Origin: an uncultured Clostridia bacterium
GTDB lineage: Bacteria > Bacillota > Clostridia > Oscillospirales > Oscillospiraceae
Length of the DNA stretch: 64,000 bases
Assembly: GCA_945482615.1 (NCBI GenBank)
Contig: CALYRG010000003.1
Span: forward strand, 1 to 64,000
Direction: 5' to 3'
Shown here one piece after another: positions 1-64,000 of this stretch. The position numbers were made by a program, and so were the translations under genes. The notes beneath the pieces are model-generated. The model made no database searches and was not told where the DNA came from. It saw only the letters and a program-made list of their open reading frames with translations. Every line of letters begins with the position of its first letter. Position 1 is the first letter of the stretch.

Positions 1-492
1 TCCATTGAAAGTAAGCTCCCTCTGCTTGCGCTGATGCTGCTGCTCAACGGTATTTTTCTGTACATCCCCCAGTTCCTTCCCACCAGCAACCGGGATTCCC
101 GGACGCTGTCCAGGGTGGAGGGACTGCTCATGGGCATCGGCGGGGGTCTTTCGGCGATTCCCGGTTTTTCCGCTATGGGCCTTTCCAACGCCATCGGATC
201 GGTGTGCGGCGTGGAGCGGGGCTTTGCCCTGAATATGACCCTGCTCATGAACATGTACCTGAACGTAGGGCTTATTGTTCACGACATCATCGCTCTGGCA
301 GAAGTCGGCCTGAAGGGTACGTCCTTTGCAGTGATTCTGCGGTGCTTTTGTGCGGGACTGGCGGCTTTTGGGGCGGCATTCCTTTCCATCCGGCTTGTGC
401 GCAGACTGTTCCAGGAGCATGACTATACCGGATTCAGCTTTTACTGTATTGGGCTTGCCCTGTTTATCTTTATTTTGAACCTACTGGCTTAG
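1..492 (+). CDS. UppP/BacA-like undecaprenyl-diphosphatase family membrane protein, 5'-truncated by window edge
   Basis: Open frame from base 1; hydrophobic; GLLMGIGGGLSAIPGFSAMGLSNAIG resembles the UppP PGxSRSG region but is divergent. Confidence 0.6.
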   Translation, partial: SIESKLPLLALMLLLNGIFLYIPQFLPTSNRDSRTLSRVEGLLMGIGGGLSAIPGFSAMGLSNAIGSVCGVERGFALNMTLLMNMYLNVGLIVHDIIALAEVGLKGTSFAVILRCFCAGLAAFGAAFLSIRLVRRLFQEHDYTGFSFYCIGLALFIFILNLLA

Positions 493-502
493 GAGGATCC
501 AT

Positions 503-3289
503 ATGGCCCAGAAGAAATCTTCCAGCAGAGCGGAGAGAGTGGTTTCCGAAACCAAGCGGAAAACCCCCGCTTCCGCCGCCGGAAGTTCCAGGAAACAGAA
601 AAAGCCTGCCGCGGCCCCCAAAAAGGCCCCGGCAGCTTATACCGAATACGACAATCCCATCCCTTCCACCGCGATTACGGCAGTACTGAGCGTTCTGCTG
701 CTTGTGCTGTTTGTCGTGATTCTGATCAATCCGGAAGGGGCGCTGCTCCGTGTGGTGCAGTCTGTCGTTCTTGGTCTCATCGGACGGGCAGGCTTCTATT
801 TTTCCATCCCTGCGCTGCTGAGCATTTTTGTGATCAATACCTTTGGAAAGAAGACCTCTGCACGGATGCGTACCATCTGCCTGAGTGTGTTTGTCCTGCT
901 GTGCGGTGCCGTGTATCATCTGGCGGTGCAGAGGAGTGATCTGTTCTGGAGCCTGGATCTGATCCCGTTGCTGTATTTGGGTGGTGCCAACGGCACCACC
1001 GGCGGTATTCTCTGCGGCGCCATTGCCATGGCTCTGTCCTGGGCCTGCGGCAAGACGCTGTCCTATGTGATTCTGATTGTTGTTGCCCTTCTGGTGCTGC
1101 TGGCAGCCATGCTGTTCACGCCTCCCAGTATCGCCCGGGCCATTGCCAATCGTCCCCGGGATGACTGGAAGGACGACGAGGATGACTATATTGAGCCTGC
1201 GGCCATTGTGGTCAATAAGATTGCCACCCACCAGATCGAGCAGAAGCGCAAGCGCCGGGAGCAGGCCAGACAAGCCCCTGCTCCGGCGGTCAATTCTCCG
1301 GCGCAGAGAGCGGCCGTTCCTGCTGCAAAGCCTGTACAGGTGGAATGCGAGCCTGAGATGCCTGTGAAGAAGCCGGCCCGGGAGACACCGGTGCAGCAGG
1401 AGCCTGTCCAGGATACGGTCAAGCAGGTTCCGGGGAAGGGCTCCGCGTTTATGAACCGAATCGATGTGGACATCAGCGCCCCTTTGGGGGGCACTGCAGC
1501 CTTTGTCCGGGAGGACACCCCCAGCGTGTTTGACGAGCCGGTGGAGCAGATCCGGCCCCGGAAGGAGCCAACCATCCCCTCCCGTATGCCGGAGCTGAAG
1601 CGGGACGAGCCCATTGCACCGGCCCCCATTCTGGAAGAAAAACCCAAGGCCCCGGTCCGGGAGGAATCTCAGCCAAAGGCCCCTGTGCAGGAGACACCTC
1701 CCAGGAAGGTCACGGCCAAGGACGCGGCCCAGTCCGCCCAGGAGGTGGCCAGCGAAATCCAGAAGAGTCAGGCGGCTTCCACCGGCGTTTACCGTTATCC
1801 GCCCATTGAGCTTTTGAAGCGGCCCACCCGAGGCAGCACCGATGGTACCGACGAGATGCGGGAAAACTCCCGCCGCCTCAATGAGACTCTGGCCAGCTTC
1901 CGCATCGACGCCCACATCATCAATGTTACCCGAGGCCCCAGCGTCACCCGGTACGAAGTGGAGCTGGACAAGGGTGTCCGGCTGAACAAGCTCACCGGAT
2001 GTGCCGATGACATCGCCCTGTCTTTGGGCGCTTCCGGCGTCCGAATCGCGGCTGTACCCGGAAAGATCTCCGTGGTGGGTATTGAGGTGCCAAACCGCAC
2101 AGTCACAACGGTTTCCCTGCGGGAGGTCATTGATTCCCCCGAATTCAGCAAGGCCAAATCCAAGTCCTCCTTTGCGGTGGGCAAGGATATCGGCGGCAGC
2201 TGCATCATCGGCAACATTGCCAAGATGCCCCATCTGCTCATTGCCGGTACTACAGGCTCCGGTAAATCCGTGTGTATGAACTCCATCATCATCAGTCTGC
2301 TTTACAAGGCCAGCCCCGAGGACGTGAAGCTCATCATGGTGGACCCCAAGATGGTGGAGCTGGGTATTTACAACGGAATTCCCCATTTGCTGATCCCTGT
2401 TGTCACCGACCCCAAGAAGGCAGCGGGCAGCCTGCAGTGGGCCGTTACGGAAATGCTTCGCCGCTATAAGCTGATGTCCGATGCCGGTGTCCGGGACTTG
2501 GAATCCTACAACTCTATCGTGGAGGCGGAGGAGGACGGGCAGCGGATGCCGCAGATCGTGGTCATCATCGACGAGCTGGCGGATATGATGATGGTCGCCG
2601 CCAAAGAGGTGGAGGACTCCATCTGCCGCATCGCTCAGATGGGCCGTGCCGCCGGTATGCATTTGATCATCGCCACCCAGCGCCCCTCTGCGGATGTCAT
2701 CACCGGTCTGATGAAGGCCAATATCCCTTCCAGAATCGCCTTCTCCGTGGCCTCTGCCATGGAATCCCGGATCATTCTGGATACCATGGGTGCGGAAAAG
2801 CTGGTGGGCAAGGGCGATATGCTGTTTGCTCCCATCGGCAGCGGCAAGCCGCTCCGGGTACAGGGCTGCTTTGTCACCGATGCCGAGGTGGAGGCCGTGG
2901 CCTCCTTCGTCAAGGAGAATTCCGACGCAGAATATAACCAGCAGGTACTGGAGGAGATCGAGAAGAAGGCTGCCCAGGCCGGAAAGAAGACCGCCGGTGC
3001 TCCCGACCCGGAGCCTACCGACGAGGAGCTGGAGGGAGACGAGATGCTCCCTGCTGCGGTGGATGTGATTATGGAAACCGGTCAGGCGTCCGTGTCCATG
3101 CTCCAGCGGCGGCTGAAGCTTGGCTACGCCCGGGCTGCCCGCATTGTGGACGAGATGGAGGAAAAGGGCATCGTCGGCCCTTTCCAGGGCTCCAAGCCCC
3201 GTGCCATCCTCATTACAAAGGAAGAGTGGGCTCTGCGCAAAAGCGGCGGCCAGCAGATGTCCTTTGAGGATGTACAGGATATGGAATAA
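503..3289 (+). CDS. ftsK: DNA translocase FtsK/SpoIIIE
   Basis: N-terminal TM segments, Walker A AGTTGSGKSVCMNS, Walker B VVIIDELADMMM, C-terminal gamma winged helix (SMLQRRLKLGYARAARIVDEMEEKGIVGP); RBS aggagg. Confidence 0.97.
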   Translation: MAQKKSSSRAERVVSETKRKTPASAAGSSRKQKKPAAAPKKAPAAYTEYDNPIPSTAITAVLSVLLLVLFVVILINPEGALLRVVQSVVLGLIGRAGFYFSIPALLSIFVINTFGKKTSARMRTICLSVFVLLCGAVYHLAVQRSDLFWSLDLIPLLYLGGANGTTGGILCGAIAMALSWACGKTLSYVILIVVALLVLLAAMLFTPPSIARAIANRPRDDWKDDEDDYIEPAAIVVNKIATHQIEQKRKRREQARQAPAPAVNSPAQRAAVPAAKPVQVECEPEMPVKKPARETPVQQEPVQDTVKQVPGKGSAFMNRIDVDISAPLGGTAAFVREDTPSVFDEPVEQIRPRKEPTIPSRMPELKRDEPIAPAPILEEKPKAPVREESQPKAPVQETPPRKVTAKDAAQSAQEVASEIQKSQAASTGVYRYPPIELLKRPTRGSTDGTDEMRENSRRLNETLASFRIDAHIINVTRGPSVTRYEVELDKGVRLNKLTGCADDIALSLGASGVRIAAVPGKISVVGIEVPNRTVTTVSLREVIDSPEFSKAKSKSSFAVGKDIGGSCIIGNIAKMPHLLIAGTTGSGKSVCMNSIIISLLYKASPEDVKLIMVDPKMVELGIYNGIPHLLIPVVTDPKKAAGSLQWAVTEMLRRYKLMSDAGVRDLESYNSIVEAEEDGQRMPQIVVIIDELADMMMVAAKEVEDSICRIAQMGRAAGMHLIIATQRPSADVITGLMKANIPSRIAFSVASAMESRIILDTMGAEKLVGKGDMLFAPIGSGKPLRVQGCFVTDAEVEAVASFVKENSDAEYNQQVLEEIEKKAAQAGKKTAGAPDPEPTDEELEGDEMLPAAVDVIMETGQASVSMLQRRLKLGYARAARIVDEMEEKGIVGPFQGSKPRAILITKEEWALRKSGGQQMSFEDVQDME

Positions 3290-3306
3290 GAGAAAGGAAG
3301 GAAAAG

Positions 3307-3657
3307 ATGCTGTTTTTGCAGTACCCACCATGCTCTACCTGCCAGAAAGCAAAAAAGTGGCTGGATGGCCATGGAGTCGGCTATACCGCCCGGCACATCA
3401 AGGAGGAGAATCCTACCTTTGAGGAGCTTTCTGCGTGGCTGCGAAGGAGCGGCCTGCCGGTAAATAAGTTCTTCAATACCAGCGGACTGCTCTATAAGTC
3501 TATGGGACTGAAGGACAGGCTCTCCACCATGACGGAAGAGCAGCAGCTGCGTCTGCTGGCAACCGACGGTATGCTGGTCAAGCGCCCTCTGGTGATTACG
3601 GACACCGCAGTTCTGGTTGGCTTCCGGGAAAAAGAATGGGAAGAAACGCTTTTGTAA
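3307..3657 (+). CDS. ArsC/Spx-family thioredoxin-fold protein
   Basis: MLFLQYPPCSTCQKAKKWL...; typical ArsC-like length (116 aa) and CxxC. Confidence 0.85.
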   Translation: MLFLQYPPCSTCQKAKKWLDGHGVGYTARHIKEENPTFEELSAWLRRSGLPVNKFFNTSGLLYKSMGLKDRLSTMTEEQQLRLLATDGMLVKRPLVITDTAVLVGFREKEWEETLL

Positions 3658-3660
3658 CAG

Positions 3661-3697
3661 ACACCGCCCAACAGGTTCTGGCCTGTTGGGCGGTGTT
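3661..3697. terminator. Bidirectional Rho-independent terminator between convergent genes
   Basis: ACACCGCCCAACAG-GTTCTGGC-CTGTTGGGCGGTGT inverted repeat. Confidence 0.85.
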
Positions 3698-3702
3698 TCA
3701 TC

Positions 3703-4902
3703 TTATTTTTCAGCGGCGAGCGCCAGACACTTGTCCAGAATGATTCCGGCCACACACTCCTTGGACTGAAGGGGAAGCTCCAGAATTTCATCCTGGGTGA
3801 TGAGGGTCATCACGTTGGTGTCCACACCAAAGCCCGCACCCTGGACCTTGAGGTTGTTGGCACAGATCATATCCACATTCTTTTTCGTGAGCTTCTTCCG
3901 GCTGTTTTCCAGCATGTTCTCCGTCTCCATGGAGAAGCCGCAGATCACCTGCCCCGGCACACGATGCGCTCCCAGATACGACAGGATATCCGTGGTGCGC
4001 TTGAGGGGGATGGAAAGCTCCGCATCCGATTTTTTTACCTTGTTGTCGGCAACGGTCTGGGGCGTGTAGTCCGCAACGGCGGCGGCCTTGAGGATGAAAT
4101 CCGCATTCCCGGCTTCCGCAGCCACGGCATCAAACATATCCTGGGCGCTGAGTACCGGAATCACCCGGACAAAGGGGGGCATGGGGATGGACACAGGGCC
4201 GCAGACCAGCGTGACGTCAGCCCCCCGGAGCATCGCCACTCTTGCAATGGCGCAGCCCATCTTGCCGCTGGAGTGGTTGGTGATATAGCGCACCGGATCG
4301 ATGGCCTCCTGGGTGGGCCCGGCGGTGACCAGCACCTTTTTCCCGGCGAGGTCATGGGGCAGGGCAATGGCACGAAGGACATGCTGCACCAGATCCTCCG
4401 GCTCCGGCAGCTTGCCCTTGCCCACCGCTCCGCAGGCCAGCCGCCCGGAGGCGGGCTCGATAACCTCCCAGCCGTATCGGCGAAGAAGAGTCAGATTGTC
4501 CTGGGTCACGGGATTATCGTACATGTTGGTGTTCATGGCGGGGGCAATGAGCTTGGGACAGCGGCAGGCCAATACGGTGGTGGTGAGCATATCATCTGCC
4601 AGTCCGTGGGCAAGCTTGGCACACACATTGGCAGTGGCCGGGGCAATGATCACAAGATCCGTTTTTTCCGCCAGAGAGATGTGCTGGACGCTGTGGACAT
4701 AATTCCGGTCAAAGGTGTCCACGGACACCCGGTTCCCGGTGAGCTGCTCAAAGGTCATGGGTGCGATGAACTGCGTGGCGTTTTCGGTCATGACCACCTC
4801 CACCGAGGCGTGGAGCTTGACCAGAGCAGAGGCAAGACAGGCACTCTTATAGGCGGCGATTCCGCCGGTGATACCAAGCAGTATGGTCTTTCCTTTCAGC
4901 AT
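3703..4902 (-). CDS. coaBC: Bifunctional phosphopantothenoylcysteine decarboxylase/phosphopantothenate-cysteine ligase
   Basis: MLKGKTILLGITGGIAAYKSACLAS..., APAMNTNMYDNP, TAGPTQEAIDPVRYITNHSSGKMG motifs. Confidence 0.96.
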   Translation of the reverse strand: MLKGKTILLGITGGIAAYKSACLASALVKLHASVEVVMTENATQFIAPMTFEQLTGNRVSVDTFDRNYVHSVQHISLAEKTDLVIIAPATANVCAKLAHGLADDMLTTTVLACRCPKLIAPAMNTNMYDNPVTQDNLTLLRRYGWEVIEPASGRLACGAVGKGKLPEPEDLVQHVLRAIALPHDLAGKKVLVTAGPTQEAIDPVRYITNHSSGKMGCAIARVAMLRGADVTLVCGPVSIPMPPFVRVIPVLSAQDMFDAVAAEAGNADFILKAAAVADYTPQTVADNKVKKSDAELSIPLKRTTDILSYLGAHRVPGQVICGFSMETENMLENSRKKLTKKNVDMICANNLKVQGAGFGVDTNVMTLITQDEILELPLQSKECVAGIILDKCLALAAEK

Positions 4903-4912
4903 GGAGATACCT

Positions 4913-5066
4913 CCCGATAATTTTTACTATGAAAGCTCCGCATTCATAGTAAAAAGGATTCAAATGCCAGCGCCTCGCCCCTTTACGGGGCAACCGGCGC
5001 TGATGCAAATAAAATCCCCATGCGCGAACTGCTATCATAGTTTGTGGCGCGATTGTATTGCATGAG
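4913..5066 (-). ncRNA. Candidate structured 5' leader (possible cis-regulatory RNA) of coaBC
   Basis: Three stems between a good minus-strand promoter and the coaBC RBS: GCATGRGG/CCYCATGC helix at the predicted 5' end, AGCGCC-GCCCC/GGGGC-GGCGCT hairpin, and a 13-bp perfect TTTTTACTATGAA/TTCATAGTAAAAA hairpin just before the RBS. Confidence 0.45.
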
Positions 5067-5072
5067 GATTTT

Positions 5073-5101
5073 ATTATATCCCACAAAAACAAAAGTGTAA
5101 A
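5073..5101 (-). promoter_or_regulatory. Sigma-A-type promoter for coaBC
   Basis: Minus strand TTTACA-N17-TATAAT. Confidence 0.7.
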
Positions 5102-5207
5102 GACTTGTTTTTTCCCATCAGGCTGGTATAATAAGCGACGGGATCCAAGGATCCTGAAAATTTGCGCTGTATCCGCAGGAGCGGAACGGCAGCAGGAGGA
5201 ATGTAAA

Positions 5208-5840
5208 ATGAAGAAAACGAAGGTGAACACCCGGTATATGGCAACCCTTGCCATGTTCTGCGGTGTTCTGTTGGTCATGGGCATGACCGGACTGGGATTT
5301 ATCCCCCTGCCTGTGATCAAAGCCACCACCATGCACATCCCGGTGATCCTGGGAGCGATTCTGCTGGGGCCGGGAGCGGGCGCCGTGTTGGGCGGCGTAT
5401 TCGGCCTGTGCTCCATGTGGGCCAATACCACAGCCCCCGGCCTTCTGAGTTTTGCCTTCTCCCCGTTTATGACCACGGAGGGGCTCCCCGGCGCGTTCAA
5501 GAGCATCTGGATCGCCCTGGGCTGCCGGATTCTCCTGGGCGTGATTGCCGGCTGGCTGTGGAAGGGACTCCAGAAGATTATCCATAAGGATACCATTGCA
5601 CTGCCGCTGACGGCAGCCATCGCCACCATCTGCCATACCATTCTGGTGATGGGCAGCATCTATGTGCTGCTGGCCAGCCAGTACGCCGCCGCCAAGAATG
5701 TGGCTATGAGCGCGGTGCTGGGTCTCGTGATGGGCACTGTGACCGGCTCCGGCATTCCGGAGGCAATCGTGGCTGCCATTCTGGTGACCGTCATCGGAAA
5801 GGCGCTGCTGAAGATTCAGGCGACCCTCAAAACCAAATAG
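5208..5840 (+). CDS. ECF transporter S component, probably pantothenate-specific (PanT-like)
   Basis: Multi-TM ECF S-component pattern (FIPLPVIKATTMHIPVILGAILLGPGAGAVLGGVFGLCS); sits between coaBC and coaX; RBS aggagg before ATG 5208. Confidence 0.85.
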   Translation: MKKTKVNTRYMATLAMFCGVLLVMGMTGLGFIPLPVIKATTMHIPVILGAILLGPGAGAVLGGVFGLCSMWANTTAPGLLSFAFSPFMTTEGLPGAFKSIWIALGCRILLGVIAGWLWKGLQKIIHKDTIALPLTAAIATICHTILVMGSIYVLLASQYAAAKNVAMSAVLGLVMGTVTGSGIPEAIVAAILVTVIGKALLKIQATLKTK

Positions 5841-5851
5841 GAGGAAGAACC

Positions 5852-6619
5852 ATGCTGCTTGCCATTGACATTGGAAATACCAACATTGTACTGGGATGCT
5901 TTGAAAACGATAAGATCCGGTTCAAAGCCAGGATCGCAACGGACAAGATCAAGACCTCCGACCAGTACGGCGTAGAAATCAATACGATGCTGGAGACCTT
6001 TGGTGTCCACAAGGACCAGATTGATGACTGCATTATTTCGTCCGTTGTGCCGCCGGTATTCAACTCCGTATGCACCGGTGTGATCAAGGTCATCGGCAAG
6101 CAGCCCATGGTGGTGGGCCCGGGCCTGAAGACCGGCCTCAATATCCACATGGACGTTCCCAGCCAGGTGGGCGCCGACAGGATTGTCATTGCTGTTGCGG
6201 CACTGGCAGAGCACAGCGCCCCCCTGATCCTGATGGATATGGGAACTGCCACCACCATTGAGGTGGTGGAGCCGAACAATGTGTATGTAGGCGGCCTGAT
6301 CTTCCCCGGTATGCGCCTGAGTCTGGATGCACTGACCAGCCATACTGCCCAGCTGCCCGGCATCAGTCTGGATCAGCCCAAGAGCGTCATCGGTAAAAAT
6401 ACGGTGGACTGTATGCGAAGCGGTATGATGTTCGGCACCGCTGCTATGCTGGATGGCCTCATTGACCGGATCGAGGAGGAGCTGGGCCACAGCGCAACCA
6501 TCATCGCCACTGGCGGTATGGCGCAGTTCGTGCTCCCTCTGTGCAAGCACGAAATCCTTCTGGACAAGAACCTTCTGCTGAAGGGCCTGAATGTCCTGTA
6601 CAAGAAGAACAAACGGTAG
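5852..6619 (+). CDS. coaX: Type III pantothenate kinase
   Basis: MLLAIDIGNTNIVLGCF..., GADRIVIAVAALAEH, LILMDMGTATTIEVV. Confidence 0.97.
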   Translation: MLLAIDIGNTNIVLGCFENDKIRFKARIATDKIKTSDQYGVEINTMLETFGVHKDQIDDCIISSVVPPVFNSVCTGVIKVIGKQPMVVGPGLKTGLNIHMDVPSQVGADRIVIAVAALAEHSAPLILMDMGTATTIEVVEPNNVYVGGLIFPGMRLSLDALTSHTAQLPGISLDQPKSVIGKNTVDCMRSGMMFGTAAMLDGLIDRIEEELGHSATIIATGGMAQFVLPLCKHEILLDKNLLLKGLNVLYKKNKR

Positions 6620-6632
6620 CACAATCTACAAC

Positions 6633-6670
6633 GCAAAAGGTGCAGCTTCTTTCGAGGCTGCACCTTTTGC
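6633..6670. terminator. Rho-independent terminator
   Basis: Perfect 14-bp GCAAAAGGTGCAGC / GCTGCACCTTTTGC. Confidence 0.85.
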
Positions 6671-6679
6671 ACTGCAATC

Positions 6680-7519
6680 TCATATGTAGATAATCAGAAG
6701 GCCCAGCATGCACCCGATGATGACAAAGAATGTAGGCAGCTTGCTGCGATACAGCAGAATGGCCTCGGGGATGATCTCACCGAACACCACGTACAGCATG
6801 GCGCCGCTGGCGAAGCCAAGGCTGATGGTCAAGCCCAGGGGGCCAACATCTCCAAGCCAGTAGCCCAGCAGCGCACCGAACATGGTGGGAACACCGCTGA
6901 GCGCCGTGACAGTGACGGCTTTGATCCGGCCCATGCCGCCGCTGATCAGAGGAACGGAGACAGCCATGCCTTCGGGAATGTTGTGAAGGCCGATAAGAAC
7001 CGCCAGCAGCATGGCAGAGCTGATGGAGCTGTTCGCATGGCTGGCATAGGAGGCACCGATGGTCATGCCCTCCGGCACATTGTGCAGGGCAATGGCGGCT
7101 GCCATGACCACACCTGCAATGACCAGGGACAGATGGCTGCCGGCATCCTTCTGATGTTCCTCCAGATAGTTGCTGTGGATCAGCTCATTGAGCTGATCGG
7201 CAGTTTTGGGATGGGCTTCGTCTATGTGAGGGACCTTGGCATTGGCATCCTGGTCGATCATTGCGTTGAGAATGTAGATGACCGCCACACCCAGCAGAAC
7301 GGATAAAATGACCGCACTCAGACCTGCGTTGGTAGCGATGGCCTCCGGAATCAGATCAAAGCAGACCACACTGAGCATAACACCGCCGGCAAAGCTCAGC
7401 AGCAGACTGACAGTGCTGTTGGAATCCTTTCGGAACATGGCGCCGACCAGGCCGCCCAGCCCGGTGCCGGCTACACCGGCAATTGCGGTGACAATAAGAA
7501 GTGTCTGAATTGGACCCAT
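6680..7519 (-). CDS. ZIP family metal transporter
   Basis: HNVPEGMTIGASYA and HNIPEGMAVSVPL motifs, 8 TM pattern. Confidence 0.93.
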   Translation of the reverse strand: MGPIQTLLIVTAIAGVAGTGLGGLVGAMFRKDSNSTVSLLLSFAGGVMLSVVCFDLIPEAIATNAGLSAVILSVLLGVAVIYILNAMIDQDANAKVPHIDEAHPKTADQLNELIHSNYLEEHQKDAGSHLSLVIAGVVMAAAIALHNVPEGMTIGASYASHANSSISSAMLLAVLIGLHNIPEGMAVSVPLISGGMGRIKAVTVTALSGVPTMFGALLGYWLGDVGPLGLTISLGFASGAMLYVVFGEIIPEAILLYRSKLPTFFVIIGCMLGLLIIYI

Positions 7520-7695
7520 GGTAAATCCCCCTCTTGTGTTAGCTATAACAAACTTTTATCGTCCATACTATAGTACGCACCGTATACAATGTCAATGGGA
7601 TAAAATGGTTTTCTCTGTTTGCGACAATGAATTGCATTTTACACCGTGTGCTATTGTGAATATGGAAAGCATAGTCTTGTCCGGGAGTGATGCAA

Positions 7696-8517
7696 ATGAG
7701 GTGCGCATGGGAAGCTCTGCTGGGGATTCTGCCGCCCCAGCTTCGGAAAAACGTGGATGTGCAGGGCAGGGAGGAAGCCCAGGAGCTTCGTCTTCGGCTT
7801 GGACAGGCCCCTGAGCTTGTGATGGATGGGAAAAGCCTGCTTCTTCCCGGCAGCACCAGCCGGGAAGAACTGGACTACATCGTCAATGCAGCCAGCCGAT
7901 ATTCCCCTTGGGCGGCTGCCACGGCGGCACAGGGCTACCTTACCGCCCCCGGGGGGCATCGGATCGGTCTGTGCGGACAGGTCGTATGCCGGGACGGACA
8001 GGTGCAGGGAATCCGGGAGCTGACCTCCCTGTGCATCCGAATCGCCCGGGATTTTCCCGGAATTGCCCGGGAAGCCGGGATATTGCCAGGATCAGTGCTG
8101 ATCCTGGGGGCACCGGGGTGGGGGAAGACCACCCTTCTGCGGGATGTCCTGCGGGAACGTTCCCGGCGGGAGGCGGTATGTGTGGTGGACGAGCGGGATG
8201 AGATATTTCCCCAAGGCCTTGACCGGGGAGCGCGGACGGATGTCCTGACAGGCTGCCCCAAGACACAGGGGATTTTGATGGCCCTGCGCACCATGAGCCC
8301 CAGGTGCATCGGCGTGGATGAGATTACCAGCCCGGAGGACTGCCGGGCTGTTCTGGAAGCTGCAAACTGTGGGGTTCACCTGGTGGCGACCATCCATGGG
8401 GAATCCCCGGAGAGGTTTCGCCGCCGGGCGGTGTACAGGGAGCTGTGCGGTGTGTTCGATCATCTGGTGGCTCTCCATCCGGACAAGTCCTGGAACAGGG
8501 AAAGGATGGCTCTATGA
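7696..8517 (+). CDS. spoIIIAA: Stage III sporulation protein AA
   Basis: ATPase with LGAPGWGKTTLLRD; first gene of eight-gene operon; start could also be 7687/7690. Confidence 0.95.
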   Translation: MRCAWEALLGILPPQLRKNVDVQGREEAQELRLRLGQAPELVMDGKSLLLPGSTSREELDYIVNAASRYSPWAAATAAQGYLTAPGGHRIGLCGQVVCRDGQVQGIRELTSLCIRIARDFPGIAREAGILPGSVLILGAPGWGKTTLLRDVLRERSRREAVCVVDERDEIFPQGLDRGARTDVLTGCPKTQGILMALRTMSPRCIGVDEITSPEDCRAVLEAANCGVHLVATIHGESPERFRRRAVYRELCGVFDHLVALHPDKSWNRERMAL

Positions 8518-9023
8518 TCAGATGGATCGGGGGACTGTTGGTGATTTTGGGCTGCGGCAGCTGCGGCATATCCATTGCCACGGAGTACCTGCGGGAGCAG
8601 CAGAGACTGGGAAGGCTTTATCGCGCACTGTGTATCATGGAGTGGGAGCTGAAATATCGGCTCACACCCCTGTCGGAGCTGTGCCGACTGGCAGCAAAGG
8701 AATCCGGAGGCTCGGTGGGAGCGGTGTTCCGCAGACTTGCCGGGGAGCTGGACGCCCAAACGGAGCCGGAGGTGGACGGCTGCATGCAGGCCGCTCTGGC
8801 AAAGGTGCCGGAGCTTTCCCCGACGCTTCGGAAAATTATGAAGCAGCTGGGAAGATCTCTGGGGCGGTTTGACCTGACCGGGCAGATTCAGGGACTGCAG
8901 GCGGTTCGGGAGGCGGTTCAAACCGCCCAGGATCGGCTGGATCGGGAACGAAGCTCCCGACTCAAATGCTATCGCACGCTGGGCTTCTGTACCGGCGCTG
9001 CTCTGGTGATTCTGTTTATTTGA
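8514..9023 (+). CDS. spoIIIAB: Stage III sporulation protein AB
   Basis: Order and overlap in operon; RLYRALCIMEWELKYRLTPLSELC. Confidence 0.93.
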   Translation: MIRWIGGLLVILGCGSCGISIATEYLREQQRLGRLYRALCIMEWELKYRLTPLSELCRLAAKESGGSVGAVFRRLAGELDAQTEPEVDGCMQAALAKVPELSPTLRKIMKQLGRSLGRFDLTGQIQGLQAVREAVQTAQDRLDRERSSRLKCYRTLGFCTGAALVILFI

Positions 9024-9025
9024 CT

Positions 9026-9220
9026 ATGGAAATTGAACTGATCTTTAAAATTGCAGCGGTGGGCATTATCGTGTCCATCCTGACCCAGGTGCTGTCGCGC
9101 TCCGGAAGGGACGAGCAGGCGACGATGACCAGTCTTGCCGGTCTGGTGGTGGTTCTGATGCTGCTGGCACAGAAGATCGCGGAGCTGTTCGACCTGGTGA
9201 AGACCCTGTTTGAATTCTGA
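9026..9220 (+). CDS. spoIIIAC: Stage III sporulation protein AC
   Basis: 64-aa two-TM protein MEIELIFKIAAVGIIVSILTQVLSRSGRDE. Confidence 0.95.
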   Translation: MEIELIFKIAAVGIIVSILTQVLSRSGRDEQATMTSLAGLVVVLMLLAQKIAELFDLVKTLFEF

Positions 9221-9609
9221 TGGAAACGTTTTGGAAAGCGGTGGCGGCGGCCCTGATCGCCGCTGTACTTGGTCTGACGCTGGGAAAGAAGGATTTTTCC
9301 CTGGTGCTGTCCATGGCGGTCTGCTGTATGGCGGCGGCAGCCGCAGCAGTTTACATAGAGCCGGTTCTGAAGCTTCTGAAGGAACTGGAAGCCGTCTCAG
9401 GTCTGGATGGCGGCATGGTAACCATTCTCTTGAAATCGGCCGGCATTGGCCTGGTCACGACGCTTGCTTCCATGATCTGCCAGGATGCGGGGAACGCCTC
9501 ACTGGCAAAAACCATGCACATGCTGGGCACCGGGGCCGTCCTGTATCTTTCTGTGCCGGTTTTCCGGGCAGTGCTGGAGCTGCTCCGGGATATTCTGGGG
9601 GGAATATGA
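9220..9609 (+). CDS. spoIIIAD: Stage III sporulation protein AD
   Basis: Operon position; membrane protein. Confidence 0.93.
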   Translation: METFWKAVAAALIAAVLGLTLGKKDFSLVLSMAVCCMAAAAAAVYIEPVLKLLKELEAVSGLDGGMVTILLKSAGIGLVTTLASMICQDAGNASLAKTMHMLGTGAVLYLSVPVFRAVLELLRDILGGI

Positions 9610-10649
9610 AAAAGCTTCTGATTTTGCTGTTGCTGTGCCTTCCCCTGACGGTGCGGGCACAGGCGGCGGAATTCACAGCGCCTGGCGTACCGGAGGCAGG
9701 GGCGCAATATATGCCTCAGGAACAGGATTCCTTTGGAAGCGCTCTGCATAGTATGCTGCAGAAGGTGCTCCAGGAGCTGAGGCCCAATCTTCGGGAGGCG
9801 GCCCGATCCGCGCTGGGTGTGTTCGCGGGCGTTCTTGCGGTGTCCGTTCTGGGGCCTGTTCAGGAAAAGAACAACCTTGGAATGCGGATGGTCCTTACTC
9901 TTGCGGTGAGCGCTGCGCTGCTGGGAAACGCCCATGCCATGATCCGTCTGGGGACACGGACGATAGAGGAGATGTCCGATTATGGACGGCTTCTGCTTCC
10001 GGTGATGGCGGCGGCGCTTGCTGCCCAGGGCGGCCTGACAGCCTCTGCAGCACTGTACACCGGCACGGCCGTCTTTGACGCGGTGCTGAGCAGACTGATT
10101 TCTGCGCTGCTGTGCCCGATGGTGTATCTGTTCCTTGCCCTGGCTGTAGCCAACAGCGCCATTGGGGAAGGAATGCTGAAAAAGCTCCGGGATCTTCTGA
10201 AGACCTTCATAAGCTGGTGCCTGAAAACAATTCTGACCGTCTTTACGACCTACATGAGCATCACCGGAGTGGTCAGCGGAACCACCGATGCTGCCGTGCT
10301 GAAGGCCACCAAGGTGACGATTTCCACCATGGTTCCCATGGTGGGGAGCATTTTGTCCGACGCTTCGGAGGCGGTGCTGGTCAGCACCGGAGTGATGAAG
10401 AATGCGGCGGGAATATACGGTATTCTGGCCATGCTGGCGATCTTTCTGTCGCCATTTTTGCAGATCGGGGTTCAGTATCTTGTGCTCAAAGCCACGGCAG
10501 CGGTGTGCAGCGTATTTGCGCCCGCTTCGGCCGCCGAGCTGATCGAGGATTTCTCCACGGCTATGGGCATGCTGCTTGCCATGACAGGCGCTGCCTGCCT
10601 GCTGCTGCTGATCAGCACCGTATGCTTTATGAAAGGGGCCCAGGGATGA
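9606..10649 (+). CDS. spoIIIAE: Stage III sporulation protein AE
   Basis: Signal peptide plus multi-TM; operon position; ATG at 9606. Confidence 0.94.
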   Translation: MKKLLILLLLCLPLTVRAQAAEFTAPGVPEAGAQYMPQEQDSFGSALHSMLQKVLQELRPNLREAARSALGVFAGVLAVSVLGPVQEKNNLGMRMVLTLAVSAALLGNAHAMIRLGTRTIEEMSDYGRLLLPVMAAALAAQGGLTASAALYTGTAVFDAVLSRLISALLCPMVYLFLALAVANSAIGEGMLKKLRDLLKTFISWCLKTILTVFTTYMSITGVVSGTTDAAVLKATKVTISTMVPMVGSILSDASEAVLVSTGVMKNAAGIYGILAMLAIFLSPFLQIGVQYLVLKATAAVCSVFAPASAAELIEDFSTAMGMLLAMTGAACLLLLISTVCFMKGAQG

Positions 10650-11113
10650 CGGAGGTAAAGCAGTATGTTCTGTCCCTGGCGGCATCGGCGATGCTGTGCG
10701 GCGCGCTGATGAGCATCAGCCCGGAGGGAACTGCTCGTCAGCTTCTGAAGCTGTTGTCCGGTTTGCTTTTGACTATGTGCGTTCTGCGCCCGGTGATGGG
10801 AGTGGAGCTTCCCACCGAATTCCCTGTCCCGGAGCTTTCGGAAGCGGAGGCCGTGACCGCACAGGGAGAAAAAGCCGCCTATGAGGCCATCGCCGGTATC
10901 ATAAAGCGGGAATCGGAAGCATATATCTTGGACAAAGCCGCTGAACTTGGAGCACAGGTGGAGGTGGAGATTCTTCTGGAGAAGGGAGAGCTGCCTGTGC
11001 CCTGCGCTGCCGTGATCCGGGGACAGGTGTCCCCCTACGCCAGGGGGCGGCTGGAGGAATACCTGTCATCGGAGCTGGGCATCACAAAGGAGCATCAGCA
11101 ATGGATTGGATAA
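10646..11113 (+). CDS. spoIIIAF: Stage III sporulation protein AF
   Basis: Operon position; ATG 10646 overlaps AE stop. Confidence 0.9.
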   Translation: MTEVKQYVLSLAASAMLCGALMSISPEGTARQLLKLLSGLLLTMCVLRPVMGVELPTEFPVPELSEAEAVTAQGEKAAYEAIAGIIKRESEAYILDKAAELGAQVEVEILLEKGELPVPCAAVIRGQVSPYARGRLEEYLSSELGITKEHQQWIG

Positions 11114-11577
11114 AGTTCAGGGATATGGTACGACGGTTCTGGAAGAAATATTGCGTGGTGGTGCTGGCAGTGGCCGCGGGACTGCTTCTGCTGAGCATGC
11201 CACAGGAGAAGGAGACTGCCCCGGAACCGGAGAAGGTGGTACAGACGGTTTCTGCCCCTGCTGACCTGGAAGCGGAGCTGGAACGGATTCTCAGTGCTGT
11301 AGCCGGTGCGGGACGGGTGTCCGTGCTTCTGACCGAGGTTGCCGGTGGTGAAACGGTGTATCAGACCCAGGGGGAGGATGAGGACACCGTACTCCTCACC
11401 GGCAGCACAAGAGGGGAAACGGCTCTGGTGCGCCGGGTAGACCCACCGGTCTACCGGGGAGCGGTAGTGGTATGTCAGGGCGGGGACAATGCGGCAGTCC
11501 GCCTTGCTGTTGTTCAGGCGGTGATGGCGGTCACCGGCCTGAACGCACAGCGCATAACCGTATTGAAAATGAAATGA
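11101..11577 (+). CDS. spoIIIAG: Stage III sporulation protein AG
   Basis: Single N-terminal TM; ELERILSAVAGAGRVSVLLT. Confidence 0.92.
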   Translation: MDWIKFRDMVRRFWKKYCVVVLAVAAGLLLLSMPQEKETAPEPEKVVQTVSAPADLEAELERILSAVAGAGRVSVLLTEVAGGETVYQTQGEDEDTVLLTGSTRGETALVRRVDPPVYRGAVVVCQGGDNAAVRLAVVQAVMAVTGLNAQRITVLKMK

Positions 11578-11592
11578 ATGGAGGCATCATTT

Positions 11593-12156
11593 ATGAAGGT
11601 ATGGAAGAAGAACATGGTGGCTGCGGCGATCCTGATGACGGTGTGCGCGGGCATCTATGTCAATTGGCTGTATACCGAGGAACAGTCAGCGGCAACGCTG
11701 ACGGAAACCCTGGATGCGGAAAAGGTGATGTCCGAGGATGGGCTGGTGCTCAGCGATGATATGGCGGCTCTGGCAGCCGGGGAGGATGTGCAGACCACAG
11801 CATCGGATTATTTTGCGGCTGTCCGCCTTTCCCGCCAGCAGGCCAGAGATAACGCGGTGGAGCTTCTGCAGGAGGCAATGGCCTACAGCGGCCAGGACGG
11901 AGGCAAAGATGTGGAATCCGCCATGGAACTGGAGGAAATTGTACAGACGGCGCTGAGCGAAGCACAGATCGAGAGCCTGATCATCGCCAAGGGCTATCAG
12001 GACTGCGTGGCATATATGTCCGGTGAGGGCATTTCCGTCGCGGTTGCATCCCCGGAGGGAGGACTGCAGGAGCAGGATGTAGCGGTGATTGCGGACATTG
12101 TCATGTCCCAGTCTGACTATTCACTGGAGGATATCCGGGTGGTGGAGGTTCAGTAA
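11593..12156 (+). CDS. spoIIIAH: Stage III sporulation protein AH
   Basis: Single TM, RxxARDNAVELLQEAM-type periplasmic domain; last in operon. Confidence 0.92.
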   Translation: MKVWKKNMVAAAILMTVCAGIYVNWLYTEEQSAATLTETLDAEKVMSEDGLVLSDDMAALAAGEDVQTTASDYFAAVRLSRQQARDNAVELLQEAMAYSGQDGGKDVESAMELEEIVQTALSEAQIESLIIAKGYQDCVAYMSGEGISVAVASPEGGLQEQDVAVIADIVMSQSDYSLEDIRVVEVQ

Positions 12157-12171
12157 GGGACAAGATTTTCC

Positions 12172-12200
12172 TTGACATTCCTATGGATGAGCGTTATAAT
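12172..12200 (+). promoter_or_regulatory. Consensus sigma-A promoter for tRNA-Ala
   Basis: TTGACA-N17-TATAAT, exact consensus. Confidence 0.9.
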
Positions 12201-12224
12201 GGTTCTGCTTTCCGAAAGGGAAAT

Positions 12225-12300
12225 GGGCCCGTAGCGCAGCTGGGAGCGCATTACATTCGCATTGTAGGGGTCGGGAGTTCGAATCTCCTCGGGTCCACCA
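12225..12300 (+). tRNA. tRNA-Ala(CGC), CCA encoded
   Basis: Full cloverleaf: acceptor GGGCCCG/CGGGTCC with G3-U70, D stem GCGC/GCGC, anticodon loop TTCGCAT, T-arm GGGAG-TTCGAAT-CTCCT, terminal CCA. Confidence 0.95.
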
Positions 12301-12308
12301 TGAAAGAG

Positions 12309-12343
12309 GCCACATTTGTCGTGCTGACAAATGTGGCTTTTTT
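12309..12343 (+). terminator. Rho-independent terminator after tRNA
   Basis: GCCACATTTGTC-GTGCT-GACAAATGTGGC-TTTTTT. Confidence 0.9.
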
Positions 12344-12430
12344 CACTTCTTGTGCCCTTTGCGGCCAAATTTCATCCGTGCCTTTGGACGCTCCATTGGC
12401 AGAAACTATTGTAACGTGAGGTTTGATACC

Positions 12431-13582
12431 ATGATCGATAAGGAGATCAGTGAGGTCCGGCGGCATCTGCGCCGTGACAGAAGTGCCATTACCCATTTGT
12501 TTGGGTGCTATGTAAACGATGCAAGAGAGATTGTAACCGAGTTCCGGCAGAGCGTCAGTCTGATGCCGGAAAATGAGTCGGACAAGTTTTTTGCCATGCT
12601 TCGGAAGGTTCTGTCCGGCACGGTGGGCAAGAATCTCATTGATATTACTTTTCAGACTGCCCAAGTGGCCGACAGTCCGGAGCATAAGCTCCTGATGCAG
12701 CTGCGGGACAGCAGGCTGGAAGACGAGGAGGTTCGCACCTCCTTCTACCAGAAGGTCATCGAGTCTGTCACCCTGGAGGGAAGCTTCGTCATTGTTGCCG
12801 GCTGCGACAGCTATGATGTACCGTTTAAAGGAAAAGACGGCTCGTCTCACGGCGACCAGTCTGAGGAGGTCTACCGGTTCCTGGTGTGTGCCGTGTGTCC
12901 TGTGAAGCAGACCAAGTCCAGCCTGCACTATGTTTCCGAAGAAAAGCTGTTCCGGGATGGGGCCGTGAACAGTGTGATGGGCGCGCCTGCCCTGGGCTTC
13001 CTGTTCCCGGCCTTTGATGACCGTGCCACCAATATTTATAACGCTCTTTACTACACGCACGACACCCAGAACGCCCAGGAAGAATTCATCAACGCTATCT
13101 TCCATACGCCGGCGCCGCTGCCCGCCCAGGAGCAGAAGAAGACCTTTGAGGCCCTGCTCACCACCTGCCTTGGTGACGAGTGCAGCATGGAGGTGGTGCA
13201 GACCGTTCATGACCGGCTGTGTCAGCGCATGGAGCTGCACAAGGAGAGCAAGGACCCTCAGACCCTGATGATTACCAAGGAAGATGTGAAGGATGTTCTG
13301 GGAGAGTGCGGTATATCCCAGGAGCATATCGCCAAATTCAGCGTGGATTACGATGAGGCCTTCGGCTTTGAAGCGGAGCTGCACCCCAGCAACATTATCG
13401 ACAGCAAGCACTTCGAGGTCAAAACCCCGGATGTGGTCATCCGGGTTGACCCCACCAGAACGGAGCTTGTGGAGACACGGATCATTGGCGGCGTGAAGTA
13501 CATTCTCATCCAGGCGGATGAAAATGTGGAGGTCAACGGCGTCAACATCAGCATTCGCCCGGAGCTGGCGCAGATCCCATAA
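12431..13582 (+). CDS. DUF4317 domain-containing protein
   Basis: MIDKEISEVRRHLRRDRSAITHLFGCYVND... characteristic of this Clostridia family. Confidence 0.85.
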   Translation: MIDKEISEVRRHLRRDRSAITHLFGCYVNDAREIVTEFRQSVSLMPENESDKFFAMLRKVLSGTVGKNLIDITFQTAQVADSPEHKLLMQLRDSRLEDEEVRTSFYQKVIESVTLEGSFVIVAGCDSYDVPFKGKDGSSHGDQSEEVYRFLVCAVCPVKQTKSSLHYVSEEKLFRDGAVNSVMGAPALGFLFPAFDDRATNIYNALYYTHDTQNAQEEFINAIFHTPAPLPAQEQKKTFEALLTTCLGDECSMEVVQTVHDRLCQRMELHKESKDPQTLMITKEDVKDVLGECGISQEHIAKFSVDYDEAFGFEAELHPSNIIDSKHFEVKTPDVVIRVDPTRTELVETRIIGGVKYILIQADENVEVNGVNISIRPELAQIP

Positions 13583-13714
13583 ATACCAGGAGGCAGGCGC
13601 GATTCTGCCTCCAAAGTTTTGGAAAGAACAAAAAACGGCAGTTTCTGGCGTATAATGGAAAAAGATTCTTGACAAATATTCAAAAAAGAGCTAAGATGTA
13701 AAATAGATTCGTGA

Positions 13715-13746
13715 GCAGAATTATTTTTATTTCGTAATAATTCTGC
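13715..13746. promoter_or_regulatory. Inverted repeat in leader of MarR gene (candidate autoregulatory operator)
   Basis: GCAGAATTATT-N10-AATAATTCTGC, downstream of TTGACA-N17-TAAGAT (13669-13697). Confidence 0.55.
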
Positions 13747-13767
13747 TTGACTTTGGAGAGTACTGTT

Positions 13768-14253
13768 ATGCTTGACACAAAATTGATTGTAGATAATGTT
13801 TTGAAAATCGTGCCGGAATTTGAATATCAGTTTGGCCGCCCGATGAAGCTGCTGACAAAGGCGGAGCTTACAAATTACCAAAGTAAGGTTCTGTCAGTTT
13901 TACAATTTGTGAAGGAAATGACAATGAGCGAATTGGCTGATCGGCTTGTCATGTCCAAATCCCAGCTTACTGCAAATGTGGATGTTTTGGTTCGTCTGAA
14001 TCTGGTGGAGAGAAGGACGGACCCGGATGACCGCCGCAAGATCATCGTTCGGATGACAGAGGACGGCGTTCTTTATATGGCCAATACCAAGGAAGCAATG
14101 TGCAGATACTATGACCTCTATTTTGACAAAATCACGGAGGAGGAAAAGCTTCGCCTGTATATCTCCATGTCCCAGCTTCTGGAATTGCTTGAAAAACTGA
14201 ATAAGCTGTCACAGAATGTCTCTGCGGATCAGATGCGGCAGATGCAAGCATAA
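13768..14253 (+). CDS. MarR family transcriptional regulator
   Basis: Winged HTH TMSELADRLVMSKSQLTANVDVLVRLNLVERRTDPDDRRKIIVRMTEDG. Confidence 0.93.
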   Translation: MLDTKLIVDNVLKIVPEFEYQFGRPMKLLTKAELTNYQSKVLSVLQFVKEMTMSELADRLVMSKSQLTANVDVLVRLNLVERRTDPDDRRKIIVRMTEDGVLYMANTKEAMCRYYDLYFDKITEEEKLRLYISMSQLLELLEKLNKLSQNVSADQMRQMQA

Positions 14254-14296
14254 TCCGCCATACTGCGAAAATTGTGTCTTTTATGAATAGAACCAC

Positions 14297-14326
14297 AAAA
14301 GCTCCCGTCCGAGGACGGGAGCTTTT
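14297..14326. terminator. Bidirectional terminator
   Basis: AAAAGCTCCCGTC-CGAG-GACGGGAGCTTTT. Confidence 0.88.
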
Positions 14327-14357
14327 GCTATGAGGTAAGGTGAAAAGGGAGGATATG

Positions 14358-15827
14358 TTATTCGGCGACGTCTTCCAGACCGGCAGTGTACTCACCAATC
14401 ACACGACCCATGGCGATGGCCTCGGTGATGTTGGTGCCGCCGGGATAGAACTTGTTGACGATGGAGCCGAGCTCACCAGCAGCAAACAGGCGGGGAATGG
14501 GGTGCTCGTTGGTATCGAGAACACGACCCATCTCATCATGCATAGGACCACCCTGAGTGTTCAACAGAGCGGGCCACAGCTGAATGGCATAGAAGGGCAG
14601 CTTGGTGATGGGGCCCATCTTGTAGCAGTCACGCTTAAACTCGGGATCATAGCCGGTCAGTGCGGAATAGTTGTAGTCAGCGACAGCCTTCTCCAGCACG
14701 CCGGGTGCGTAGCCGAGCTGCTTGCCAAGATCTGCGATGGTGTAGGCCATCTTGATCCAGCCCTTCTTGATTTCCCGCTGATTGTCCTTGCTCCAGCCTT
14801 CCCACTTCGGATCCTCCTGGATAATGCCGGGGCAGTGACCGATGATGGGGCCAGCCTCGCGGACATTCTCGTCGAAGATCATCCATGCGGGCATACGGGG
14901 ATAGGACATCTTTTCAGCATTGCAGGCGGTGAAGTCAAATGCCATGGCGTGAACGTCCAGGCCGGACTCATTCAGGAAGCGCTTGCCGTTCTGATCGACA
15001 TACATGTAGTTGGGAGCGTGCATACCGATGGCGATGGGCTGCTCGTGATCGTCCACCTTGTAGCTGACACCGCAGGAAACACCGGTCATATGCCACATTT
15101 TGGCACCCAGCTTTGCGGTCATAGTCAGACCGTCGCCAACGCTGCACATGGTGCCCTGAGACATGAGCGGCATGCCCAGATAGTTCAGCTGCATCTCCTT
15201 ATTGCGGTTGAATCCGCCGCAGGTCAGGCAGACGCCCTTCTTTGCACGGATGTTGATCATACCGTCAGGAGTCTGTGCCTTGATACCGATGACTTCGCCG
15301 GCAGCATTCGTAATCAGCTCCATGCCGCGGGTCTGGTACATGATCTCAATGTTGCGCTTTGTGACGCCGTGCATCAGGGAACGGATCAGGTAATAACCAC
15401 CGTTCATGTCGGGATCGCCGCCGTCCTTGGGCACGAACTGAGAACGGCCACCCAGAGCCTCAGAACCGGGCAGGAAATCCCAAACAGCATTCGGAGCGGG
15501 AGGGAAGGGGACCTTGCCGGCAACCTTAAAGTCGCACTCACACTTTTCACGGAACCAGTCATGGCTGCTCATGGTCACATCAACCAGCTTGCGAATCAGC
15601 TCGTCTTTGACGGTCTCATCCAGAACACCGCGGTAGTACTGGAAAACCTTGTCGGCATCCAGGAAGACACGCAGCGTACCTCCGCTCAAACGAGTGTTGC
15701 CGCCAGGAACCTTGTCGGCCTCGATTACGAGAACCTTTGCACCGTTGTCGTGTGCTTCGATTGCAGCGCATCCGCCTGCAGCACCCAGACCAACGACGAC
15801 GACGTCAGCAATTTTGTCCCAATTCAT
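14358..15827 (-). CDS. FAD-dependent oxidoreductase (fumarate reductase flavoprotein / ketosteroid dehydrogenase superfamily, FAD_binding_2)
   Basis: ADVVVVGLGAAGGCAAIEAHDNGAKVLVIEADKVPGGNT (Rossmann), C-terminal LFAAGELGSIVNKFYPGGTNITEAIAMGRV. Confidence 0.9.
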   Translation of the reverse strand: MNWDKIADVVVVGLGAAGGCAAIEAHDNGAKVLVIEADKVPGGNTRLSGGTLRVFLDADKVFQYYRGVLDETVKDELIRKLVDVTMSSHDWFREKCECDFKVAGKVPFPPAPNAVWDFLPGSEALGGRSQFVPKDGGDPDMNGGYYLIRSLMHGVTKRNIEIMYQTRGMELITNAAGEVIGIKAQTPDGMINIRAKKGVCLTCGGFNRNKEMQLNYLGMPLMSQGTMCSVGDGLTMTAKLGAKMWHMTGVSCGVSYKVDDHEQPIAIGMHAPNYMYVDQNGKRFLNESGLDVHAMAFDFTACNAEKMSYPRMPAWMIFDENVREAGPIIGHCPGIIQEDPKWEGWSKDNQREIKKGWIKMAYTIADLGKQLGYAPGVLEKAVADYNYSALTGYDPEFKRDCYKMGPITKLPFYAIQLWPALLNTQGGPMHDEMGRVLDTNEHPIPRLFAAGELGSIVNKFYPGGTNITEAIAMGRVIGEYTAGLEDVAE

Positions 15828-15870
15828 TGTATTACTCCTTTCAATTATATGTTAGGCCAGATTGGCACGT

Positions 15871-15883
15871 TTGATAAATAGTT
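15871..15883. promoter_or_regulatory. Candidate operator motif copy (TTGATAAATAGTT)
   Basis: 13-bp motif recurring near the three other promoters of this locus. Confidence 0.4.
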
Positions 15884-15937
15884 CTGAATACGAATAAAAT
15901 GATTTATTGGAGGAGCATTTAATACTATCGATTTATA

Positions 15938-15950
15938 AACTATCTATCAA
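15938..15950. promoter_or_regulatory. Candidate operator motif copy, opposite orientation (AACTATCTATCAA)
   Basis: 12/13 identity to the reverse complement of the 15871 copy. Confidence 0.4.
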
Positions 15951-15992
15951 TCATGATTATAATGGTTTACAAATGAAAAGTCAATAGAAATT

Positions 15993-16118
15993 TTAGCCTT
16001 TCGGAGGATTTGCCTGATCAGGAACGGCAGCGCCGCAGTGAGGACATTTCGTCATACCGGGCAGAATCAGCGCTCCGCAGTAGGGGCAAACCTGGGGAAC
16101 AGCACAACGTGTCTGCAT
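15993..16118 (-). CDS. 41-aa zinc-ribbon protein
   Basis: MQTRCAVPQVCPYCGALILPGMTKCPHCGAAVPDQANPPKG, two CPxCG knuckles; RBS aaggag before this ATG. Confidence 0.7.
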   Translation of the reverse strand: MQTRCAVPQVCPYCGALILPGMTKCPHCGAAVPDQANPPKG

Positions 16119-16191
16119 AGAGAAACACTCCTTATTATATGGATGGGAAAGCAGCGGAGGGCAGAGGGTTGCCCTCCGCATTGCATGATGA

Positions 16192-17535
16192 TTACTTACC
16201 GGCTTCTTCGCGCATCTTGGCCAGCTTCTTATCCGTCAGAGGATAGAGCAGCATTGCAACGACCACAACGGCGAGCAGAACTGCGGGCAGCAGGGAGAAC
16301 AGAACGGGCAGTCCGGCGATCGCCTGGGGAGTGACATCCTTGGCGTTAAAGCCGATTGCGGTCAGACCGATACCGAGGATCATCCCCTGGAAGATACCGC
16401 CAATCTTGGGAGACAGGGACAGAAGGGACATCAGGAAGCCCTTCAGATCCTTACCGGTGCGAATCTCGGTGTAGTCAACCAGGTTGGAGTACACAGCAGC
16501 TTCTGCGGAGTGCATGAAGGAGTAGCCAATATAACCGATGCACAGAATGATGGTGAAAATCAGAGCGTTGCCGCCAGCCACAAAGGACAGCAGCATGCTT
16601 CCACCGTAGATGATACCGCCCAGGATGTAAGCATTCCGGCTGCCGCCGACGAACTTGGAAACAAAGGGGGTCAGGAAGGCGCCGCCGATCATCAGAGCAG
16701 TGCTCAGAGACAGGTACAGTGTCAGCATGGCCTTGTTTTCCAGGACGTAGGTGTAGTAGTACATGGACAGGGAGGTAACGGAGAAGTAAGTGGCAATCTT
16801 CAGAACGCCTGCGATGAGGAACAGAAGCATGGGCACGGAAGCCACGCTCTTGAGCATATCGAAGAAGGAAACATCGCTGGCGCGGCTTGCCTTGGAACCG
16901 CTCTCCACAGGAGGCTCAGGCAGGTCGTAGGGCTTCGCCATCATATACAGCTGGTAGAATCCCAGGAAGCACAGGATGGAGAGAATACCGGCAAAGGCAG
17001 AGTAGCCGATGGTGGCAAACATGGTGACGGCGACCAGGCTGAGCAGGAACTTTGCGACGGAGTTGCACTGAATCCGGCATGCGGCATAGGAAGCACGGTC
17101 AGAAGGATTCGGAGCCAGCACCGGCAGAAGACCGGTATACGGACAATAGACCAGGTTGTAGGAAATGTAGCACAGAGTATACATTACGCCGAAGTAGATA
17201 ACAGCAGATGTACCACTGAAGCCAAAATTCGTAAACCGCAACCAGTTAAACAGGGCACAGCAAATGGCACCAATCAGGATCCAGGGGCGGAACTTACCGC
17301 TCTTGAAGTGAGACTTCTGGATCAGAATACCGATGATAGGAATGGAAATCGTGTCAACGATACTGGCAATGGACATTGCGGTGCCCATGGCAGCGGCAGA
17401 CAGACCCACAGCCATGGTCAGAAATGCGCTGAAATAGGTAGAAGACAGGTTGGTAATGATTGTGGTAAAGAAGTTACCCAGTCCATAACGATAGCTTTGC
17501 AGACTGTAGACGGACTGTTTTTTTTGCGTTTCCAT
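16192..17535 (-). CDS. GPH-family (MelB-like) MFS cation symporter
   Basis: 12 TM, YGLGNFFTTIITNLSSTYFSAFLT..., IVDTISIPIIGILIQKSHFKSGKFRPWILIG. Confidence 0.88.
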   Translation of the reverse strand: METQKKQSVYSLQSYRYGLGNFFTTIITNLSSTYFSAFLTMAVGLSAAAMGTAMSIASIVDTISIPIIGILIQKSHFKSGKFRPWILIGAICCALFNWLRFTNFGFSGTSAVIYFGVMYTLCYISYNLVYCPYTGLLPVLAPNPSDRASYAACRIQCNSVAKFLLSLVAVTMFATIGYSAFAGILSILCFLGFYQLYMMAKPYDLPEPPVESGSKASRASDVSFFDMLKSVASVPMLLFLIAGVLKIATYFSVTSLSMYYYTYVLENKAMLTLYLSLSTALMIGGAFLTPFVSKFVGGSRNAYILGGIIYGGSMLLSFVAGGNALIFTIILCIGYIGYSFMHSAEAAVYSNLVDYTEIRTGKDLKGFLMSLLSLSPKIGGIFQGMILGIGLTAIGFNAKDVTPQAIAGLPVLFSLLPAVLLAVVVVAMLLYPLTDKKLAKMREEAGK

Positions 17536-17595
17536 AGAATGCCTCCTGTTCGAAATAATACAGTCTTTGTGCACCAAGACTGCTTGGTTACTACC

Positions 17596-17623
17596 ATTTT
17601 ATCAACTATTTATAAAATGTCAA
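17596..17623 (-). promoter_or_regulatory. Promoter of GPH symporter gene with candidate operator (17604-17616) inside the spacer
   Basis: Minus strand TTGACA-N16-TAAAAT; spacer contains TTTATAAATAGTT. Confidence 0.6.
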
Positions 17624-17686
17624 TATGTCGAATCACTTTCAATAAAAAAATAATGATAAAAAATTAACGATTTATTTCGTATACTA

Positions 17687-17715
17687 TTTACAAATTAAAA
17701 TAATTATGATATAAA
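17687..17715 (+). promoter_or_regulatory. Promoter of carrier gene, candidate operator variant (17682-17694) overlapping -35
   Basis: TTTACA-N17-TATAAA; TACTATTTACAAA overlaps. Confidence 0.5.
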
Positions 17716-17790
17716 CAGCATGGGGAGAGCGTACAAAAATATGGGTTTTGTGTTTTGCTCGCCCGATTTCTTGTTGAGGAGTATGCGTGT

Positions 17791-19092
17791 ATGATTATAC
17801 TGTCATTGTCTTTGGCTGCGATTCTTCTCAGTATTATTTTAGGGAATCGATTGAAGGTGAATACCGGCGTTTTGGCGGGCGTGTTTGCTGTATTTATTGG
17901 AATACTCGGTCTGCAGATGAAAGCAAAGGATTTTTTTGATCTGCTTCCGGACAAGATCATTTTTACAGTAACGGTCATCACCATTTTCTATGGCTACCTC
18001 TCTGAAAATGGGACATTGTCCGCATTCATCAGCCACATGATCTATGCCATGAAGGAAAAGTGCGCATTGATTCCCATGGCCATCTTTCTTTTCAGCATCG
18101 CTATCAGCAGTATAGGAATTGGCGCGCCCACAGCGACGGCCATTCTGGCGCCCATTGTCATGTCCATTGCGCCCAGAATCCGCCAGAAGTCTACCTTACT
18201 TGGCGTGTCGGTTTCCTATGGAGTGTGTATCGGCGGAAACTTTATTCTGAGTCAGGGCGGAATCATTTCCGCAGCCATTATCGATGGCAGCACGGAATAT
18301 GCCGGTATGGGGCGTCAGATTATGATGAAGGCATTTCTGATCAGCCTGCTGTTCTACCTTGCAATCTACTTAGTGATCTATATTACTGGACGCAGCCGGG
18401 ATGCGCAGCCCTTCTATGATACTGTCCAGCCGCCTCCCTACACAAAGCAGCAGAAGCAGAGCCTGCTTGTGCTTGCGGTTACGCTGGTCACAACCTTGGT
18501 ATTTTCGTTACTGGCGCATTTCCTGCCGGCCGGCGGACTGCGTACCTTCTTCAAGGAATTTGACCTGAGCTTTATCATACTGCTGGGAATTCTGGCACAG
18601 TCCCTTCTGCACCTGGCTGAGTTCCCCAAGGTGGTCCAGAAACATGTTCCGGTTCAGATGCTGGTGTTCTTTACCGGCATGACCCTCCTCATGGGCGTGG
18701 CGCAGAGAGCGGGAATTGTTGAATGGCTTAGTGCTCTTGTGCGCGGCAGTGTCCCTGTGCCGCTGGTGGCAGGGATCATGGCTTGCATTGCGGGCGTTAT
18801 GAGCTGCTTCAGCAGCACACTGTCAGTGGTTATCCCGGTTCTTTTCCCGCTGGTTCCGGCAATTGCAGGAGAGATGGGGCTGTCCGCCACTCTGCTTTAC
18901 AGTGCGATTTTTGTTGGCTCTACCAGTGCGGGTATTTCTCCGTTCTCAACCGGCGGCTTCCTTCTGGTCAGTAACTGCCAGGTGCGGGAGGAGTATCATT
19001 CCATGTGGAATCAGCTGCTCTGGCTTTGCATAACGAATATTGCTCTGGCGACGGTTCTTTTTGCGGTGCTGGGTGTGATTAGCTGTATCTGA
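17791..19092 (+). CDS. Ion transporter superfamily carrier (DASS/MatC-like dicarboxylate or anion transporter)
   Basis: Multi-TM with two repeats each bearing GxxSTSAGISPFSTGG/GAPTATAILAPI-type motifs; RBS gaggag 9 nt upstream of ATG 17791. Confidence 0.75.
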   Translation: MIILSLSLAAILLSIILGNRLKVNTGVLAGVFAVFIGILGLQMKAKDFFDLLPDKIIFTVTVITIFYGYLSENGTLSAFISHMIYAMKEKCALIPMAIFLFSIAISSIGIGAPTATAILAPIVMSIAPRIRQKSTLLGVSVSYGVCIGGNFILSQGGIISAAIIDGSTEYAGMGRQIMMKAFLISLLFYLAIYLVIYITGRSRDAQPFYDTVQPPPYTKQQKQSLLVLAVTLVTTLVFSLLAHFLPAGGLRTFFKEFDLSFIILLGILAQSLLHLAEFPKVVQKHVPVQMLVFFTGMTLLMGVAQRAGIVEWLSALVRGSVPVPLVAGIMACIAGVMSCFSSTLSVVIPVLFPLVPAIAGEMGLSATLLYSAIFVGSTSAGISPFSTGGFLLVSNCQVREEYHSMWNQLLWLCITNIALATVLFAVLGVISCI

Positions 19093-19168
19093 ATCACGCG
19101 ATCGGAGGCAGGAGTGATCCTGCCTCTCGTTGTATATGAGCATATCATACAAAATGCAAACATCATTA

Positions 19169-19197
19169 TTGACATTTGCGTACAGGTTTACTATAAT
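19169..19197 (+). promoter_or_regulatory. Consensus sigma-A promoter
   Basis: TTGACA-N17-TATAAT. Confidence 0.85.
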
Positions 19198-19238
19198 ATT
19201 CTCAGGAGAAAAGCCCTTTTTCCTAAGGAGGTTTCATT

Positions 19239-19871
19239 ATGGAAAAGAAAATTATTACCATCAGCCGTGAGTTTGGCTCCGGTGGCCGTACCGTTGGCCG
19301 CATGGTTGCCGATAAGCTGGGAATCCCCTTCTATGACAAGGAGTTGGTGGATCAAATCGCTGTGGAATCCGGTTTTGCACCCAAGTTCGTGGAAGAAAAC
19401 GGAGAGCATTCTCCCGGAAGCAGCCTGTTTTCCTATGCATTTGCTCCTCAGGGCGTACCCGGTGTGATGAACGGACTGTCTACTGCCGACTTCCTGTGGA
19501 ACATTCAGTGCAGCGTGATCCTGCAGCTGGCAGAAAAAGGCCCCTGCGTCATTGTGGGCCGGAATGCCGACTACATACTCAAGGATCGGGAGGACGCTCT
19601 GCATACCTTCATCTTCGCGGACATGGCATTCCGTGCGGAGCGTATCGTCAAGCGCTACGGTGAATCGGACAAGAGCCCGGAGACCCGCCTGCAGGAAAAG
19701 GATAAGCGCCGCCGGGTGAACTACCAGCACTATACCGGCCGTACCTGGGGCCAGGCACAGAACTATAACATCTGTCTGGATACCGGCGTTCTGGGTATCG
19801 AGCAGAGCGCGGACATCATCTGCCAGGCCGTCATGCGTTCCAGAGAGCCCGCGAAGGAATCTGAAGAATAA
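19239..19871 (+). CDS. Cytidylate kinase-like family protein
   Basis: MEKKIITISREFGSGGRTVGRMVADKLGIPFYDKELV, CVIVGRNADYIL. Confidence 0.9.
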   Translation: MEKKIITISREFGSGGRTVGRMVADKLGIPFYDKELVDQIAVESGFAPKFVEENGEHSPGSSLFSYAFAPQGVPGVMNGLSTADFLWNIQCSVILQLAEKGPCVIVGRNADYILKDREDALHTFIFADMAFRAERIVKRYGESDKSPETRLQEKDKRRRVNYQHYTGRTWGQAQNYNICLDTGVLGIEQSADIICQAVMRSREPAKESEE

Positions 19872-19884
19872 TCGGATTTGTTTC

Positions 19885-19915
19885 AACGCCCTGGGTCACG
19901 GACTCAGGGCGTTTT
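19885..19915 (+). terminator. Rho-independent terminator
   Basis: ACGCCCTG...CAGGGCGTTTTT. Confidence 0.75.
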
Positions 19916-19946
19916 TCCTGAAAAAGAATTTGAATGGAGGATACCT

Positions 19947-21587
19947 ATGTATTACGACCAGAAAATCTGGATCGGCGATGATAACGGCGAGAAGGTCTGC
20001 ATTCTGCCTCAAATGGCCAATCGCCACGGCCTGATTGCCGGCGCTACCGGCACCGGCAAGACTGTCACCCTGAAGGTACTGGCGGAATCCTTCAGTGACG
20101 CCGGGGTCCCGGTGTTCCTGGCGGATATCAAGGGGGACCTGTCCGGCATGTGCCGTCCGGGCCTGGATACTCCGGATATGCGTGAGCGTATCCAGCGCTT
20201 CGGACTGGAGGAGTGCGGCTTCCGCTTCCAGGAGTATCCCAGCGTGTTCTGGGATATCTATGCCAGCATGGGCATTCCCCTGCGCACCACCATCTCTGAA
20301 ATGGGTCCTCTGCTTCTGGCCAAGCTGCTGGGCCTGAACACCACCCAGTCCGACATCCTGACGGTGGTCTTCAAGATCGCCGATGACGAGCAGCTGCTGC
20401 TCATTGACACCAAGGATCTCAAGTCCATGCTTCAGTATGTGGCAGAGAACAATGCCAAATATTCTGCCGAGTACGGCAACATTGCCAAGGCCAGCATCAA
20501 TGCCATCCTCCGGGGCGTGGTAGCGCTGGAGAGCCGGGGCGGCGAGCAGTTCTTCGGTGAGCCCGCCCTGCGGATTTCCGACTGGTTTACTACCGATGGC
20601 GGAAAGGGTACCATCAATATTCTGGACTGCCGGAGCCTGATGAATGATGCATCCCTGTATACCACCTTCCTGCTGTGGATGCTCTCGGAGCTGTTCGAGA
20701 CACTGCCGGAGATCGGTGATCCCAAAAAGCCCCGGATGGTCTTCTTCTTTGACGAAGCGCATCTGCTGTTCAAGGGGATTTCCAAGCATCTGCTGGAGAA
20801 GATCGAGCAGGTTGTCAAGCTCATCCGCTCCAAGGGCGTGGGCGTCTACTTCATCACCCAGAACCCCAGAGACATCCCGGACGATGTTCTGGCACAGCTG
20901 GGCAATAAGATTCAGCATGCCCTCCGGGCCTACACGCCTGCCGAGGAGAAGGCGGTAAAGGCCGCGGCCCAGTCCTTCCGCAAGAACCCCGCCTTTGACA
21001 CCAAGCAGGTCCTGATGGAGCTGGGAACCGGTGAGGCACTGGTTTCCGTACTGGACGAGGACGGCATTCCCACCATGGTGCGCAGATGCAGGATTCTGCC
21101 TCCCCAGAGTATGATGGGGGCCATCTCCGATGCCGACAAGCAGGCGCATTTCATGGCGGACAACCTGTACCTGAACTACAAGGAGATGCAAGACCGGGAT
21201 TCCGCGTTCGAATTTCTGGCAAGAAAAATGGAGCTTCTGACCATTGAGCGGGAGAAGCAGCGCAAGGAAGAGGAGGCAGCCAAGGCTGCCGAAAAGCAGC
21301 GCATTGCTGAGCAGAAGGCTGCCGAAAAGCAGCGCCTGGCAGAGGAGAAGGCAGCGGCTAAGGCTGCCGAGAAGGAGGCCAGAGATGCCCAGCGTGAGAA
21401 GGAAAAGCAGGAGAAGGCCATTAAGTCCAGCGTCAAGAGTGTCGGCAGCTCCGTTGCCGGTACGGTGGGCCGGGAGGTCGGCAAGACTTTGGGCGGCAGC
21501 GTCGGCGGAAGGTTCGGTAGAACCCTTGGCGGTAACCTGGGCGCGGCCCTGGGCCGGAGCATTCTGGGTACCTTCCTGAAAGGATAA
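19947..21587 (+). CDS. HerA-like helicase-family ATPase (DUF853/YjgR type)
   Basis: GLIAGATGTGKTVTLKVLAESFSDAGVPVFLADIKGDLSG; MVFFFDEAHLLF; Ala/Lys/Glu-rich then Gly-rich C-terminus. Confidence 0.9.
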   Translation: MYYDQKIWIGDDNGEKVCILPQMANRHGLIAGATGTGKTVTLKVLAESFSDAGVPVFLADIKGDLSGMCRPGLDTPDMRERIQRFGLEECGFRFQEYPSVFWDIYASMGIPLRTTISEMGPLLLAKLLGLNTTQSDILTVVFKIADDEQLLLIDTKDLKSMLQYVAENNAKYSAEYGNIAKASINAILRGVVALESRGGEQFFGEPALRISDWFTTDGGKGTINILDCRSLMNDASLYTTFLLWMLSELFETLPEIGDPKKPRMVFFFDEAHLLFKGISKHLLEKIEQVVKLIRSKGVGVYFITQNPRDIPDDVLAQLGNKIQHALRAYTPAEEKAVKAAAQSFRKNPAFDTKQVLMELGTGEALVSVLDEDGIPTMVRRCRILPPQSMMGAISDADKQAHFMADNLYLNYKEMQDRDSAFEFLARKMELLTIEREKQRKEEEAAKAAEKQRIAEQKAAEKQRLAEEKAAAKAAEKEARDAQREKEKQEKAIKSSVKSVGSSVAGTVGREVGKTLGGSVGGRFGRTLGGNLGAALGRSILGTFLKG

Positions 21588-21731
21588 ATGAATCCCCCTG
21601 AGCAAAGGCGGGTGGCCGTAACACAGTAACTCCATTTATTACAGGGCCTGTCCGGAAGGGGTAAAAAACAAAAAAGTGCGCCGCTTCGTCAGTCTTGACG
21701 GAACGGCGCTCTTTCACGCTCTACACAGCAA

Positions 21732-22418
21732 TCAACGGTTCGTATAGAGTGCTTCTTCCTCTGCAGTGGCGGCACGGACTTCCATGCCTTTTTCCCAAAC
21801 AAGAATTGAGTTCTCTGGATCATCTTTGATTCCAAGATAAACTCTTGTTACAGGAACAAGTGATTCATCATTCAACCACGCAAATGCACTTTCAGGATCA
21901 AAGCCTATGCCGCCTGTGCCGATTCTATGTGGGATATTTGTTTTCTTTGCCAGAATAGGTCTATAGGTTGAAATATAGCCGTTACCATCGCTTCCGACTT
22001 CTACTGATGAGCTAAAATAATTCAAATCATACAAATCATCATAGGTAATATGAATCATGCCATCAGAAGTCTGAAATACAGCCATCACAACGACATCATC
22101 TTTCCCCATCGGAACGCATTTCCATTCTCTCAAAACAGTGTTTGCTATGAGAATCAGTATGAGAAAGAATGCAACGCCGAGTCCAATCCATAAAGATTTT
22201 TTTCTCTCGTGGTTCCATTTTTTCTGAATTGGACGCAGAGGTTCTATTTCTTTTGCCATTTCGTAAGGTTCTGGCACTGAACCAAGATCATTCAGTATCT
22301 TTCTGCAATCTGCACAACCAGCGCAGTGCTTTTCCACTGCATTGTGGGTCTCGGTACTACATACATCATCGTGATACAGCGGAAGCAGATCACGGATTAT
22401 GCCACAGGGATAATTCAT
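21732..22418 (-). CDS. Anti-sigma factor with N-terminal zinc-finger and one TM
   Basis: HCAGCADCRKILNDL (zf-HC2-like), TM FFLILILIANTVL; 4-nt overlap with upstream sigma gene. Confidence 0.8.
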   Translation of the reverse strand: MNYPCGIIRDLLPLYHDDVCSTETHNAVEKHCAGCADCRKILNDLGSVPEPYEMAKEIEPLRPIQKKWNHERKKSLWIGLGVAFFLILILIANTVLREWKCVPMGKDDVVVMAVFQTSDGMIHITYDDLYDLNYFSSSVEVGSDGNGYISTYRPILAKKTNIPHRIGTGGIGFDPESAFAWLNDESLVPVTRVYLGIKDDPENSILVWEKGMEVRAATAEEEALYTNR

Positions 22419-22876
22419 TCGAGCTCCTCCTTAATTGTCAACCTTGCACGATGATAAGTCACCCGTGCCCAATTTTCTGTTTTTCCAAATAATAAACCGA
22501 TCTGCCGGAAGGATAATTCTCCGAGTACTCGTAGTGAAAACACCTCTTTATAAGGTTCCGGTAGGTTATGAAGCGCTTGGTGAATCAGAAAGGCGGATTC
22601 TTTATCTAGCATCATTTCCTCTAAAGAACTGGTGAGCGTTTCCTCTTCCTCCGGCTCCTTATGTTTTTTAAGGTAGGATAGGTAAGTGTTTTTTGCAATT
22701 TGGCAAAGCCAAACATAAAGCTTGCACTGTCCTTGAAAAGAATCCAGTGATTTCAATGCTTTGAAGAATGCTTCTTGGGTGATTTCTTCGGCAAGGTCTG
22801 AATCCCGACTCAAGGCTAATATGTATCTATAGACATCCTGAAAATAAAGAGAATATATCTCCTGATAATCTTCCAC
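22415..22876 (-). CDS. ECF RNA polymerase sigma factor
   Basis: YILALSRDSDLAEEITQEAFFKALKSLDSF (region 2), EVFSLRVLGELSFRQIGLLFGKTENWARVTYHRAR (region 4). Confidence 0.94.
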   Translation of the reverse strand: MEDYQEIYSLYFQDVYRYILALSRDSDLAEEITQEAFFKALKSLDSFQGQCKLYVWLCQIAKNTYLSYLKKHKEPEEEETLTSSLEEMMLDKESAFLIHQALHNLPEPYKEVFSLRVLGELSFRQIGLLFGKTENWARVTYHRARLTIKEELE

Positions 22877-23000
22877 TATTTCACCCCCTTTACCTATATG
22901 ACTCGAGAAATAGCATTTCGTTACAAAGAAAGAAATACTCCTTTGAAATCAAAGAATGGCGCACTTCTATACGGGTTACCCCATATGTGTGCTCATCTCC

Positions 23001-23204
23001 GGCCTAAGAGCCGCCGCAATGCGGCGGTTGGCCTCCGAAACGCCTCGCTGCGGCTCGGCGTGCGAGACCGAACGCCCCAGACACCTGAATGTCCGGGGCG
23101 CTTTGCGTCACTATGTTCCGAACATGGGACTGTATCCCTTGCGCCGCGAAAGCGGCTATCCCCTTATGGCAAAAGGCGTGACCACTTTCGTCACGCCTTT
23201 TGCC
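23001..23204. other. Hairpin-dense intergenic element of unknown function
   Basis: CCGCCGC-AAT-GCGGCGG; CGCCCCaGACA...TGTCcGGGGCG; GCCGC-GAAA-GCGGC; terminal GGCAAAAGGCGTGAC-N7-GTCACGCCTTTTGCC. Confidence 0.5.
23168..23204. terminator. Strong bidirectional hairpin terminator
   Basis: Perfect 15-bp stem GGCAAAAGGCGTGAC/GTCACGCCTTTTGCC. Confidence 0.75.
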
Positions 23205-23250
23205 TATTTAACAGTCTTACGAACACCCCACTAAAGCTCAGGGGGATTTT

Positions 23251-25566
23251 CTATGTCAGTGGGGGATTTTTGCCGTAAGTTTCCCGGAGCTTTTTCAGAA
23301 TGTCGGTGTCTGCGGGGCAGAAGTCGTAGGCACCAATCTGGCTGGGGTGAATCCAGGTAAGGGCATTGTGCTCCAGAAGCTGGGGGACTCCATCCGCAAT
23401 GACGCAGTGATAGAGTGTCAGACGGATGAGAATATCCGGATAGTCGTGAATGACATGGGTGAACGCACTGCCCACCCGGACGGTAATACCCAGTTCCTCC
23501 CGGCACTCCCGCACCAGCGCAGACTCCATGGTCTCTCCGGGCTCCACCTTGCCGCCGACAAATTCCCACAGAAGGCCCCTTGCCTTGCCCGCAGGGCGCT
23601 GGCAGATCAGGAACCGATCCTTTTCCCAAATCAGCGCCGCCACAACGTCCACCATCCGCTTCCGGCTGAGTACCATGGTGGAAATAGGCTCCACCGTGAC
23701 CTGCTGCTGGGCCTGCCCCAGATCACCAGTGCCAGCCTGGCTTCCCCGGACGTGAATCCGCCAAGGCTTGCCCTGAGGCAGAGAAATGGCAACCGGGTGC
23801 TGGGCGGCGTTGAAGATCACATACAGCTCATCCGGCCCCTCGGTAATGCGGTAGACGGCGGTTTGGGGATCGTCGCAGGGGATGCACGATACGAGCTTTG
23901 CCACATCCGCCCGGGTACGCAGCCGCAGGGAGGGATGGGCTTTTCGGAAGGCGATAAGCCCCTTATAGTATCGAACCGTCTGTTCATAGGCAGGATCATC
24001 CAGAGTATCCCATTTCAGGCTGTTGACTTTGTCCGGGGAGCGGTAGCTGTTTTCGTCAAAGCTGCCGCCCCGTCCGGGCTTGGTGCGCAGCATTTCCTCG
24101 CCCGCCTGGAAGAGGGGAACACCCTGAGAAAGCATGCAGAAGGCTGCCGCCAGCTTGTTCATCCGGATTCGGGTATCCAGGGTTGCATCGGGAGCCGCGG
24201 TTGTGATCCGGTCAAACAGGGTGGTGTTGTCGTGGCAGGAGACATAGTTGACGCACTGCTCCGGCTGGGCGGCCCAGGAGGGAGTACCTGTAAAGCAGGC
24301 ATCCAAGAGACCCCGGTCTGTCTCGCCGCCGCATACAAACCCGGGAGCGGTCTGGTCAAACAGTCGTCCGCGCAGGGCGTCCCGAATGGTGTCGCTGAAA
24401 AAGGCAAAGCCGGGAAGCAGGGAGGAATTCTCCTGGACGGCAAGGGTGACGTTGGGCTTGGTAGGGCAGGTATTCATATGCCAGCCCTCGCCGTAGAAGA
24501 GAACGTTGGGATGGTTCCGGTGAACGGCATCCATGACGGAACGGATTGTCTGTACATCCAGAAGGCTGGCAATATCAAACCGGAAGCCGTCAATGTGGTA
24601 CTCCTCCGCCCAGTAGAGCACGGAGTCCACAATGAACTTGCGAACCATGCTCCGCTCGGAGGCGGTGTCGTTGCCGCAGAAGGAGCCGTTGGAATAGACA
24701 CAGTCAGAGCTGATCCGGCTGAAATAGCCGGGAACAAGCCGGTTGAAGCAGAATCCACCGCCATCGTACACGTGGTTGTACACCACATCCATGATGACGC
24801 TGATCCCGGCATCGTGGAGGGATTTCACCATCTGCTTGAACTCCCGCACACGCACGGCGCCGTCATGGGCGTCGGTGGCATAGGAGCCTTCGGGGGCATT
24901 GAAGTTGACCGGGTCATAGCCCCAGTTGTATTGGGGAGAGGGACGGCTTTCGTCTGAGGAGCCGAAATCAAATACCGGCAGCAGATGCACATGGGTGATG
25001 CCAAGGCTGCGCAGATGGTCAAGCCCCACCGGCTGGCCGCCTTTGGTAATGCGGCCGGATTCGGTAAAGGCCAGGTACTTGCCCCGGTGCTGGAAGCGAA
25101 GCCCCCTCTGCATGGAAAAATCCCGGACGTGGAGCTCATAGATGACGGCATCGGTGATGGGGCTTCCGTAATGGGGATCGATGTCCTCGTCCCAGCCCTC
25201 CGGATTGGTGGCGGGCAGATCGATGATCATGGCGCGGCAGCCGTTGACGCCTACAGCCCGGGCATAGGGATCACAGGCTTCCCGCTCCGTTCCGTCTGCC
25301 GTAACCACGAAGGTGTAGTAGACGCCCCGCAGATCCTTCCGGCAATGGGCAACCCAGGTGCCCTGCACATCCTGCTGCATGGGCATCAGGCCAATCAGAT
25401 CATCCCGTTCCGGGTCGCCGGAGGCGTAGAGTCTGACACAGGCGTTCTGTGCGGTGGGGGCCCAGAGCCGGAAGAAGGTTTCCCCACCGGAACACACGGC
25501 TCCCAAATCGGAGCCGGTGTAGGTATAGGCTTGTTCAAATTCGGAGCTGGCGTATTGTTCGTACAT
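23251..25566 (-). CDS. pulA: Type I pullulanase fused to C-terminal Nudix (MutT-like) hydrolase domain
   Basis: YNWGYDPVNFNAPEGSYA, DGFRFDIASLLD, FYGEGWHMN, SCHDNTTLFDR (GH13/PulA); C-terminal GGKVEPGETMESALVRECREELG Nudix box in one uninterrupted frame. Confidence 0.93.
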   Translation of the reverse strand: MYEQYASSEFEQAYTYTGSDLGAVCSGGETFFRLWAPTAQNACVRLYASGDPERDDLIGLMPMQQDVQGTWVAHCRKDLRGVYYTFVVTADGTEREACDPYARAVGVNGCRAMIIDLPATNPEGWDEDIDPHYGSPITDAVIYELHVRDFSMQRGLRFQHRGKYLAFTESGRITKGGQPVGLDHLRSLGITHVHLLPVFDFGSSDESRPSPQYNWGYDPVNFNAPEGSYATDAHDGAVRVREFKQMVKSLHDAGISVIMDVVYNHVYDGGGFCFNRLVPGYFSRISSDCVYSNGSFCGNDTASERSMVRKFIVDSVLYWAEEYHIDGFRFDIASLLDVQTIRSVMDAVHRNHPNVLFYGEGWHMNTCPTKPNVTLAVQENSSLLPGFAFFSDTIRDALRGRLFDQTAPGFVCGGETDRGLLDACFTGTPSWAAQPEQCVNYVSCHDNTTLFDRITTAAPDATLDTRIRMNKLAAAFCMLSQGVPLFQAGEEMLRTKPGRGGSFDENSYRSPDKVNSLKWDTLDDPAYEQTVRYYKGLIAFRKAHPSLRLRTRADVAKLVSCIPCDDPQTAVYRITEGPDELYVIFNAAQHPVAISLPQGKPWRIHVRGSQAGTGDLGQAQQQVTVEPISTMVLSRKRMVDVVAALIWEKDRFLICQRPAGKARGLLWEFVGGKVEPGETMESALVRECREELGITVRVGSAFTHVIHDYPDILIRLTLYHCVIADGVPQLLEHNALTWIHPSQIGAYDFCPADTDILKKLRETYGKNPPLT

Positions 25567-25585
25567 GGCGAGCGCTCCTTGCTTT

Positions 25586-27235
25586 TTATTCTTTCAGCAG
25601 GGAAATGGTGTCCTGAATGCGCTGGCGGGTCCGATCCTCTCCCAGAATCTGCATAACGGTATACAGGTCGGGGGAGTTGGTCTTACCGGTGACGGCAAGA
25701 CGGACGAAGGTGGACACGTCTGCCACCGTGCCGGGGAAGGCATCGGGGTCAGCCTTGTAGGCTTTCATATCAGTGGTGAAGCCAATTTCTTCGGTGATGG
25801 CCTTGACCTTGGCAAACCAGGTGTTGGCATCATCTGCAAAATCGAAGGAGGCCAGGAACCGGTTCAGGACATCGGCGATGAGGGAAGCGTCGTACTTGCC
25901 CTCAAAGGCAGGCTTTTCCAGGTACTGGTCATAGAAGAAGCCCATATAATCCTTGGCATCCTTCCACACGGCCAGATCCTTTCTCGGCTTCTTCCCGCCC
26001 CGGCCGATGGCAAGGATTCTGGTGGCGAAATCGGGATCGGCATCCAGAGCAGCGCCAAAGTCCGGATCAAACTCCTTTGCCCACTCGGTAAGAAGTCTGT
26101 ACACCTTTCCGGCATCCATCCGGGAGATGACGTTCTTGGAGACATCCACCAGCTTGGCATAGTCAAACAGAGAGCCCGCGGGATTCAGCTTTTTGGGGCT
26201 GAAGGGGAAGGTGGTGGGATCGGCATCGGGGTTGGCCCGACGCCAGTCTTCGAAGTTGGAGTTCAGAAGGGTCATGATATACTCGTACACAGCCTCCACC
26301 GGGAAGCCCTCTGCCTTGTAGAAGGTCAGTGCCAGCTCCGGGTCCTTGCGTTTGCTGAGCTTGCGCTTGGAGGTGCCGTCCATCTTCATCAGAGGCCCGA
26401 TGTGGACATATTTGGGGAGCTTGAAGCCCAGGGCCTGGAACAACTGAATGTGGAAGGGCAGGGTGGGCAGCCACTCATCGCCGCGCACCACATGGGTGGT
26501 GCGCATCAGGTGATCGTCCACCGCGTGGGCAAAGTGGTAGGTGGGAATGCCGTCGGACTTCAGGAGCACATGATCGATGTCGTTTTCGGTGATGGTGAGC
26601 TTTCCCTTCACCAGATCGTCGAACTTGAACTGATTCTGGATGCTGCCGGTACTGCGGAAGCGGAGAACCCAGGGATTGCCTGCATCCAGCTGTGCCTGGA
26701 TGTCCTCCATGGGACGGTCACGCCAGATGGCGTATTTGCCGTAGTAGCCGGTGTTTTCCTTGTTTGCCTCCTGCTGCTCCCGCATGGCGGACAGCTCCTC
26801 CTCGGTGCAGAAGCAGGGGTAGGCTTTGCCCTCGGAAACCAGCTTCCGGGCATACACGTGGTAGATGTCCGCACGCTGCCGCTGACGGTAGGGGCCGTAG
26901 ATACCGCTGTCGCCATCCATGGTGGCGCCCTCGTCAAACTGAATACCATAGTGCTTCAGGGTGTTGATGAGCACCTCCACCGCGCCGGGAACCTCCCGCT
27001 TGGCATCGGTGTCCTCCACCCGGAGGAACAGCACGCCGCCGCTCTGATGGGCCATCCGCTCAGAGGTCAGCCCCTGCACCAGATTACCCAGGTGAACAAA
27101 GCCGGTGGGGGAGGGAGCCATCCGGGTGACAACGGCCCCCTGGGGAACATCCCGGAGAGGGAACTTCTTTTCCAGGTCCTCCGGAGTCATGGTGACATCC
27201 GGAAACAGAAGATCAGCCAAAGCCTGATAATCCAT
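25586..27235 (-). CDS. gltX: Glutamate-tRNA ligase
   Basis: VVTRMAPSPTGFVHLGNLVQGLTSERMA (HIGH-type motif), KRKLSKRKDPE (KMSKS-type). Confidence 0.95.
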   Translation of the reverse strand: MDYQALADLLFPDVTMTPEDLEKKFPLRDVPQGAVVTRMAPSPTGFVHLGNLVQGLTSERMAHQSGGVLFLRVEDTDAKREVPGAVEVLINTLKHYGIQFDEGATMDGDSGIYGPYRQRQRADIYHVYARKLVSEGKAYPCFCTEEELSAMREQQEANKENTGYYGKYAIWRDRPMEDIQAQLDAGNPWVLRFRSTGSIQNQFKFDDLVKGKLTITENDIDHVLLKSDGIPTYHFAHAVDDHLMRTTHVVRGDEWLPTLPFHIQLFQALGFKLPKYVHIGPLMKMDGTSKRKLSKRKDPELALTFYKAEGFPVEAVYEYIMTLLNSNFEDWRRANPDADPTTFPFSPKKLNPAGSLFDYAKLVDVSKNVISRMDAGKVYRLLTEWAKEFDPDFGAALDADPDFATRILAIGRGGKKPRKDLAVWKDAKDYMGFFYDQYLEKPAFEGKYDASLIADVLNRFLASFDFADDANTWFAKVKAITEEIGFTTDMKAYKADPDAFPGTVADVSTFVRLAVTGKTNSPDLYTVMQILGEDRTRQRIQDTISLLKE

Positions 27236-27398
27236 GTTTTTACCTCACTTGTCTGTCATTTTTTTTCTGCATAGAGTATAGCACACGGCACCAGGGAAAT
27301 CAATTCGCAATTCGGGCCGGAGAAAGAAAATCTCCTTGCACAATCCAGGCATCTGTGATAATATATCCAAAAAACACACGAAAGAAGCGTGAATCAGT

Positions 27399-28421
27399 AT
27401 GAATGAAGTGATTTCGGAAGCTACGGAGCCAAAGAAGCGAATGCTCTCCGGCATTCAGCCCAGCGGTGATCTGCATCTTGGCAACTATTTGGGGGCCATC
27501 CGGAACTGGGGGGCGAGGTCTGACCAGTTTGAGTGCTTCTATTTCATGGCGGATATGCACACCATCACCGTCCGTCAAAACCCGGCAGACCTGCGCCGCC
27601 GCACCCTGGAGCAGCTGGCCCAGTACATCGCCTGCGGACTGGACCCGGAGAAGAACACCCTGTTCATCCAGAGCCATGTCCACCAGCATGCGGAGCTTGG
27701 GTGGGTTCTCAACTGCTACACCATGTTTGGCGAGCTGTCCCGGATGACCCAGTTCAAGGACAAGGCGGCAAAGCACGCAGAGAATGTCAACGGCGGCCTG
27801 TTCACCTACCCCAGTCTGATGGCGGCGGATATTCTGCTGTACCAGCCGGATTATGTTCCGGTGGGAGAGGATCAGAAGCAGCACTGTGAGCTGACCCGGG
27901 ACATTGCCAGACGCTTTAACGGTATCTATGGCGATGTGTTCAAGATCCCCGAGCCCTATATCCCCGAGACTGGCGCCCGGGTCATGAGTCTCAATGCGCC
28001 GGATACGAAGATGAGTAAGTCCATTCCCGAGGGCTGCGTATTCCTGATGGAAAGGCCCGAGGATATCCAGCGCAAATTCAAGCGGGCCATCACCGATTCC
28101 GATACGGAAAACTGCGTCCGCTATGACCGGGAGAAGAAGCCCGGTGTTGCCAACCTGATGTCCATCTACTCCGCCTGCACCGGTATGACCTATCAGGAGA
28201 TTGAGGCCCAGTTCCGGGGCCAGGGCTACGGCAAGTTCAAGCCCGCCGTGGCTGACGCTGTGGTGGAGACTCTGCGGCCCATACGGGAGGAGGCTACCCG
28301 CCTGCTGAAGGATAAGGCGTACCTGGAAGGCGTTTACCGGAACGGAGCAGAGCGCGCAGGCTATGTCGCGGAAAAGACCCTGCGCAAGGTCTACAAGAAG
28401 ATTGGCTTTGTCCAGCGCTGA
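27399..28421 (+). CDS. trpS: Tryptophan-tRNA ligase
   Basis: RMLSGIQPSGDLHLGNYLGAIRNW, DTKMSKSIPEG. Confidence 0.97.
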   Translation: MNEVISEATEPKKRMLSGIQPSGDLHLGNYLGAIRNWGARSDQFECFYFMADMHTITVRQNPADLRRRTLEQLAQYIACGLDPEKNTLFIQSHVHQHAELGWVLNCYTMFGELSRMTQFKDKAAKHAENVNGGLFTYPSLMAADILLYQPDYVPVGEDQKQHCELTRDIARRFNGIYGDVFKIPEPYIPETGARVMSLNAPDTKMSKSIPEGCVFLMERPEDIQRKFKRAITDSDTENCVRYDREKKPGVANLMSIYSACTGMTYQEIEAQFRGQGYGKFKPAVADAVVETLRPIREEATRLLKDKAYLEGVYRNGAERAGYVAEKTLRKVYKKIGFVQR

Positions 28422-28422
28422 T

Positions 28423-28692
28423 ATGGAACAGAAGGGATCTGTGTCCCGGGACGAACTGTTTGGCCTGGAGGAGCGCTGCGCCAAGGCCATCCGCACCGTC
28501 GCCAGGGCAATCTTCATTCGCATTGCAGTGTCCGGGCTGCTGATCTGGGTGGTGCTGGCGGTAAACCATACACCGGTGGTGATCGGCCTTGCAGCGTTTG
28601 TGCTGCTGATGAATCTGATGGGGTTGTTCCCTCTGGTACGGGAACTGCGGAAGCGTCTGCGGGAACAGAAGGAGCTTCGCGCAATGGAATAA
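28423..28692 (+). CDS. Small two-TM membrane protein, unknown
   Basis: 89 aa downstream of trpS; ATG 28423. Confidence 0.65.
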   Translation: MEQKGSVSRDELFGLEERCAKAIRTVARAIFIRIAVSGLLIWVVLAVNHTPVVIGLAAFVLLMNLMGLFPLVRELRKRLREQKELRAME

Positions 28693-28693
28693 G

Positions 28694-28729
28694 AAAAGCC
28701 TGCCATTTCGCTTTGAAGTGGCAGGCTTT
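28694..28729. terminator. Bidirectional terminator
   Basis: AAAAGCCTGCCA...TGGCAGGCTTTT. Confidence 0.85.
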
Positions 28730-28731
28730 TA

Positions 28732-29337
28732 TCAGCTGTAGTCCGGCAGACCGTAGCCCCGGATGTGAATATCGTTGATGAAGAGGACACGGCTGCACAC
28801 CGCGTCACTCCAGTTGCCCTCGATGACCTTGATGAAGGGCCATTTGACCCCGACCACGATGCCTACGTGATCGGACCAGCCGGTGCAGTCCCGGAGCCTG
28901 TTCTCGTCAAAGTCGTAGTAGATAATGTCACCTGGCTGGGGGATATAGCCGTCATCCTCCTGCCAGGAGCCAAGCCCCTGCCACAGCCCGATCTGGCGCT
29001 GGCAGCCGCATTCCGGAGGAATCCGCTGGGATAGCCCGGCATCCATGGCGGCCACGGTGACAAAGGCGGCACACCAGCTGTCGCTATCCTGCAGGGCATA
29101 GCCCTGGGGCAGAACAGGCTGAGCGTTGTATCGCTCCAGAATGACCCGGTAGCTTCCGTCTGCTTCATTGGTACCCAGATAGGCTTCCGCAGCGGCCACC
29201 AGGCTGAGCCGCTTTCCCGCTTCCGGCTGACCGACCTTGCGGTAAAAGCCCCAGGGTTCAAAAATGTAATGGGCAGCTACGGCAAGAAAAAAGACCGTGC
29301 TGCAGCAAATTTGAATCCATGTTTTCTTTCTGTTCAT
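28732..29337 (-). CDS. CHAP-domain-like secreted/anchored protein
   Basis: N-terminal TM; SWCAAFVTVAAMDAG ... QPGDIIYYDFD ... DHVGIVVGVK. Confidence 0.75.
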   Translation of the reverse strand: MNRKKTWIQICCSTVFFLAVAAHYIFEPWGFYRKVGQPEAGKRLSLVAAAEAYLGTNEADGSYRVILERYNAQPVLPQGYALQDSDSWCAAFVTVAAMDAGLSQRIPPECGCQRQIGLWQGLGSWQEDDGYIPQPGDIIYYDFDENRLRDCTGWSDHVGIVVGVKWPFIKVIEGNWSDAVCSRVLFINDIHIRGYGLPDYS

Positions 29338-29396
29338 TGGTTTTCCCTCCGCATTGGGTATATTTTACCACAAACCGGTACAATTTGCAATGAAAT

Positions 29397-29783
29397 TTAC
29401 AGAAATAGGTACAGTGCCAGGGTGAGCAGGGCGTTGTTTTTGCCCTCCTGGGTATTGCCTGCCATCAGCAGAAGCAGCAGTACCACAATCAGATCCTCGG
29501 TGCAGAAGTCCTTGGGAAGCAGCTGGCGCAGAAAGCTGCCAGCATCCTGTTCCCGCCGGGGCGTCATGGGCTTTTGAGACGGCTTCGGCTGGGGTGGTGC
29601 AGGCGCGGCACAGCTGTTCTGCGCTGGAGAAACCGCACAGTCTTCCTTTGGTGGCGGCTGAGGCCGTCCCGGCTGCCGGGGATTATTCTTTCCAGGCGAT
29701 TGAGCGGGGGCTGGTTCCGGTACGGAGCGGCGGCGGTAGCTGCCGTCGGGCTGGGGAATATAGCGGTTATACACGTTCCTCAC
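29397..29783 (-). CDS. Small Pro-rich protein with C-terminal hydrophobic segment, unknown
   Basis: MRNVYNRYIPQPDGSYRRRSV...DLIVVLLLLLMAGNTQEGKNNALLTLALYLFL; 4-nt overlap with upstream gene. Confidence 0.6.
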   Translation of the reverse strand: MRNVYNRYIPQPDGSYRRRSVPEPAPAQSPGKNNPRQPGRPQPPPKEDCAVSPAQNSCAAPAPPQPKPSQKPMTPRREQDAGSFLRQLLPKDFCTEDLIVVLLLLLMAGNTQEGKNNALLTLALYLFL

Positions 29784-30136
29784 CTCCCGAGCAAACCTTG
29801 CAGCGCCCCGGAGCCGATCAGAGAGGATGCCAGCTCCGTGAGCTTCGCTGCCCGCATGGCCTTTTCCAGCTTTTCCACCCGGTGGTGGCTTACGTAATGG
29901 GACAAGGCATGAAGCAGCTCCTGCTGGTTGGGGTCAACTTTGCTCTGCTGGGCAAGACCGGACAGCTTCTGGATCAGCCTCATGTCGATAGGCGCTGAGG
30001 CCGGAACCGGGGCGGGGGCGGACGGCTGGGATGCCTGCTCCGAAGGCTGATTCATGGACTGGGCAAGAGCCATGATCTGCTGCATCATCTGCGGGTTTCC
30101 CAGAACGGCATTCAGTTTGTCTTCCAGCTCGCTCAT
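29780..30136 (-). CDS. Small protein of unknown function
   Basis: MSELEDKLNAVLGNPQMMQQIMALAQSM...; 4-nt overlaps on both sides. Confidence 0.6.
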   Translation of the reverse strand: MSELEDKLNAVLGNPQMMQQIMALAQSMNQPSEQASQPSAPAPVPASAPIDMRLIQKLSGLAQQSKVDPNQQELLHALSHYVSHHRVEKLEKAMRAAKLTELASSLIGSGALQGLLGR

Positions 30137-30354
30137 AGCTGCTCACCCAGCTTCCGAATGAGGGCCTGGGCCTCGGGTGTGGACAGACTTTTGCTCAGAA
30201 GCTTCTGGGCAGCTGTGTAATTGCCCTGAGACGCCTGCTCCATAGCGGCAGAAAGCTGGCCGCTGTCGCTGCGGCTTAAAATAGCAAGCAGCTGCTGACC
30301 GGCGTCGGTCTGCGCAAGCTGGACAAGGCGGTTAAGGTCTTGTTTTTGATCCAT
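30133..30354 (-). CDS. Small protein of unknown function (73 aa)
   Basis: MDQKQDLNRLVQLAQTDAGQQLLAILSRSDSGQ...; RBS ggaggtgt. Confidence 0.6.
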   Translation of the reverse strand: MDQKQDLNRLVQLAQTDAGQQLLAILSRSDSGQLSAAMEQASQGNYTAAQKLLSKSLSTPEAQALIRKLGEQL

Positions 30355-30417
30355 GGTCACACCTCCTGTTGGCATGTCACAATGGATTCTATGCAGGAGC
30401 GGCCGGAAACGTGCAGG

Positions 30418-30446
30418 AAAAAACCCCATCCACAGGGGATGGGGCG
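30418..30446 (-). terminator. Terminator of mini-protein transcription unit
   Basis: Minus strand CCCCATCC-CCTG-TGGATGGGG-TTTTTT. Confidence 0.75.
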
Positions 30447-30452
30447 GATTCA

Positions 30453-30542
30453 TTACTGCTGGTAGGGATTGAAGATGCCCATGGAATAGCAATAAGCCTT
30501 GCAGCCTTCCATTATCAGTTCCTTGAGTTCATTCTTTTTCAT
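30453..30542 (-). CDS. Mini-protein, 29 aa: MKKNELKELIMEGCKAYCYSMGIFNPYQQ
   Basis: Strong SD AAGGAG upstream of ATG; below ORF-track cutoff. Confidence 0.45.
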   Translation of the reverse strand: MKKNELKELIMEGCKAYCYSMGIFNPYQQ

Positions 30543-30587
30543 AATCAAAATCTCCTTTACATATCAGTATGTGGGGCTGGGCCTGGG

Positions 30588-30674
30588 TTACAGGTACAGC
30601 CGGTCAATGGTCATGCCGTAGGCGGCAATGGCCTGGACGAAATCCTCTTTGATAGAGCGCAGTTTCTTGTTCAT
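30588..30674 (-). CDS. Mini-protein, 28 aa: MNKKLRSIKEDFVQAIAAYGMTIDRLYL
   Basis: Strong SD GGAGGTG upstream of ATG. Confidence 0.45.
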   Translation of the reverse strand: MNKKLRSIKEDFVQAIAAYGMTIDRLYL

Positions 30675-30760
30675 GCAAATACACCTCCTGCCTGATAGGC
30701 GGCATCTCCCGGCTTGCGGAAAGTGGAGAGCCCCTTGTTGAAAAAAACAGTCTGCGGCAT
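30671..30760 (-). CDS. Mini-protein, 29 aa: MPQTVFFNKGLSTFRKPGDAAYQAGGVFA
   Basis: Start immediately follows preceding stop (TGATATG); stop overlaps next start (ATGA); weak SD. Confidence 0.35.
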   Translation of the reverse strand: MPQTVFFNKGLSTFRKPGDAAYQAGGVFA

Positions 30761-30761
30761 A

Positions 30762-30842
30762 TCACTCACCGTCCCGGTTGTCGTGATCCTGGGTAAGCTC
30801 CAGGTAGCGCATCAGGCACATTTCAAAATCGCTGTGTCTCAT
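30762..30842 (-). CDS. Mini-protein, 26 aa: MRHSDFEMCLMRYLELTQDHDNRDGE
   Basis: Strong SD AAGGAGG upstream of ATG. Confidence 0.45.
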   Translation of the reverse strand: MRHSDFEMCLMRYLELTQDHDNRDGE

Positions 30843-30995
30843 AGTCAGGATACCTCCTTGCTCATCGGCGGGCCTTCCTTCCCGGAGGAAGTGCCGTGAA
30901 TTCCCACGGCGGCCCAATCATGAATAACATATGAACAAAACTTGCAGTTTGATGCTTCGGGAAGCTCCGCTGAAGTTTGAAGGGATTATAGCACC

Positions 30996-31023
30996 TTGAC
31001 ATAGCCTGGAAAAGTGGTATAAT
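30996..31023 (+). promoter_or_regulatory. Promoter of AraC-type regulator gene
   Basis: TTGACA-N16-TATAAT. Confidence 0.8.
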
Positions 31024-31062
31024 TGACTTTCATATGGAAGATATTGACATTGTGAACGGGAT

Positions 31063-31968
31063 ATGAACAATAATTCCCGGGATTTAAGCTGTTTTATGAA
31101 TAATTTGCAACATCGTGTTTTGACAAATATGGACAGTTCAGGCTTCGGCGTCCGCCTGGACAATCGGCTGAGCAGCTATATACCGCCTCACTGGCATCGG
31201 GAGGCAGAGCTTCTCCTTTTCATAAAAGGCAGGGTTACATGCAATATTGAGAGCACTTCCCTTCATTTTAAACGAGGTGACCTGTTTTTCATCAACTCCC
31301 TCCAGGTACATGAGACCCGGTGCAGCCGGGAAGCTGAGTATCTGGTTGTGCATATTGCGCCGGAGCAGATGTGCCTGTTCATGCCTACATTTGACCAGCT
31401 TTCCTTTCGGCTGAGCTTCCAGCCGGAGGAGCAGGATAAGGCGGCGGCCTTTGATCAGCTGAAAAAGCACATGGAGCAGATCCTGCACCTGACCCGCCAG
31501 ACGGACCCCTATGCGGCACTGGAGAGGGAATCTCACCTGTTTGCGGTGGCAGCGCTGCTGGTTCGATTTTTTTCCCAGAGCCTTGCGGTGGAGGAAACAA
31601 AGCTTCAGCGCAGCGACATGCTCCGGCTGGAGCCGGTGATGGAGTATATCAACCTTCACTTTGCCGAGGAGCTTTCTTTGGATGAAGCTGCCAATCTGAT
31701 GGGACTGAACCGGGAGTATTTCTGTCGCCTGTTCAAGAAAAACATGGGTGTCAGCTTCCTGCAGTACGTCTATCGGGTGCGGACAACGGCTGTGTGCCGG
31801 GAGCTGGAAACCACCGAGGATCCCATCGGAGATATTGCCGAACGCAACGGCTTCCGGGATCCCAAGATGCTCAACCAGTATTTTAAGGAGATTTACGGCT
31901 GCACTCCCTCGGAAAAGCGCAAGTCCTTCCGGGAGGTAATGCTGGAGGATTCCGAAGATACTGTATGA
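31063..31968 (+). CDS. AraC family transcriptional regulator with N-terminal cupin-like domain
   Basis: Double HTH LSLDEAANLMGLNREYFCRLFKKNMGVSFLQYVYRVR...IGDIAERNGFRDPKMLNQYFKEIYGCTPSEKRKS. Confidence 0.94.
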   Translation: MNNNSRDLSCFMNNLQHRVLTNMDSSGFGVRLDNRLSSYIPPHWHREAELLLFIKGRVTCNIESTSLHFKRGDLFFINSLQVHETRCSREAEYLVVHIAPEQMCLFMPTFDQLSFRLSFQPEEQDKAAAFDQLKKHMEQILHLTRQTDPYAALERESHLFAVAALLVRFFSQSLAVEETKLQRSDMLRLEPVMEYINLHFAEELSLDEAANLMGLNREYFCRLFKKNMGVSFLQYVYRVRTTAVCRELETTEDPIGDIAERNGFRDPKMLNQYFKEIYGCTPSEKRKSFREVMLEDSEDTV

Positions 31969-32003
31969 ATCCGTCGAATTGTGATATACTGTGAGGGAAT
32001 GAA

Positions 32004-32507
32004 ATGAAAATACTTGTACTGTCCGACTCCCATTCTGCCCTGAGCTTCATGCGCCGCTGCATCGGGACGGTGCGCCCGGATGCGGTGGTGCATCTGGGTG
32101 ACTACTATGAGGATGCGCAGACCATGAAAGAGGAATTCCCCGGCATCCCATTTTATATGGTGCCGGGTAACTGTGACCGGTATCGCTGCGTGTTCGGCAC
32201 GCCGGAGATCCTTACAGACCGTGTGTGTGGTGTGCAGCTGTACATGACCCATGGTCACCACCATAAGGTCAAGCAGACCCGTACCTTTCTTCTCCGGGAT
32301 GCCCGTGCTGCCCATGTGGAGGTCGTGCTCTATGGACACACCCATCAGGCCGAATGCACCCGGGAAGAGGATGGGCTGTGGGTGCTGAACCCGGGCTCCT
32401 GCGGCTATTACGGCGGAAGTGCCGGCCTGATCGAGGCTGAGAACGGCTCCATCCGGAACTGCCGGATTCTCCGGGACGGGGAGCTGGAGCAGCTCAGCAC
32501 ACGGTAG
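32004..32507 (+). CDS. YfcE/MJ0936-family metallophosphoesterase
   Basis: MKILVLSDSHSALSFM...HLGDYYED...VPGNCDRYR...YGHTHQAECTR...NPGS. Confidence 0.94.
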   Translation: MKILVLSDSHSALSFMRRCIGTVRPDAVVHLGDYYEDAQTMKEEFPGIPFYMVPGNCDRYRCVFGTPEILTDRVCGVQLYMTHGHHHKVKQTRTFLLRDARAAHVEVVLYGHTHQAECTREEDGLWVLNPGSCGYYGGSAGLIEAENGSIRNCRILRDGELEQLSTR

Positions 32508-32667
32508 CCAGGAATACCATAGCGGTAAAGAATCCTGCCCCGGCCAGGAATGCCGTGATCAGATCCAGCACCCGGCTGGCGTAATACCGCCGGTCGGCGG
32601 CATTGGGGCAGATGGGTGCCTGAGACCGGTAAAGGGAAAGATGTCTGTTCTTTCTGGTACGTTTCAT
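32494..32667 (-). CDS. 57-aa single-TM protein, unknown (not in ORF track)
   Basis: MKRTRKNRHLSLYRSQAPICPNAADRRYYASRVLDLITAFLAGAGFFTAMVFLATVC; SD AAGGGGG; overlaps end of convergent phosphoesterase gene. Confidence 0.5.
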   Translation of the reverse strand: MKRTRKNRHLSLYRSQAPICPNAADRRYYASRVLDLITAFLAGAGFFTAMVFLATVC

Positions 32668-32813
32668 GGATGTGACCCCCTTGCTTTGTTATACGAGGAG
32701 TGTACAGAAGAAACAGTCCAATAAACCGTACCATTGATTCTTTTCGGATTCCCTTGAAACCCTTGGCTAAGTATGCTATACTACAAACAAATTTAGACAA
32801 CCGGAGGTCAACC

Positions 32814-33206
32814 ATGGAAAAGTCCGGAACGCTTCCCAAAACAGGCGGCTTCGAAAAGTTTAAGGCTGTCTGCGCGAAAATAAATCACTATATCGACCTT
32901 GTGGGCAGTACTCTGTTTCATCTGCGCAAGCCGGTGCTGGCTGCACCGGTGGTCTATTATGCCCTGCGGCTGGCAAGCTACAACCAGTCCAATTTGCCGC
33001 CCCAGGTGGGGATCAACCTCCAGGCTACCGGAGAGTTTGCAAGCTTCATCAGCCGCCAGCTGGCCGTTATGGGGCCTCTGGGGCTGACGCTGGGGTGCCT
33101 GGCGCTTATGTTCCTGTCCAAGCGGGCCACCTTCCCATGGATCATCAGCGTTTTTACCCTGGCGCTGCCGCTGCTGCTGCTTCTGAGCAATCTCTATCCC
33201 AACTGA
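32814..33206 (+). CDS. Membrane protein of unknown function
   Basis: 130 aa, 2-3 TM; promoter TTGAAA-N17-TATACT upstream; RBS ggaggt. Confidence 0.7.
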   Translation: MEKSGTLPKTGGFEKFKAVCAKINHYIDLVGSTLFHLRKPVLAAPVVYYALRLASYNQSNLPPQVGINLQATGEFASFISRQLAVMGPLGLTLGCLALMFLSKRATFPWIISVFTLALPLLLLLSNLYPN

Positions 33207-33295
33207 CGGCGAATGAAGAAAAGTTGCACAAAATTCTTCTTGAATTGTTTAAGGTTTCGTCACAATTTGCCCGCTGCGTCTGGTATAATATGGGT

Positions 33296-33500
33296 GTAAG
33301 GGCGGTAGGCAATGGGGGAAACCGATGCCGTGGAAACATCTGCGGATAAGCCGACGGTGTACCTGTGACACGCTGCACTGCCGCAAAAAAAGAGGACGGA
33401 AGATGGGTACCGGCCACAGTGTGGCCCGGCTGAGAAGGACATACCCATTTCGAGGAAAAAAGCGCCCCATGGAGAGCATTCCGTGGGGCGCCGGTTTTTT
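33296..33500 (+). ncRNA. Independently transcribed small RNA of unknown class
   Basis: TATAAT at 33284, no credible ORF, internal stems (TGCGG...CCGCA; CCGGCCAC-AGT-GTGGCCCGG), terminator GCGCCCCA...TGGGGCGC-CGGTTTTTT; next gene has own promoter (TTGACA-N17-TATACT). Confidence 0.6.
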
Positions 33501-33561
33501 ATAAATTGACAGGCACAGGGCTTTGCGGTATACTGGCAGAAAGACAGAAGGAGGTATTGGA

Positions 33562-34392
33562 ATGAACCAAATGATGGAAAAACTGAACAGGTGTGTTGAG
33601 GTTATTCGGGAGAAGACTTCTTTTCAGCCGGAGGCAGCCTTGGTGCTGGGCTCCGGATTGGGCGGCTTTGGTGAAATGGTGGAGGACGCTCTCAGGATTC
33701 CCTATGCATCCATTCCCGGGTTCCCGGTGTCCACGGTGCCTGGTCATGCAGGACAGTTCATCCTGGGCTATGTCCGGGGTGTCCCGGTGATCGTAATGCA
33801 GGGCCGTGTCCACTATTATGAGGGCTACCCCATGGAGGACGTGGTGATGCCCATCCGGATCATGGGAATGCTGGGGGCGAAGAAGCTCATCCTGACCAAC
33901 GCCGCCGGCGGCGTGAATACAGCCTTTACCCCCGGCGATCTGATGCTGCTGGAGGATCATATCTCCGCCTTTGTTCCCAGCCCTCTGCGAGGGGAGAACC
34001 TGGATGCCCTGGGCACCCGGTTCCCGGATATGAGCTGTGTCTACGACAGACACCTGCGCCAGGCCGCTGAGCAGGCTGCCGAAAGCCGGGGAATTGCCCT
34101 TCAGAAGGGCGTTTACCTTCAGTGGCCGGGCCCTAACTATGAGTCTCCGGCGGAAATTCGGATGTTCCGCACTCTGGGCGCCGATGCGGTGGGCATGAGC
34201 ACGGTGTGCGAAGCCATTGCCGCCCGGCATATGGGCCTGCGGGTGTGCGCCGTGTCCTGCATCACCAATATGGCCTGCGGCATCCTGCCCCAGCCTCTGA
34301 GCCATGAGGAGGTGCAGGAAACCGCGAGCCGCGTTCGGGAAAAATTCGAGAGCCTGATCCTGGAAATGATCGGAAGATTTGCAGACGCATAG
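33562..34392 (+). CDS. punA: Purine-nucleoside phosphorylase
   Basis: VLGSGLGGF, GRVHYYEGY, LTNAAGGVN, VGMSTVCEAIAARHMGLRV. Confidence 0.96.
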   Translation: MNQMMEKLNRCVEVIREKTSFQPEAALVLGSGLGGFGEMVEDALRIPYASIPGFPVSTVPGHAGQFILGYVRGVPVIVMQGRVHYYEGYPMEDVVMPIRIMGMLGAKKLILTNAAGGVNTAFTPGDLMLLEDHISAFVPSPLRGENLDALGTRFPDMSCVYDRHLRQAAEQAAESRGIALQKGVYLQWPGPNYESPAEIRMFRTLGADAVGMSTVCEAIAARHMGLRVCAVSCITNMACGILPQPLSHEEVQETASRVREKFESLILEMIGRFADA

Positions 34393-34446
34393 GGAAGTGC
34401 CGGGCCGGTGCGAGACCTGTATTTTATCAGAGAGAGGAACATACCC

Positions 34447-34920
34447 ATGAGATTGTTGTTTCGGCAGAGACTCTTTTCCTGGTTTTACAGCTACGATGTC
34501 TATAATGAAGCCGGTCAGACTGTCTACACGGTCAAAGGCGAGCTGGCTTGGGGCCACTGTCTGAGGATTTATGATGCCTCCGGCCGTGAGCTGGGTACTG
34601 TGAAGGAGCGGGTACTGACCCTGCTTCCCAAATTTGAAATGTATCTTGGCGATCGGTACATCGGCTGCATCAGCAAGGAATTTTCCTTTTTGAAACCGAG
34701 ATTCCAAATTGACTGCAACGGCTGGCGGATCGACGGCGACTGGCTGGAATGGGACTATACCATTTTCGATGGGAATGGCCGTCCCATTGCCGCCGTTTCC
34801 AAGGAAATTCTGAACTGGACAGACACCTACGTCATTGATGTGGAGAACCCCGGAAACGCCCTGTGCGCCCTGATGCTGGTGCTGGCCATCGATGCGGAGA
34901 AGTGTTCCCGCTCAGATTGA
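34447..34920 (+). CDS. LURP-one-related family protein
   Basis: MRLLFRQRLFSWFYSYDVYNEAGQTVYTVKGELAWGHCLRIYDASGRELGTVKERV. Confidence 0.8.
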   Translation: MRLLFRQRLFSWFYSYDVYNEAGQTVYTVKGELAWGHCLRIYDASGRELGTVKERVLTLLPKFEMYLGDRYIGCISKEFSFLKPRFQIDCNGWRIDGDWLEWDYTIFDGNGRPIAAVSKEILNWTDTYVIDVENPGNALCALMLVLAIDAEKCSRSD

Positions 34921-34923
34921 TAT

Positions 34924-34956
34924 GAAAAAGTTCCCGGGGTCTCCGGGAACTTTTTC
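34924..34956. terminator. Bidirectional terminator
   Basis: GAAAAAGTTCCCGG-GGTCT-CCGGGAACTTTTTC. Confidence 0.88.
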
Positions 34957-34961
34957 ACGAT

Positions 34962-35534
34962 CTATAGATCCTGAATGGGGCTGTTTTTCTGGAAATACGC
35001 CCGAATATAGGAAACAAAGGAAATCAACAGAAATACGCTGTCCACAACGGCGATGAGGGTGACTGCGGATCTTTCCAGGCCGGGCAGCAGCACCATAGCG
35101 ATCAGGCTGACGAACAGCACCGTGGTACACACCTTGCCTGCCATCAGCGCGCCGGGAAGCATCCGGCCCCGGCGCAGGTGGATGATACCCATCACGGCCT
35201 GGAACAGCTCTTTCACAACGAACAGCACCAGCACAGGCCGCAGCTCCGGGTGCTCCAGAGACAGACAGAAGGTCAGCACGAACTGGGTCAATTTGTCCGC
35301 AATGGGGTCCAGTATTTTGCCCAGAGTGGAGATCATATGGAACCGCCGGGCAATTTTGCCGTCAATAAGATCTGTCAGACAGGATATAGCGAGGATCAGA
35401 CCTGCGATCAGGAACTGGCGGCGTTCGGTAGCGCCCAGATAAATATGGGCATACACCGGAATGAGTGCCAGCCGGAACAGGCTGAGCAGATTGGGGATGG
35501 TAAATACTTCTTTTTTCCAGTCCTTGATGTGCAT
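34962..35534 (-). CDS. pgsA: CDP-alcohol phosphatidyltransferase family protein (PgsA-like)
   Basis: IPNLLSLFRLALIPVY ... LTDLIDGKIARRFHMISTLGKILDPIADKL (DGxxAR...GxxxDxxxD signature). Confidence 0.88.
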   Translation of the reverse strand: MHIKDWKKEVFTIPNLLSLFRLALIPVYAHIYLGATERRQFLIAGLILAISCLTDLIDGKIARRFHMISTLGKILDPIADKLTQFVLTFCLSLEHPELRPVLVLFVVKELFQAVMGIIHLRRGRMLPGALMAGKVCTTVLFVSLIAMVLLPGLERSAVTLIAVVDSVFLLISFVSYIRAYFQKNSPIQDL

Positions 35535-35715
35535 GGGCTTCCTCCATAGGGTGGGACATTTCTGTATGTTCCATATTATAGACCATCGGATTGTGTTAAT
35601 CAAGGGGAACTTGGTCGCGGATGTGCATGGGATCGATACGCTGTAAGGGGAGTATTGTCAGGCTTAACCGCCGTTAACCCTTTTTGAAACAGAAAAGCCG
35701 GATTTCATCAAACAA

Positions 35716-36249
35716 TTACGTTCTGTGTTTCCTTAAATTGGCAGCCAGCGGGTAATGCAGCGCCAGATGCTTCCAGGTCATCCGGTCCAGATTTCCGGTC
35801 ATAGGAAGATTAGACAGGGACTGGAAGGAGGACAGGGAATCCGCGGTGGCGGCGTCCAGGATGCCGCCGGTACCCGGCTGGCCAATGCTTCCGTAGACAA
35901 GGGCAAGCACGGTCAGCATTCCCTGAACCAGAGGAAGAATGTTGTGGGACTCTCCCTGGCGGATAACCTGGCCGGGCTCCAGAATCACGATCACCGGCTC
36001 GGCGGCAGCCTGCTCCACAAGAGCGGGCTCATATGCGGAAACGACCGCATCCCAGGTGGCCTGATCGGTGATTCCTGTGACAGGAATACCGTGCTGCCTC
36101 TGGAAGTTGGTAACAGCCCGGGTTGTCTCCGGGCCATAGATCCCATCGGGGATCAAAGGAAGGTATCGGTCATCGCTTTCCGCAAGTACCCGGAGCATGG
36201 TCTGTAAGCTCCGGATGGGCTGGCTGACAAAGGATTCTCCTGGTCTCAT
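35716..36249 (-). CDS. Peptidoglycan-binding domain protein
   Basis: PLIPDGIYGPETTRAVTNFQRQHGIPVTGITDQATWDAV (PG_binding_1). Confidence 0.85.
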   Translation of the reverse strand: MRPGESFVSQPIRSLQTMLRVLAESDDRYLPLIPDGIYGPETTRAVTNFQRQHGIPVTGITDQATWDAVVSAYEPALVEQAAAEPVIVILEPGQVIRQGESHNILPLVQGMLTVLALVYGSIGQPGTGGILDAATADSLSSFQSLSNLPMTGNLDRMTWKHLALHYPLAANLRKHRT

Positions 36250-37478
36250 CGAATCACCTCCTGCCTGACTGGGTCCTGATTTCCGGTACGAAGCTCGGTG
36301 CCGGGATATTGGGTCATGGTTCCGGTTCTGGAGTAGCGTGCTCTGGGCAGCGTGCCGCTGATGACTGCGCTGGTGTAGGGGAAGTGCTCCGGATCCCGGA
36401 GACTGGTGGTTTCAATCCCGGAGAACTGATCGTAGATGGCACCCCAGGTGTCGAAATTCACAATGCCTGTCTGGGGAAGCCCAAAGTAGCCTTGGGCTGC
36501 CAGCACGGCCTCTCTGGTGGCAGAGCCAAAGATACCGTCCACCACCGGGGCGGGGATCTGGGGGATGTAGGCCGCCAGCACCGACAGCATGTATTGCAGG
36601 TGCTCTACCTTGATGCCCCGGTCCCCCTGGCGGATGGGATTGGACAGGGCCCAGTCGATGGCATAGTATTTCTGCCCCTCACTGCGCAGCTCCGACAGGG
36701 AGGTGACGGCGGTGTAGTAGCGCACCAGAGCGTACCAGGTGGCTGGACCGACAACGCCGTCCGGGGCCAGGTTGAAAATCTCCTGGAAGGTTCGCACGGC
36801 GTTCTCTGTCTTCACTCCGTAGATTCCGTCTACCGGTGTGATTTTGGGTATAGCGGGGTAGTTCTGGGAGATTCGGTTCAGGGAGGATTGGACGACGACC
36901 ACGCTGGGGCCGGAAATCCCCCGGCGCAGGGGATATCCGGGATAGGAGGAGGTGATTCCCCGGATGGGAGCATTGTTCACCACCTCGATATTTCCATAGT
37001 AGCTGCGCAGAATTTCGATGGAGTTGTAGCCCTGCAGAGCCAGATTCTGACTTCCCCACTGGCTCAGCCCTTCACAGGTGGCGGTGGTGCCGTTGCAGAA
37101 TTTGGCGGCAAGGGGTTCCGCAAAGCCCGGACGGCGCAGATAGTCATTGAACAGCTCGTCGGCAATCCGGGCCACATTTTCAAAGTAGCTTCTCCCATTG
37201 ACAAAGAACTGGTCATAGGCGGTGGAATTGGTGATGTCAAAGTCATAGCCCCGGCTGCGGTAGAACTCGGTGTACACCCGATTCAGCGCGAAGGAAACGA
37301 TGGCCAGTATGTTGGCCCGGAGGGCGCTTTCCTCCCAGGTTGGGTAGATTTCGCTGGAGGCTACATTCTTTACGTAGTCCACAAAGGGAACAGTGACATT
37401 GGCTGCCGCGGAATTGGGCGGGCCCAGGTGGACGGTGATCTGCTGGGGAACGAAGGGAATAACCGATACGGTGGGCAT
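36246..37478 (-). CDS. SpoIID/LytB-like domain plus peptidoglycan-binding repeats
   Basis: VKNVASSEIYPTWEESALRANILAIVSFALNRVYTE...CEGLSQWGSQNLALQGYNSIEILRSYYG; two downstream DGIYG/DGIFG...TW PG-binding repeats. Confidence 0.8.
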   Translation of the reverse strand: MPTVSVIPFVPQQITVHLGPPNSAAANVTVPFVDYVKNVASSEIYPTWEESALRANILAIVSFALNRVYTEFYRSRGYDFDITNSTAYDQFFVNGRSYFENVARIADELFNDYLRRPGFAEPLAAKFCNGTTATCEGLSQWGSQNLALQGYNSIEILRSYYGNIEVVNNAPIRGITSSYPGYPLRRGISGPSVVVVQSSLNRISQNYPAIPKITPVDGIYGVKTENAVRTFQEIFNLAPDGVVGPATWYALVRYYTAVTSLSELRSEGQKYYAIDWALSNPIRQGDRGIKVEHLQYMLSVLAAYIPQIPAPVVDGIFGSATREAVLAAQGYFGLPQTGIVNFDTWGAIYDQFSGIETTSLRDPEHFPYTSAVISGTLPRARYSRTGTMTQYPGTELRTGNQDPVRQEVIR

Positions 37479-37488
37479 ACTTCACCTC

Positions 37489-37869
37489 CTAAAGGTTCTG
37501 AGGTGGCGTGTCGAAGACTTCGGCCTGACCAAAATAGTCCGGAAGCTCCGACAAAGGAACCAGTTCCAGCTCCTGCAAGGTCGTGACACCGGCAAAGACC
37601 TGAAGATTTTCCACTTCGATCTGCTCGTAGCCGGCTTTTCGGGCGTACAGATTCACAATGGAGAAGGGCCGCTCCGCCGGGTCCGGGGACTGGCTTTCGG
37701 ATCGTTCCGGAACCGGAATGGGAATGGGCGTGATCTTCCCGCTTCGGTCGGTCAGCCGCATGGCAATGGCAGTCCCATCGGTGGCTGTCACGACAATGGC
37801 GGTGTCCTTCAGAGGCAGTTGGGCCTCACTGGCGAATGCGCGTACCTGTATGTATCCGGTTGCCTGCAA
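37489..37869 (-). CDS. Carboxypeptidase-regulatory-like beta-domain protein, possible spore cortex/coat factor
   Basis: QATGYIQVRAFASEAQLPLKDTAIVVTATDGTAIAMRLTDRSGKI...; AAGGAG 9 nt before TTG at 37869; ATG alternative at 37908. Confidence 0.55.
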   Translation of the reverse strand: MQATGYIQVRAFASEAQLPLKDTAIVVTATDGTAIAMRLTDRSGKITPIPIPVPERSESQSPDPAERPFSIVNLYARKAGYEQIEVENLQVFAGVTTLQELELVPLSELPDYFGQAEVFDTPPQNL

Positions 37870-37976
37870 GCAAAACACTCCTTTCTGCTTTCGGATTATG
37901 GTATGCACAGGGCCGGGAGAATGTGAAAAGAACGCCCTCCGGGAGCCGGGAAGGGCGTTCGATATTCGGGGAACCG

Positions 37977-38408
37977 CTACAGAAAAGACTCCATCTGACG
38001 GATGTTGGCTGTTTCGCAGTCCAGAAGCTTCTGGGAAAGGATCTGAACCTGCTGGTCCTGATTGTCATAGCGGTGGATGTTTTTCAGGCTTTTGATCATG
38101 CCTCGGGTATTACCGAGGATCATCATGTCGGCGATTTTGGAGTCGCTGCCACGGCCTCCCAGCTTCATTCGTGCCGCCATGTCGGACATGAAGCGCACGG
38201 CGGGATCCAGCTCCCGTACCTCCCACCCCCGCTGGGAGGCAATGGCATGGGCCTCCGTCTCGATGGAATCATACTCCCGCAGCTGGGACTGCAGTGCTTT
38301 GCGCAGTCCGGGGCGCATGCTGGTGTCCAGAACACTGCGAATGCCGATCTGACCCATCTGGGTAGTTTTCAGTACAGAGGACAAAACTTCCTGACTGGTT
38401 TTCTTCAT
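37977..38408 (-). CDS. Unknown protein, helical (ferritin-like/coat-type composition)
   Basis: MKKTSQEVLSSVLKTTQMGQIGIRSVLDTSMRPGLRKALQSQLREYDSIETEAHAIAS. Confidence 0.6.
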   Translation of the reverse strand: MKKTSQEVLSSVLKTTQMGQIGIRSVLDTSMRPGLRKALQSQLREYDSIETEAHAIASQRGWEVRELDPAVRFMSDMAARMKLGGRGSDSKIADMMILGNTRGMIKSLKNIHRYDNQDQQVQILSQKLLDCETANIRQMESFL

Positions 38409-38538
38409 TTTTCCACAGTCCTTCCACGGCGCGGTACGGACCACACCTTTTTCACTTTTTGTGATCGATCATCAGGAGCAGTATGCACATTTTCTGCCGC
38501 TTCATGCATAGAATATGGGAACGAAAGGATGTGATCCT

Positions 38539-40353
38539 ATGTGCGCGATCAGCGGTGTCATTGCCTTGGATCTTTCGGAAGAGACTGCGATCCGGATGCT
38601 TAGGTCTATGCGTCGCCGGGGACCGGATGGAGAAGGAATTGTCCGCTCCGGAGAGGCGGTGCTGCTGCACACGAGGCTTGCCATTATCGACCCGGATGGC
38701 GGTGCACAGCCTATGCACCTGCACTGGCAGGAGGAAGATTACACGCTTGTCTACAATGGGGAGCTGTACAACACAGAGGAGGTTCGGGGAGAACTGGCAA
38801 GGCTGGGTCACCGGTTCCTCGGCTATTCCGACACAGAGGTGGTGCTCCATGCCTATGCCGAGTATGGAAAGGACTGCGTGGAGCATTTCAATGGAATTTT
38901 TGCCTTGGGCGTGTGGGAAAGCCGCCGCCGCCGGTTGTTTCTGGCCCGGGATCGGATCGGGGTGAAGCCTCTGTTCTATGCGCTGCCCGGGAAAGGGATG
39001 GTATTTGCCTCGGAAATCAAGACCATTCTGGCAAGCACCCTTGTCAAGCCCATGCTGGGACAGGAGGGAGCGGCGCAGATCGTCCTTCTGGGGCCGGGCA
39101 GACTTCCGGGCAGCGGTGTGCTGGAAGGGATTTTTGAATTGGAGCCGGGATGCCGGGGATTTTTTGCAAATGGGACACTTACATTGGAGCGATACTGGCG
39201 TCTGACCGACAGGGAGCACCGACAGAGTCTTTCCGATACGGTAGATAGCGTCCGCCAGCTGGTGCAGGACGCCATCCGGCGGCAAATGGTATCGGATGTG
39301 CCCATCGGAACCTTCCTGTCCGGAGGACTGGATTCCAGCATCATCACCGCCGTGTGCGCCGGGGAACTGGAAAAGCGGGGCCAGTGTCTGCAAACCTTTT
39401 CCGTGGACTACGAAAACAATGACCGGTTCTTTACTGCCAGCAAATTCCAGCCCAACTCTGACGGCAGCTTTATCCGGCTGATGCTGGAAGCAATTCCCAC
39501 CGATCATCACTGGACGCTGCTCACAGCGGAAAACCTGGCGGATGAACTGGAGAATGCCACCATAGCGAGGGATTTGCCGGGAATGGCGGACGTGGATTTT
39601 TCCTTGCTGGCCTTCTGCCGGAGGATACGGAACAGCGTAAAGGTTGCCCTGTCCGGGGAGTGCGCCGATGAGATTTTCGGTGGATATCCCTGGTATCGGG
39701 ATCCGGAGGTAAGAGAGCGGGCGGGCTTCCCCTGGGCACAGAATACGCTTGACAGGGCTTCCATGCTGACCCCGGCGGTAAAGGTGGATGCCGAGGAATT
39801 TGTCATGGATGCCTACAACCAGACCTGCCGGGAAAGCGACATTCTCCCGGATACACCGCCTCTGGAGACGCGGATGAAGCAGATGGTCAATCTGAATTTC
39901 CGGTGGTTTATGCAGACGCTGCTGGACAGGAAGGACCGAATGAGCATGTACTGTGGTCTCGAGGTGCGGGTGCCCTTCTGCGACTGGCGGATTGCGGAGT
40001 ATTTGTACGGTGTGCCATGGGCATATAAGGATCTGGAGGGCCGGGAAAAGGGACTGCTGCGCAAAGCTGTGGAAGGGCTCCTGCCTCGGGCGGTGCTGGA
40101 ACGGAAAAAGAGTCCATACCCCAAGACCTTCGACCCCCGATATGAGCATTTGATGCAGGAGCGGTTGGCGGTACTTCTGAAGCAGGACGCACCGCTGTGG
40201 CAGTTGGTTCGGAAGGAACAGGTGAAAGCGGTGCTGGAACAGCAAACACCGTGGCCCTGGTACGGCCAGCTTATGCGCAGACCCCAGACGATGGCTTATC
40301 TGCTGCAGGTCAATTTCTGGCTGGACCGATATGGGATAAAAATGCTGTTTTAG
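38539..40353 (+). CDS. asnB: Asparagine synthase (glutamine-hydrolysing)
   Basis: MCAISGVIA N-terminal Cys nucleophile, RRGPDGEG, LSGGLDSSIITAV. Confidence 0.96.
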   Translation: MCAISGVIALDLSEETAIRMLRSMRRRGPDGEGIVRSGEAVLLHTRLAIIDPDGGAQPMHLHWQEEDYTLVYNGELYNTEEVRGELARLGHRFLGYSDTEVVLHAYAEYGKDCVEHFNGIFALGVWESRRRRLFLARDRIGVKPLFYALPGKGMVFASEIKTILASTLVKPMLGQEGAAQIVLLGPGRLPGSGVLEGIFELEPGCRGFFANGTLTLERYWRLTDREHRQSLSDTVDSVRQLVQDAIRRQMVSDVPIGTFLSGGLDSSIITAVCAGELEKRGQCLQTFSVDYENNDRFFTASKFQPNSDGSFIRLMLEAIPTDHHWTLLTAENLADELENATIARDLPGMADVDFSLLAFCRRIRNSVKVALSGECADEIFGGYPWYRDPEVRERAGFPWAQNTLDRASMLTPAVKVDAEEFVMDAYNQTCRESDILPDTPPLETRMKQMVNLNFRWFMQTLLDRKDRMSMYCGLEVRVPFCDWRIAEYLYGVPWAYKDLEGREKGLLRKAVEGLLPRAVLERKKSPYPKTFDPRYEHLMQERLAVLLKQDAPLWQLVRKEQVKAVLEQQTPWPWYGQLMRRPQTMAYLLQVNFWLDRYGIKMLF

Positions 40354-40426
40354 CGGATTGACGCATAAATTGAACTGTGGTATAATTTTTGGGAATTGAG
40401 GAATCAAATAGAAAAGGAGATTATGG

Positions 40427-41839
40427 ATGCGTAAAACAAAGATTATCTGCACCATTGGCCCTGCCAGCGAGAACGAAGAGACTCTTACCCAAATGTGTCT
40501 GGCAGGCATGAACGTTGCCCGATTGAATTTCTCCCACGGAACCTATCCGGAGCACGAAAAGAAAATTGAACTGATTAAGCGTGTTCGCCAGAAGCTGGGT
40601 CTGCCCATCGCCATCATGCTGGATACCAAGGGCCCGGAGTACCGGATTCGCACCTTTGCTGCAGGAAAGGTCACCGTGGCAGAGGGCGATGATTTTACCT
40701 TTACCACCCGGGAGGTGGAAGGCAACGAGCATCTGGTGGGCGTGAACTATAAAAATCTGAACATGGACCTGAAGCCCGGCGATACGGTTACCGTGAACAA
40801 CGGCATGGTGAAGTTCCGGGTGGAGCGCATTGAGGATACGGAAATCCACTGCGTCTGTCTGGTGGGCGGTGTCCTGAGCAACCGTAAGAGTATGTCCTTC
40901 CCCAATAAGGTCATGTCCGGCCCGTATCTGAGTGAGCAGGATAAGTCCGACATTCTCTTCGGCATTGCCCATGGGGTGGACTTTATCGCAGCCTCTTTTG
41001 TGTCCGCCAAGCAGGATGTGCTGGATATCCAGAAGCTTCTGGATGAGAACGGCGGCAGTGATATTGAAATCGTGGCCAAGATCGAGAACCGTTCCGGCGT
41101 GGATAATGTGGAGGAGATTTGTTCTGCCTGCAGCGGTATTATGATCGCCCGGGGTGATCTGGGTGTGGAGATCCCCTTCGTGGAGGTCCCCTCCGTCCAG
41201 AAAAAGCTGACCCGGATCTGCCGCATGATGGGCAAGCGGGTGATTACCGCCACCGAGATGCTGGAATCCATGATCTATAATCCCCGGCCCACCCGGGCGG
41301 AGATTTCCGACGTTGCCAATGCTGTCTATGACGGCACCTCCTGCGTGATGCTCTCCGGAGAGTCCGCTGCGGGCAAGTACCCGGTGGAGGCTGTCCGGGC
41401 GATGGCAAGCATCGCTGAGTATACCGAACAGCACACCAGCTACAAGGAGCACTTCCTGTCTACGGCCCATACCGGAAAGAATAACCTGGACTGCATCTCC
41501 CACGCAGTGTGCGCCATGGCTCTGGATGTAAACGCCAAGGGTATTGTGGTCTGCTCCACCTCCGGCCGGACGGCAATGCTGGTCAGCCGCTTCCGTACGC
41601 CGGTGGATATCATTGGCATGACGACCAATGTCAAGGTCTGGCGCCGCCTGTCCATGAGCTGGGGTGTGATCCCGGTGATGGCAGACCAGTTACCCAGCAT
41701 GGAGGTCATGTTCTACTACGCAAAGAACAAAGCCATTCAGACGCTGGGACTGCAGCCGGGGGACAATGTCCTGCTCACCGGCGGCCCGGTGAACGGCCTG
41801 ACCGGCAACACCAATACAATTAAAATCGAGACAGTATAA
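40427..41839 (+). CDS. pyk: Pyruvate kinase
   Basis: MRKTKIICTIGPASENEE, MIARGDLGVEIPFVEVPSVQK, RPTRAEISDVANAVYDGTSCVMLSGESAAGKYPVEAV. Confidence 0.97.
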   Translation: MRKTKIICTIGPASENEETLTQMCLAGMNVARLNFSHGTYPEHEKKIELIKRVRQKLGLPIAIMLDTKGPEYRIRTFAAGKVTVAEGDDFTFTTREVEGNEHLVGVNYKNLNMDLKPGDTVTVNNGMVKFRVERIEDTEIHCVCLVGGVLSNRKSMSFPNKVMSGPYLSEQDKSDILFGIAHGVDFIAASFVSAKQDVLDIQKLLDENGGSDIEIVAKIENRSGVDNVEEICSACSGIMIARGDLGVEIPFVEVPSVQKKLTRICRMMGKRVITATEMLESMIYNPRPTRAEISDVANAVYDGTSCVMLSGESAAGKYPVEAVRAMASIAEYTEQHTSYKEHFLSTAHTGKNNLDCISHAVCAMALDVNAKGIVVCSTSGRTAMLVSRFRTPVDIIGMTTNVKVWRRLSMSWGVIPVMADQLPSMEVMFYYAKNKAIQTLGLQPGDNVLLTGGPVNGLTGNTNTIKIETV

Positions 41840-41844
41840 TAAAT

Positions 41845-41873
41845 ACCGCCACCGGGAAACCGGTGGCGGCGCT
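41845..41873. terminator. Terminator between convergent genes
   Basis: CCGCCACCGG-GAAA-CCGGTGGCGG. Confidence 0.8.
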
Positions 41874-41875
41874 GT

Positions 41876-42742
41876 TTACTGGATGTGCGTATGGTTGTTG
41901 ATGTGATCCTGGCAGTAGCAGTAGTAGCCTTTGCACCGGGAGCAGTACCGGAACTCCAGCTCCGGATCGGAGACATCCGTTCTGCCGCAGACCGTGCAGC
42001 GGTGGGTATAGGCGGCCTTCTGGGGTTGGGGCGACGACTGCGCTGCCTGGGGACGGAAGGGAATGACCGTTGGCCCCTGGGGCTTTTTGCGGAACAGCCC
42101 CATGAGCTTCATGCGCCACTTCATGGGAATCACATTCAGAACATCCTCGCCGAAGAACAGGAAATAGTTGGCAAGGGAAATAACAGCGAACAGGTTGTAG
42201 GGGAAAGGGTAGAGCAGAAGGTTCATCAGAACGATTACAAGATCCAGCAATGCAAAGATCCATGCCTTTACCGGGATTATGAACATCAGCAGGAACGTGG
42301 CATCAGGGTACATGGTGGCATAGCCAAGGAACAGGCTGGTGTTCAGGTAGGCCACGCTGGCACTGCCGCCGAACAGCATGCAGTAGATATCCATCATGAC
42401 AATGCCGGTCAGATAAAACAGGTTAAAGCGCAGAGTGCCCCAGACATTTTCCATGGCTCTGCCGATGGAGTAGTAGCAGAACAGGGAAACTGCCATCAGC
42501 AGCAGATTGTCTACCCGATAGGTCAGGGGATAGGTCAGCAGCCGCCAGACCTGTCCCTGGAGAATCAGTGTCCGGTCAAAGTACAGAAGACTGTACAGAA
42601 GGGGATTGCCCAGAATGTCGCTCATGACATACACCACGGCGGTGCCCAGGACAATGTAGAGCATCAGATTGGGGATTCCCTTGTCCCGGTTTCGGAAGCA
42701 AAAAAGATTGAATTGTTTGCGAAGTTTTTTCAAGAGTCTCAA
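41876..42742 (-). CDS. Rhomboid-like membrane protein with C-terminal Cys/His zinc-binding tail
   Basis: 6+ TM, rhomboid-like L1 region; tail HRCTVCGRTDVSDPELEFRYCSRCKGYYCYCQDHINNHTHIQ. Confidence 0.65.
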   Translation of the reverse strand: MRLLKKLRKQFNLFCFRNRDKGIPNLMLYIVLGTAVVYVMSDILGNPLLYSLLYFDRTLILQGQVWRLLTYPLTYRVDNLLLMAVSLFCYYSIGRAMENVWGTLRFNLFYLTGIVMMDIYCMLFGGSASVAYLNTSLFLGYATMYPDATFLLMFIIPVKAWIFALLDLVIVLMNLLLYPFPYNLFAVISLANYFLFFGEDVLNVIPMKWRMKLMGLFRKKPQGPTVIPFRPQAAQSSPQPQKAAYTHRCTVCGRTDVSDPELEFRYCSRCKGYYCYCQDHINNHTHIQ

Positions 42743-42930
42743 CTCCTCGTTTTCATTGGTAGTATTTTATCAGTCCCCAGCGAAAAAGTCTATAGCGGAA
42801 ATGTAAATTATCCTGGCGAAACGGAGCAAAAACAAAATTGCGTCTCCACTGCCGCAGTTGAAAGGACGGATTTGAAAAAAATATTGACAAATTCCAAAAG
42901 TATGATACCATACACTCAATTGCATACACA

Positions 42931-43023
42931 GCCTTATCAAGAGCGGTGGAGGGAACGGCCCGATGAAACCCGGCAACCTGTTAATTCAAGGTGCCAAATC
43001 CGGCGGCAGACGAAAGATGAGGA
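42931..43023 (+). promoter_or_regulatory. SAM-I riboswitch (S-box) upstream of metK
   Basis: CTTATCAAGAGCGGTGGAGGGAACGGCCCGATGAAACCCGGCAACC...GGTGCCAAATCCGGC...AGATGAG, followed by hairpin + T-run (43032-43069). Confidence 0.96.
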
Positions 43024-43087
43024 TTCGATACAGCACACATCGGGTCTTCGGTGTGTGCAAAATTTTTTGTAGAGAAAAGGAACGAAA

Positions 43088-44221
43088 ATGGAAAAAAGAC
43101 TCTTTACCTCTGAATGTGTTACGGAAGGACATCCTGATAAGGTGGCCGACGCCATCTCTGATGCCATCCTGGACGAATGCCTGCGACAGGACCCCGGCTC
43201 CCGGGTGGCCTGTGAGACCATGGTCTCCACCGATCTGTGCATTATCTGCGGAGAAATCACCACCAAGGCAAGGGTAAACTATGAGCAGATTGCCAGAAGC
43301 ACCGTCCGCCGCATCGGCTACACCCGCCCGGAGGACGGCTTCTGCGCCGATACCATGGAGGTTATCTGCCGGGTGCATACCCAGTCGGCAGACATCGCCA
43401 TGGGCACCAATGATGAGGCAGGCGGCGCGGGAGACCAGGGCATGATGTTCGGCGGCGCCTGTGACCAGACACCGGAGTGCATGCCCCTGCCAGCCGCTCT
43501 GAGCCGGGCTCTGTGCCGCCGTTTGACCGAATGCGTCCGGGAAAACCCGCTCCTGCGTCCCGACGGAAAGACCCAGGTCACTGTCTCCTACGATGAAAAC
43601 AACCAGGTCTTAGGCGTCGAGGCTGTGGTGGTGTCTGTGATGCACAGCGCCGGATTCCCTATGGAGGAGCTTCGCGCTTACATCCGCCGGGAGGTCATTG
43701 CCCCGGTGCTGAGCGCCTACGGCTTCCGTCTGAATCAGGTGCCGGCTGTTCACATCAACCCCACCGGAAACTTTGTCATCGGCGGCCCCAACGGTGACAC
43801 AGGGCTCACCGGACGGAAGATCATTGTGGACACCTACGGCGGCTGGTTCTCCCACGGCGGCGGCGCCTTCTCCGGTAAGGACCCCACCAAGGTGGACCGC
43901 AGTGCTGCCTACATGGCCCGGTATATGGCAAAGAATCTGGTAGCTGCGGGCCTGGCAAAGCAGGTTCAGGTGCAGCTTGCCTACGCCATCGGCGTGGCGG
44001 AGCCGGTCTCCCTTCGGGTGGACAGCAATGGAACCGGCGTGATCCCTGACGAGGAAATGACGGCGCTTCTGCGCCGGGACTGCGACCTGACTCCAGCGGG
44101 CATTATCCGCACCCTGGGTCTGCGCCGTCCCATCTACAGCGCCACTGCTTCTCAGGGGCATTTCGGCATGGAAGACAGGCCCTGGGAGAGAACCGATCTT
44201 GCCGAAAAGTGGAAGTGCTAA
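43088..44221 (+). CDS. metK: S-adenosylmethionine synthetase
   Basis: TSECVTEGHPDKVADAISDAILD, GAGDQGMMFGGA, GGWFSHGGGAFSGKDPTKVDRSAAYMARY. Confidence 0.98.
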   Translation: MEKRLFTSECVTEGHPDKVADAISDAILDECLRQDPGSRVACETMVSTDLCIICGEITTKARVNYEQIARSTVRRIGYTRPEDGFCADTMEVICRVHTQSADIAMGTNDEAGGAGDQGMMFGGACDQTPECMPLPAALSRALCRRLTECVRENPLLRPDGKTQVTVSYDENNQVLGVEAVVVSVMHSAGFPMEELRAYIRREVIAPVLSAYGFRLNQVPAVHINPTGNFVIGGPNGDTGLTGRKIIVDTYGGWFSHGGGAFSGKDPTKVDRSAAYMARYMAKNLVAAGLAKQVQVQLAYAIGVAEPVSLRVDSNGTGVIPDEEMTALLRRDCDLTPAGIIRTLGLRRPIYSATASQGHFGMEDRPWERTDLAEKWKC

Positions 44222-44778
44222 AATAAGATTGGCTGAATCTGCCGCCCTTCCAGGGCGGCTTTCAGCGTCTGGGGGATTTTTTCAAAGTCAGCCACCATGC
44301 TGGTGGGCTTGTTGGCTGGGTCATCCTGGCCGAAGGGGACAAAATAGCAGTGCTTCCGGTTGAGAAGACTTCCGATATTTGCTGCAGCTCCGGACAGGGC
44401 ATCGTTGGTGGATACGGCGATGACCACCGGGCGGCCATTGCGCAGATGGCTTTTTGCTGCCATGGTCACGGATGTGTCAGCGATCCCGTGGGCGAGCTTT
44501 GCCAGCGTGTTTCCGGTGCAGGGGGCGATGAGCAGAATATCCAGAAGCTTCCTGGGACCGATGGGCTCCGCCTGCGGGATGGTGGTAATGGCCTCCCGTC
44601 CGCAGAGCCTTTTCACCGTTTCCAGATGCTCCCGGGCGGTTCCGAACCGGCTGTCCGTGGAGGCAGAGATTCCGGAAAGGATGGGAACAATATCGTACTC
44701 CCGGCGAAGAGCTTCCATCACGGGGAATACTTTGGAATATGTACAGAAGGAGCCGCACATGGCAAAGCCGAGGGTCAT
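44218..44778 (-). CDS. spoVFB: Dipicolinate synthase subunit B
   Basis: MTLGFAMCGSFCTYSKVFPVMEAL..., LLIAPCTGNTLAKLAHGIADTSVTMAAKSHLRN. Confidence 0.95.
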   Translation of the reverse strand: MTLGFAMCGSFCTYSKVFPVMEALRREYDIVPILSGISASTDSRFGTAREHLETVKRLCGREAITTIPQAEPIGPRKLLDILLIAPCTGNTLAKLAHGIADTSVTMAAKSHLRNGRPVVIAVSTNDALSGAAANIGSLLNRKHCYFVPFGQDDPANKPTSMVADFEKIPQTLKAALEGRQIQPILF

Positions 44779-45530
44779 AGCTGCACCTCCCGAAGAATCG
44801 TCCGGGCAATGAGTGCACCGGAGGAGACAGGCGTCCGTACCCCTGGAAGTCCCCTTGACCATATCACATCCGGGCCATCCAGACCCCTCTGAGAGGCCAG
44901 GTCAATTTTTACGCATTCCCGCCAGGCGGCGGATTCCTCCTGCCCCAGTATGGGCGCAGGGACGGTGTTGAACAGCAGACGTTTCCCGGGAGCCAGCCGG
45001 TTCAGATCCTCCACTGACGCGGCCTGATAGCCCAGGGCGCGGATCATGGCCCGATCCTTTTCCTTCCGGGCCACAATGGTTACGTCCGTACCCAGGGCGG
45101 AAAGAAGCTTTGCCAGGCACTTTCCGATCCGCCCCCAGCCCAGAATCACAGCAGAAGCATCGGCAAAGGCAGTGGTCAGCTCTCCGGCGGCTACCCGCAG
45201 GGCACAGTCCGCTGTCAGAGCGGCGTTGGCGGCCAGGTATTCTTCGTCCCGGAGAAGGTCCATGACGGTGCGCCCTTCCAGGGCAGGATGGCGGAGGTTC
45301 CCGCCGATGACGCAAAGCGTCTCCGGCAGCATCTGCAGCAGAGCTTCCAGACTCCCGCCGCCCCGCAGACTGCCATCGGAAGCAAAGCTGGGGACGTCCA
45401 GCAGTACGTGGGTGATTTCCGGGGCGGGGTGATCGATGGTGGGAAGGCCCATATCCTCCAGAGCACGCCGGGCATACCGGCATGCGGCGGTTACTCCCAC
45501 CGGATAAATCAGCATGGGTTTCAAAAACAT
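44775..45530 (-). CDS. spoVFA: Dipicolinate synthase subunit A
   Basis: ADASAVILGWGRIGKCLAKLLSALGTDVTIVARK; overlaps spoVFB by 4 nt. Confidence 0.94.
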   Translation of the reverse strand: MFLKPMLIYPVGVTAACRYARRALEDMGLPTIDHPAPEITHVLLDVPSFASDGSLRGGGSLEALLQMLPETLCVIGGNLRHPALEGRTVMDLLRDEEYLAANAALTADCALRVAAGELTTAFADASAVILGWGRIGKCLAKLLSALGTDVTIVARKEKDRAMIRALGYQAASVEDLNRLAPGKRLLFNTVPAPILGQEESAAWRECVKIDLASQRGLDGPDVIWSRGLPGVRTPVSSGALIARTILREVQL

Positions 45531-45644
45531 CCCTCCTTCTTCACCAGAATATGAAAGTAGGGGGATTGTGTGCGCACAAAACCCGGAAGACAGCTGGGGA
45601 ACACTTGATTTTTAAGCGAAAATCGGTATAATGGAGCGCAAGAG

Positions 45645-46187
45645 GTGAAGACAATGCAGCGCTATGGATTTATTCACGATATGATGGATGTGAAGGTGCT
45701 GATTCTGTACGTGATGTCCCGGGTCAGTGATCCGGTGGATACCCAGCAGCTTTATGAGCTGTGCTATCAGGATGAATGCCTGAGCTATTTTGACGTTTGC
45801 ACGGCCGTTCCGGAGCTGGTGGACTCCGGACATCTGCAGAAGGTGGGGGACGAGCACTACGAAATTACACAAAAGGGACGGGAGCACTGCACTCTGACAG
45901 AGGACTCCATTGCCTTTTCCGTTCGCCAGCGCGCCGAGAACGCCGTCGCCGTTTTCAACCGGCAGCTCCGGCGCAGCTGCTTTGTGAAAACCGGAACGGA
46001 GCCTGGGGATAATGGAGACTTCACTGTGCGTATGGCTCTGAGCAATGAGACCGGAACGCTGATGACGATGGAGCTGATGGCTCCCAACCAGCGGCAGGCT
46101 CTGCGGCTGAGCAAGCTGCTGGAAAAGAAGGCGGAGGAAATCTACAACCTGACCATGGCTTCTCTGCTGGATGAGGAAGATATGTGA
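45645..46187 (+). CDS. DUF4364 family protein
   Basis: Winged-helix-like MQRYGFIHDMMDVKVLILYVMSRVSDPVDTQQLYELCYQDECLSYFDVCTAVPELVDSGHL. Confidence 0.85.
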   Translation: MKTMQRYGFIHDMMDVKVLILYVMSRVSDPVDTQQLYELCYQDECLSYFDVCTAVPELVDSGHLQKVGDEHYEITQKGREHCTLTEDSIAFSVRQRAENAVAVFNRQLRRSCFVKTGTEPGDNGDFTVRMALSNETGTLMTMELMAPNQRQALRLSKLLEKKAEEIYNLTMASLLDEEDM

Positions 46188-46282
46188 TAATTGTTAACAA
46201 TTTCAGGACTTGCTCAATTCGCGGTATTGTGCTATAATACCAACACACCGGAGGACCGGTGACACGAAAGGAGCTGCCGCAT

Positions 46283-46822
46283 ATGAAATTCCAATTCAGT
46301 GAAAAGAAAGTGAAACTTCCTGGCAACGTCCATGCCTACGCCGAGAAGAAGGTAATGAAGCTGGCACGCTTTTTTGAGGAGGATGCACAGGCACTGATTG
46401 TATTCTCTGTGGAGAAGAACCGGAACAATGTGGAGCTGACCGTTCACGGTGCAGGCACCTGGTTCCGGGCCCATGAGAGTACTTCCGATATGTTTGCCTC
46501 CATTGATGCGGCTGTGGCTACCATCGAGGGACAGATCCGCAAGAACAAGACCCGCCTGGCCAAGCGCCTGAAGCAGGGGGCTTTTACTCGCACCGTCCAG
46601 GAGGAGACCTCCTTTACCCCGGAGCCTGCCGAGGAGGAGCTGAACATTGTCCGCATCAAGACCTTCCCCTTCAAGTCCATGACCCGTGAGGAAGCGGTTT
46701 TGCAGATGAATCTGCTGGAACATAATTTCTTTGCGTTCCGGGACGAGGACAACGGCGGAAGCTATGCCGTGGTCTATCGCCGAAATGACGGCGGCTATGG
46801 TCTGATCGATGACAGCGAATAA
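46283..46822 (+). CDS. hpf: Ribosome hibernation-promoting factor, long form
   Basis: S30EA N-domain and C-terminal IVRIKTFPFKSMTREEAVLQMNLLEHNFFAFRDEDNG. Confidence 0.95.
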   Translation: MKFQFSEKKVKLPGNVHAYAEKKVMKLARFFEEDAQALIVFSVEKNRNNVELTVHGAGTWFRAHESTSDMFASIDAAVATIEGQIRKNKTRLAKRLKQGAFTRTVQEETSFTPEPAEEELNIVRIKTFPFKSMTREEAVLQMNLLEHNFFAFRDEDNGGSYAVVYRRNDGGYGLIDDSE

Positions 46823-46829
46823 CCGTTTC

Positions 46830-46859
46830 GTATCCGCCGGCAGCAATGCCGGCGGATAC
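46830..46859 (+). terminator. Rho-independent hairpin
   Basis: GTATCCGCCGGCA-GCAA-TGCCGGCGGATAC. Confidence 0.75.
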
Positions 46860-46975
46860 TTTGCGATTTTGGCAGGAGCCGGAAAGAAACCGCGTCTTCG
46901 GGGAAATAACTATTTACAGAATGTCTCTGCATGTGGTATGATGGGTGCAGAAATATGGATACAGAGGTTTTCCGA

Positions 46976-47959
46976 ATGAATTACATTGTGATGGATATGG
47001 AGTGGAATCAGCCCTGGCCGGGTTCTCCCTCTGCGAAAAAGGTGCTTCCGGTTCCAATCCGGGGAGAGATCATCCAGATCGGTGCGGTCCGCGTTACACA
47101 GGATCAGCAGGTTGAAGACGAGTTTCAGATTTTGATCGCACCCAAGTATTATCGCCGCCTGAACCGCCGGGTCAGCAAGCTCACCGGCATCAAGGAATCC
47201 CGTCTGAAGGAGGAGGGAGTACCCTTCCCGGAGGCTATGGAGCAGTTCCGGCAATGGTGCGGAGAGGACATCGTGTTCCTTACCTGGGGCTTTGATGATA
47301 TTGGAATACTGCGGGAGAATCTGAACCTGTTTGACCTGGATACCGGCTTTACCAACCGGTGGTACAATGCGCAGATGATTTTCAATGCCCAGACCGATGG
47401 CTCCACCTCTCAGAAAGCGCTGAAAACAGCTATGGAAACCTTTTCCATTGAGGCTACCCGCCCTGCCCATGATGCTCTGGGGGATGCCTACCACACCGCG
47501 CTGATCTGTGCGCGGCTGGATCTGGAACGTGGAATGCGGGAGTATGATGCAGCCCTGAAAAGCCATGAGGATGGATTCCACGGCGCGGAGCTTCCCGGCT
47601 GCATTGCCCGGAAGGTGTACTACGATTATAAGGACAAGACGGCTGCACTGGGTGCCATGGCAGGAGAGGAGAATCTCTGCCCGGTGTGCGGCGGAAGAAT
47701 GCTGGGCTCCCGCTGGTTTGCCCAGCCCGGTCACCGGTATATGGACCTTGCCGCCTGTCCCACCCATGGGAAGTTCCTCATCCGGGTTCGGCTGTCGGAT
47801 CAGCCGGATGGAACGGTTCGGGTCAGCCGCCTGACCTATGAAGCCACCTCGGAGGCTGCTCAGGCCTATGCCCGGCGGGCAGAGAAGGCCGATCCCCAGC
47901 AGATGGGCTCCCGCCCCCGCCGCAGAAGACGCAGAGCGAAGAAGACGGAAGCCGAATAA
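46976..47959 (+). CDS. DEDDh 3'-5' exonuclease-family protein with C-terminal CxxC zinc-binding region
   Basis: MNYIVMDMEWNQPWPG...IIQIGAVRV; RPAHDALGDAYHTALI; CPVCGGRMLGSRWF...AACPTHGKF. Confidence 0.88.
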   Translation: MNYIVMDMEWNQPWPGSPSAKKVLPVPIRGEIIQIGAVRVTQDQQVEDEFQILIAPKYYRRLNRRVSKLTGIKESRLKEEGVPFPEAMEQFRQWCGEDIVFLTWGFDDIGILRENLNLFDLDTGFTNRWYNAQMIFNAQTDGSTSQKALKTAMETFSIEATRPAHDALGDAYHTALICARLDLERGMREYDAALKSHEDGFHGAELPGCIARKVYYDYKDKTAALGAMAGEENLCPVCGGRMLGSRWFAQPGHRYMDLAACPTHGKFLIRVRLSDQPDGTVRVSRLTYEATSEAAQAYARRAEKADPQQMGSRPRRRRRRAKKTEAE

Positions 47960-47965
47960 AGTGTT

Positions 47966-48000
47966 ACGCCGTGAGATGCAGCAGGTCATCTCACGGCGTT
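47966..48000. terminator. Terminator between convergent genes
   Basis: ACGCCGTGAGATG-N8-CATCTCACGGCGT. Confidence 0.8.
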
Positions 48001-48517
48001 ATTTTGGAAAGAACCACCGTACAGTCCAGGAAGCCATTAAGAAGCCCACAAAGTCCGCAAGCAGGGCAGCGGGAACCGTGTAGCGTGTTTTCCGGATTCC
48101 TGCCGCGCCGAAGTAGACGCTGATGGTATAGAAGGTCGTCTCTGTGGAGCCCAGCATCACGGCAGCCGTTCTTCCGATTTGGGAATCGACCCCGTACCGC
48201 GCCATGAGATCGGCGCCGACTGCCAGGGCTGCACTGCCGCTGATGGGACGGATCAGAACAAGCATGGCTGTTTCCGGCGGGATACCAAAGACACGAAAGA
48301 CCGGGGCGAGGACAGAAGTGAGAATATCCGCCGCTCCGGAGGCGCGGAGCATATTCACTGCGGTCAGGAGCAGTACCAGAGCCGGGAGAATGGAAGCCAG
48401 AAGCCGCAGACCCTCCGCCCCGCCGACAAGCAGCCGGTCATAGGCGTTTTCCTTCCGGTGCAGGGCCAGAGCACAGGACAAAAGAAGCAGCACAGGGACA
48501 AGGTAACCGCTGATCAT
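47999..48517 (-). CDS. spmB: Spore maturation protein B
   Basis: LIRPISGSAALAVGADLM, GRTAAVMLGSTETTFYTISVYFGAAGIRKTRY. Confidence 0.94.
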   Translation of the reverse strand: MISGYLVPVLLLLSCALALHRKENAYDRLLVGGAEGLRLLASILPALVLLLTAVNMLRASGAADILTSVLAPVFRVFGIPPETAMLVLIRPISGSAALAVGADLMARYGVDSQIGRTAAVMLGSTETTFYTISVYFGAAGIRKTRYTVPAALLADFVGFLMASWTVRWFFPK

Positions 48518-49083
48518 CGGCGAAACCTCCCCATAGTCCAGGCCGCCAGAACGCCCAGCCCTGCGGAGAGCAGGCTGGTGATCCAAACTGCCGGGAGAAT
48601 GTCAAAGGGGGCATCGCAGCCCAGTGCGCTTCGAACGGCTGCCACGTTAGAGGGAAGAAGCTGGATGGAGGCGGTGTTCAGGACGATCAGTCTGCACAGC
48701 TCGTCGGTGGCAGTATCGCCCCGCTTCAGCTGCTTTGCTGCGCGTATGCCCATGGGCGTGGCGGCGTTCCCCAGTCCCAGAAAATTGGCACAGATATTGG
48801 CGCTCAGCTCCTGCTTCAGAAGCTCGTTTCGCTTTGCGGAAGGGAAAACCCGGCACAGAAGCGGTGAGAAGACCCGGGCAAGAAGCTGGGTAATCCCGGC
48901 GCTTTCCATCAGACGGCCCACACCGGACCACAGGCACAGGCTTCCCGCTATGGAGATGCCCAGGGTGATCCCGGATTGAGCACCTTCCAGGAGAGCACCG
49001 GCCAGGGCTTCACCGCGGCCGGTGAGAAAACCACACAGAACACTTACAGCAAGAATGCCAAACCAGATCCAGCTCATGACCAT
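48514..49083 (-). CDS. spmA: Spore maturation protein A
   Basis: ELSANICANFLGLGNAATPMGIRAAKQL, CRLIVLNTASIQLLPSNVAAVRSALG. Confidence 0.95.
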   Translation of the reverse strand: MVMSWIWFGILAVSVLCGFLTGRGEALAGALLEGAQSGITLGISIAGSLCLWSGVGRLMESAGITQLLARVFSPLLCRVFPSAKRNELLKQELSANICANFLGLGNAATPMGIRAAKQLKRGDTATDELCRLIVLNTASIQLLPSNVAAVRSALGCDAPFDILPAVWITSLLSAGLGVLAAWTMGRFRR

Positions 49084-49175
49084 TCAGATTCCCCCCGGAC
49101 AATCCTATGCACCGGAGGGGGAGGCCATACCGGAGAGGAACGAGAAAAGGACGGCCTGATGACCGTCCTTCCGCT

Positions 49176-50015
49176 TTATTCGGATGCTTCCTTTGTTGCA
49201 ATCTCATAGACCGCATTTTTGGGAAGCTTCAGGTCCTTTGCCGTCTGCCGGATGGCATCCTTGCGGCTCAGGCCCTGCTCCATCAGACTGCTCAGGTGCG
49301 CAGTGACGTCTGCGGCTTCGGGCATGGCGGCGGGAGCATCCGGAAGACCGGCCACCACCAGCACGTATTCCCCCTTGGGGGGAATCTGGCTGCACCGTTC
49401 CAAAGCCCCTCCCAGGGTGGTGCGGATGACCTCCTCGTGGAGCTTGGTCAGCTCCCGGCACAGGCTGATTGGCCGGTCTGCACCAAAATAGGAGATCATA
49501 TCCTGTAAGGTTGCCTCCAGCTTGTGGGGAGCCTCATAGAAGATCATGGTGCGCTTTTCCTCCCGCAGGGAATCCAGATGCTCCCGGCGGCTTTTGCCCG
49601 CTGTGGACAGAAAGCCCTCAAAGCAGAACCGGCCGGTGGCCTGGGCAGAGATGCTCAGCGCCGTGACGGCGGCACAGGGGCCGGGAATGGCGCACACCGG
49701 AACCCCGGCCTGGGCGCATAGCCGCACCAGATCCTCGCCGGGATCAGAGATGGCGGGGCTTCCCGCATCGGAGACCAGAGCGCAGGTCTGCCCTTCCAGA
49801 ATCCGTCCCAGGATTTTTTCTCCCTGCACGGCCTTGTTATGCTCGTAGTAGCTGACAAGGCTTTTTTTAATTCCCAGATGATTCAGAAGCTTCAGCGTTA
49901 CCCGGGTGTCCTCCGCTGCGATGAAATCCGCCTGGGCAAGAGTCTGGGCACATCGCTGGGAGATATCCCCCAGATTGCCGATGGGGGTGGGCACAAGATA
50001 CAGCATTCCGGACAT
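49176..50015 (-). CDS. rsmI: 16S rRNA (cytidine1402-2'-O)-methyltransferase
   Basis: MLYLVPTPIGNLGDISQRC, AEDTRVTLKLLNHLGIKK, LVSDAGSPAISDPGEDLV. Confidence 0.97.
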   Translation of the reverse strand: MSGMLYLVPTPIGNLGDISQRCAQTLAQADFIAAEDTRVTLKLLNHLGIKKSLVSYYEHNKAVQGEKILGRILEGQTCALVSDAGSPAISDPGEDLVRLCAQAGVPVCAIPGPCAAVTALSISAQATGRFCFEGFLSTAGKSRREHLDSLREEKRTMIFYEAPHKLEATLQDMISYFGADRPISLCRELTKLHEEVIRTTLGGALERCSQIPPKGEYVLVVAGLPDAPAAMPEAADVTAHLSSLMEQGLSRKDAIRQTAKDLKLPKNAVYEIATKEASE

Positions 50016-50037
50016 AGAAAAGCTCCTTCGTATCGTT

Positions 50038-50730
50038 TTATTCCTTATGGTATATTTCCTTATACAGAGGGGTTTGTGCACCATCCCGGGTGTGAAGGGC
50101 CCATTCGGAAAGCTTCAGACCGGGTTTTCCTCCTTTGCGGAACCGCAGCAGGATCAGTCCTATGGGCCCATCCTCCTGATGGCGAAGAAGAACCAGCTCT
50201 TTGGCTTCCAGTTTTTCGGCGGAGCCGCAGACGATGAGACTTGCCAGACGCTCCGGACGGTGGACGAGGAACACCTCCCCTCCGAATTTGACGGCCCACC
50301 CGGCGGCATGGAGCAGTTCCTCCATTGTGCAGGAGTCTTCCTTCCGCGCCTGAGGTAAGGATAGGCTGGATGGGCCTCCGGAAAAATAGGGCGGATTTGC
50401 CACGCAGCAGGTGAAGCTGCCGGGAGAAAACCTCTCAGATACCGACTGCACCGGGGCGCATATACTTTCCATGCGGGCGGATAAACCGTTGCGGCGGATG
50501 TTTTCCACAGCCGCATTGTGGGAGAGCGGATCGATCTCCATGCCGCAGACGGTGCAGGTGGGCTCTTTGCTGCACAGCAGCAGTCCCAGAGTTCCGCAGC
50601 CGGAACACAGATCCAGAACAATTGCATGCTTCCGCAGGGTCACAAAATGGGCAAGGGCCATGGAATCGGTGCTCAGAGGAAAGGCGCCTTTCGGAATATC
50701 CAATGTAATGCCGCCGGGCAACAGCTCCAT
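50038..50730 (-). CDS. tRNA1(Val) (adenine37-N6)-methyltransferase-like SAM methyltransferase
   Basis: VLDLCSGCGTLGLLL, CCVANPPYF; ATG 50730 with AAGGGAG. Confidence 0.9.
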   Translation of the reverse strand: MELLPGGITLDIPKGAFPLSTDSMALAHFVTLRKHAIVLDLCSGCGTLGLLLCSKEPTCTVCGMEIDPLSHNAAVENIRRNGLSARMESICAPVQSVSERFSPGSFTCCVANPPYFSGGPSSLSLPQARKEDSCTMEELLHAAGWAVKFGGEVFLVHRPERLASLIVCGSAEKLEAKELVLLRHQEDGPIGLILLRFRKGGKPGLKLSEWALHTRDGAQTPLYKEIYHKE

Positions 50731-50802
50731 AAAACATAACTCCCTTTGGAAGAAAGGATGGCTGCATCCATATCTTCCTGCGTACATTGAAATAATAGTA
50801 AA

Positions 50803-50836
50803 ATTGGTCTGCGCAGAAGTTCCTGCGCAGACCAAT
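50803..50836 (-). terminator. Terminator after ferredoxin
   Basis: ATTGGTCTGCGCAG-AAGTTC-CTGCGCAGACCAAT. Confidence 0.85.
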
Positions 50837-50851
50837 GTGAGGAGCGGATGA

Positions 50852-51022
50852 TTAACCTTCCTCGATAGCGCCAGTGGGGCAGCTGTCAGCGCAGGTGCCG
50901 CAGGAGACGCAGGCATCAGCGTCGATGACGTACTTGCCGTCACCCTCGGAGATGGCGCCGATGGGGCAGCTGTCAGCGCAGGTGCCGCAGGAGACACAAG
51001 CATCAGTGATGATGTAAGCCAT
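50852..51022 (-). CDS. 2[4Fe-4S] ferredoxin
   Basis: MAYIITDACVSCGTCADSCPIGAISEGDGKYVIDADACVSCGTCADSCPTGAIEEG. Confidence 0.97.
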   Translation of the reverse strand: MAYIITDACVSCGTCADSCPIGAISEGDGKYVIDADACVSCGTCADSCPTGAIEEG

Positions 51023-51178
51023 GGTGATTACCTCCATACTATATATGTTTTACGCCTTTTTTTGCGGACGCACAATTATTGTAGCATGGATTTGGGAAAA
51101 TGCAATTCCTTTTTCAAAAAATGAATAAAAAATTCTGACAGTGGCGATGCTCTCCCAGACAGGAAGCAGGGAAAACCT

Positions 51179-53533
51179 GTGCTTCCGAAGAAACAGGGAG
51201 GCGGTTTATTGCGGTATCATGCGTTATCGGCGGAGTTGATTGAACGCTCCGGAAGTCTGGCAAAAGCCCTGGGCCACAGCTACGTTGGCTCCGCGCACCT
51301 GCTGCTGGTGATGGCCCGGGAGCCCGGCGGGGCGGGACTGATTCTGCGCCAGCTGGGGGTGGACCCGGATCTGACGGAGGCTATGGCCCAGCTGCTGTAC
51401 GGTGCGGGAACGCCAAATCTGCCCCTGCCTCAGGGACTGACGGCTCAGGCAAAACAGCTCTTGGCCGATGCCGGACGGGAGGCCAAAGCCCAGGGAAAGC
51501 GGGAGATTGAGCCATACCATCTGCTTCTGGCCATGGCAAGGCACGAGGACAACGGAGCATCGGAGCTCCTGAAGGCCAACGGTGTCACCCCGGATGCGCT
51601 GTTTACCTATACACTGGAGTATTTGCGCTGGGAACATGCGGCGCTGGGAAAGACGAAAAGGGAGGCGGTCACTACGAGATTATTGGAGCAATTCAGCGAG
51701 GACCTGATTGCCAAGGCATCCACCATGGAGCCGGTGATCGGGCGGGAGAAGGAAATTGATACGGTTATCGGCATTCTGTGCCGGAAGAACAAGAACAATC
51801 CAGCCCTGGTGGGGGAACCGGGGGTTGGAAAGACTGCCATCGCCGAAGGGCTGGCACAGCGAATGGCAATGGGCAACGTTCCGCCCCAGCTGAAGGAAAA
51901 GCATCTGGTGAGCCTGAATATGGCAAGTCTTGTGGCGGGGACAAAATACCGGGGGGAGTTTGAAGAGCGGCTTCGGGACGTGCTGTCAGAGATTCGTCGA
52001 AGCGGCGATGTGATATTGTTCGTTGACGAGATGCATACCATTGTCGGAGCGGGCGCGGCAGAGGGGGCCATTGACGCGGCCAACATTCTGAAGCCCGCTC
52101 TGGGCCGGGGAGAGCTGCAGATGCTGGGGGCAACGACCCGGGAGGAATACCGTCGCTATATTGAAAAGGATGCAGCGTTGGAGCGCCGCTTTCGGCCTGT
52201 GGTGGTGGAGGAACCCAGCCAGGACAGCACGCTGGCGATCCTGCGTGCTCTGAAGCCTGGATTGGAGCGCCACCACCATCTGCGGATTTCCGAGGAGGCA
52301 CTGAAGGAGGCTGTCCGTCTGTCGGTGCGGTATCTTCCGGATCTATACCTGCCGGATAAGGCCATTGACCTGCTGGATGAGGGCGCGGCCCGGGCCAGAA
52401 TGGAGGAGATGCACAGCGGACGGGGCAGTGCCGCCCGAAAGGAACTGGAGCAGGAACTTCAGGGAGCAGTCCGGGAGCGTAAATTCGAGAAGGCCGCGGA
52501 GCTGCGGGATAAGATGCAGTACCTGTCCAAACCCCAGGAGAGCCGCAGGAGCCGGGGCGTTACCGCGGCGGACATTGCGAATGTAGTATCGGAGCGTACC
52601 GGGATCCCGGTGGGACGGCTCACCGCCGGGGAGCGGGAGCGGCTGCTGGAGCTGGAGGGACTGCTGTCATCCCAGGTAATTGGACAGCAGAAGGCTGTGG
52701 CGGCGGTGGCTGAGGCTGTCCGGCGGGGCTACTCCGGCATTCGGGATGCAGGGAGGCCCATTGCCTGCATGCTGTTTACCGGTCCTACCGGCGTGGGAAA
52801 GACGGAGCTGTGCCGGGCGCTTTCTCAGGAGGTTTATGGCAGCCGGAATGCCATGATTCGGCTGGACATGACGGAATATATGGAGAAGCACAGCGTCTCC
52901 CGGCTGATCGGTGCGCCGCCGGGCTATGTGGGGTATGAGGAGGGTGGAAAACTTACCGAGGCGGTGCGCCGCCGGCCATACTGTCTGGTGCTGCTTGATG
53001 AGCTGGAAAAGGCGCATCCTGACGTTTTGGGCCTTTTGCTTCAGATTATGGAGGAGGGCGTGCTGACAGACTCTACCGGCAGGCATGTCAGCTTCCGCAA
53101 CGCCATTGTGGTTATGACTTCCAACGTTGGAGGAACACTGCGGGGGGACGGCCTGGGCTTTTGCGCCTCCGGCAGGGAGGCAGAGCTGGGAAAGGCGGTT
53201 CAGGAGGCGTTTTCTCCGGAATTTCTGGGGCGGCTCGATCAGATTGTCCGCTTCGAACCCCTGGGCAGGGGCGCCATGGAGACAATCGCCTGGAAGTACC
53301 TGGTGCAGCTTCAGGAGCGGACTCTGGCTATCGGCACACAGCTTCAGCTGCCTCAGGAGCTGGCGCGGTTTCTTCTGGATAAATGCCCCGGAAAGGATGG
53401 CGCCCGGCAGCTGCGGCGTCTGGTTCAGACGCAGGTGGAGGGCCCACTGGCGTCGTACCTTCTGACCTTCTCCCGGAAACCCGGCCGGGTGCAGGTAAGC
53501 CTGGAGGAAGGGAAAGTCTCCTTTTGCGTCTAA
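51179..53533 (+). CDS. clpC: ATP-dependent Clp protease ATP-binding subunit, ClpC-like (Clp-N, two AAA domains, UVR segment)
   Basis: NNPALVGEPGVGKTAIAEGLAQR; AVRERKFEKAAELRDKMQYL; CMLFTGPTGVGKTELCRALSQEVYG; exact start uncertain. Confidence 0.93.
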   Translation: MLPKKQGGGLLRYHALSAELIERSGSLAKALGHSYVGSAHLLLVMAREPGGAGLILRQLGVDPDLTEAMAQLLYGAGTPNLPLPQGLTAQAKQLLADAGREAKAQGKREIEPYHLLLAMARHEDNGASELLKANGVTPDALFTYTLEYLRWEHAALGKTKREAVTTRLLEQFSEDLIAKASTMEPVIGREKEIDTVIGILCRKNKNNPALVGEPGVGKTAIAEGLAQRMAMGNVPPQLKEKHLVSLNMASLVAGTKYRGEFEERLRDVLSEIRRSGDVILFVDEMHTIVGAGAAEGAIDAANILKPALGRGELQMLGATTREEYRRYIEKDAALERRFRPVVVEEPSQDSTLAILRALKPGLERHHHLRISEEALKEAVRLSVRYLPDLYLPDKAIDLLDEGAARARMEEMHSGRGSAARKELEQELQGAVRERKFEKAAELRDKMQYLSKPQESRRSRGVTAADIANVVSERTGIPVGRLTAGERERLLELEGLLSSQVIGQQKAVAAVAEAVRRGYSGIRDAGRPIACMLFTGPTGVGKTELCRALSQEVYGSRNAMIRLDMTEYMEKHSVSRLIGAPPGYVGYEEGGKLTEAVRRRPYCLVLLDELEKAHPDVLGLLLQIMEEGVLTDSTGRHVSFRNAIVVMTSNVGGTLRGDGLGFCASGREAELGKAVQEAFSPEFLGRLDQIVRFEPLGRGAMETIAWKYLVQLQERTLAIGTQLQLPQELARFLLDKCPGKDGARQLRRLVQTQVEGPLASYLLTFSRKPGRVQVSLEEGKVSFCV

Positions 53534-53706
53534 AAATCGGTTTTGGCTGCATATTCCGACAAAATGGGACACGGCTAGAAGAATATAATGCAGGGGCGGG
53601 GAAAGCCAGGAGAAGGGCCCCGCCCACATTTTGCAGAAATGTACACAAACAACCGTTCGAAAATTTGATTTTTTCCCAAAACGCCAAAAAATCGGGAAGA
53701 AAAAGA

Positions 53707-53735
53707 TTGATTTTTTGGGAGCGACGTAGTATACT
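53707..53735 (+). promoter_or_regulatory. Promoter of mraZ/dcw operon
   Basis: TTGATT-N17-TATACT. Confidence 0.7.
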
Positions 53736-53744
53736 GTCCTTAAA

Positions 53745-53784
53745 TGGAGTAAAAGGGTAGTTAAGTGGAGTAAAATGGAATGGA
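53745..53784 (+). promoter_or_regulatory. Candidate MraZ-binding repeats
   Basis: TGGA-type repeats at 53745, (A)GGG 53755, TGGA 53766, TGGA 53776 at about 10-nt spacing upstream of mraZ. Confidence 0.6.
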
Positions 53785-53793
53785 GGTGAGCAC

Positions 53794-54222
53794 ATGATCG
53801 GAAAATACCCTGCAAAGCTGGACGACAAGAATCGCTGTTTCGTTCCGTCTAAGCTTCGGGAAAGCCTGGGGGAGAATTTCTTCGTGACCCTGGGTGTTAA
53901 CTGCGGTCATCGCTGCCTCACCATCTACACCGCCGCCGAGTGGCAGCGGCTTTCGGACAACTACAACAGCCTCAGCATCTCCCAGCGCTCCGGCCCCACC
54001 AGCCTGATTTTTATGAATGCAGTGGAGTGTGTGCCGGACAAGCAGTTCCGCTTCGCACTGAGCTCTTTCCTGCTGCAATACGCCAGGATTGACCGGGAGA
54101 TTATGATCGTCGGCCGCGCCGGACAGGCGGAGATCTGGGATAAGGATGAGTTTGAAGCCTTTGAGGCGGAGAACCTGACACCTGAAAAGCTGCTGGCATC
54201 CTTGGAGGCCATCGGCCTATGA
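53794..54222 (+). CDS. mraZ: Division/cell wall cluster transcriptional repressor MraZ
   Basis: MIGKYPAKLDDKNRCFVPSKLRESLGENFFVT; position before rsmH. Confidence 0.97.
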   Translation: MIGKYPAKLDDKNRCFVPSKLRESLGENFFVTLGVNCGHRCLTIYTAAEWQRLSDNYNSLSISQRSGPTSLIFMNAVECVPDKQFRFALSSFLLQYARIDREIMIVGRAGQAEIWDKDEFEAFEAENLTPEKLLASLEAIGL

Positions 54223-55154
54223 ATGAATTCCATCATGTTTCGGTTCTCCTGGACGAGTGCCTGGAGGGACTGGCCATCCGGCCGGATGGTATTTACGTAG
54301 ACGGAACCCTTGGCGGTGCGGGGCACTCCCTGCAGATTGCCCGCCGCCTGACCAGCGGACGGCTTATCGGCATTGACCGGGACAGGGTTGCTCTTGCAGC
54401 TGCGCAGAAGCGGCTGGAGGAGGTTCAGGATCGGGTGACACTGGTTCACGCCAACTTCCGGGAAATGGATCGGGTGATTCAGGAACTGGGAATCCCCGGG
54501 GTAGACGGCATTCTGCTGGATCTTGGGGTTTCTTCCCCTCAGCTGGACGACTCGGAGCGGGGCTTCTCCTACATGGCAGAGGCACCACTGGACATGCGCA
54601 TGAATGGCCAGGATGTTCTGGATGCCGGCCAGGTGGTGAATACCTACAGCTATGAGCAGCTCAAGCGTATCCTCTACGATTACGGTGAGGAACGCTATGC
54701 TCCCCAGATCGCATCGGCCATCTGCCGCCGCCGGGAAGAGAAAACCATTGAGACGACCCTGGAGCTGGCAGACATCATCCGCTCGGCTATGCCCGCCTCC
54801 GCACTCCGGGAAAAGCAGCATCCGGCAAAGCGCAGCTTCCAGGCCATCCGCATTGCGGTGAACGATGAACTGGGTGCGGTGGAAGAAGTCATGAACAAGG
54901 CTATTGATCTGCTGAATCCGGGGGGACGGCTGGCAGTTATCACGTTTCACTCCCTGGAGGATCGGATTGTGAAAAGCGCCATGGCAGAGGCGGCAAAGGG
55001 CTGTATCTGCCCGCCGGAATTTCCGGTGTGCGTATGTGGACGCAAGCCCCGGGTCAAGCTCATTACCCGCAAGCCCATCACCTCCGCCCAGGAGGAGCTG
55101 GACCGCAATCCCAGAGCCAGAAGCGCAAAGCTTCGTATCTGTGAAAAAATCTAG
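54219..55154 (+). CDS. rsmH: 16S rRNA (cytosine1402-N4)-methyltransferase
   Basis: VDGTLGGAGHSLQI, DGILLDLGVSSPQLDD, RAFSFHSLED-like ITFHSLEDRIVK. Confidence 0.97.
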   Translation: MNEFHHVSVLLDECLEGLAIRPDGIYVDGTLGGAGHSLQIARRLTSGRLIGIDRDRVALAAAQKRLEEVQDRVTLVHANFREMDRVIQELGIPGVDGILLDLGVSSPQLDDSERGFSYMAEAPLDMRMNGQDVLDAGQVVNTYSYEQLKRILYDYGEERYAPQIASAICRRREEKTIETTLELADIIRSAMPASALREKQHPAKRSFQAIRIAVNDELGAVEEVMNKAIDLLNPGGRLAVITFHSLEDRIVKSAMAEAAKGCICPPEFPVCVCGRKPRVKLITRKPITSAQEELDRNPRARSAKLRICEKI

Positions 55155-55200
55155 AAAAATATACGGATGAACACGCATCGTGGAGAAGGGAGCAGAGCTT

Positions 55201-55683
55201 ATGGAACGCAAGCCTGAAATTCAGTATGTCGGTCAGTTCTATGTCTACGGAAGTGAAGCCCGCCAGCTGGAAGAGAAAAAGCGTCGTCAGGCGAAAACCA
55301 GTCTGCCGATGGCCAGACTGGAAAAGCTGGAAAAGCTCTATGTGGACCCTGTTGCCCTGCTGGGAATCGCGGTGGCCATCTTCATGGTGGCGGCTATGGT
55401 CATTGGCTTGCAGCAGATCCGGAAGGACTGGGCGGTTTACAATGGAATGTCGGAGTATGTGTCGCAGCTCAACCGGGAAAATGCAGAGCTGTCGGCCCGC
55501 TACCGGGAGAGCTTTGATCTGGAAGATATTCAGAAGAAAGCCGTCGGTATTGGCATGATCCCCAAGGAAGAGGCTCAGACGATGACCGTTCGCGTCCATG
55601 TTCCCAGGCAGGAAGCAAAGCCTACCATGTGGGAGGAAATTGTCTGGTTCTGGAACGGGCTGTTTGCCGATGCCCGGGCATAA
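55201..55683 (+). CDS. ftsL: FtsL-like septum formation protein
   Basis: Single TM, short coiled coil, between rsmH and PBP gene. Confidence 0.75.
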   Translation: MERKPEIQYVGQFYVYGSEARQLEEKKRRQAKTSLPMARLEKLEKLYVDPVALLGIAVAIFMVAAMVIGLQQIRKDWAVYNGMSEYVSQLNRENAELSARYRESFDLEDIQKKAVGIGMIPKEEAQTMTVRVHVPRQEAKPTMWEEIVWFWNGLFADARA

Positions 55684-55782
55684 TTGAATAGTTGCCTCAT
55701 ACAATTCAACCAGGATGGCAATGATGCTGCAGTGGGCGGCGAGGGATTCCCTTGCTGCCCACTCTTTGAAAGGAAGAATGGT

Positions 55783-58110
55783 ATGGGCAGGAAGAAGGAA
55801 TACGACCGCCTTCGCATGAATACACGCCAGCACAGACGCATTGCCCTCGTGATGCTTGTGTTTGGCGTGCTGGCATTTGTGCCTGTTTTTGGGCGGTTGT
55901 ACAGCCTGATGATTCTGAATTACGACTACTATGCGGGGCTTGCCCTGCGAAACCAGACCCGGACGACCCAGGTGCCGGCCCGGCGGGGGGACATTGTGGA
56001 CCGGAATATGAATATCCTTGCCACCTGCGTATCCGTGGAGAATGTGTACCTGGATCCCCACGAGCTGAAACAGTCCCGGGCGGATATCCCGGCACTGTCT
56101 CAGGCGCTGGGGCAGCTGCTGGAAAAGGATCCTGCCTGGATTCAGGAGCAGGCGGGGGACTTAAAGCGCCGGTACAAGCAGATTGGCTCCCGGGTGGAGG
56201 AAGAGACAGCGGCTCAGATCCGGGCCTATATCACGCAGAATAACATCTCAGGCGTACACCTGGAGCCTGCAGCCAGACGCTTTTATCCCTATGGAAGTTT
56301 GGCCGCCCAGATGATCGGCTTCACAAATGTCTCTCTGGAGGGGGCTGAAGGGGTGGAGGCCGCCTACGACAGCTTTCTTTGCGGCAAGATGGGAAAGGTC
56401 ATCACCACGAAGGGAAACAACGAGATGGATATGCCCTTTTCCTATGAGCAGTTCGTCTCGGCACCGGAAGGGTGTACCGTGGTGCTGACGCTGGACACCA
56501 CAATCCAGGAGTGCCTGGAAAAGCAGATGACGGCTGCCATTGGCCGTTATGACGTACAGAACGGTGCCTTCGGCCTTGTGATGAATGCCAAGACGGGAGA
56601 AATTCTGGCAATGGCAACTCTTGGAAGCTATGATCCCAATCACTATTCCGCTCTGGCTGATCCGCAGGTTCTGGAGGAACTTGAGCAGTTGGAGGAGCGT
56701 TACCTGTCAGCACCGGAGGGGAGCGAAGAGTATCTCGCCGGAAAGCAAGCCTATGACGAAGCGCTCACTGCAGCAAGGCTGAAACAGTGGCGCAACCGGG
56801 TGATCTCCGATGGCTACGAGCCAGGCTCCACCTTCAAGGTACTGACGATGGCGGCAGCGCTGGACTGCGGTGCCATCGACCTGAACACGTCCTTTCACTG
56901 CTCAGGTTCCGAGCAGATTCCCGGGCGGGCACAGCGGCTTCACTGCTGGCGCTCCCAGGGACACGGCGGGGAAAAGACGCCCCAGGCGCTTCAGAACTCC
57001 TGCAACATTGCCTTTGCGCACATCGCCCTGAAGCTGGGTGGGGAGCGGTTCTACGAATATGTGCAGCGGTTTGGTGTTCTGGAGAAAACCGGCATTGACC
57101 TTTCCGGTGAGAGCAAGGGCGTATTTTTTGACAAGGCCCTGGTGACGGACACCCAGAAGTGGGGCACCGCGTCACTGACCTCCGGCTCCTTCGGCCAGAC
57201 CTTCAAGCTTACGCCCCTGCAGCTGGTGCGGGCCATTGCCTCGGTGGTCAATGGCGGATATCTGATGGAGCCGTATATTGTCAGTCAGGTTGTGGACGCG
57301 GATGGAAATACCGTTTTCGAGGCCGAGCCTACAGTGGTTAGGCAAACCATCTCCCCGGAGACTTCGGCTACCATGCGCAGCCTGATTGAATCCGTGGTTA
57401 CAGAGGGGACGGCAAGGAACGCCGCGGTATCGGGATTTTCCATCGGCGGCAAGACCGGTACCAGCGAGAAGATCGATGTCTTCGATGAAAACGGCCAGCG
57501 GGTTCAGGATAAGATCGTGTCTTTTGTGGGGATTGCGCCCATGGATGACCCGCAGTACATCGTATTGGTAGCACTGGACACGCCTTCCAGGAAGACGGGC
57601 ATTTACATATCCGGCGGCGTTATGGCTGCACCTACGGTTGGCGCGGTGTTGGCGGATATTCTGCCCTATCTGGGGGTAGAGCGACACTACCCGGAAGGGG
57701 AGGAAGCCAGCCGGCAAGTTATTTTGGAAGACTTCACGGGCTTGACAGAAAGCGAAGTGGAGAGTAAAATAAAAAGGTTAAGCCTGACAGCCGAGTTTTT
57801 GGGCAGTGAGGAGCGTGTCACCGGGCAGCTTCCCGCCCCCGGAGCGGCGGTTCCCGGCGGGAGCAAGATCCTTCTTTACTGCGGACAGACCTCCCAGCCC
57901 CGCGATATCACGGTGCCGGACTTTCTGGGCATGAACCGCCAGCAGGCGGCTGATACGGCGGGAGCGATGGGGCTGTATATCCTCGTGGCGGGAAACAATG
58001 AACTGTCTCCCACTGTGACGGTTGCTGCTCAGGACATTCCCCCGGGTACGGTGGTTCCGGCGTGCACCACTGTAAAGCTGACCTTTGCCGATACCCAGGC
58101 CCATGACTAA
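55783..58110 (+). CDS. Penicillin-binding protein transpeptidase with PASTA domains (FtsI/SpoVD-type)
   Basis: PARRGDIVDRN, YEPGSTFKVLTM (SxxK), KTGTSE; two C-terminal PASTA-like repeats. Confidence 0.94.
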   Translation: MGRKKEYDRLRMNTRQHRRIALVMLVFGVLAFVPVFGRLYSLMILNYDYYAGLALRNQTRTTQVPARRGDIVDRNMNILATCVSVENVYLDPHELKQSRADIPALSQALGQLLEKDPAWIQEQAGDLKRRYKQIGSRVEEETAAQIRAYITQNNISGVHLEPAARRFYPYGSLAAQMIGFTNVSLEGAEGVEAAYDSFLCGKMGKVITTKGNNEMDMPFSYEQFVSAPEGCTVVLTLDTTIQECLEKQMTAAIGRYDVQNGAFGLVMNAKTGEILAMATLGSYDPNHYSALADPQVLEELEQLEERYLSAPEGSEEYLAGKQAYDEALTAARLKQWRNRVISDGYEPGSTFKVLTMAAALDCGAIDLNTSFHCSGSEQIPGRAQRLHCWRSQGHGGEKTPQALQNSCNIAFAHIALKLGGERFYEYVQRFGVLEKTGIDLSGESKGVFFDKALVTDTQKWGTASLTSGSFGQTFKLTPLQLVRAIASVVNGGYLMEPYIVSQVVDADGNTVFEAEPTVVRQTISPETSATMRSLIESVVTEGTARNAAVSGFSIGGKTGTSEKIDVFDENGQRVQDKIVSFVGIAPMDDPQYIVLVALDTPSRKTGIYISGGVMAAPTVGAVLADILPYLGVERHYPEGEEASRQVILEDFTGLTESEVESKIKRLSLTAEFLGSEERVTGQLPAPGAAVPGGSKILLYCGQTSQPRDITVPDFLGMNRQQAADTAGAMGLYILVAGNNELSPTVTVAAQDIPPGTVVPACTTVKLTFADTQAHD

Positions 58111-58139
58111 TTACCCTTGCAGAGTAAGGAGAGAATACC

Positions 58140-59627
58140 ATGAAATTACAGGAGCTTTTGGCTGGCGTGGATGTGCTGGAATGTACGGCTGCTCCCGACA
58201 CCGAGATTTCTCAGATTGCCTATGATTCCCGAAAGGTAACAGCGGGAACGCTTTTCACCGCGGTGACCGGGTTTGCCGCAGACGGCAACCGCTTTATCCC
58301 CATGGCGCTGGAAAAGGGCGCGGTGGCTGTGGTCACGGCGAAGAAGCCAAAGGAAGACATCCCCTACATTCTTGTCCCCTCTGACCGCCTGGCTCTGGCG
58401 CAGATTTCCTGTAATTTTTATGGAAATCCTGCCGGAAGCATGATCATGGTGGGCATTACCGGAACCAATGGCAAGACCTCCACCACGCTTCTGCTGAAGC
58501 ATGTACTGGAGACGTGCACGGGAGCAAAGGTTGGACTCATCGGCACTATGGCCAATATGGTGGGGGATGAGGTGATCCCTACCGAGCGTACCACACCGGA
58601 GAGTCTGGAGCTGCAGCAGCTGTTTGCCCGGATGCGGGACGCCGGCTGCCGGTATGTGGTTATGGAGGTTTCCAGCCATGCCCTGACACTGGAGCGTGTG
58701 GGCGGGGTTTCCTTTGATGCGGCAGCCTTTACCAATCTGACGGAGGACCATCTGGACTTCCACAAGACCATGGATGCCTATTGCGATGCCAAATGCCAAC
58801 TGTTCCGTAGGTGCGGCAAGGGGGTTATCAATGTGGATGATCCCTATGCCCCCAGGTTCCTGCAGAATGCTTCCTGCCGGGTGCTTACCACCGGTGTTCA
58901 GAATCAGGCAGATCTGATGGCCCGGGAGGTGGAGCTGCATGCTGAGGGTGTGACCTTCACCGCCGTTCTGGGGGACCTTCAGGCCAGGGTAAAGCTTGCG
59001 ATTCCCGGACGCTTTACGGTATATAATGCGCTGACGGTCCTGGGTATTGCCGGGGTGCTGGGTATCCCGCTGGAAGAGGCAGCCAGGGCTCTGACGACTG
59101 CTCAGGGAGTCAAGGGCAGAGTGGAGGTCGTCCCCACGCCGGGGACATTCTACAGCGTCCTGATCGATTACGCCCACACCCCTGACGGGCTGGAAAATGT
59201 TCTTCGTTCCGTGAGGGATTTCTGCAAGGGACGTCTCATCTGCGTGTTTGGCTGCGGCGGCGACAGAGACCCCATCAAGCGGCCGATTATGGGGCATATT
59301 GGGGTGCAGCTGTCAGATCTGGCCGTGATTACCTCGGACAATCCCCGGACCGAAGACCCGATGGCGATCATTGAAGATATCGTCAAAGGGGTAAAACAGG
59401 AAGACGGGGAATATGTTGTAATCGAAGATCGCCGCAAGGCCATTCGATTTGCTATGGACATTGCGAAAAAAGATGATATAATTGTACTTGCTGGAAAGGG
59501 GCACGAGACCTATCAGGACGTCGGCGGTCATAAGCACCACCTGGATGAGCGGGAGGAGGTTGCTGCCCATCTGACCCAGCGTACTGGGGAGATACTCCCG
59601 AAAGGAATGGTCATAGACAATGGCTGA
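58140..59627 (+). CDS. murE: UDP-N-acetylmuramoyl-tripeptide synthetase (MurE)
   Basis: GITGTNGKTSTTLLLKHVLE, ERTTPESLELQQLFARM, DYAHTPDGLENVL. Confidence 0.96.
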   Translation: MKLQELLAGVDVLECTAAPDTEISQIAYDSRKVTAGTLFTAVTGFAADGNRFIPMALEKGAVAVVTAKKPKEDIPYILVPSDRLALAQISCNFYGNPAGSMIMVGITGTNGKTSTTLLLKHVLETCTGAKVGLIGTMANMVGDEVIPTERTTPESLELQQLFARMRDAGCRYVVMEVSSHALTLERVGGVSFDAAAFTNLTEDHLDFHKTMDAYCDAKCQLFRRCGKGVINVDDPYAPRFLQNASCRVLTTGVQNQADLMAREVELHAEGVTFTAVLGDLQARVKLAIPGRFTVYNALTVLGIAGVLGIPLEEAARALTTAQGVKGRVEVVPTPGTFYSVLIDYAHTPDGLENVLRSVRDFCKGRLICVFGCGGDRDPIKRPIMGHIGVQLSDLAVITSDNPRTEDPMAIIEDIVKGVKQEDGEYVVIEDRRKAIRFAMDIAKKDDIIVLAGKGHETYQDVGGHKHHLDEREEVAAHLTQRTGEILPKGMVIDNG

Positions 59628-60990
59628 AATAACCTTACGTCAGGCTGCTGCCTGGTGCGGCGGATGTGTGGATGAAAAATACGCGGATATAACCTTCCTG
59701 GGCGCGGGAAATGACACCCGGACCATCGGAAAGGGACAGTTGTTTATTGCGCTCCAGGGGGCGCGGGATGGCAATGACTTCGTTGGCGCTGCTATTGAAA
59801 AGGGAGCGGCGGCAGCGCTGTGCAGCCGTCGGACGGGAGATTACCCTGCCATCTATGTGGATGACCCCCGGGTCGCTCTGGGCATGATCGCCAGGGAGGA
59901 ACTGAAGCATATCGGACCCAAAGTGGTTGCGGTTACCGGTTCCGTTGGCAAAAGCACCACAAAGGAAATGATTGCTACTGTTCTGGCAGGTGCCTATCGG
60001 GTGAGTAAGACCCCCGCCAATCACAATAATGACATTGGCATGCCCATGGCGATTCTGGGAATGCCGGAGGATACCGAGGTGGCTGTGCTGGAAATGGGCA
60101 TGAACCACTTCCGGGAGATCGCCTATCTGTCCGGGATTGCCCATCCGGACGTGGCCGTTATCATCAATATCGGAACCTCTCACATGGAGTTTCTGGGTTC
60201 CCGGGAGGGAATCCGCAAGGCCAAAATGGAAATCACCGAGGGCATGTCGCCCCAGGGGATGCTCCTGCTCAATGGCGACGATACCATGCTGAGCTATCTG
60301 GAGGAGAAGCCTGCACAGCGGATCACCTATTTCGGCCGCACAGAGCAGTGCGATGTCCGGGCGCTGGACGTGCACCAGGAGGGAGAGTTCCTGTGCTTTC
60401 AGGTGGAGGCCGGCCGCCTGAATGTGCCGGTCAGAATGCAGCTGGAGGGAGAACACTTTGTGGGGGATGCCCTGGCAGCTGCCGCGGTGGGACTGAAGCT
60501 GGGTGTTCCGGCACAGGTCATCCGGAAGACCCTGGAGGCCTTCCGGAATCTTTCCGGCCGCCAGGAAATCTTCCGGGCGGGAGACTACACGATTATCCGG
60601 GACTGCTATAACGCCAGCCCGGAGTCCATGATTGCAGCTCTGGGAGTCCTGGGCAACCGATCCGGACGGCGTGTTGCGGTGCTGGGTGATATGCTGGAGC
60701 TGGGGGACTGCGCCAACGCTGAGCACTACAAGGTCGGACGTGTGGCAGCTGAGAAATCGGATCTGGTCTTTGCCTACGGCGAGCACGCAAACCGCATCAT
60801 CGACGGGACGGTTACCGGAGGCATGCCGCAGACCCGGTGCAGGGCGTTTACCGATCAGGAAAAGCTGGTTCAGGCACTGAGACAGGCGGCTAAGCCAGGG
60901 GACGTCATGCTGTTCAAAGCCAGCCATGGAGTACATCTGGAGAAGGTTCTGGATGCATTCCTGGGAGATAATACGGAGGAAAATACATGA
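59620..60990 (+). CDS. murF: UDP-N-acetylmuramoyl-tripeptide-D-Ala-D-Ala ligase (MurF)
   Basis: VTGSVGKSTTKEMIATVL, KTPANHNNDIGMP, DCYNASPESM. Confidence 0.96.
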   Translation: MAEITLRQAAAWCGGCVDEKYADITFLGAGNDTRTIGKGQLFIALQGARDGNDFVGAAIEKGAAAALCSRRTGDYPAIYVDDPRVALGMIAREELKHIGPKVVAVTGSVGKSTTKEMIATVLAGAYRVSKTPANHNNDIGMPMAILGMPEDTEVAVLEMGMNHFREIAYLSGIAHPDVAVIINIGTSHMEFLGSREGIRKAKMEITEGMSPQGMLLLNGDDTMLSYLEEKPAQRITYFGRTEQCDVRALDVHQEGEFLCFQVEAGRLNVPVRMQLEGEHFVGDALAAAAVGLKLGVPAQVIRKTLEAFRNLSGRQEIFRAGDYTIIRDCYNASPESMIAALGVLGNRSGRRVAVLGDMLELGDCANAEHYKVGRVAAEKSDLVFAYGEHANRIIDGTVTGGMPQTRCRAFTDQEKLVQALRQAAKPGDVMLFKASHGVHLEKVLDAFLGDNTEENT

Positions 60991-61964
60991 TACGAGTATG
61001 GATTACAGGGGCTGCGGGACTGTTGCTGTCCGCTGTGCTTGGATATCTTCTGCTGCCGGTGCTTCGTGCTCTGAAGGCCGGACAGCCAATCAGGGAAATC
61101 GGTCCTACCTGGCATAATAACAAAGCGGGCACCCCTATGATGGGTGGCCTGATGTTCATCGGCGCGGCAATTCTCTGCCTGGCGGTGAACATTCCCGCGA
61201 TGAAGGATTACACTGTTTTTTATGTTCTTGCCCTGGCGCTGTGCTTCGGTTTTGTGGGATTTCTGGACGACTTTACCAAGCTTCGCTTCCACCGGAATCT
61301 GGGCCTGACCACCGTACAGAAGGCAAGCTATCAGATGGCGGTGTCGGCTGTCTTCCTGTATCTGCTGTACCGAAGCGGGGCAATGGATACCCATCTGTAC
61401 ATTCCGTTCTTTAATGTGACCTTCGAGATGCACCCGCTCCTGTTTATCTTCTTCGCTATGTTTGTGATGGTGGGCTGTGTCAATTCCGTGAACCTGACAG
61501 ACGGTGTGGATGGGCTTTCCAGTTCTGTGACCCTGCCTGTAATGGTGTTTTTTACTGCAGCATCTGTGGCAATGGGAAAGTGGGAACTGGCGCTCCTGCC
61601 TGCTTCCCTGACAGGCGGCCTGATTGCCTACCTGTTCTACAACTGGCATCCGGCCAAGGTCTTCATGGGAGACACCGGCTCTTTGTTCCTGGGCGGCGTT
61701 GTCTGTGCCCTGGCATTTGCGCTGGAGCTGCCTCTGGTGCTGATTCTGGTTGGCTTTGTGTATATCTGTGAGACAATGTCCGATATTCTGCAGGTGAGCT
61801 ACTTTAAGCTGACGCACGGGAAGCGGATATTCAAAATGGCCCCCATCCATCACCACTTTGAGATGTGCGGATGGAAGGAAGAGAAGATCGTGTTGGTGTT
61901 TGCTGGTGTCTCTGCCCTGATGTGTGTTCTGGCCTGGGTGGGGATCTCCGGATTGATCGGCTGA
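60987..61964 (+). CDS. mraY: Phospho-N-acetylmuramoyl-pentapeptide-transferase
   Basis: NLTDGVDGLSS, FMGDTGSLFLGG, APIHHHFE. Confidence 0.97.
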   Translation: MIRVWITGAAGLLLSAVLGYLLLPVLRALKAGQPIREIGPTWHNNKAGTPMMGGLMFIGAAILCLAVNIPAMKDYTVFYVLALALCFGFVGFLDDFTKLRFHRNLGLTTVQKASYQMAVSAVFLYLLYRSGAMDTHLYIPFFNVTFEMHPLLFIFFAMFVMVGCVNSVNLTDGVDGLSSSVTLPVMVFFTAASVAMGKWELALLPASLTGGLIAYLFYNWHPAKVFMGDTGSLFLGGVVCALAFALELPLVLILVGFVYICETMSDILQVSYFKLTHGKRIFKMAPIHHHFEMCGWKEEKIVLVFAGVSALMCVLAWVGISGLIG

Positions 61965-61982
61965 GCCTGAAAGGAGCGGGGT

Positions 61983-63146
61983 ATGGAGTATGACCTCCAT
62001 ACCAAAGAGGACCGCCGTCTGCGGACGCGGACGGGGGACAATGTGGACTATCCCTTTGCGCTGTTGATCCTGCTGCTGTTGGGCCTCGGTCTTGCCATGC
62101 TGTATTCGGCAAGCTGTGCCCAGAGCGAATATGATACCCATTATGAAGTCTCCACCAGGTACCTGCGGAAGCAGGCGGTATGTGCCGCCATCGGCCTGGG
62201 GGCAATGTATGCTTTCAGCCGCCTGCCGGCTGCGCTGTGGTATCGGCTGGCCTGGCCATTGTACTGTGTCAGCATTGTGCTGCTGCTTTCCGTGCTTGTG
62301 GTGGGCGAGGAGGTCAACGGAGCCCGGCGCTGGATCAGCCTTGGCGGCATCCAGTTCCAGCCCTCCGAAATTGCAAAGTTTACGCTGATTCTCCTGTTCG
62401 CCAGGCTGAACCGGGGCTATGGCCCACGGGCAAAGGAATTTCGCTATGGAGTTCTGGGCTTCGGAGGCGCACTGATGGGGATCCTTGTCCCGCTGGCGTT
62501 GGAAAAGCATTTAAGCGCCATCATGCTCATGGGGATGGTGGCAGTGGTGATGATGTTTGTGGCGGGTACCCGGCCCAGGTGGCTCCTTGCCGGAGCGGCT
62601 GGGGCAGTGGTATTTGTCATTGTTTACATCTCTTTTATGGGATACGCCGGTGATCGGGTAAGCGCCTGGCTCCACCCGGAGCTGGACCCGGGGGATACCG
62701 GCTACCAGATTCTGCAGTCCCTGTATGCCATTGGCTCCGGCGGGCTCTTTGGCCGGGGCTACGGAAAATCCAGGCAGAAGTATCTGTATCTGCCGTTCCA
62801 ATATAATGACTATATCTTTGCCATCTGCTGCGAGGAGCTGGGCCTTGTTGGTGCTGTGGCCATTGCCATGCTGTTTTCCGTCACAATCCTGCGAGGCTAC
62901 TGGATCGCGCTGAACGCCCAGGATCGGTTTTCCACGGTGCTTGCCTCCGGGTTGGTGACCTTGATCGCAGTTCAAACAGTACTCAATCTTTGCGTTGTCA
63001 CGAACCTGCTTCCCTCCACCGGAATTGCACTGCCGTTTTTCTCCTACGGAGGAACGGCGCTTGCGGTGAATCTGGGGGAAATGGGGATCGTTTTAAGTAT
63101 ATCCAGGCATATCAAAAAGAGAAAAATTCAGGAGGAACCCCTATGA
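61983..63146 (+). CDS. ftsW: FtsW/RodA/SpoVE-family SEDS peptidoglycan polymerase
   Basis: NGARRWISLGGIQFQPSEIAKF, LPFQYNDYIFAICCEELGLVG, LPFFSYGGTALAVNLGEMGI. Confidence 0.95.
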   Translation: MEYDLHTKEDRRLRTRTGDNVDYPFALLILLLLGLGLAMLYSASCAQSEYDTHYEVSTRYLRKQAVCAAIGLGAMYAFSRLPAALWYRLAWPLYCVSIVLLLSVLVVGEEVNGARRWISLGGIQFQPSEIAKFTLILLFARLNRGYGPRAKEFRYGVLGFGGALMGILVPLALEKHLSAIMLMGMVAVVMMFVAGTRPRWLLAGAAGAVVFVIVYISFMGYAGDRVSAWLHPELDPGDTGYQILQSLYAIGSGGLFGRGYGKSRQKYLYLPFQYNDYIFAICCEELGLVGAVAIAMLFSVTILRGYWIALNAQDRFSTVLASGLVTLIAVQTVLNLCVVTNLLPSTGIALPFFSYGGTALAVNLGEMGIVLSISRHIKKRKIQEEPL

Positions 63147-64000
63147 CCCTCATTTTTACCTGCGGCGGTACAGCCGGCCATATCAACCCGGCGATTGCCG
63201 TAGCAAATGCCATGCGGGAACGGTATCCGGAATGCCGGATCCTGTTTATCGGCGCCAAGGGACACATGGAGGAGAAGCTTGTGCCCCAGGCAGGCTATGA
63301 GGTGATCTGCCTTCTCGCTTCCGGATTGAGCAGAAGGCTGAACCCTGCGGGCCTGAAACAGAACCTGTACGCATTCAAGTGCGTTCTGAATGCCGTCAAA
63401 GCCTGCAGGCGCATCTTCCGGGAGGAAAAGCCGGATGCGGTCATCGGCACCGGCGGCTATGCCAGCTTTCCGGCGCTGTTTGCCGCACAGAGGATGGGGA
63501 TTCCCACCTGTGTCCACGAGGCAAATGCCCTTCCCGGCGTCACCACCAGGATGGCGGCAAAACGGGCCAGCCGGGTGCTGGTGGCCTTTGATGAGAGTGT
63601 GCAGTACTATCCCCACCCGGATAAGGTGGAGGTCGTAGGTATGCCTGTGCGCCGGGAGTTCCTGTTCGAAACCAGAGAATCTGCCCGGGCAGAGCTTGGC
63701 CTGTCCGGACCGGTGGTGGTATCTGCTTTCGGTAGCCAGGGTGCGAAGGTGATGAATGAAACTGTTGCAGACATGATGGTCCTGGAGCAGAAGGACGGCT
63801 TCCCCTTCCATCACATCCATGCCACCGGCAGCTTCGGCAAGGAATGGATGCCCAGGCGCGTGGAGGAGAACGGCGTGAATTGGCGTGGTTGTCCGGCGCT
63901 GGACATCCGGGAATATATTTACAACATGCCCCAGGTGCTTGCTGCCGCGGATGTTGTGGTCGGACGGGCAGGCTCAGCAACATGTAATGAGATCGGAGCC
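63143..64000 (+). CDS. murG: UDP-GlcNAc:undecaprenyl-PP-MurNAc-pentapeptide GlcNAc transferase, 3'-truncated by window
   Basis: MTLIFTCGGTAGHINPAIAVANAM, GTGGYASFPALFAAQRMGIPTCVHEANALPG. Confidence 0.96.
   Translation, partial: MTLIFTCGGTAGHINPAIAVANAMRERYPECRILFIGAKGHMEEKLVPQAGYEVICLLASGLSRRLNPAGLKQNLYAFKCVLNAVKACRRIFREEKPDAVIGTGGYASFPALFAAQRMGIPTCVHEANALPGVTTRMAAKRASRVLVAFDESVQYYPHPDKVEVVGMPVRREFLFETRESARAELGLSGPVVVSAFGSQGAKVMNETVADMMVLEQKDGFPFHHIHATGSFGKEWMPRRVEENGVNWRGCPALDIREYIYNMPQVLAAADVVVGRAGSATCNEIGA

What the first reader, a model, noticed from the sequence alone, without database searches (positions are those of the whole stretch)
30418..30990. Self-contained transcription unit encoding only mini-proteins of 26-29 aa
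On the minus strand a TATAAT (30990-30985) is followed by a ~110-nt leader and then four short frames absent from the ORF track: MRHSDFEMCLMRYLELTQDHDNRDGE, MPQTVFFNKGLSTFRKPGDAAYQAGGVFA, MNKKLRSIKEDFVQAIAAYGMTIDRLYL and MKKNELKELIMEGCKAYCYSMGIFNPYQQ. Three have strong Shine-Dalgarno sequences (AAGGAGG, GGAGGTG, AAGGAG); the second is coupled by TGATATG and ATGA junctions. The unit ends in its own hairpin terminator with a T-run. The last two share a loose M-K/N-K-K...Y-G/S-M-x-I pattern and could be paralogous helices. Strong SDs on consecutive tiny frames inside one bounded transcript argue against chance. Function is unknown: signalling peptides, membrane modulators, spore mini-proteins or a peptide-type regulatory system are all possible.
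Basis: partly seen in the sequence, partly recalled or inferred. Interest (0 to 1): 0.72.

Follow-up and report, generated by a model that had tools for sequence, protein, structure and literature searches.

The report
AraC-controlled array of tiny proteins
A gut bacterium carries a gene switch of the AraC type whose only detectable target is a string of undescribed proteins just 21-31 amino acids long; 16 related species have the same switch-plus-tiny-protein unit, so these proteins, which gene finders usually skip, are almost certainly real and regulated, although what they do is unknown.

Summary
In detail: promoter, four SD-led or coupled mini-ORFs and a hairpin terminator lie where stated, and they are not chance. 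Its ortholog occurs in 16 of 136 species of the genus, and in all 16 a mini-ORF array diverges from it (38 SD-led mini-ORFs; 0.3 expected). The operator GTCAATAT-N13-GTCAATT is conserved in all 16; of 19 exact copies in the genus, 18 stand before mini-protein arrays, two of them extra arrays elsewhere in one genome. Two protein families recur: A (YGEML core; window peptide 3, probably 4) and B (KGLSTxRxP; window peptide 2). Codon evidence shows translation under constraint (dN/dS 0.26, p=6e-7). In 89 loci without AraC the flanking genes adjoin, so AraC plus array is a present/absent cassette. No known family matches the mini-proteins. Best reading: a ligand-sensing AraC activator whose whole output is these small proteins, probably acting inside the cell or on its membrane; secreted bacteriocin- or modulin-like peptides are the main rival. 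Mode of action is inferred, not shown.

The parts
31063..31968 (+). AraC-family regulator (cupin sensor + HTH_18), divergent from the array
   Evidence: Pfam; one ortholog in each of 16/136 genus genomes, every one with a divergent array; AraC-like fold
31041..31048 (-). Upstream operator half-site GTCAATAT
   Evidence: conserved in all 16 arrays and in two trans arrays of G043
31021..31027 (-). Downstream operator half-site GTCAATT, 21 bp from the first; overlaps the AraC -10
30996..31023 (+). AraC promoter TTGACA-16-TATAAT (12/12), resembling the phosphoesterase promoter of AraC-less relatives
30985..31012 (-). Array promoter: extended -10 TGCTATAAT, poor -35 (TTTCCA)
30916..30946 (-). Leader element TGCAAGTTT..TTCA..ATTCA, partly conserved
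   Evidence: alignment of 16 leaders; role unknown
30852..30859 (-). SD of mini-protein 1 (AAGGAGGT)
30762..30842 (-). Mini-protein 1 MRHSDFEMCLMRYLELTQDHDNRDGE; family unassigned (perhaps type C)
   Evidence: SD; place of the first mini-ORF as in other arrays; similarity not significant
30671..30760 (-). Mini-protein 2, type B (KGLSTxRxP), coupled by TGATATG and ATGA
   Evidence: p<0.002 to type B; motif in 9 of 18 arrays against 0.003 expected; wobble-only variation in GLST
30682..30689 (-). SD of mini-protein 3 (AGGAGGTG)
30588..30674 (-). Mini-protein 3, type A
   Evidence: p<0.002 to type A; closest is a G104 peptide
30552..30558 (-). SD of mini-protein 4 (AAAGGAG)
30453..30542 (-). Mini-protein 4, weak type A
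   Evidence: p 0.02-0.07 to type A
30423..30445 (-). Hairpin terminator with T-run
   Evidence: such a terminator follows 15 of 16 testable arrays
32004..32507 (+). Metallophos_2 phosphoesterase, outer boundary of the cassette; 36 nt behind AraC
   Evidence: Pfam; lies directly beside the 73-aa gene in 89 AraC-less loci
30133..30354 (-). 73-aa gene, inner boundary of the cassette (first gene of a conserved operon)

Best explanation
This is a small-protein array driven by a dedicated AraC-family regulator. The divergent AraC protein senses a small molecule (or metal complex) in its cupin domain, binds the tandem half-sites GTCAATAT-N13-GTCAATT just upstream of a promoter that has a good extended -10 but no good -35, and turns it on; the same site overlaps AraC's own -10, so it probably limits its own synthesis. 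The transcript carries one to six mini-ORFs, most with strong Shine-Dalgarno sequences of their own, and ends at a hairpin. They encode proteins of 21-31 aa of at least two families (A: lysine-led, modestly amphipathic, YGEML core; B: KGLSTxRxP). These are the whole detectable output of the regulator and most likely act inside the cell or on the inner face of its membrane by binding a protein or the bilayer. Shown from sequence: coding, families, operator, co-inheritance, boundaries. Inferred: activation rather than repression, the ligand, and the place and mode of action (about 0.45 for intracellular or membrane-surface action).
For: 16/16 AraC orthologs have a divergent mini-ORF array; 38 SD-led mini-ORFs against 0.30 expected and only 1 in 101 AraC-less loci. 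Coding: pS 0.274 vs pN 0.083, dN/dS 0.26, p 6e-7; duplicated copies in G108 and G112 differ at 4 and 3 sites, all synonymous; GLST varies only at wobble bases apart from one S-to-P change. Regulon: 18 of 19 exact operators in the genus lie at arrays, including both extra arrays of G043. Those extra arrays keep the operator and the GGTGCTATAAT -10 but not the TTGAC block that faces AraC, which separates the array's elements from AraC's own. Half-sites 21 bp apart near the -35 recall araI1-I2 (own knowledge). AraC-like fold. Hairpin terminators after 15/16 arrays. No long hydrophobic stretch or signal peptide is apparent by eye; type A mean charge +1.75, helical moment about 0.36.
Against: No transcript, peptide or phenotype has been observed. 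Amphipathicity is modest (median shuffle p 0.07) and the YG in the middle of type A does not favour one long helix. Mini-protein 1 is unassigned and 4 only weakly assigned. All genomes are drafts: G043 is 8% contaminated, so its extra arrays could belong to another species (although only one AraC is found), and the arrays of G112 and G124 lie at contig ends. Activation is inferred from promoter geometry alone.
Confidence: 0.75

Rival explanations
1. The array encodes secreted, unprocessed peptides that act on other cells: leaderless-bacteriocin-like or phenol-soluble-modulin-like, exported by a general transporter encoded elsewhere, with tandem copies diversifying for activity.
For: Tandem, related, short, mostly positively charged and modestly amphipathic peptides; accessory, patchy distribution; expansion to 12 type A copies in G043.
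Against: No exporter or immunity gene near the window array; amphipathicity modest; purifying selection rather than diversification among close copies; type B is not helix-like.
Confidence: 0.25
2. The mini-proteins, or fragments of them, are signals or feedback factors for AraC itself (pheromone-like, or like the ANR small proteins that inhibit AggR-type regulators).
For: Perfect co-inheritance of AraC and arrays, divergent arrangement; ANR precedent for small proteins under an AraC-type activator that then inhibit it (PMC4038620).
Against: Nothing else is detectably regulated, so pure feedback would have no output; up to 12 copies at three loci is excessive for feedback; the peptide-sensing regulators described with very short peptides (Rgg/SHP) belong to another family.
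Confidence: 0.13
3. The functional product is the RNA (a regulatory or dual-function RNA), and the small frames are incidental or leader peptides.
For: Bounded transcript with stable terminator.
Against: Synonymous-biased substitution and wobble-only variation; no Rfam match above cut-off; array length, copy number and spacers vary freely between species.
Confidence: 0.04
4. Chance ORFs in an intergenic region.
For: Short ORFs are common by chance in general.
Against: 38 observed against 0.30 expected, 16/16 homologous regions, codon-level constraint.
Confidence: 0.01

Closest known systems
araBAD-type activation by AraC-family regulators (E. coli AraC)
   Same: Divergent regulator; tandem half-sites 21 bp apart beside the -35; operator overlapping the regulator's own promoter; AraC fold (araBAD details from own knowledge)
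   Different: The target is an array of orphan mini-proteins, not enzymes or transporters; ligand unknown
ANR (AraC negative regulator) family, e.g. Aar with AggR (PMC4038620)
   Same: Small proteins whose genes depend on an AraC-type regulator
   Different: Shorter (21-31 aa), tandem arrays of several families, Gram-positive lineage, and the whole detectable regulon rather than a brake on it; sequence relation not tested directly
Phenol-soluble modulin operons of staphylococci
   Same: Tandem ORFs of about 20-30 aa without signal peptide, often missed in annotation
   Different: AraC-type one-component control; a second, non-helical family (type B) in the same array; secretion and membrane activity not shown; no sequence comparison made
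Leaderless multi-peptide bacteriocins (aureocin A70, enterocin DD14)
   Same: Several related unprocessed short peptides from one operon
   Different: No exporter or immunity gene nearby
Rgg/SHP peptide-regulator pairs
   Same: Regulator gene beside very short ORFs
   Different: Regulator is AraC-cupin, not of the Rgg family; several peptides of several families per locus

Membership tests
AraC/XylS regulator (gene 31063-31968) | C-terminal AraC-type HTH domain with N-terminal cupin sensor | tested here: met
   Pfam HTH_18, HTH_AraC, AraC_binding, Cupin_2; model matches ToxT, Rns, AraC
AraC/XylS regulator (gene 31063-31968) | Binds tandem half-sites at its target promoter | tested here: inconclusive
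   Conserved direct repeat GTCAATAT-N13-GTCAATT at all arrays; binding itself needs an experiment
ANR family | Sequence similarity to known ANR proteins | not tested
   No ANR sequence aligned; Pfam and NCBIfam scans of the mini-proteins gave no significant match
ANR family | Binds and inhibits its AraC-type regulator | not testable with these tools
   needs two-hybrid or reporter assay
Leaderless bacteriocin | Exporter and/or immunity genes in the locus | tested here: not met
   Neighbours of the window array are a phosphoesterase, a CHAP protein, peptidoglycan-binding and uncharacterised proteins
Leaderless bacteriocin | Antibacterial activity of the unprocessed peptide | not testable with these tools
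   needs assay
Phenol-soluble modulin | Short tandem ORFs without signal peptide, strongly amphipathic helix | tested here: inconclusive
   Short and tandem; amphipathicity modest, median shuffle p 0.07; signal peptides judged by eye only
Phenol-soluble modulin | Secretion and membrane activity | not testable with these tools
   needs assay; no modulin sequence was fetched
Rgg/SHP-type peptide signalling | Regulator of the Rgg/RRNPP superfamily | tested here: not met
   The regulator is AraC-cupin

The most novel reading that the evidence does not exclude
A new kind of one-component response in which the entire regulon of an AraC-type sensor is a set of tandem, sometimes dispersed arrays of mini-proteins from several unrelated orphan families that act together, so that the cell answers a chemical signal by making only tiny proteins; the cassette comes and goes between related gut species as a unit.
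Probability: 0.4. Interest if true: 0.85.

Novelty: new variant of a known kind. Interest (0 to 1): 0.7.

Why it matters
Proteins under 30 aa are rarely annotated and mostly known one at a time. Here 16 species supply homologous arrays with codon-level evidence of translation, a fixed regulator and a fixed operator, so the function of a whole mini-protein set becomes testable by switching one regulator on or deleting one 0.6-kb unit. It also shows that a regulator-plus-operator search can find mini-protein arrays that gene finders skip.

Tried and rejected
Chance ORFs: rejected. DNA search with the interval across the genus matched only short words, mostly an SD plus start codon such as AAAGGAGATTTTGATTATGAAAAAG, not homologs. 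Peptide 3 alone in 151 family genomes found nothing beyond itself. Part of the downstream 73/118-aa operon: rejected on distribution and terminator. Known family: no significant match in Pfam, NCBIfam, PHROGs, or in PADLOC for the two mini-proteins scanned; PDB profile search at best E 0.5. Rfam: only anti-hemB at 20 bits against a cut-off of 49.5, taken as chance. Phage or plasmid origin: operator absent from viral contigs, AraC only remote there. My first operator pattern had a spacing mistake and found nothing; it was replaced. Distant AraC homologs in genus g47 (39%) have no operator and no such array. The early idea that the cassette sits elsewhere in G113 and G124 was dropped: their contigs end nearby and G113 has the 73-aa gene behind the array as usual.

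Full report
WHAT IS THERE. On the minus strand, 30990-30423, the window holds an extended -10 promoter, four small frames (30842-30762, 30760-30671, 30674-30588, 30542-30453), three of them with strong Shine-Dalgarno (SD) sequences and the second coupled through TGATATG and ATGA, and a hairpin terminator with a T-run.

RELATIVES. The 118-aa gene downstream of the unit is found in 118 of 136 genomes of the same genus. I read the DNA upstream of it in 116 loci. Most had nothing like the unit, but loci with an AraC gene next door had strings of mini-ORFs with strong SDs and a family likeness, for instance in G120 MKKNIFVRGLVQSMEQYGEMLGHINTL, MKKNILVRGLVQSMEQYGEMLNCINTL and MKKNILVRNLFYSMEEVGRMRNRLGQL. 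A search with the AraC protein found its ortholog (54-69% identity) in 16 of 136 genomes (own genome included), one each, and all 16 have such an array diverging from it. Counted by one rule (ATG, 18-35 aa, at least 6 nt of SD, 5-10 nt spacing), the 16 regions hold 38 mini-ORFs; dinucleotide-preserving shuffles give 0.30 on average and never more than 3. The same rule finds 1 in 101 AraC-less loci.

ARE THEY TRANSLATED. In 26 pairs of type A genes of equal length, differences by codon position are 179, 114 and 252 (the pairs share members and are not independent). In seven close pairs, pooled pS is 0.274 and pN 0.083, dN/dS 0.26, Fisher p 6e-7. The duplicated genes of G108 and of G112 encode identical proteins and differ at 4 and 3 sites, all synonymous. 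The GLST motif of type B is spelled differently from species to species, at wobble bases only apart from one S-to-P change. A profile of type A recovers its arrays in the genus and finds nothing in 401 genomes drawn from the family or 391 from the class at the thresholds used. That profile does not find the window's own divergent peptides, so divergent arrays elsewhere would have been missed; restriction to the genus is tentative.

FAMILIES. Type A: 21-31 aa, lysine-led, a hydrophobic stretch and a YG(E/K)(M/L)L core, mean charge +1.75, modest helical moment. Type B: (K/R)GL(S/P)TxRx(P/S), found in 9 of 18 arrays against 0.003 expected and never on the reverse strand; it often starts shortly after the stop of a type A gene without a strong SD of its own. 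A possible type C (MxDFAxN) is seen in G102 and G104. In the window, peptide 2 is type B and peptide 3 type A, each beyond all 500 shuffles; peptide 4 is a weak type A (p 0.02-0.07); peptide 1 is unassigned.

REGULATION. The 16 AraC-array intergenic regions align well. The strongest block is GTCAATAT-N13-GTCAATTATAcCACTTTttTCC, a short variable spacer, GTCAAGgTGnTATAAT. A genus-wide scan for GTCAATAT-N13-GTCAATT gives 19 exact places: one in each of the 16 AraC+ genomes, two more in G043, and one in G051, which has no AraC and looks like chance. The two extra places in G043 are in front of two further mini-protein arrays, of six and three copies, on other contigs without an AraC gene beside them. 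Those promoters keep the operator and GGTGCTATAAT but not the TTGAC block, which on the other strand is the -35 of the AraC promoter. So the parts have been separated in nature: operator and extended -10 serve the array, TTGACA-N16-TATAAT serves AraC. The half-sites are 21 bp apart and lie next to the poor -35 of the array, the geometry of araI1-I2 (own knowledge), and the second half-site overlaps the AraC -10. Activation of the array and self-limitation of AraC are therefore inferred. The AraC model (pLDDT 79, 16 sequences) resembles ToxT, Rns, RhaR and AraC. The HxHx3Ex6G cupin motif and a further His (H43, H45, E49, H83) are invariant in all 16; this does not name the ligand.

CASSETTE. 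In 89 AraC-less loci the phosphoesterase gene (window 32004-32507) lies directly beside the 73-aa gene; in AraC+ species AraC and the array stand between them. Some AraC-less relatives (for example L045) show a TTGACA/TATAAT promoter for the phosphoesterase at the same place, so the AraC promoter may be the old phosphoesterase promoter, with AraC and phosphoesterase now probably one operon. On a rough tree of the 118-aa protein the AraC label needs 9 changes against 13.3 when shuffled (0 of 500 as low): clustered but patchy, by gain, loss or both. In G104 the usual site is empty and the cassette is on another contig; this is either a move or a foreign contig in the assembly. Hairpin terminators follow 15 of 16 testable arrays.

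WHAT IT DOES. The arrays are the only detectable targets of this AraC protein, so the mini-proteins are its output. They have no significant match in Pfam, NCBIfam or PHROGs, none in PADLOC for the two scanned, and none of note among PDB sequences. No exporter or immunity gene lies near the window array. I favour action inside the cell or at the inner membrane face; secreted peptides are the main rival; feedback on AraC alone is unlikely because nothing else would be left to regulate. These last steps are inference. Searches of the open literature found no description of such a system; that library misses most subscription journals.

Noticed in passing
23254-25566 (-): One 771-aa frame joins a pullulanase-like protein (CBM48, alpha-amylase) to a C-terminal NUDIX domain (NUDIX_4, 4.5e-21); an unusual fusion.
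   Followed up: no
27300-30354 (-): Gene run of unknown function: 73-aa, 118-aa, 128-aa, CHAP-domain 201-aa and 502-aa proteins; no Pfam family for any but the CHAP protein; the 118-aa gene is in 118 of 136 genus genomes.
   Followed up: partly
L165 (G043:C14) 5157-5910 and L164 (G043:C105) 1902-2201: Two further mini-protein arrays of six and three type A copies with the AraC operator but no AraC beside them; G043 is 8% contaminated, so ownership is not certain.
   Followed up: partly
G118 (28 places), also G121, G122, G093, G116: A dispersed repeat GTCAATTTTCCATTGTCAATTGTCAATT, many copies per genome, perhaps a small mobile or palindromic element; looks unrelated to the operator.
   Followed up: no
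L219, L220 (genus g47): About 1 kb from a 39% AraC homolog, a conserved SD-led ORF of 42-43 aa (M)KIHDKKQQQGLVGRFSSYTEKHLPEIGDALALYHWRTFQRY and a close copy in the second genome.
   Followed up: no
L167 (G124:C110) 5740-5877: The first mini-ORF copy runs into a longer, different C-terminus and overlaps the next SD and start; looks like a decaying copy.
   Followed up: no
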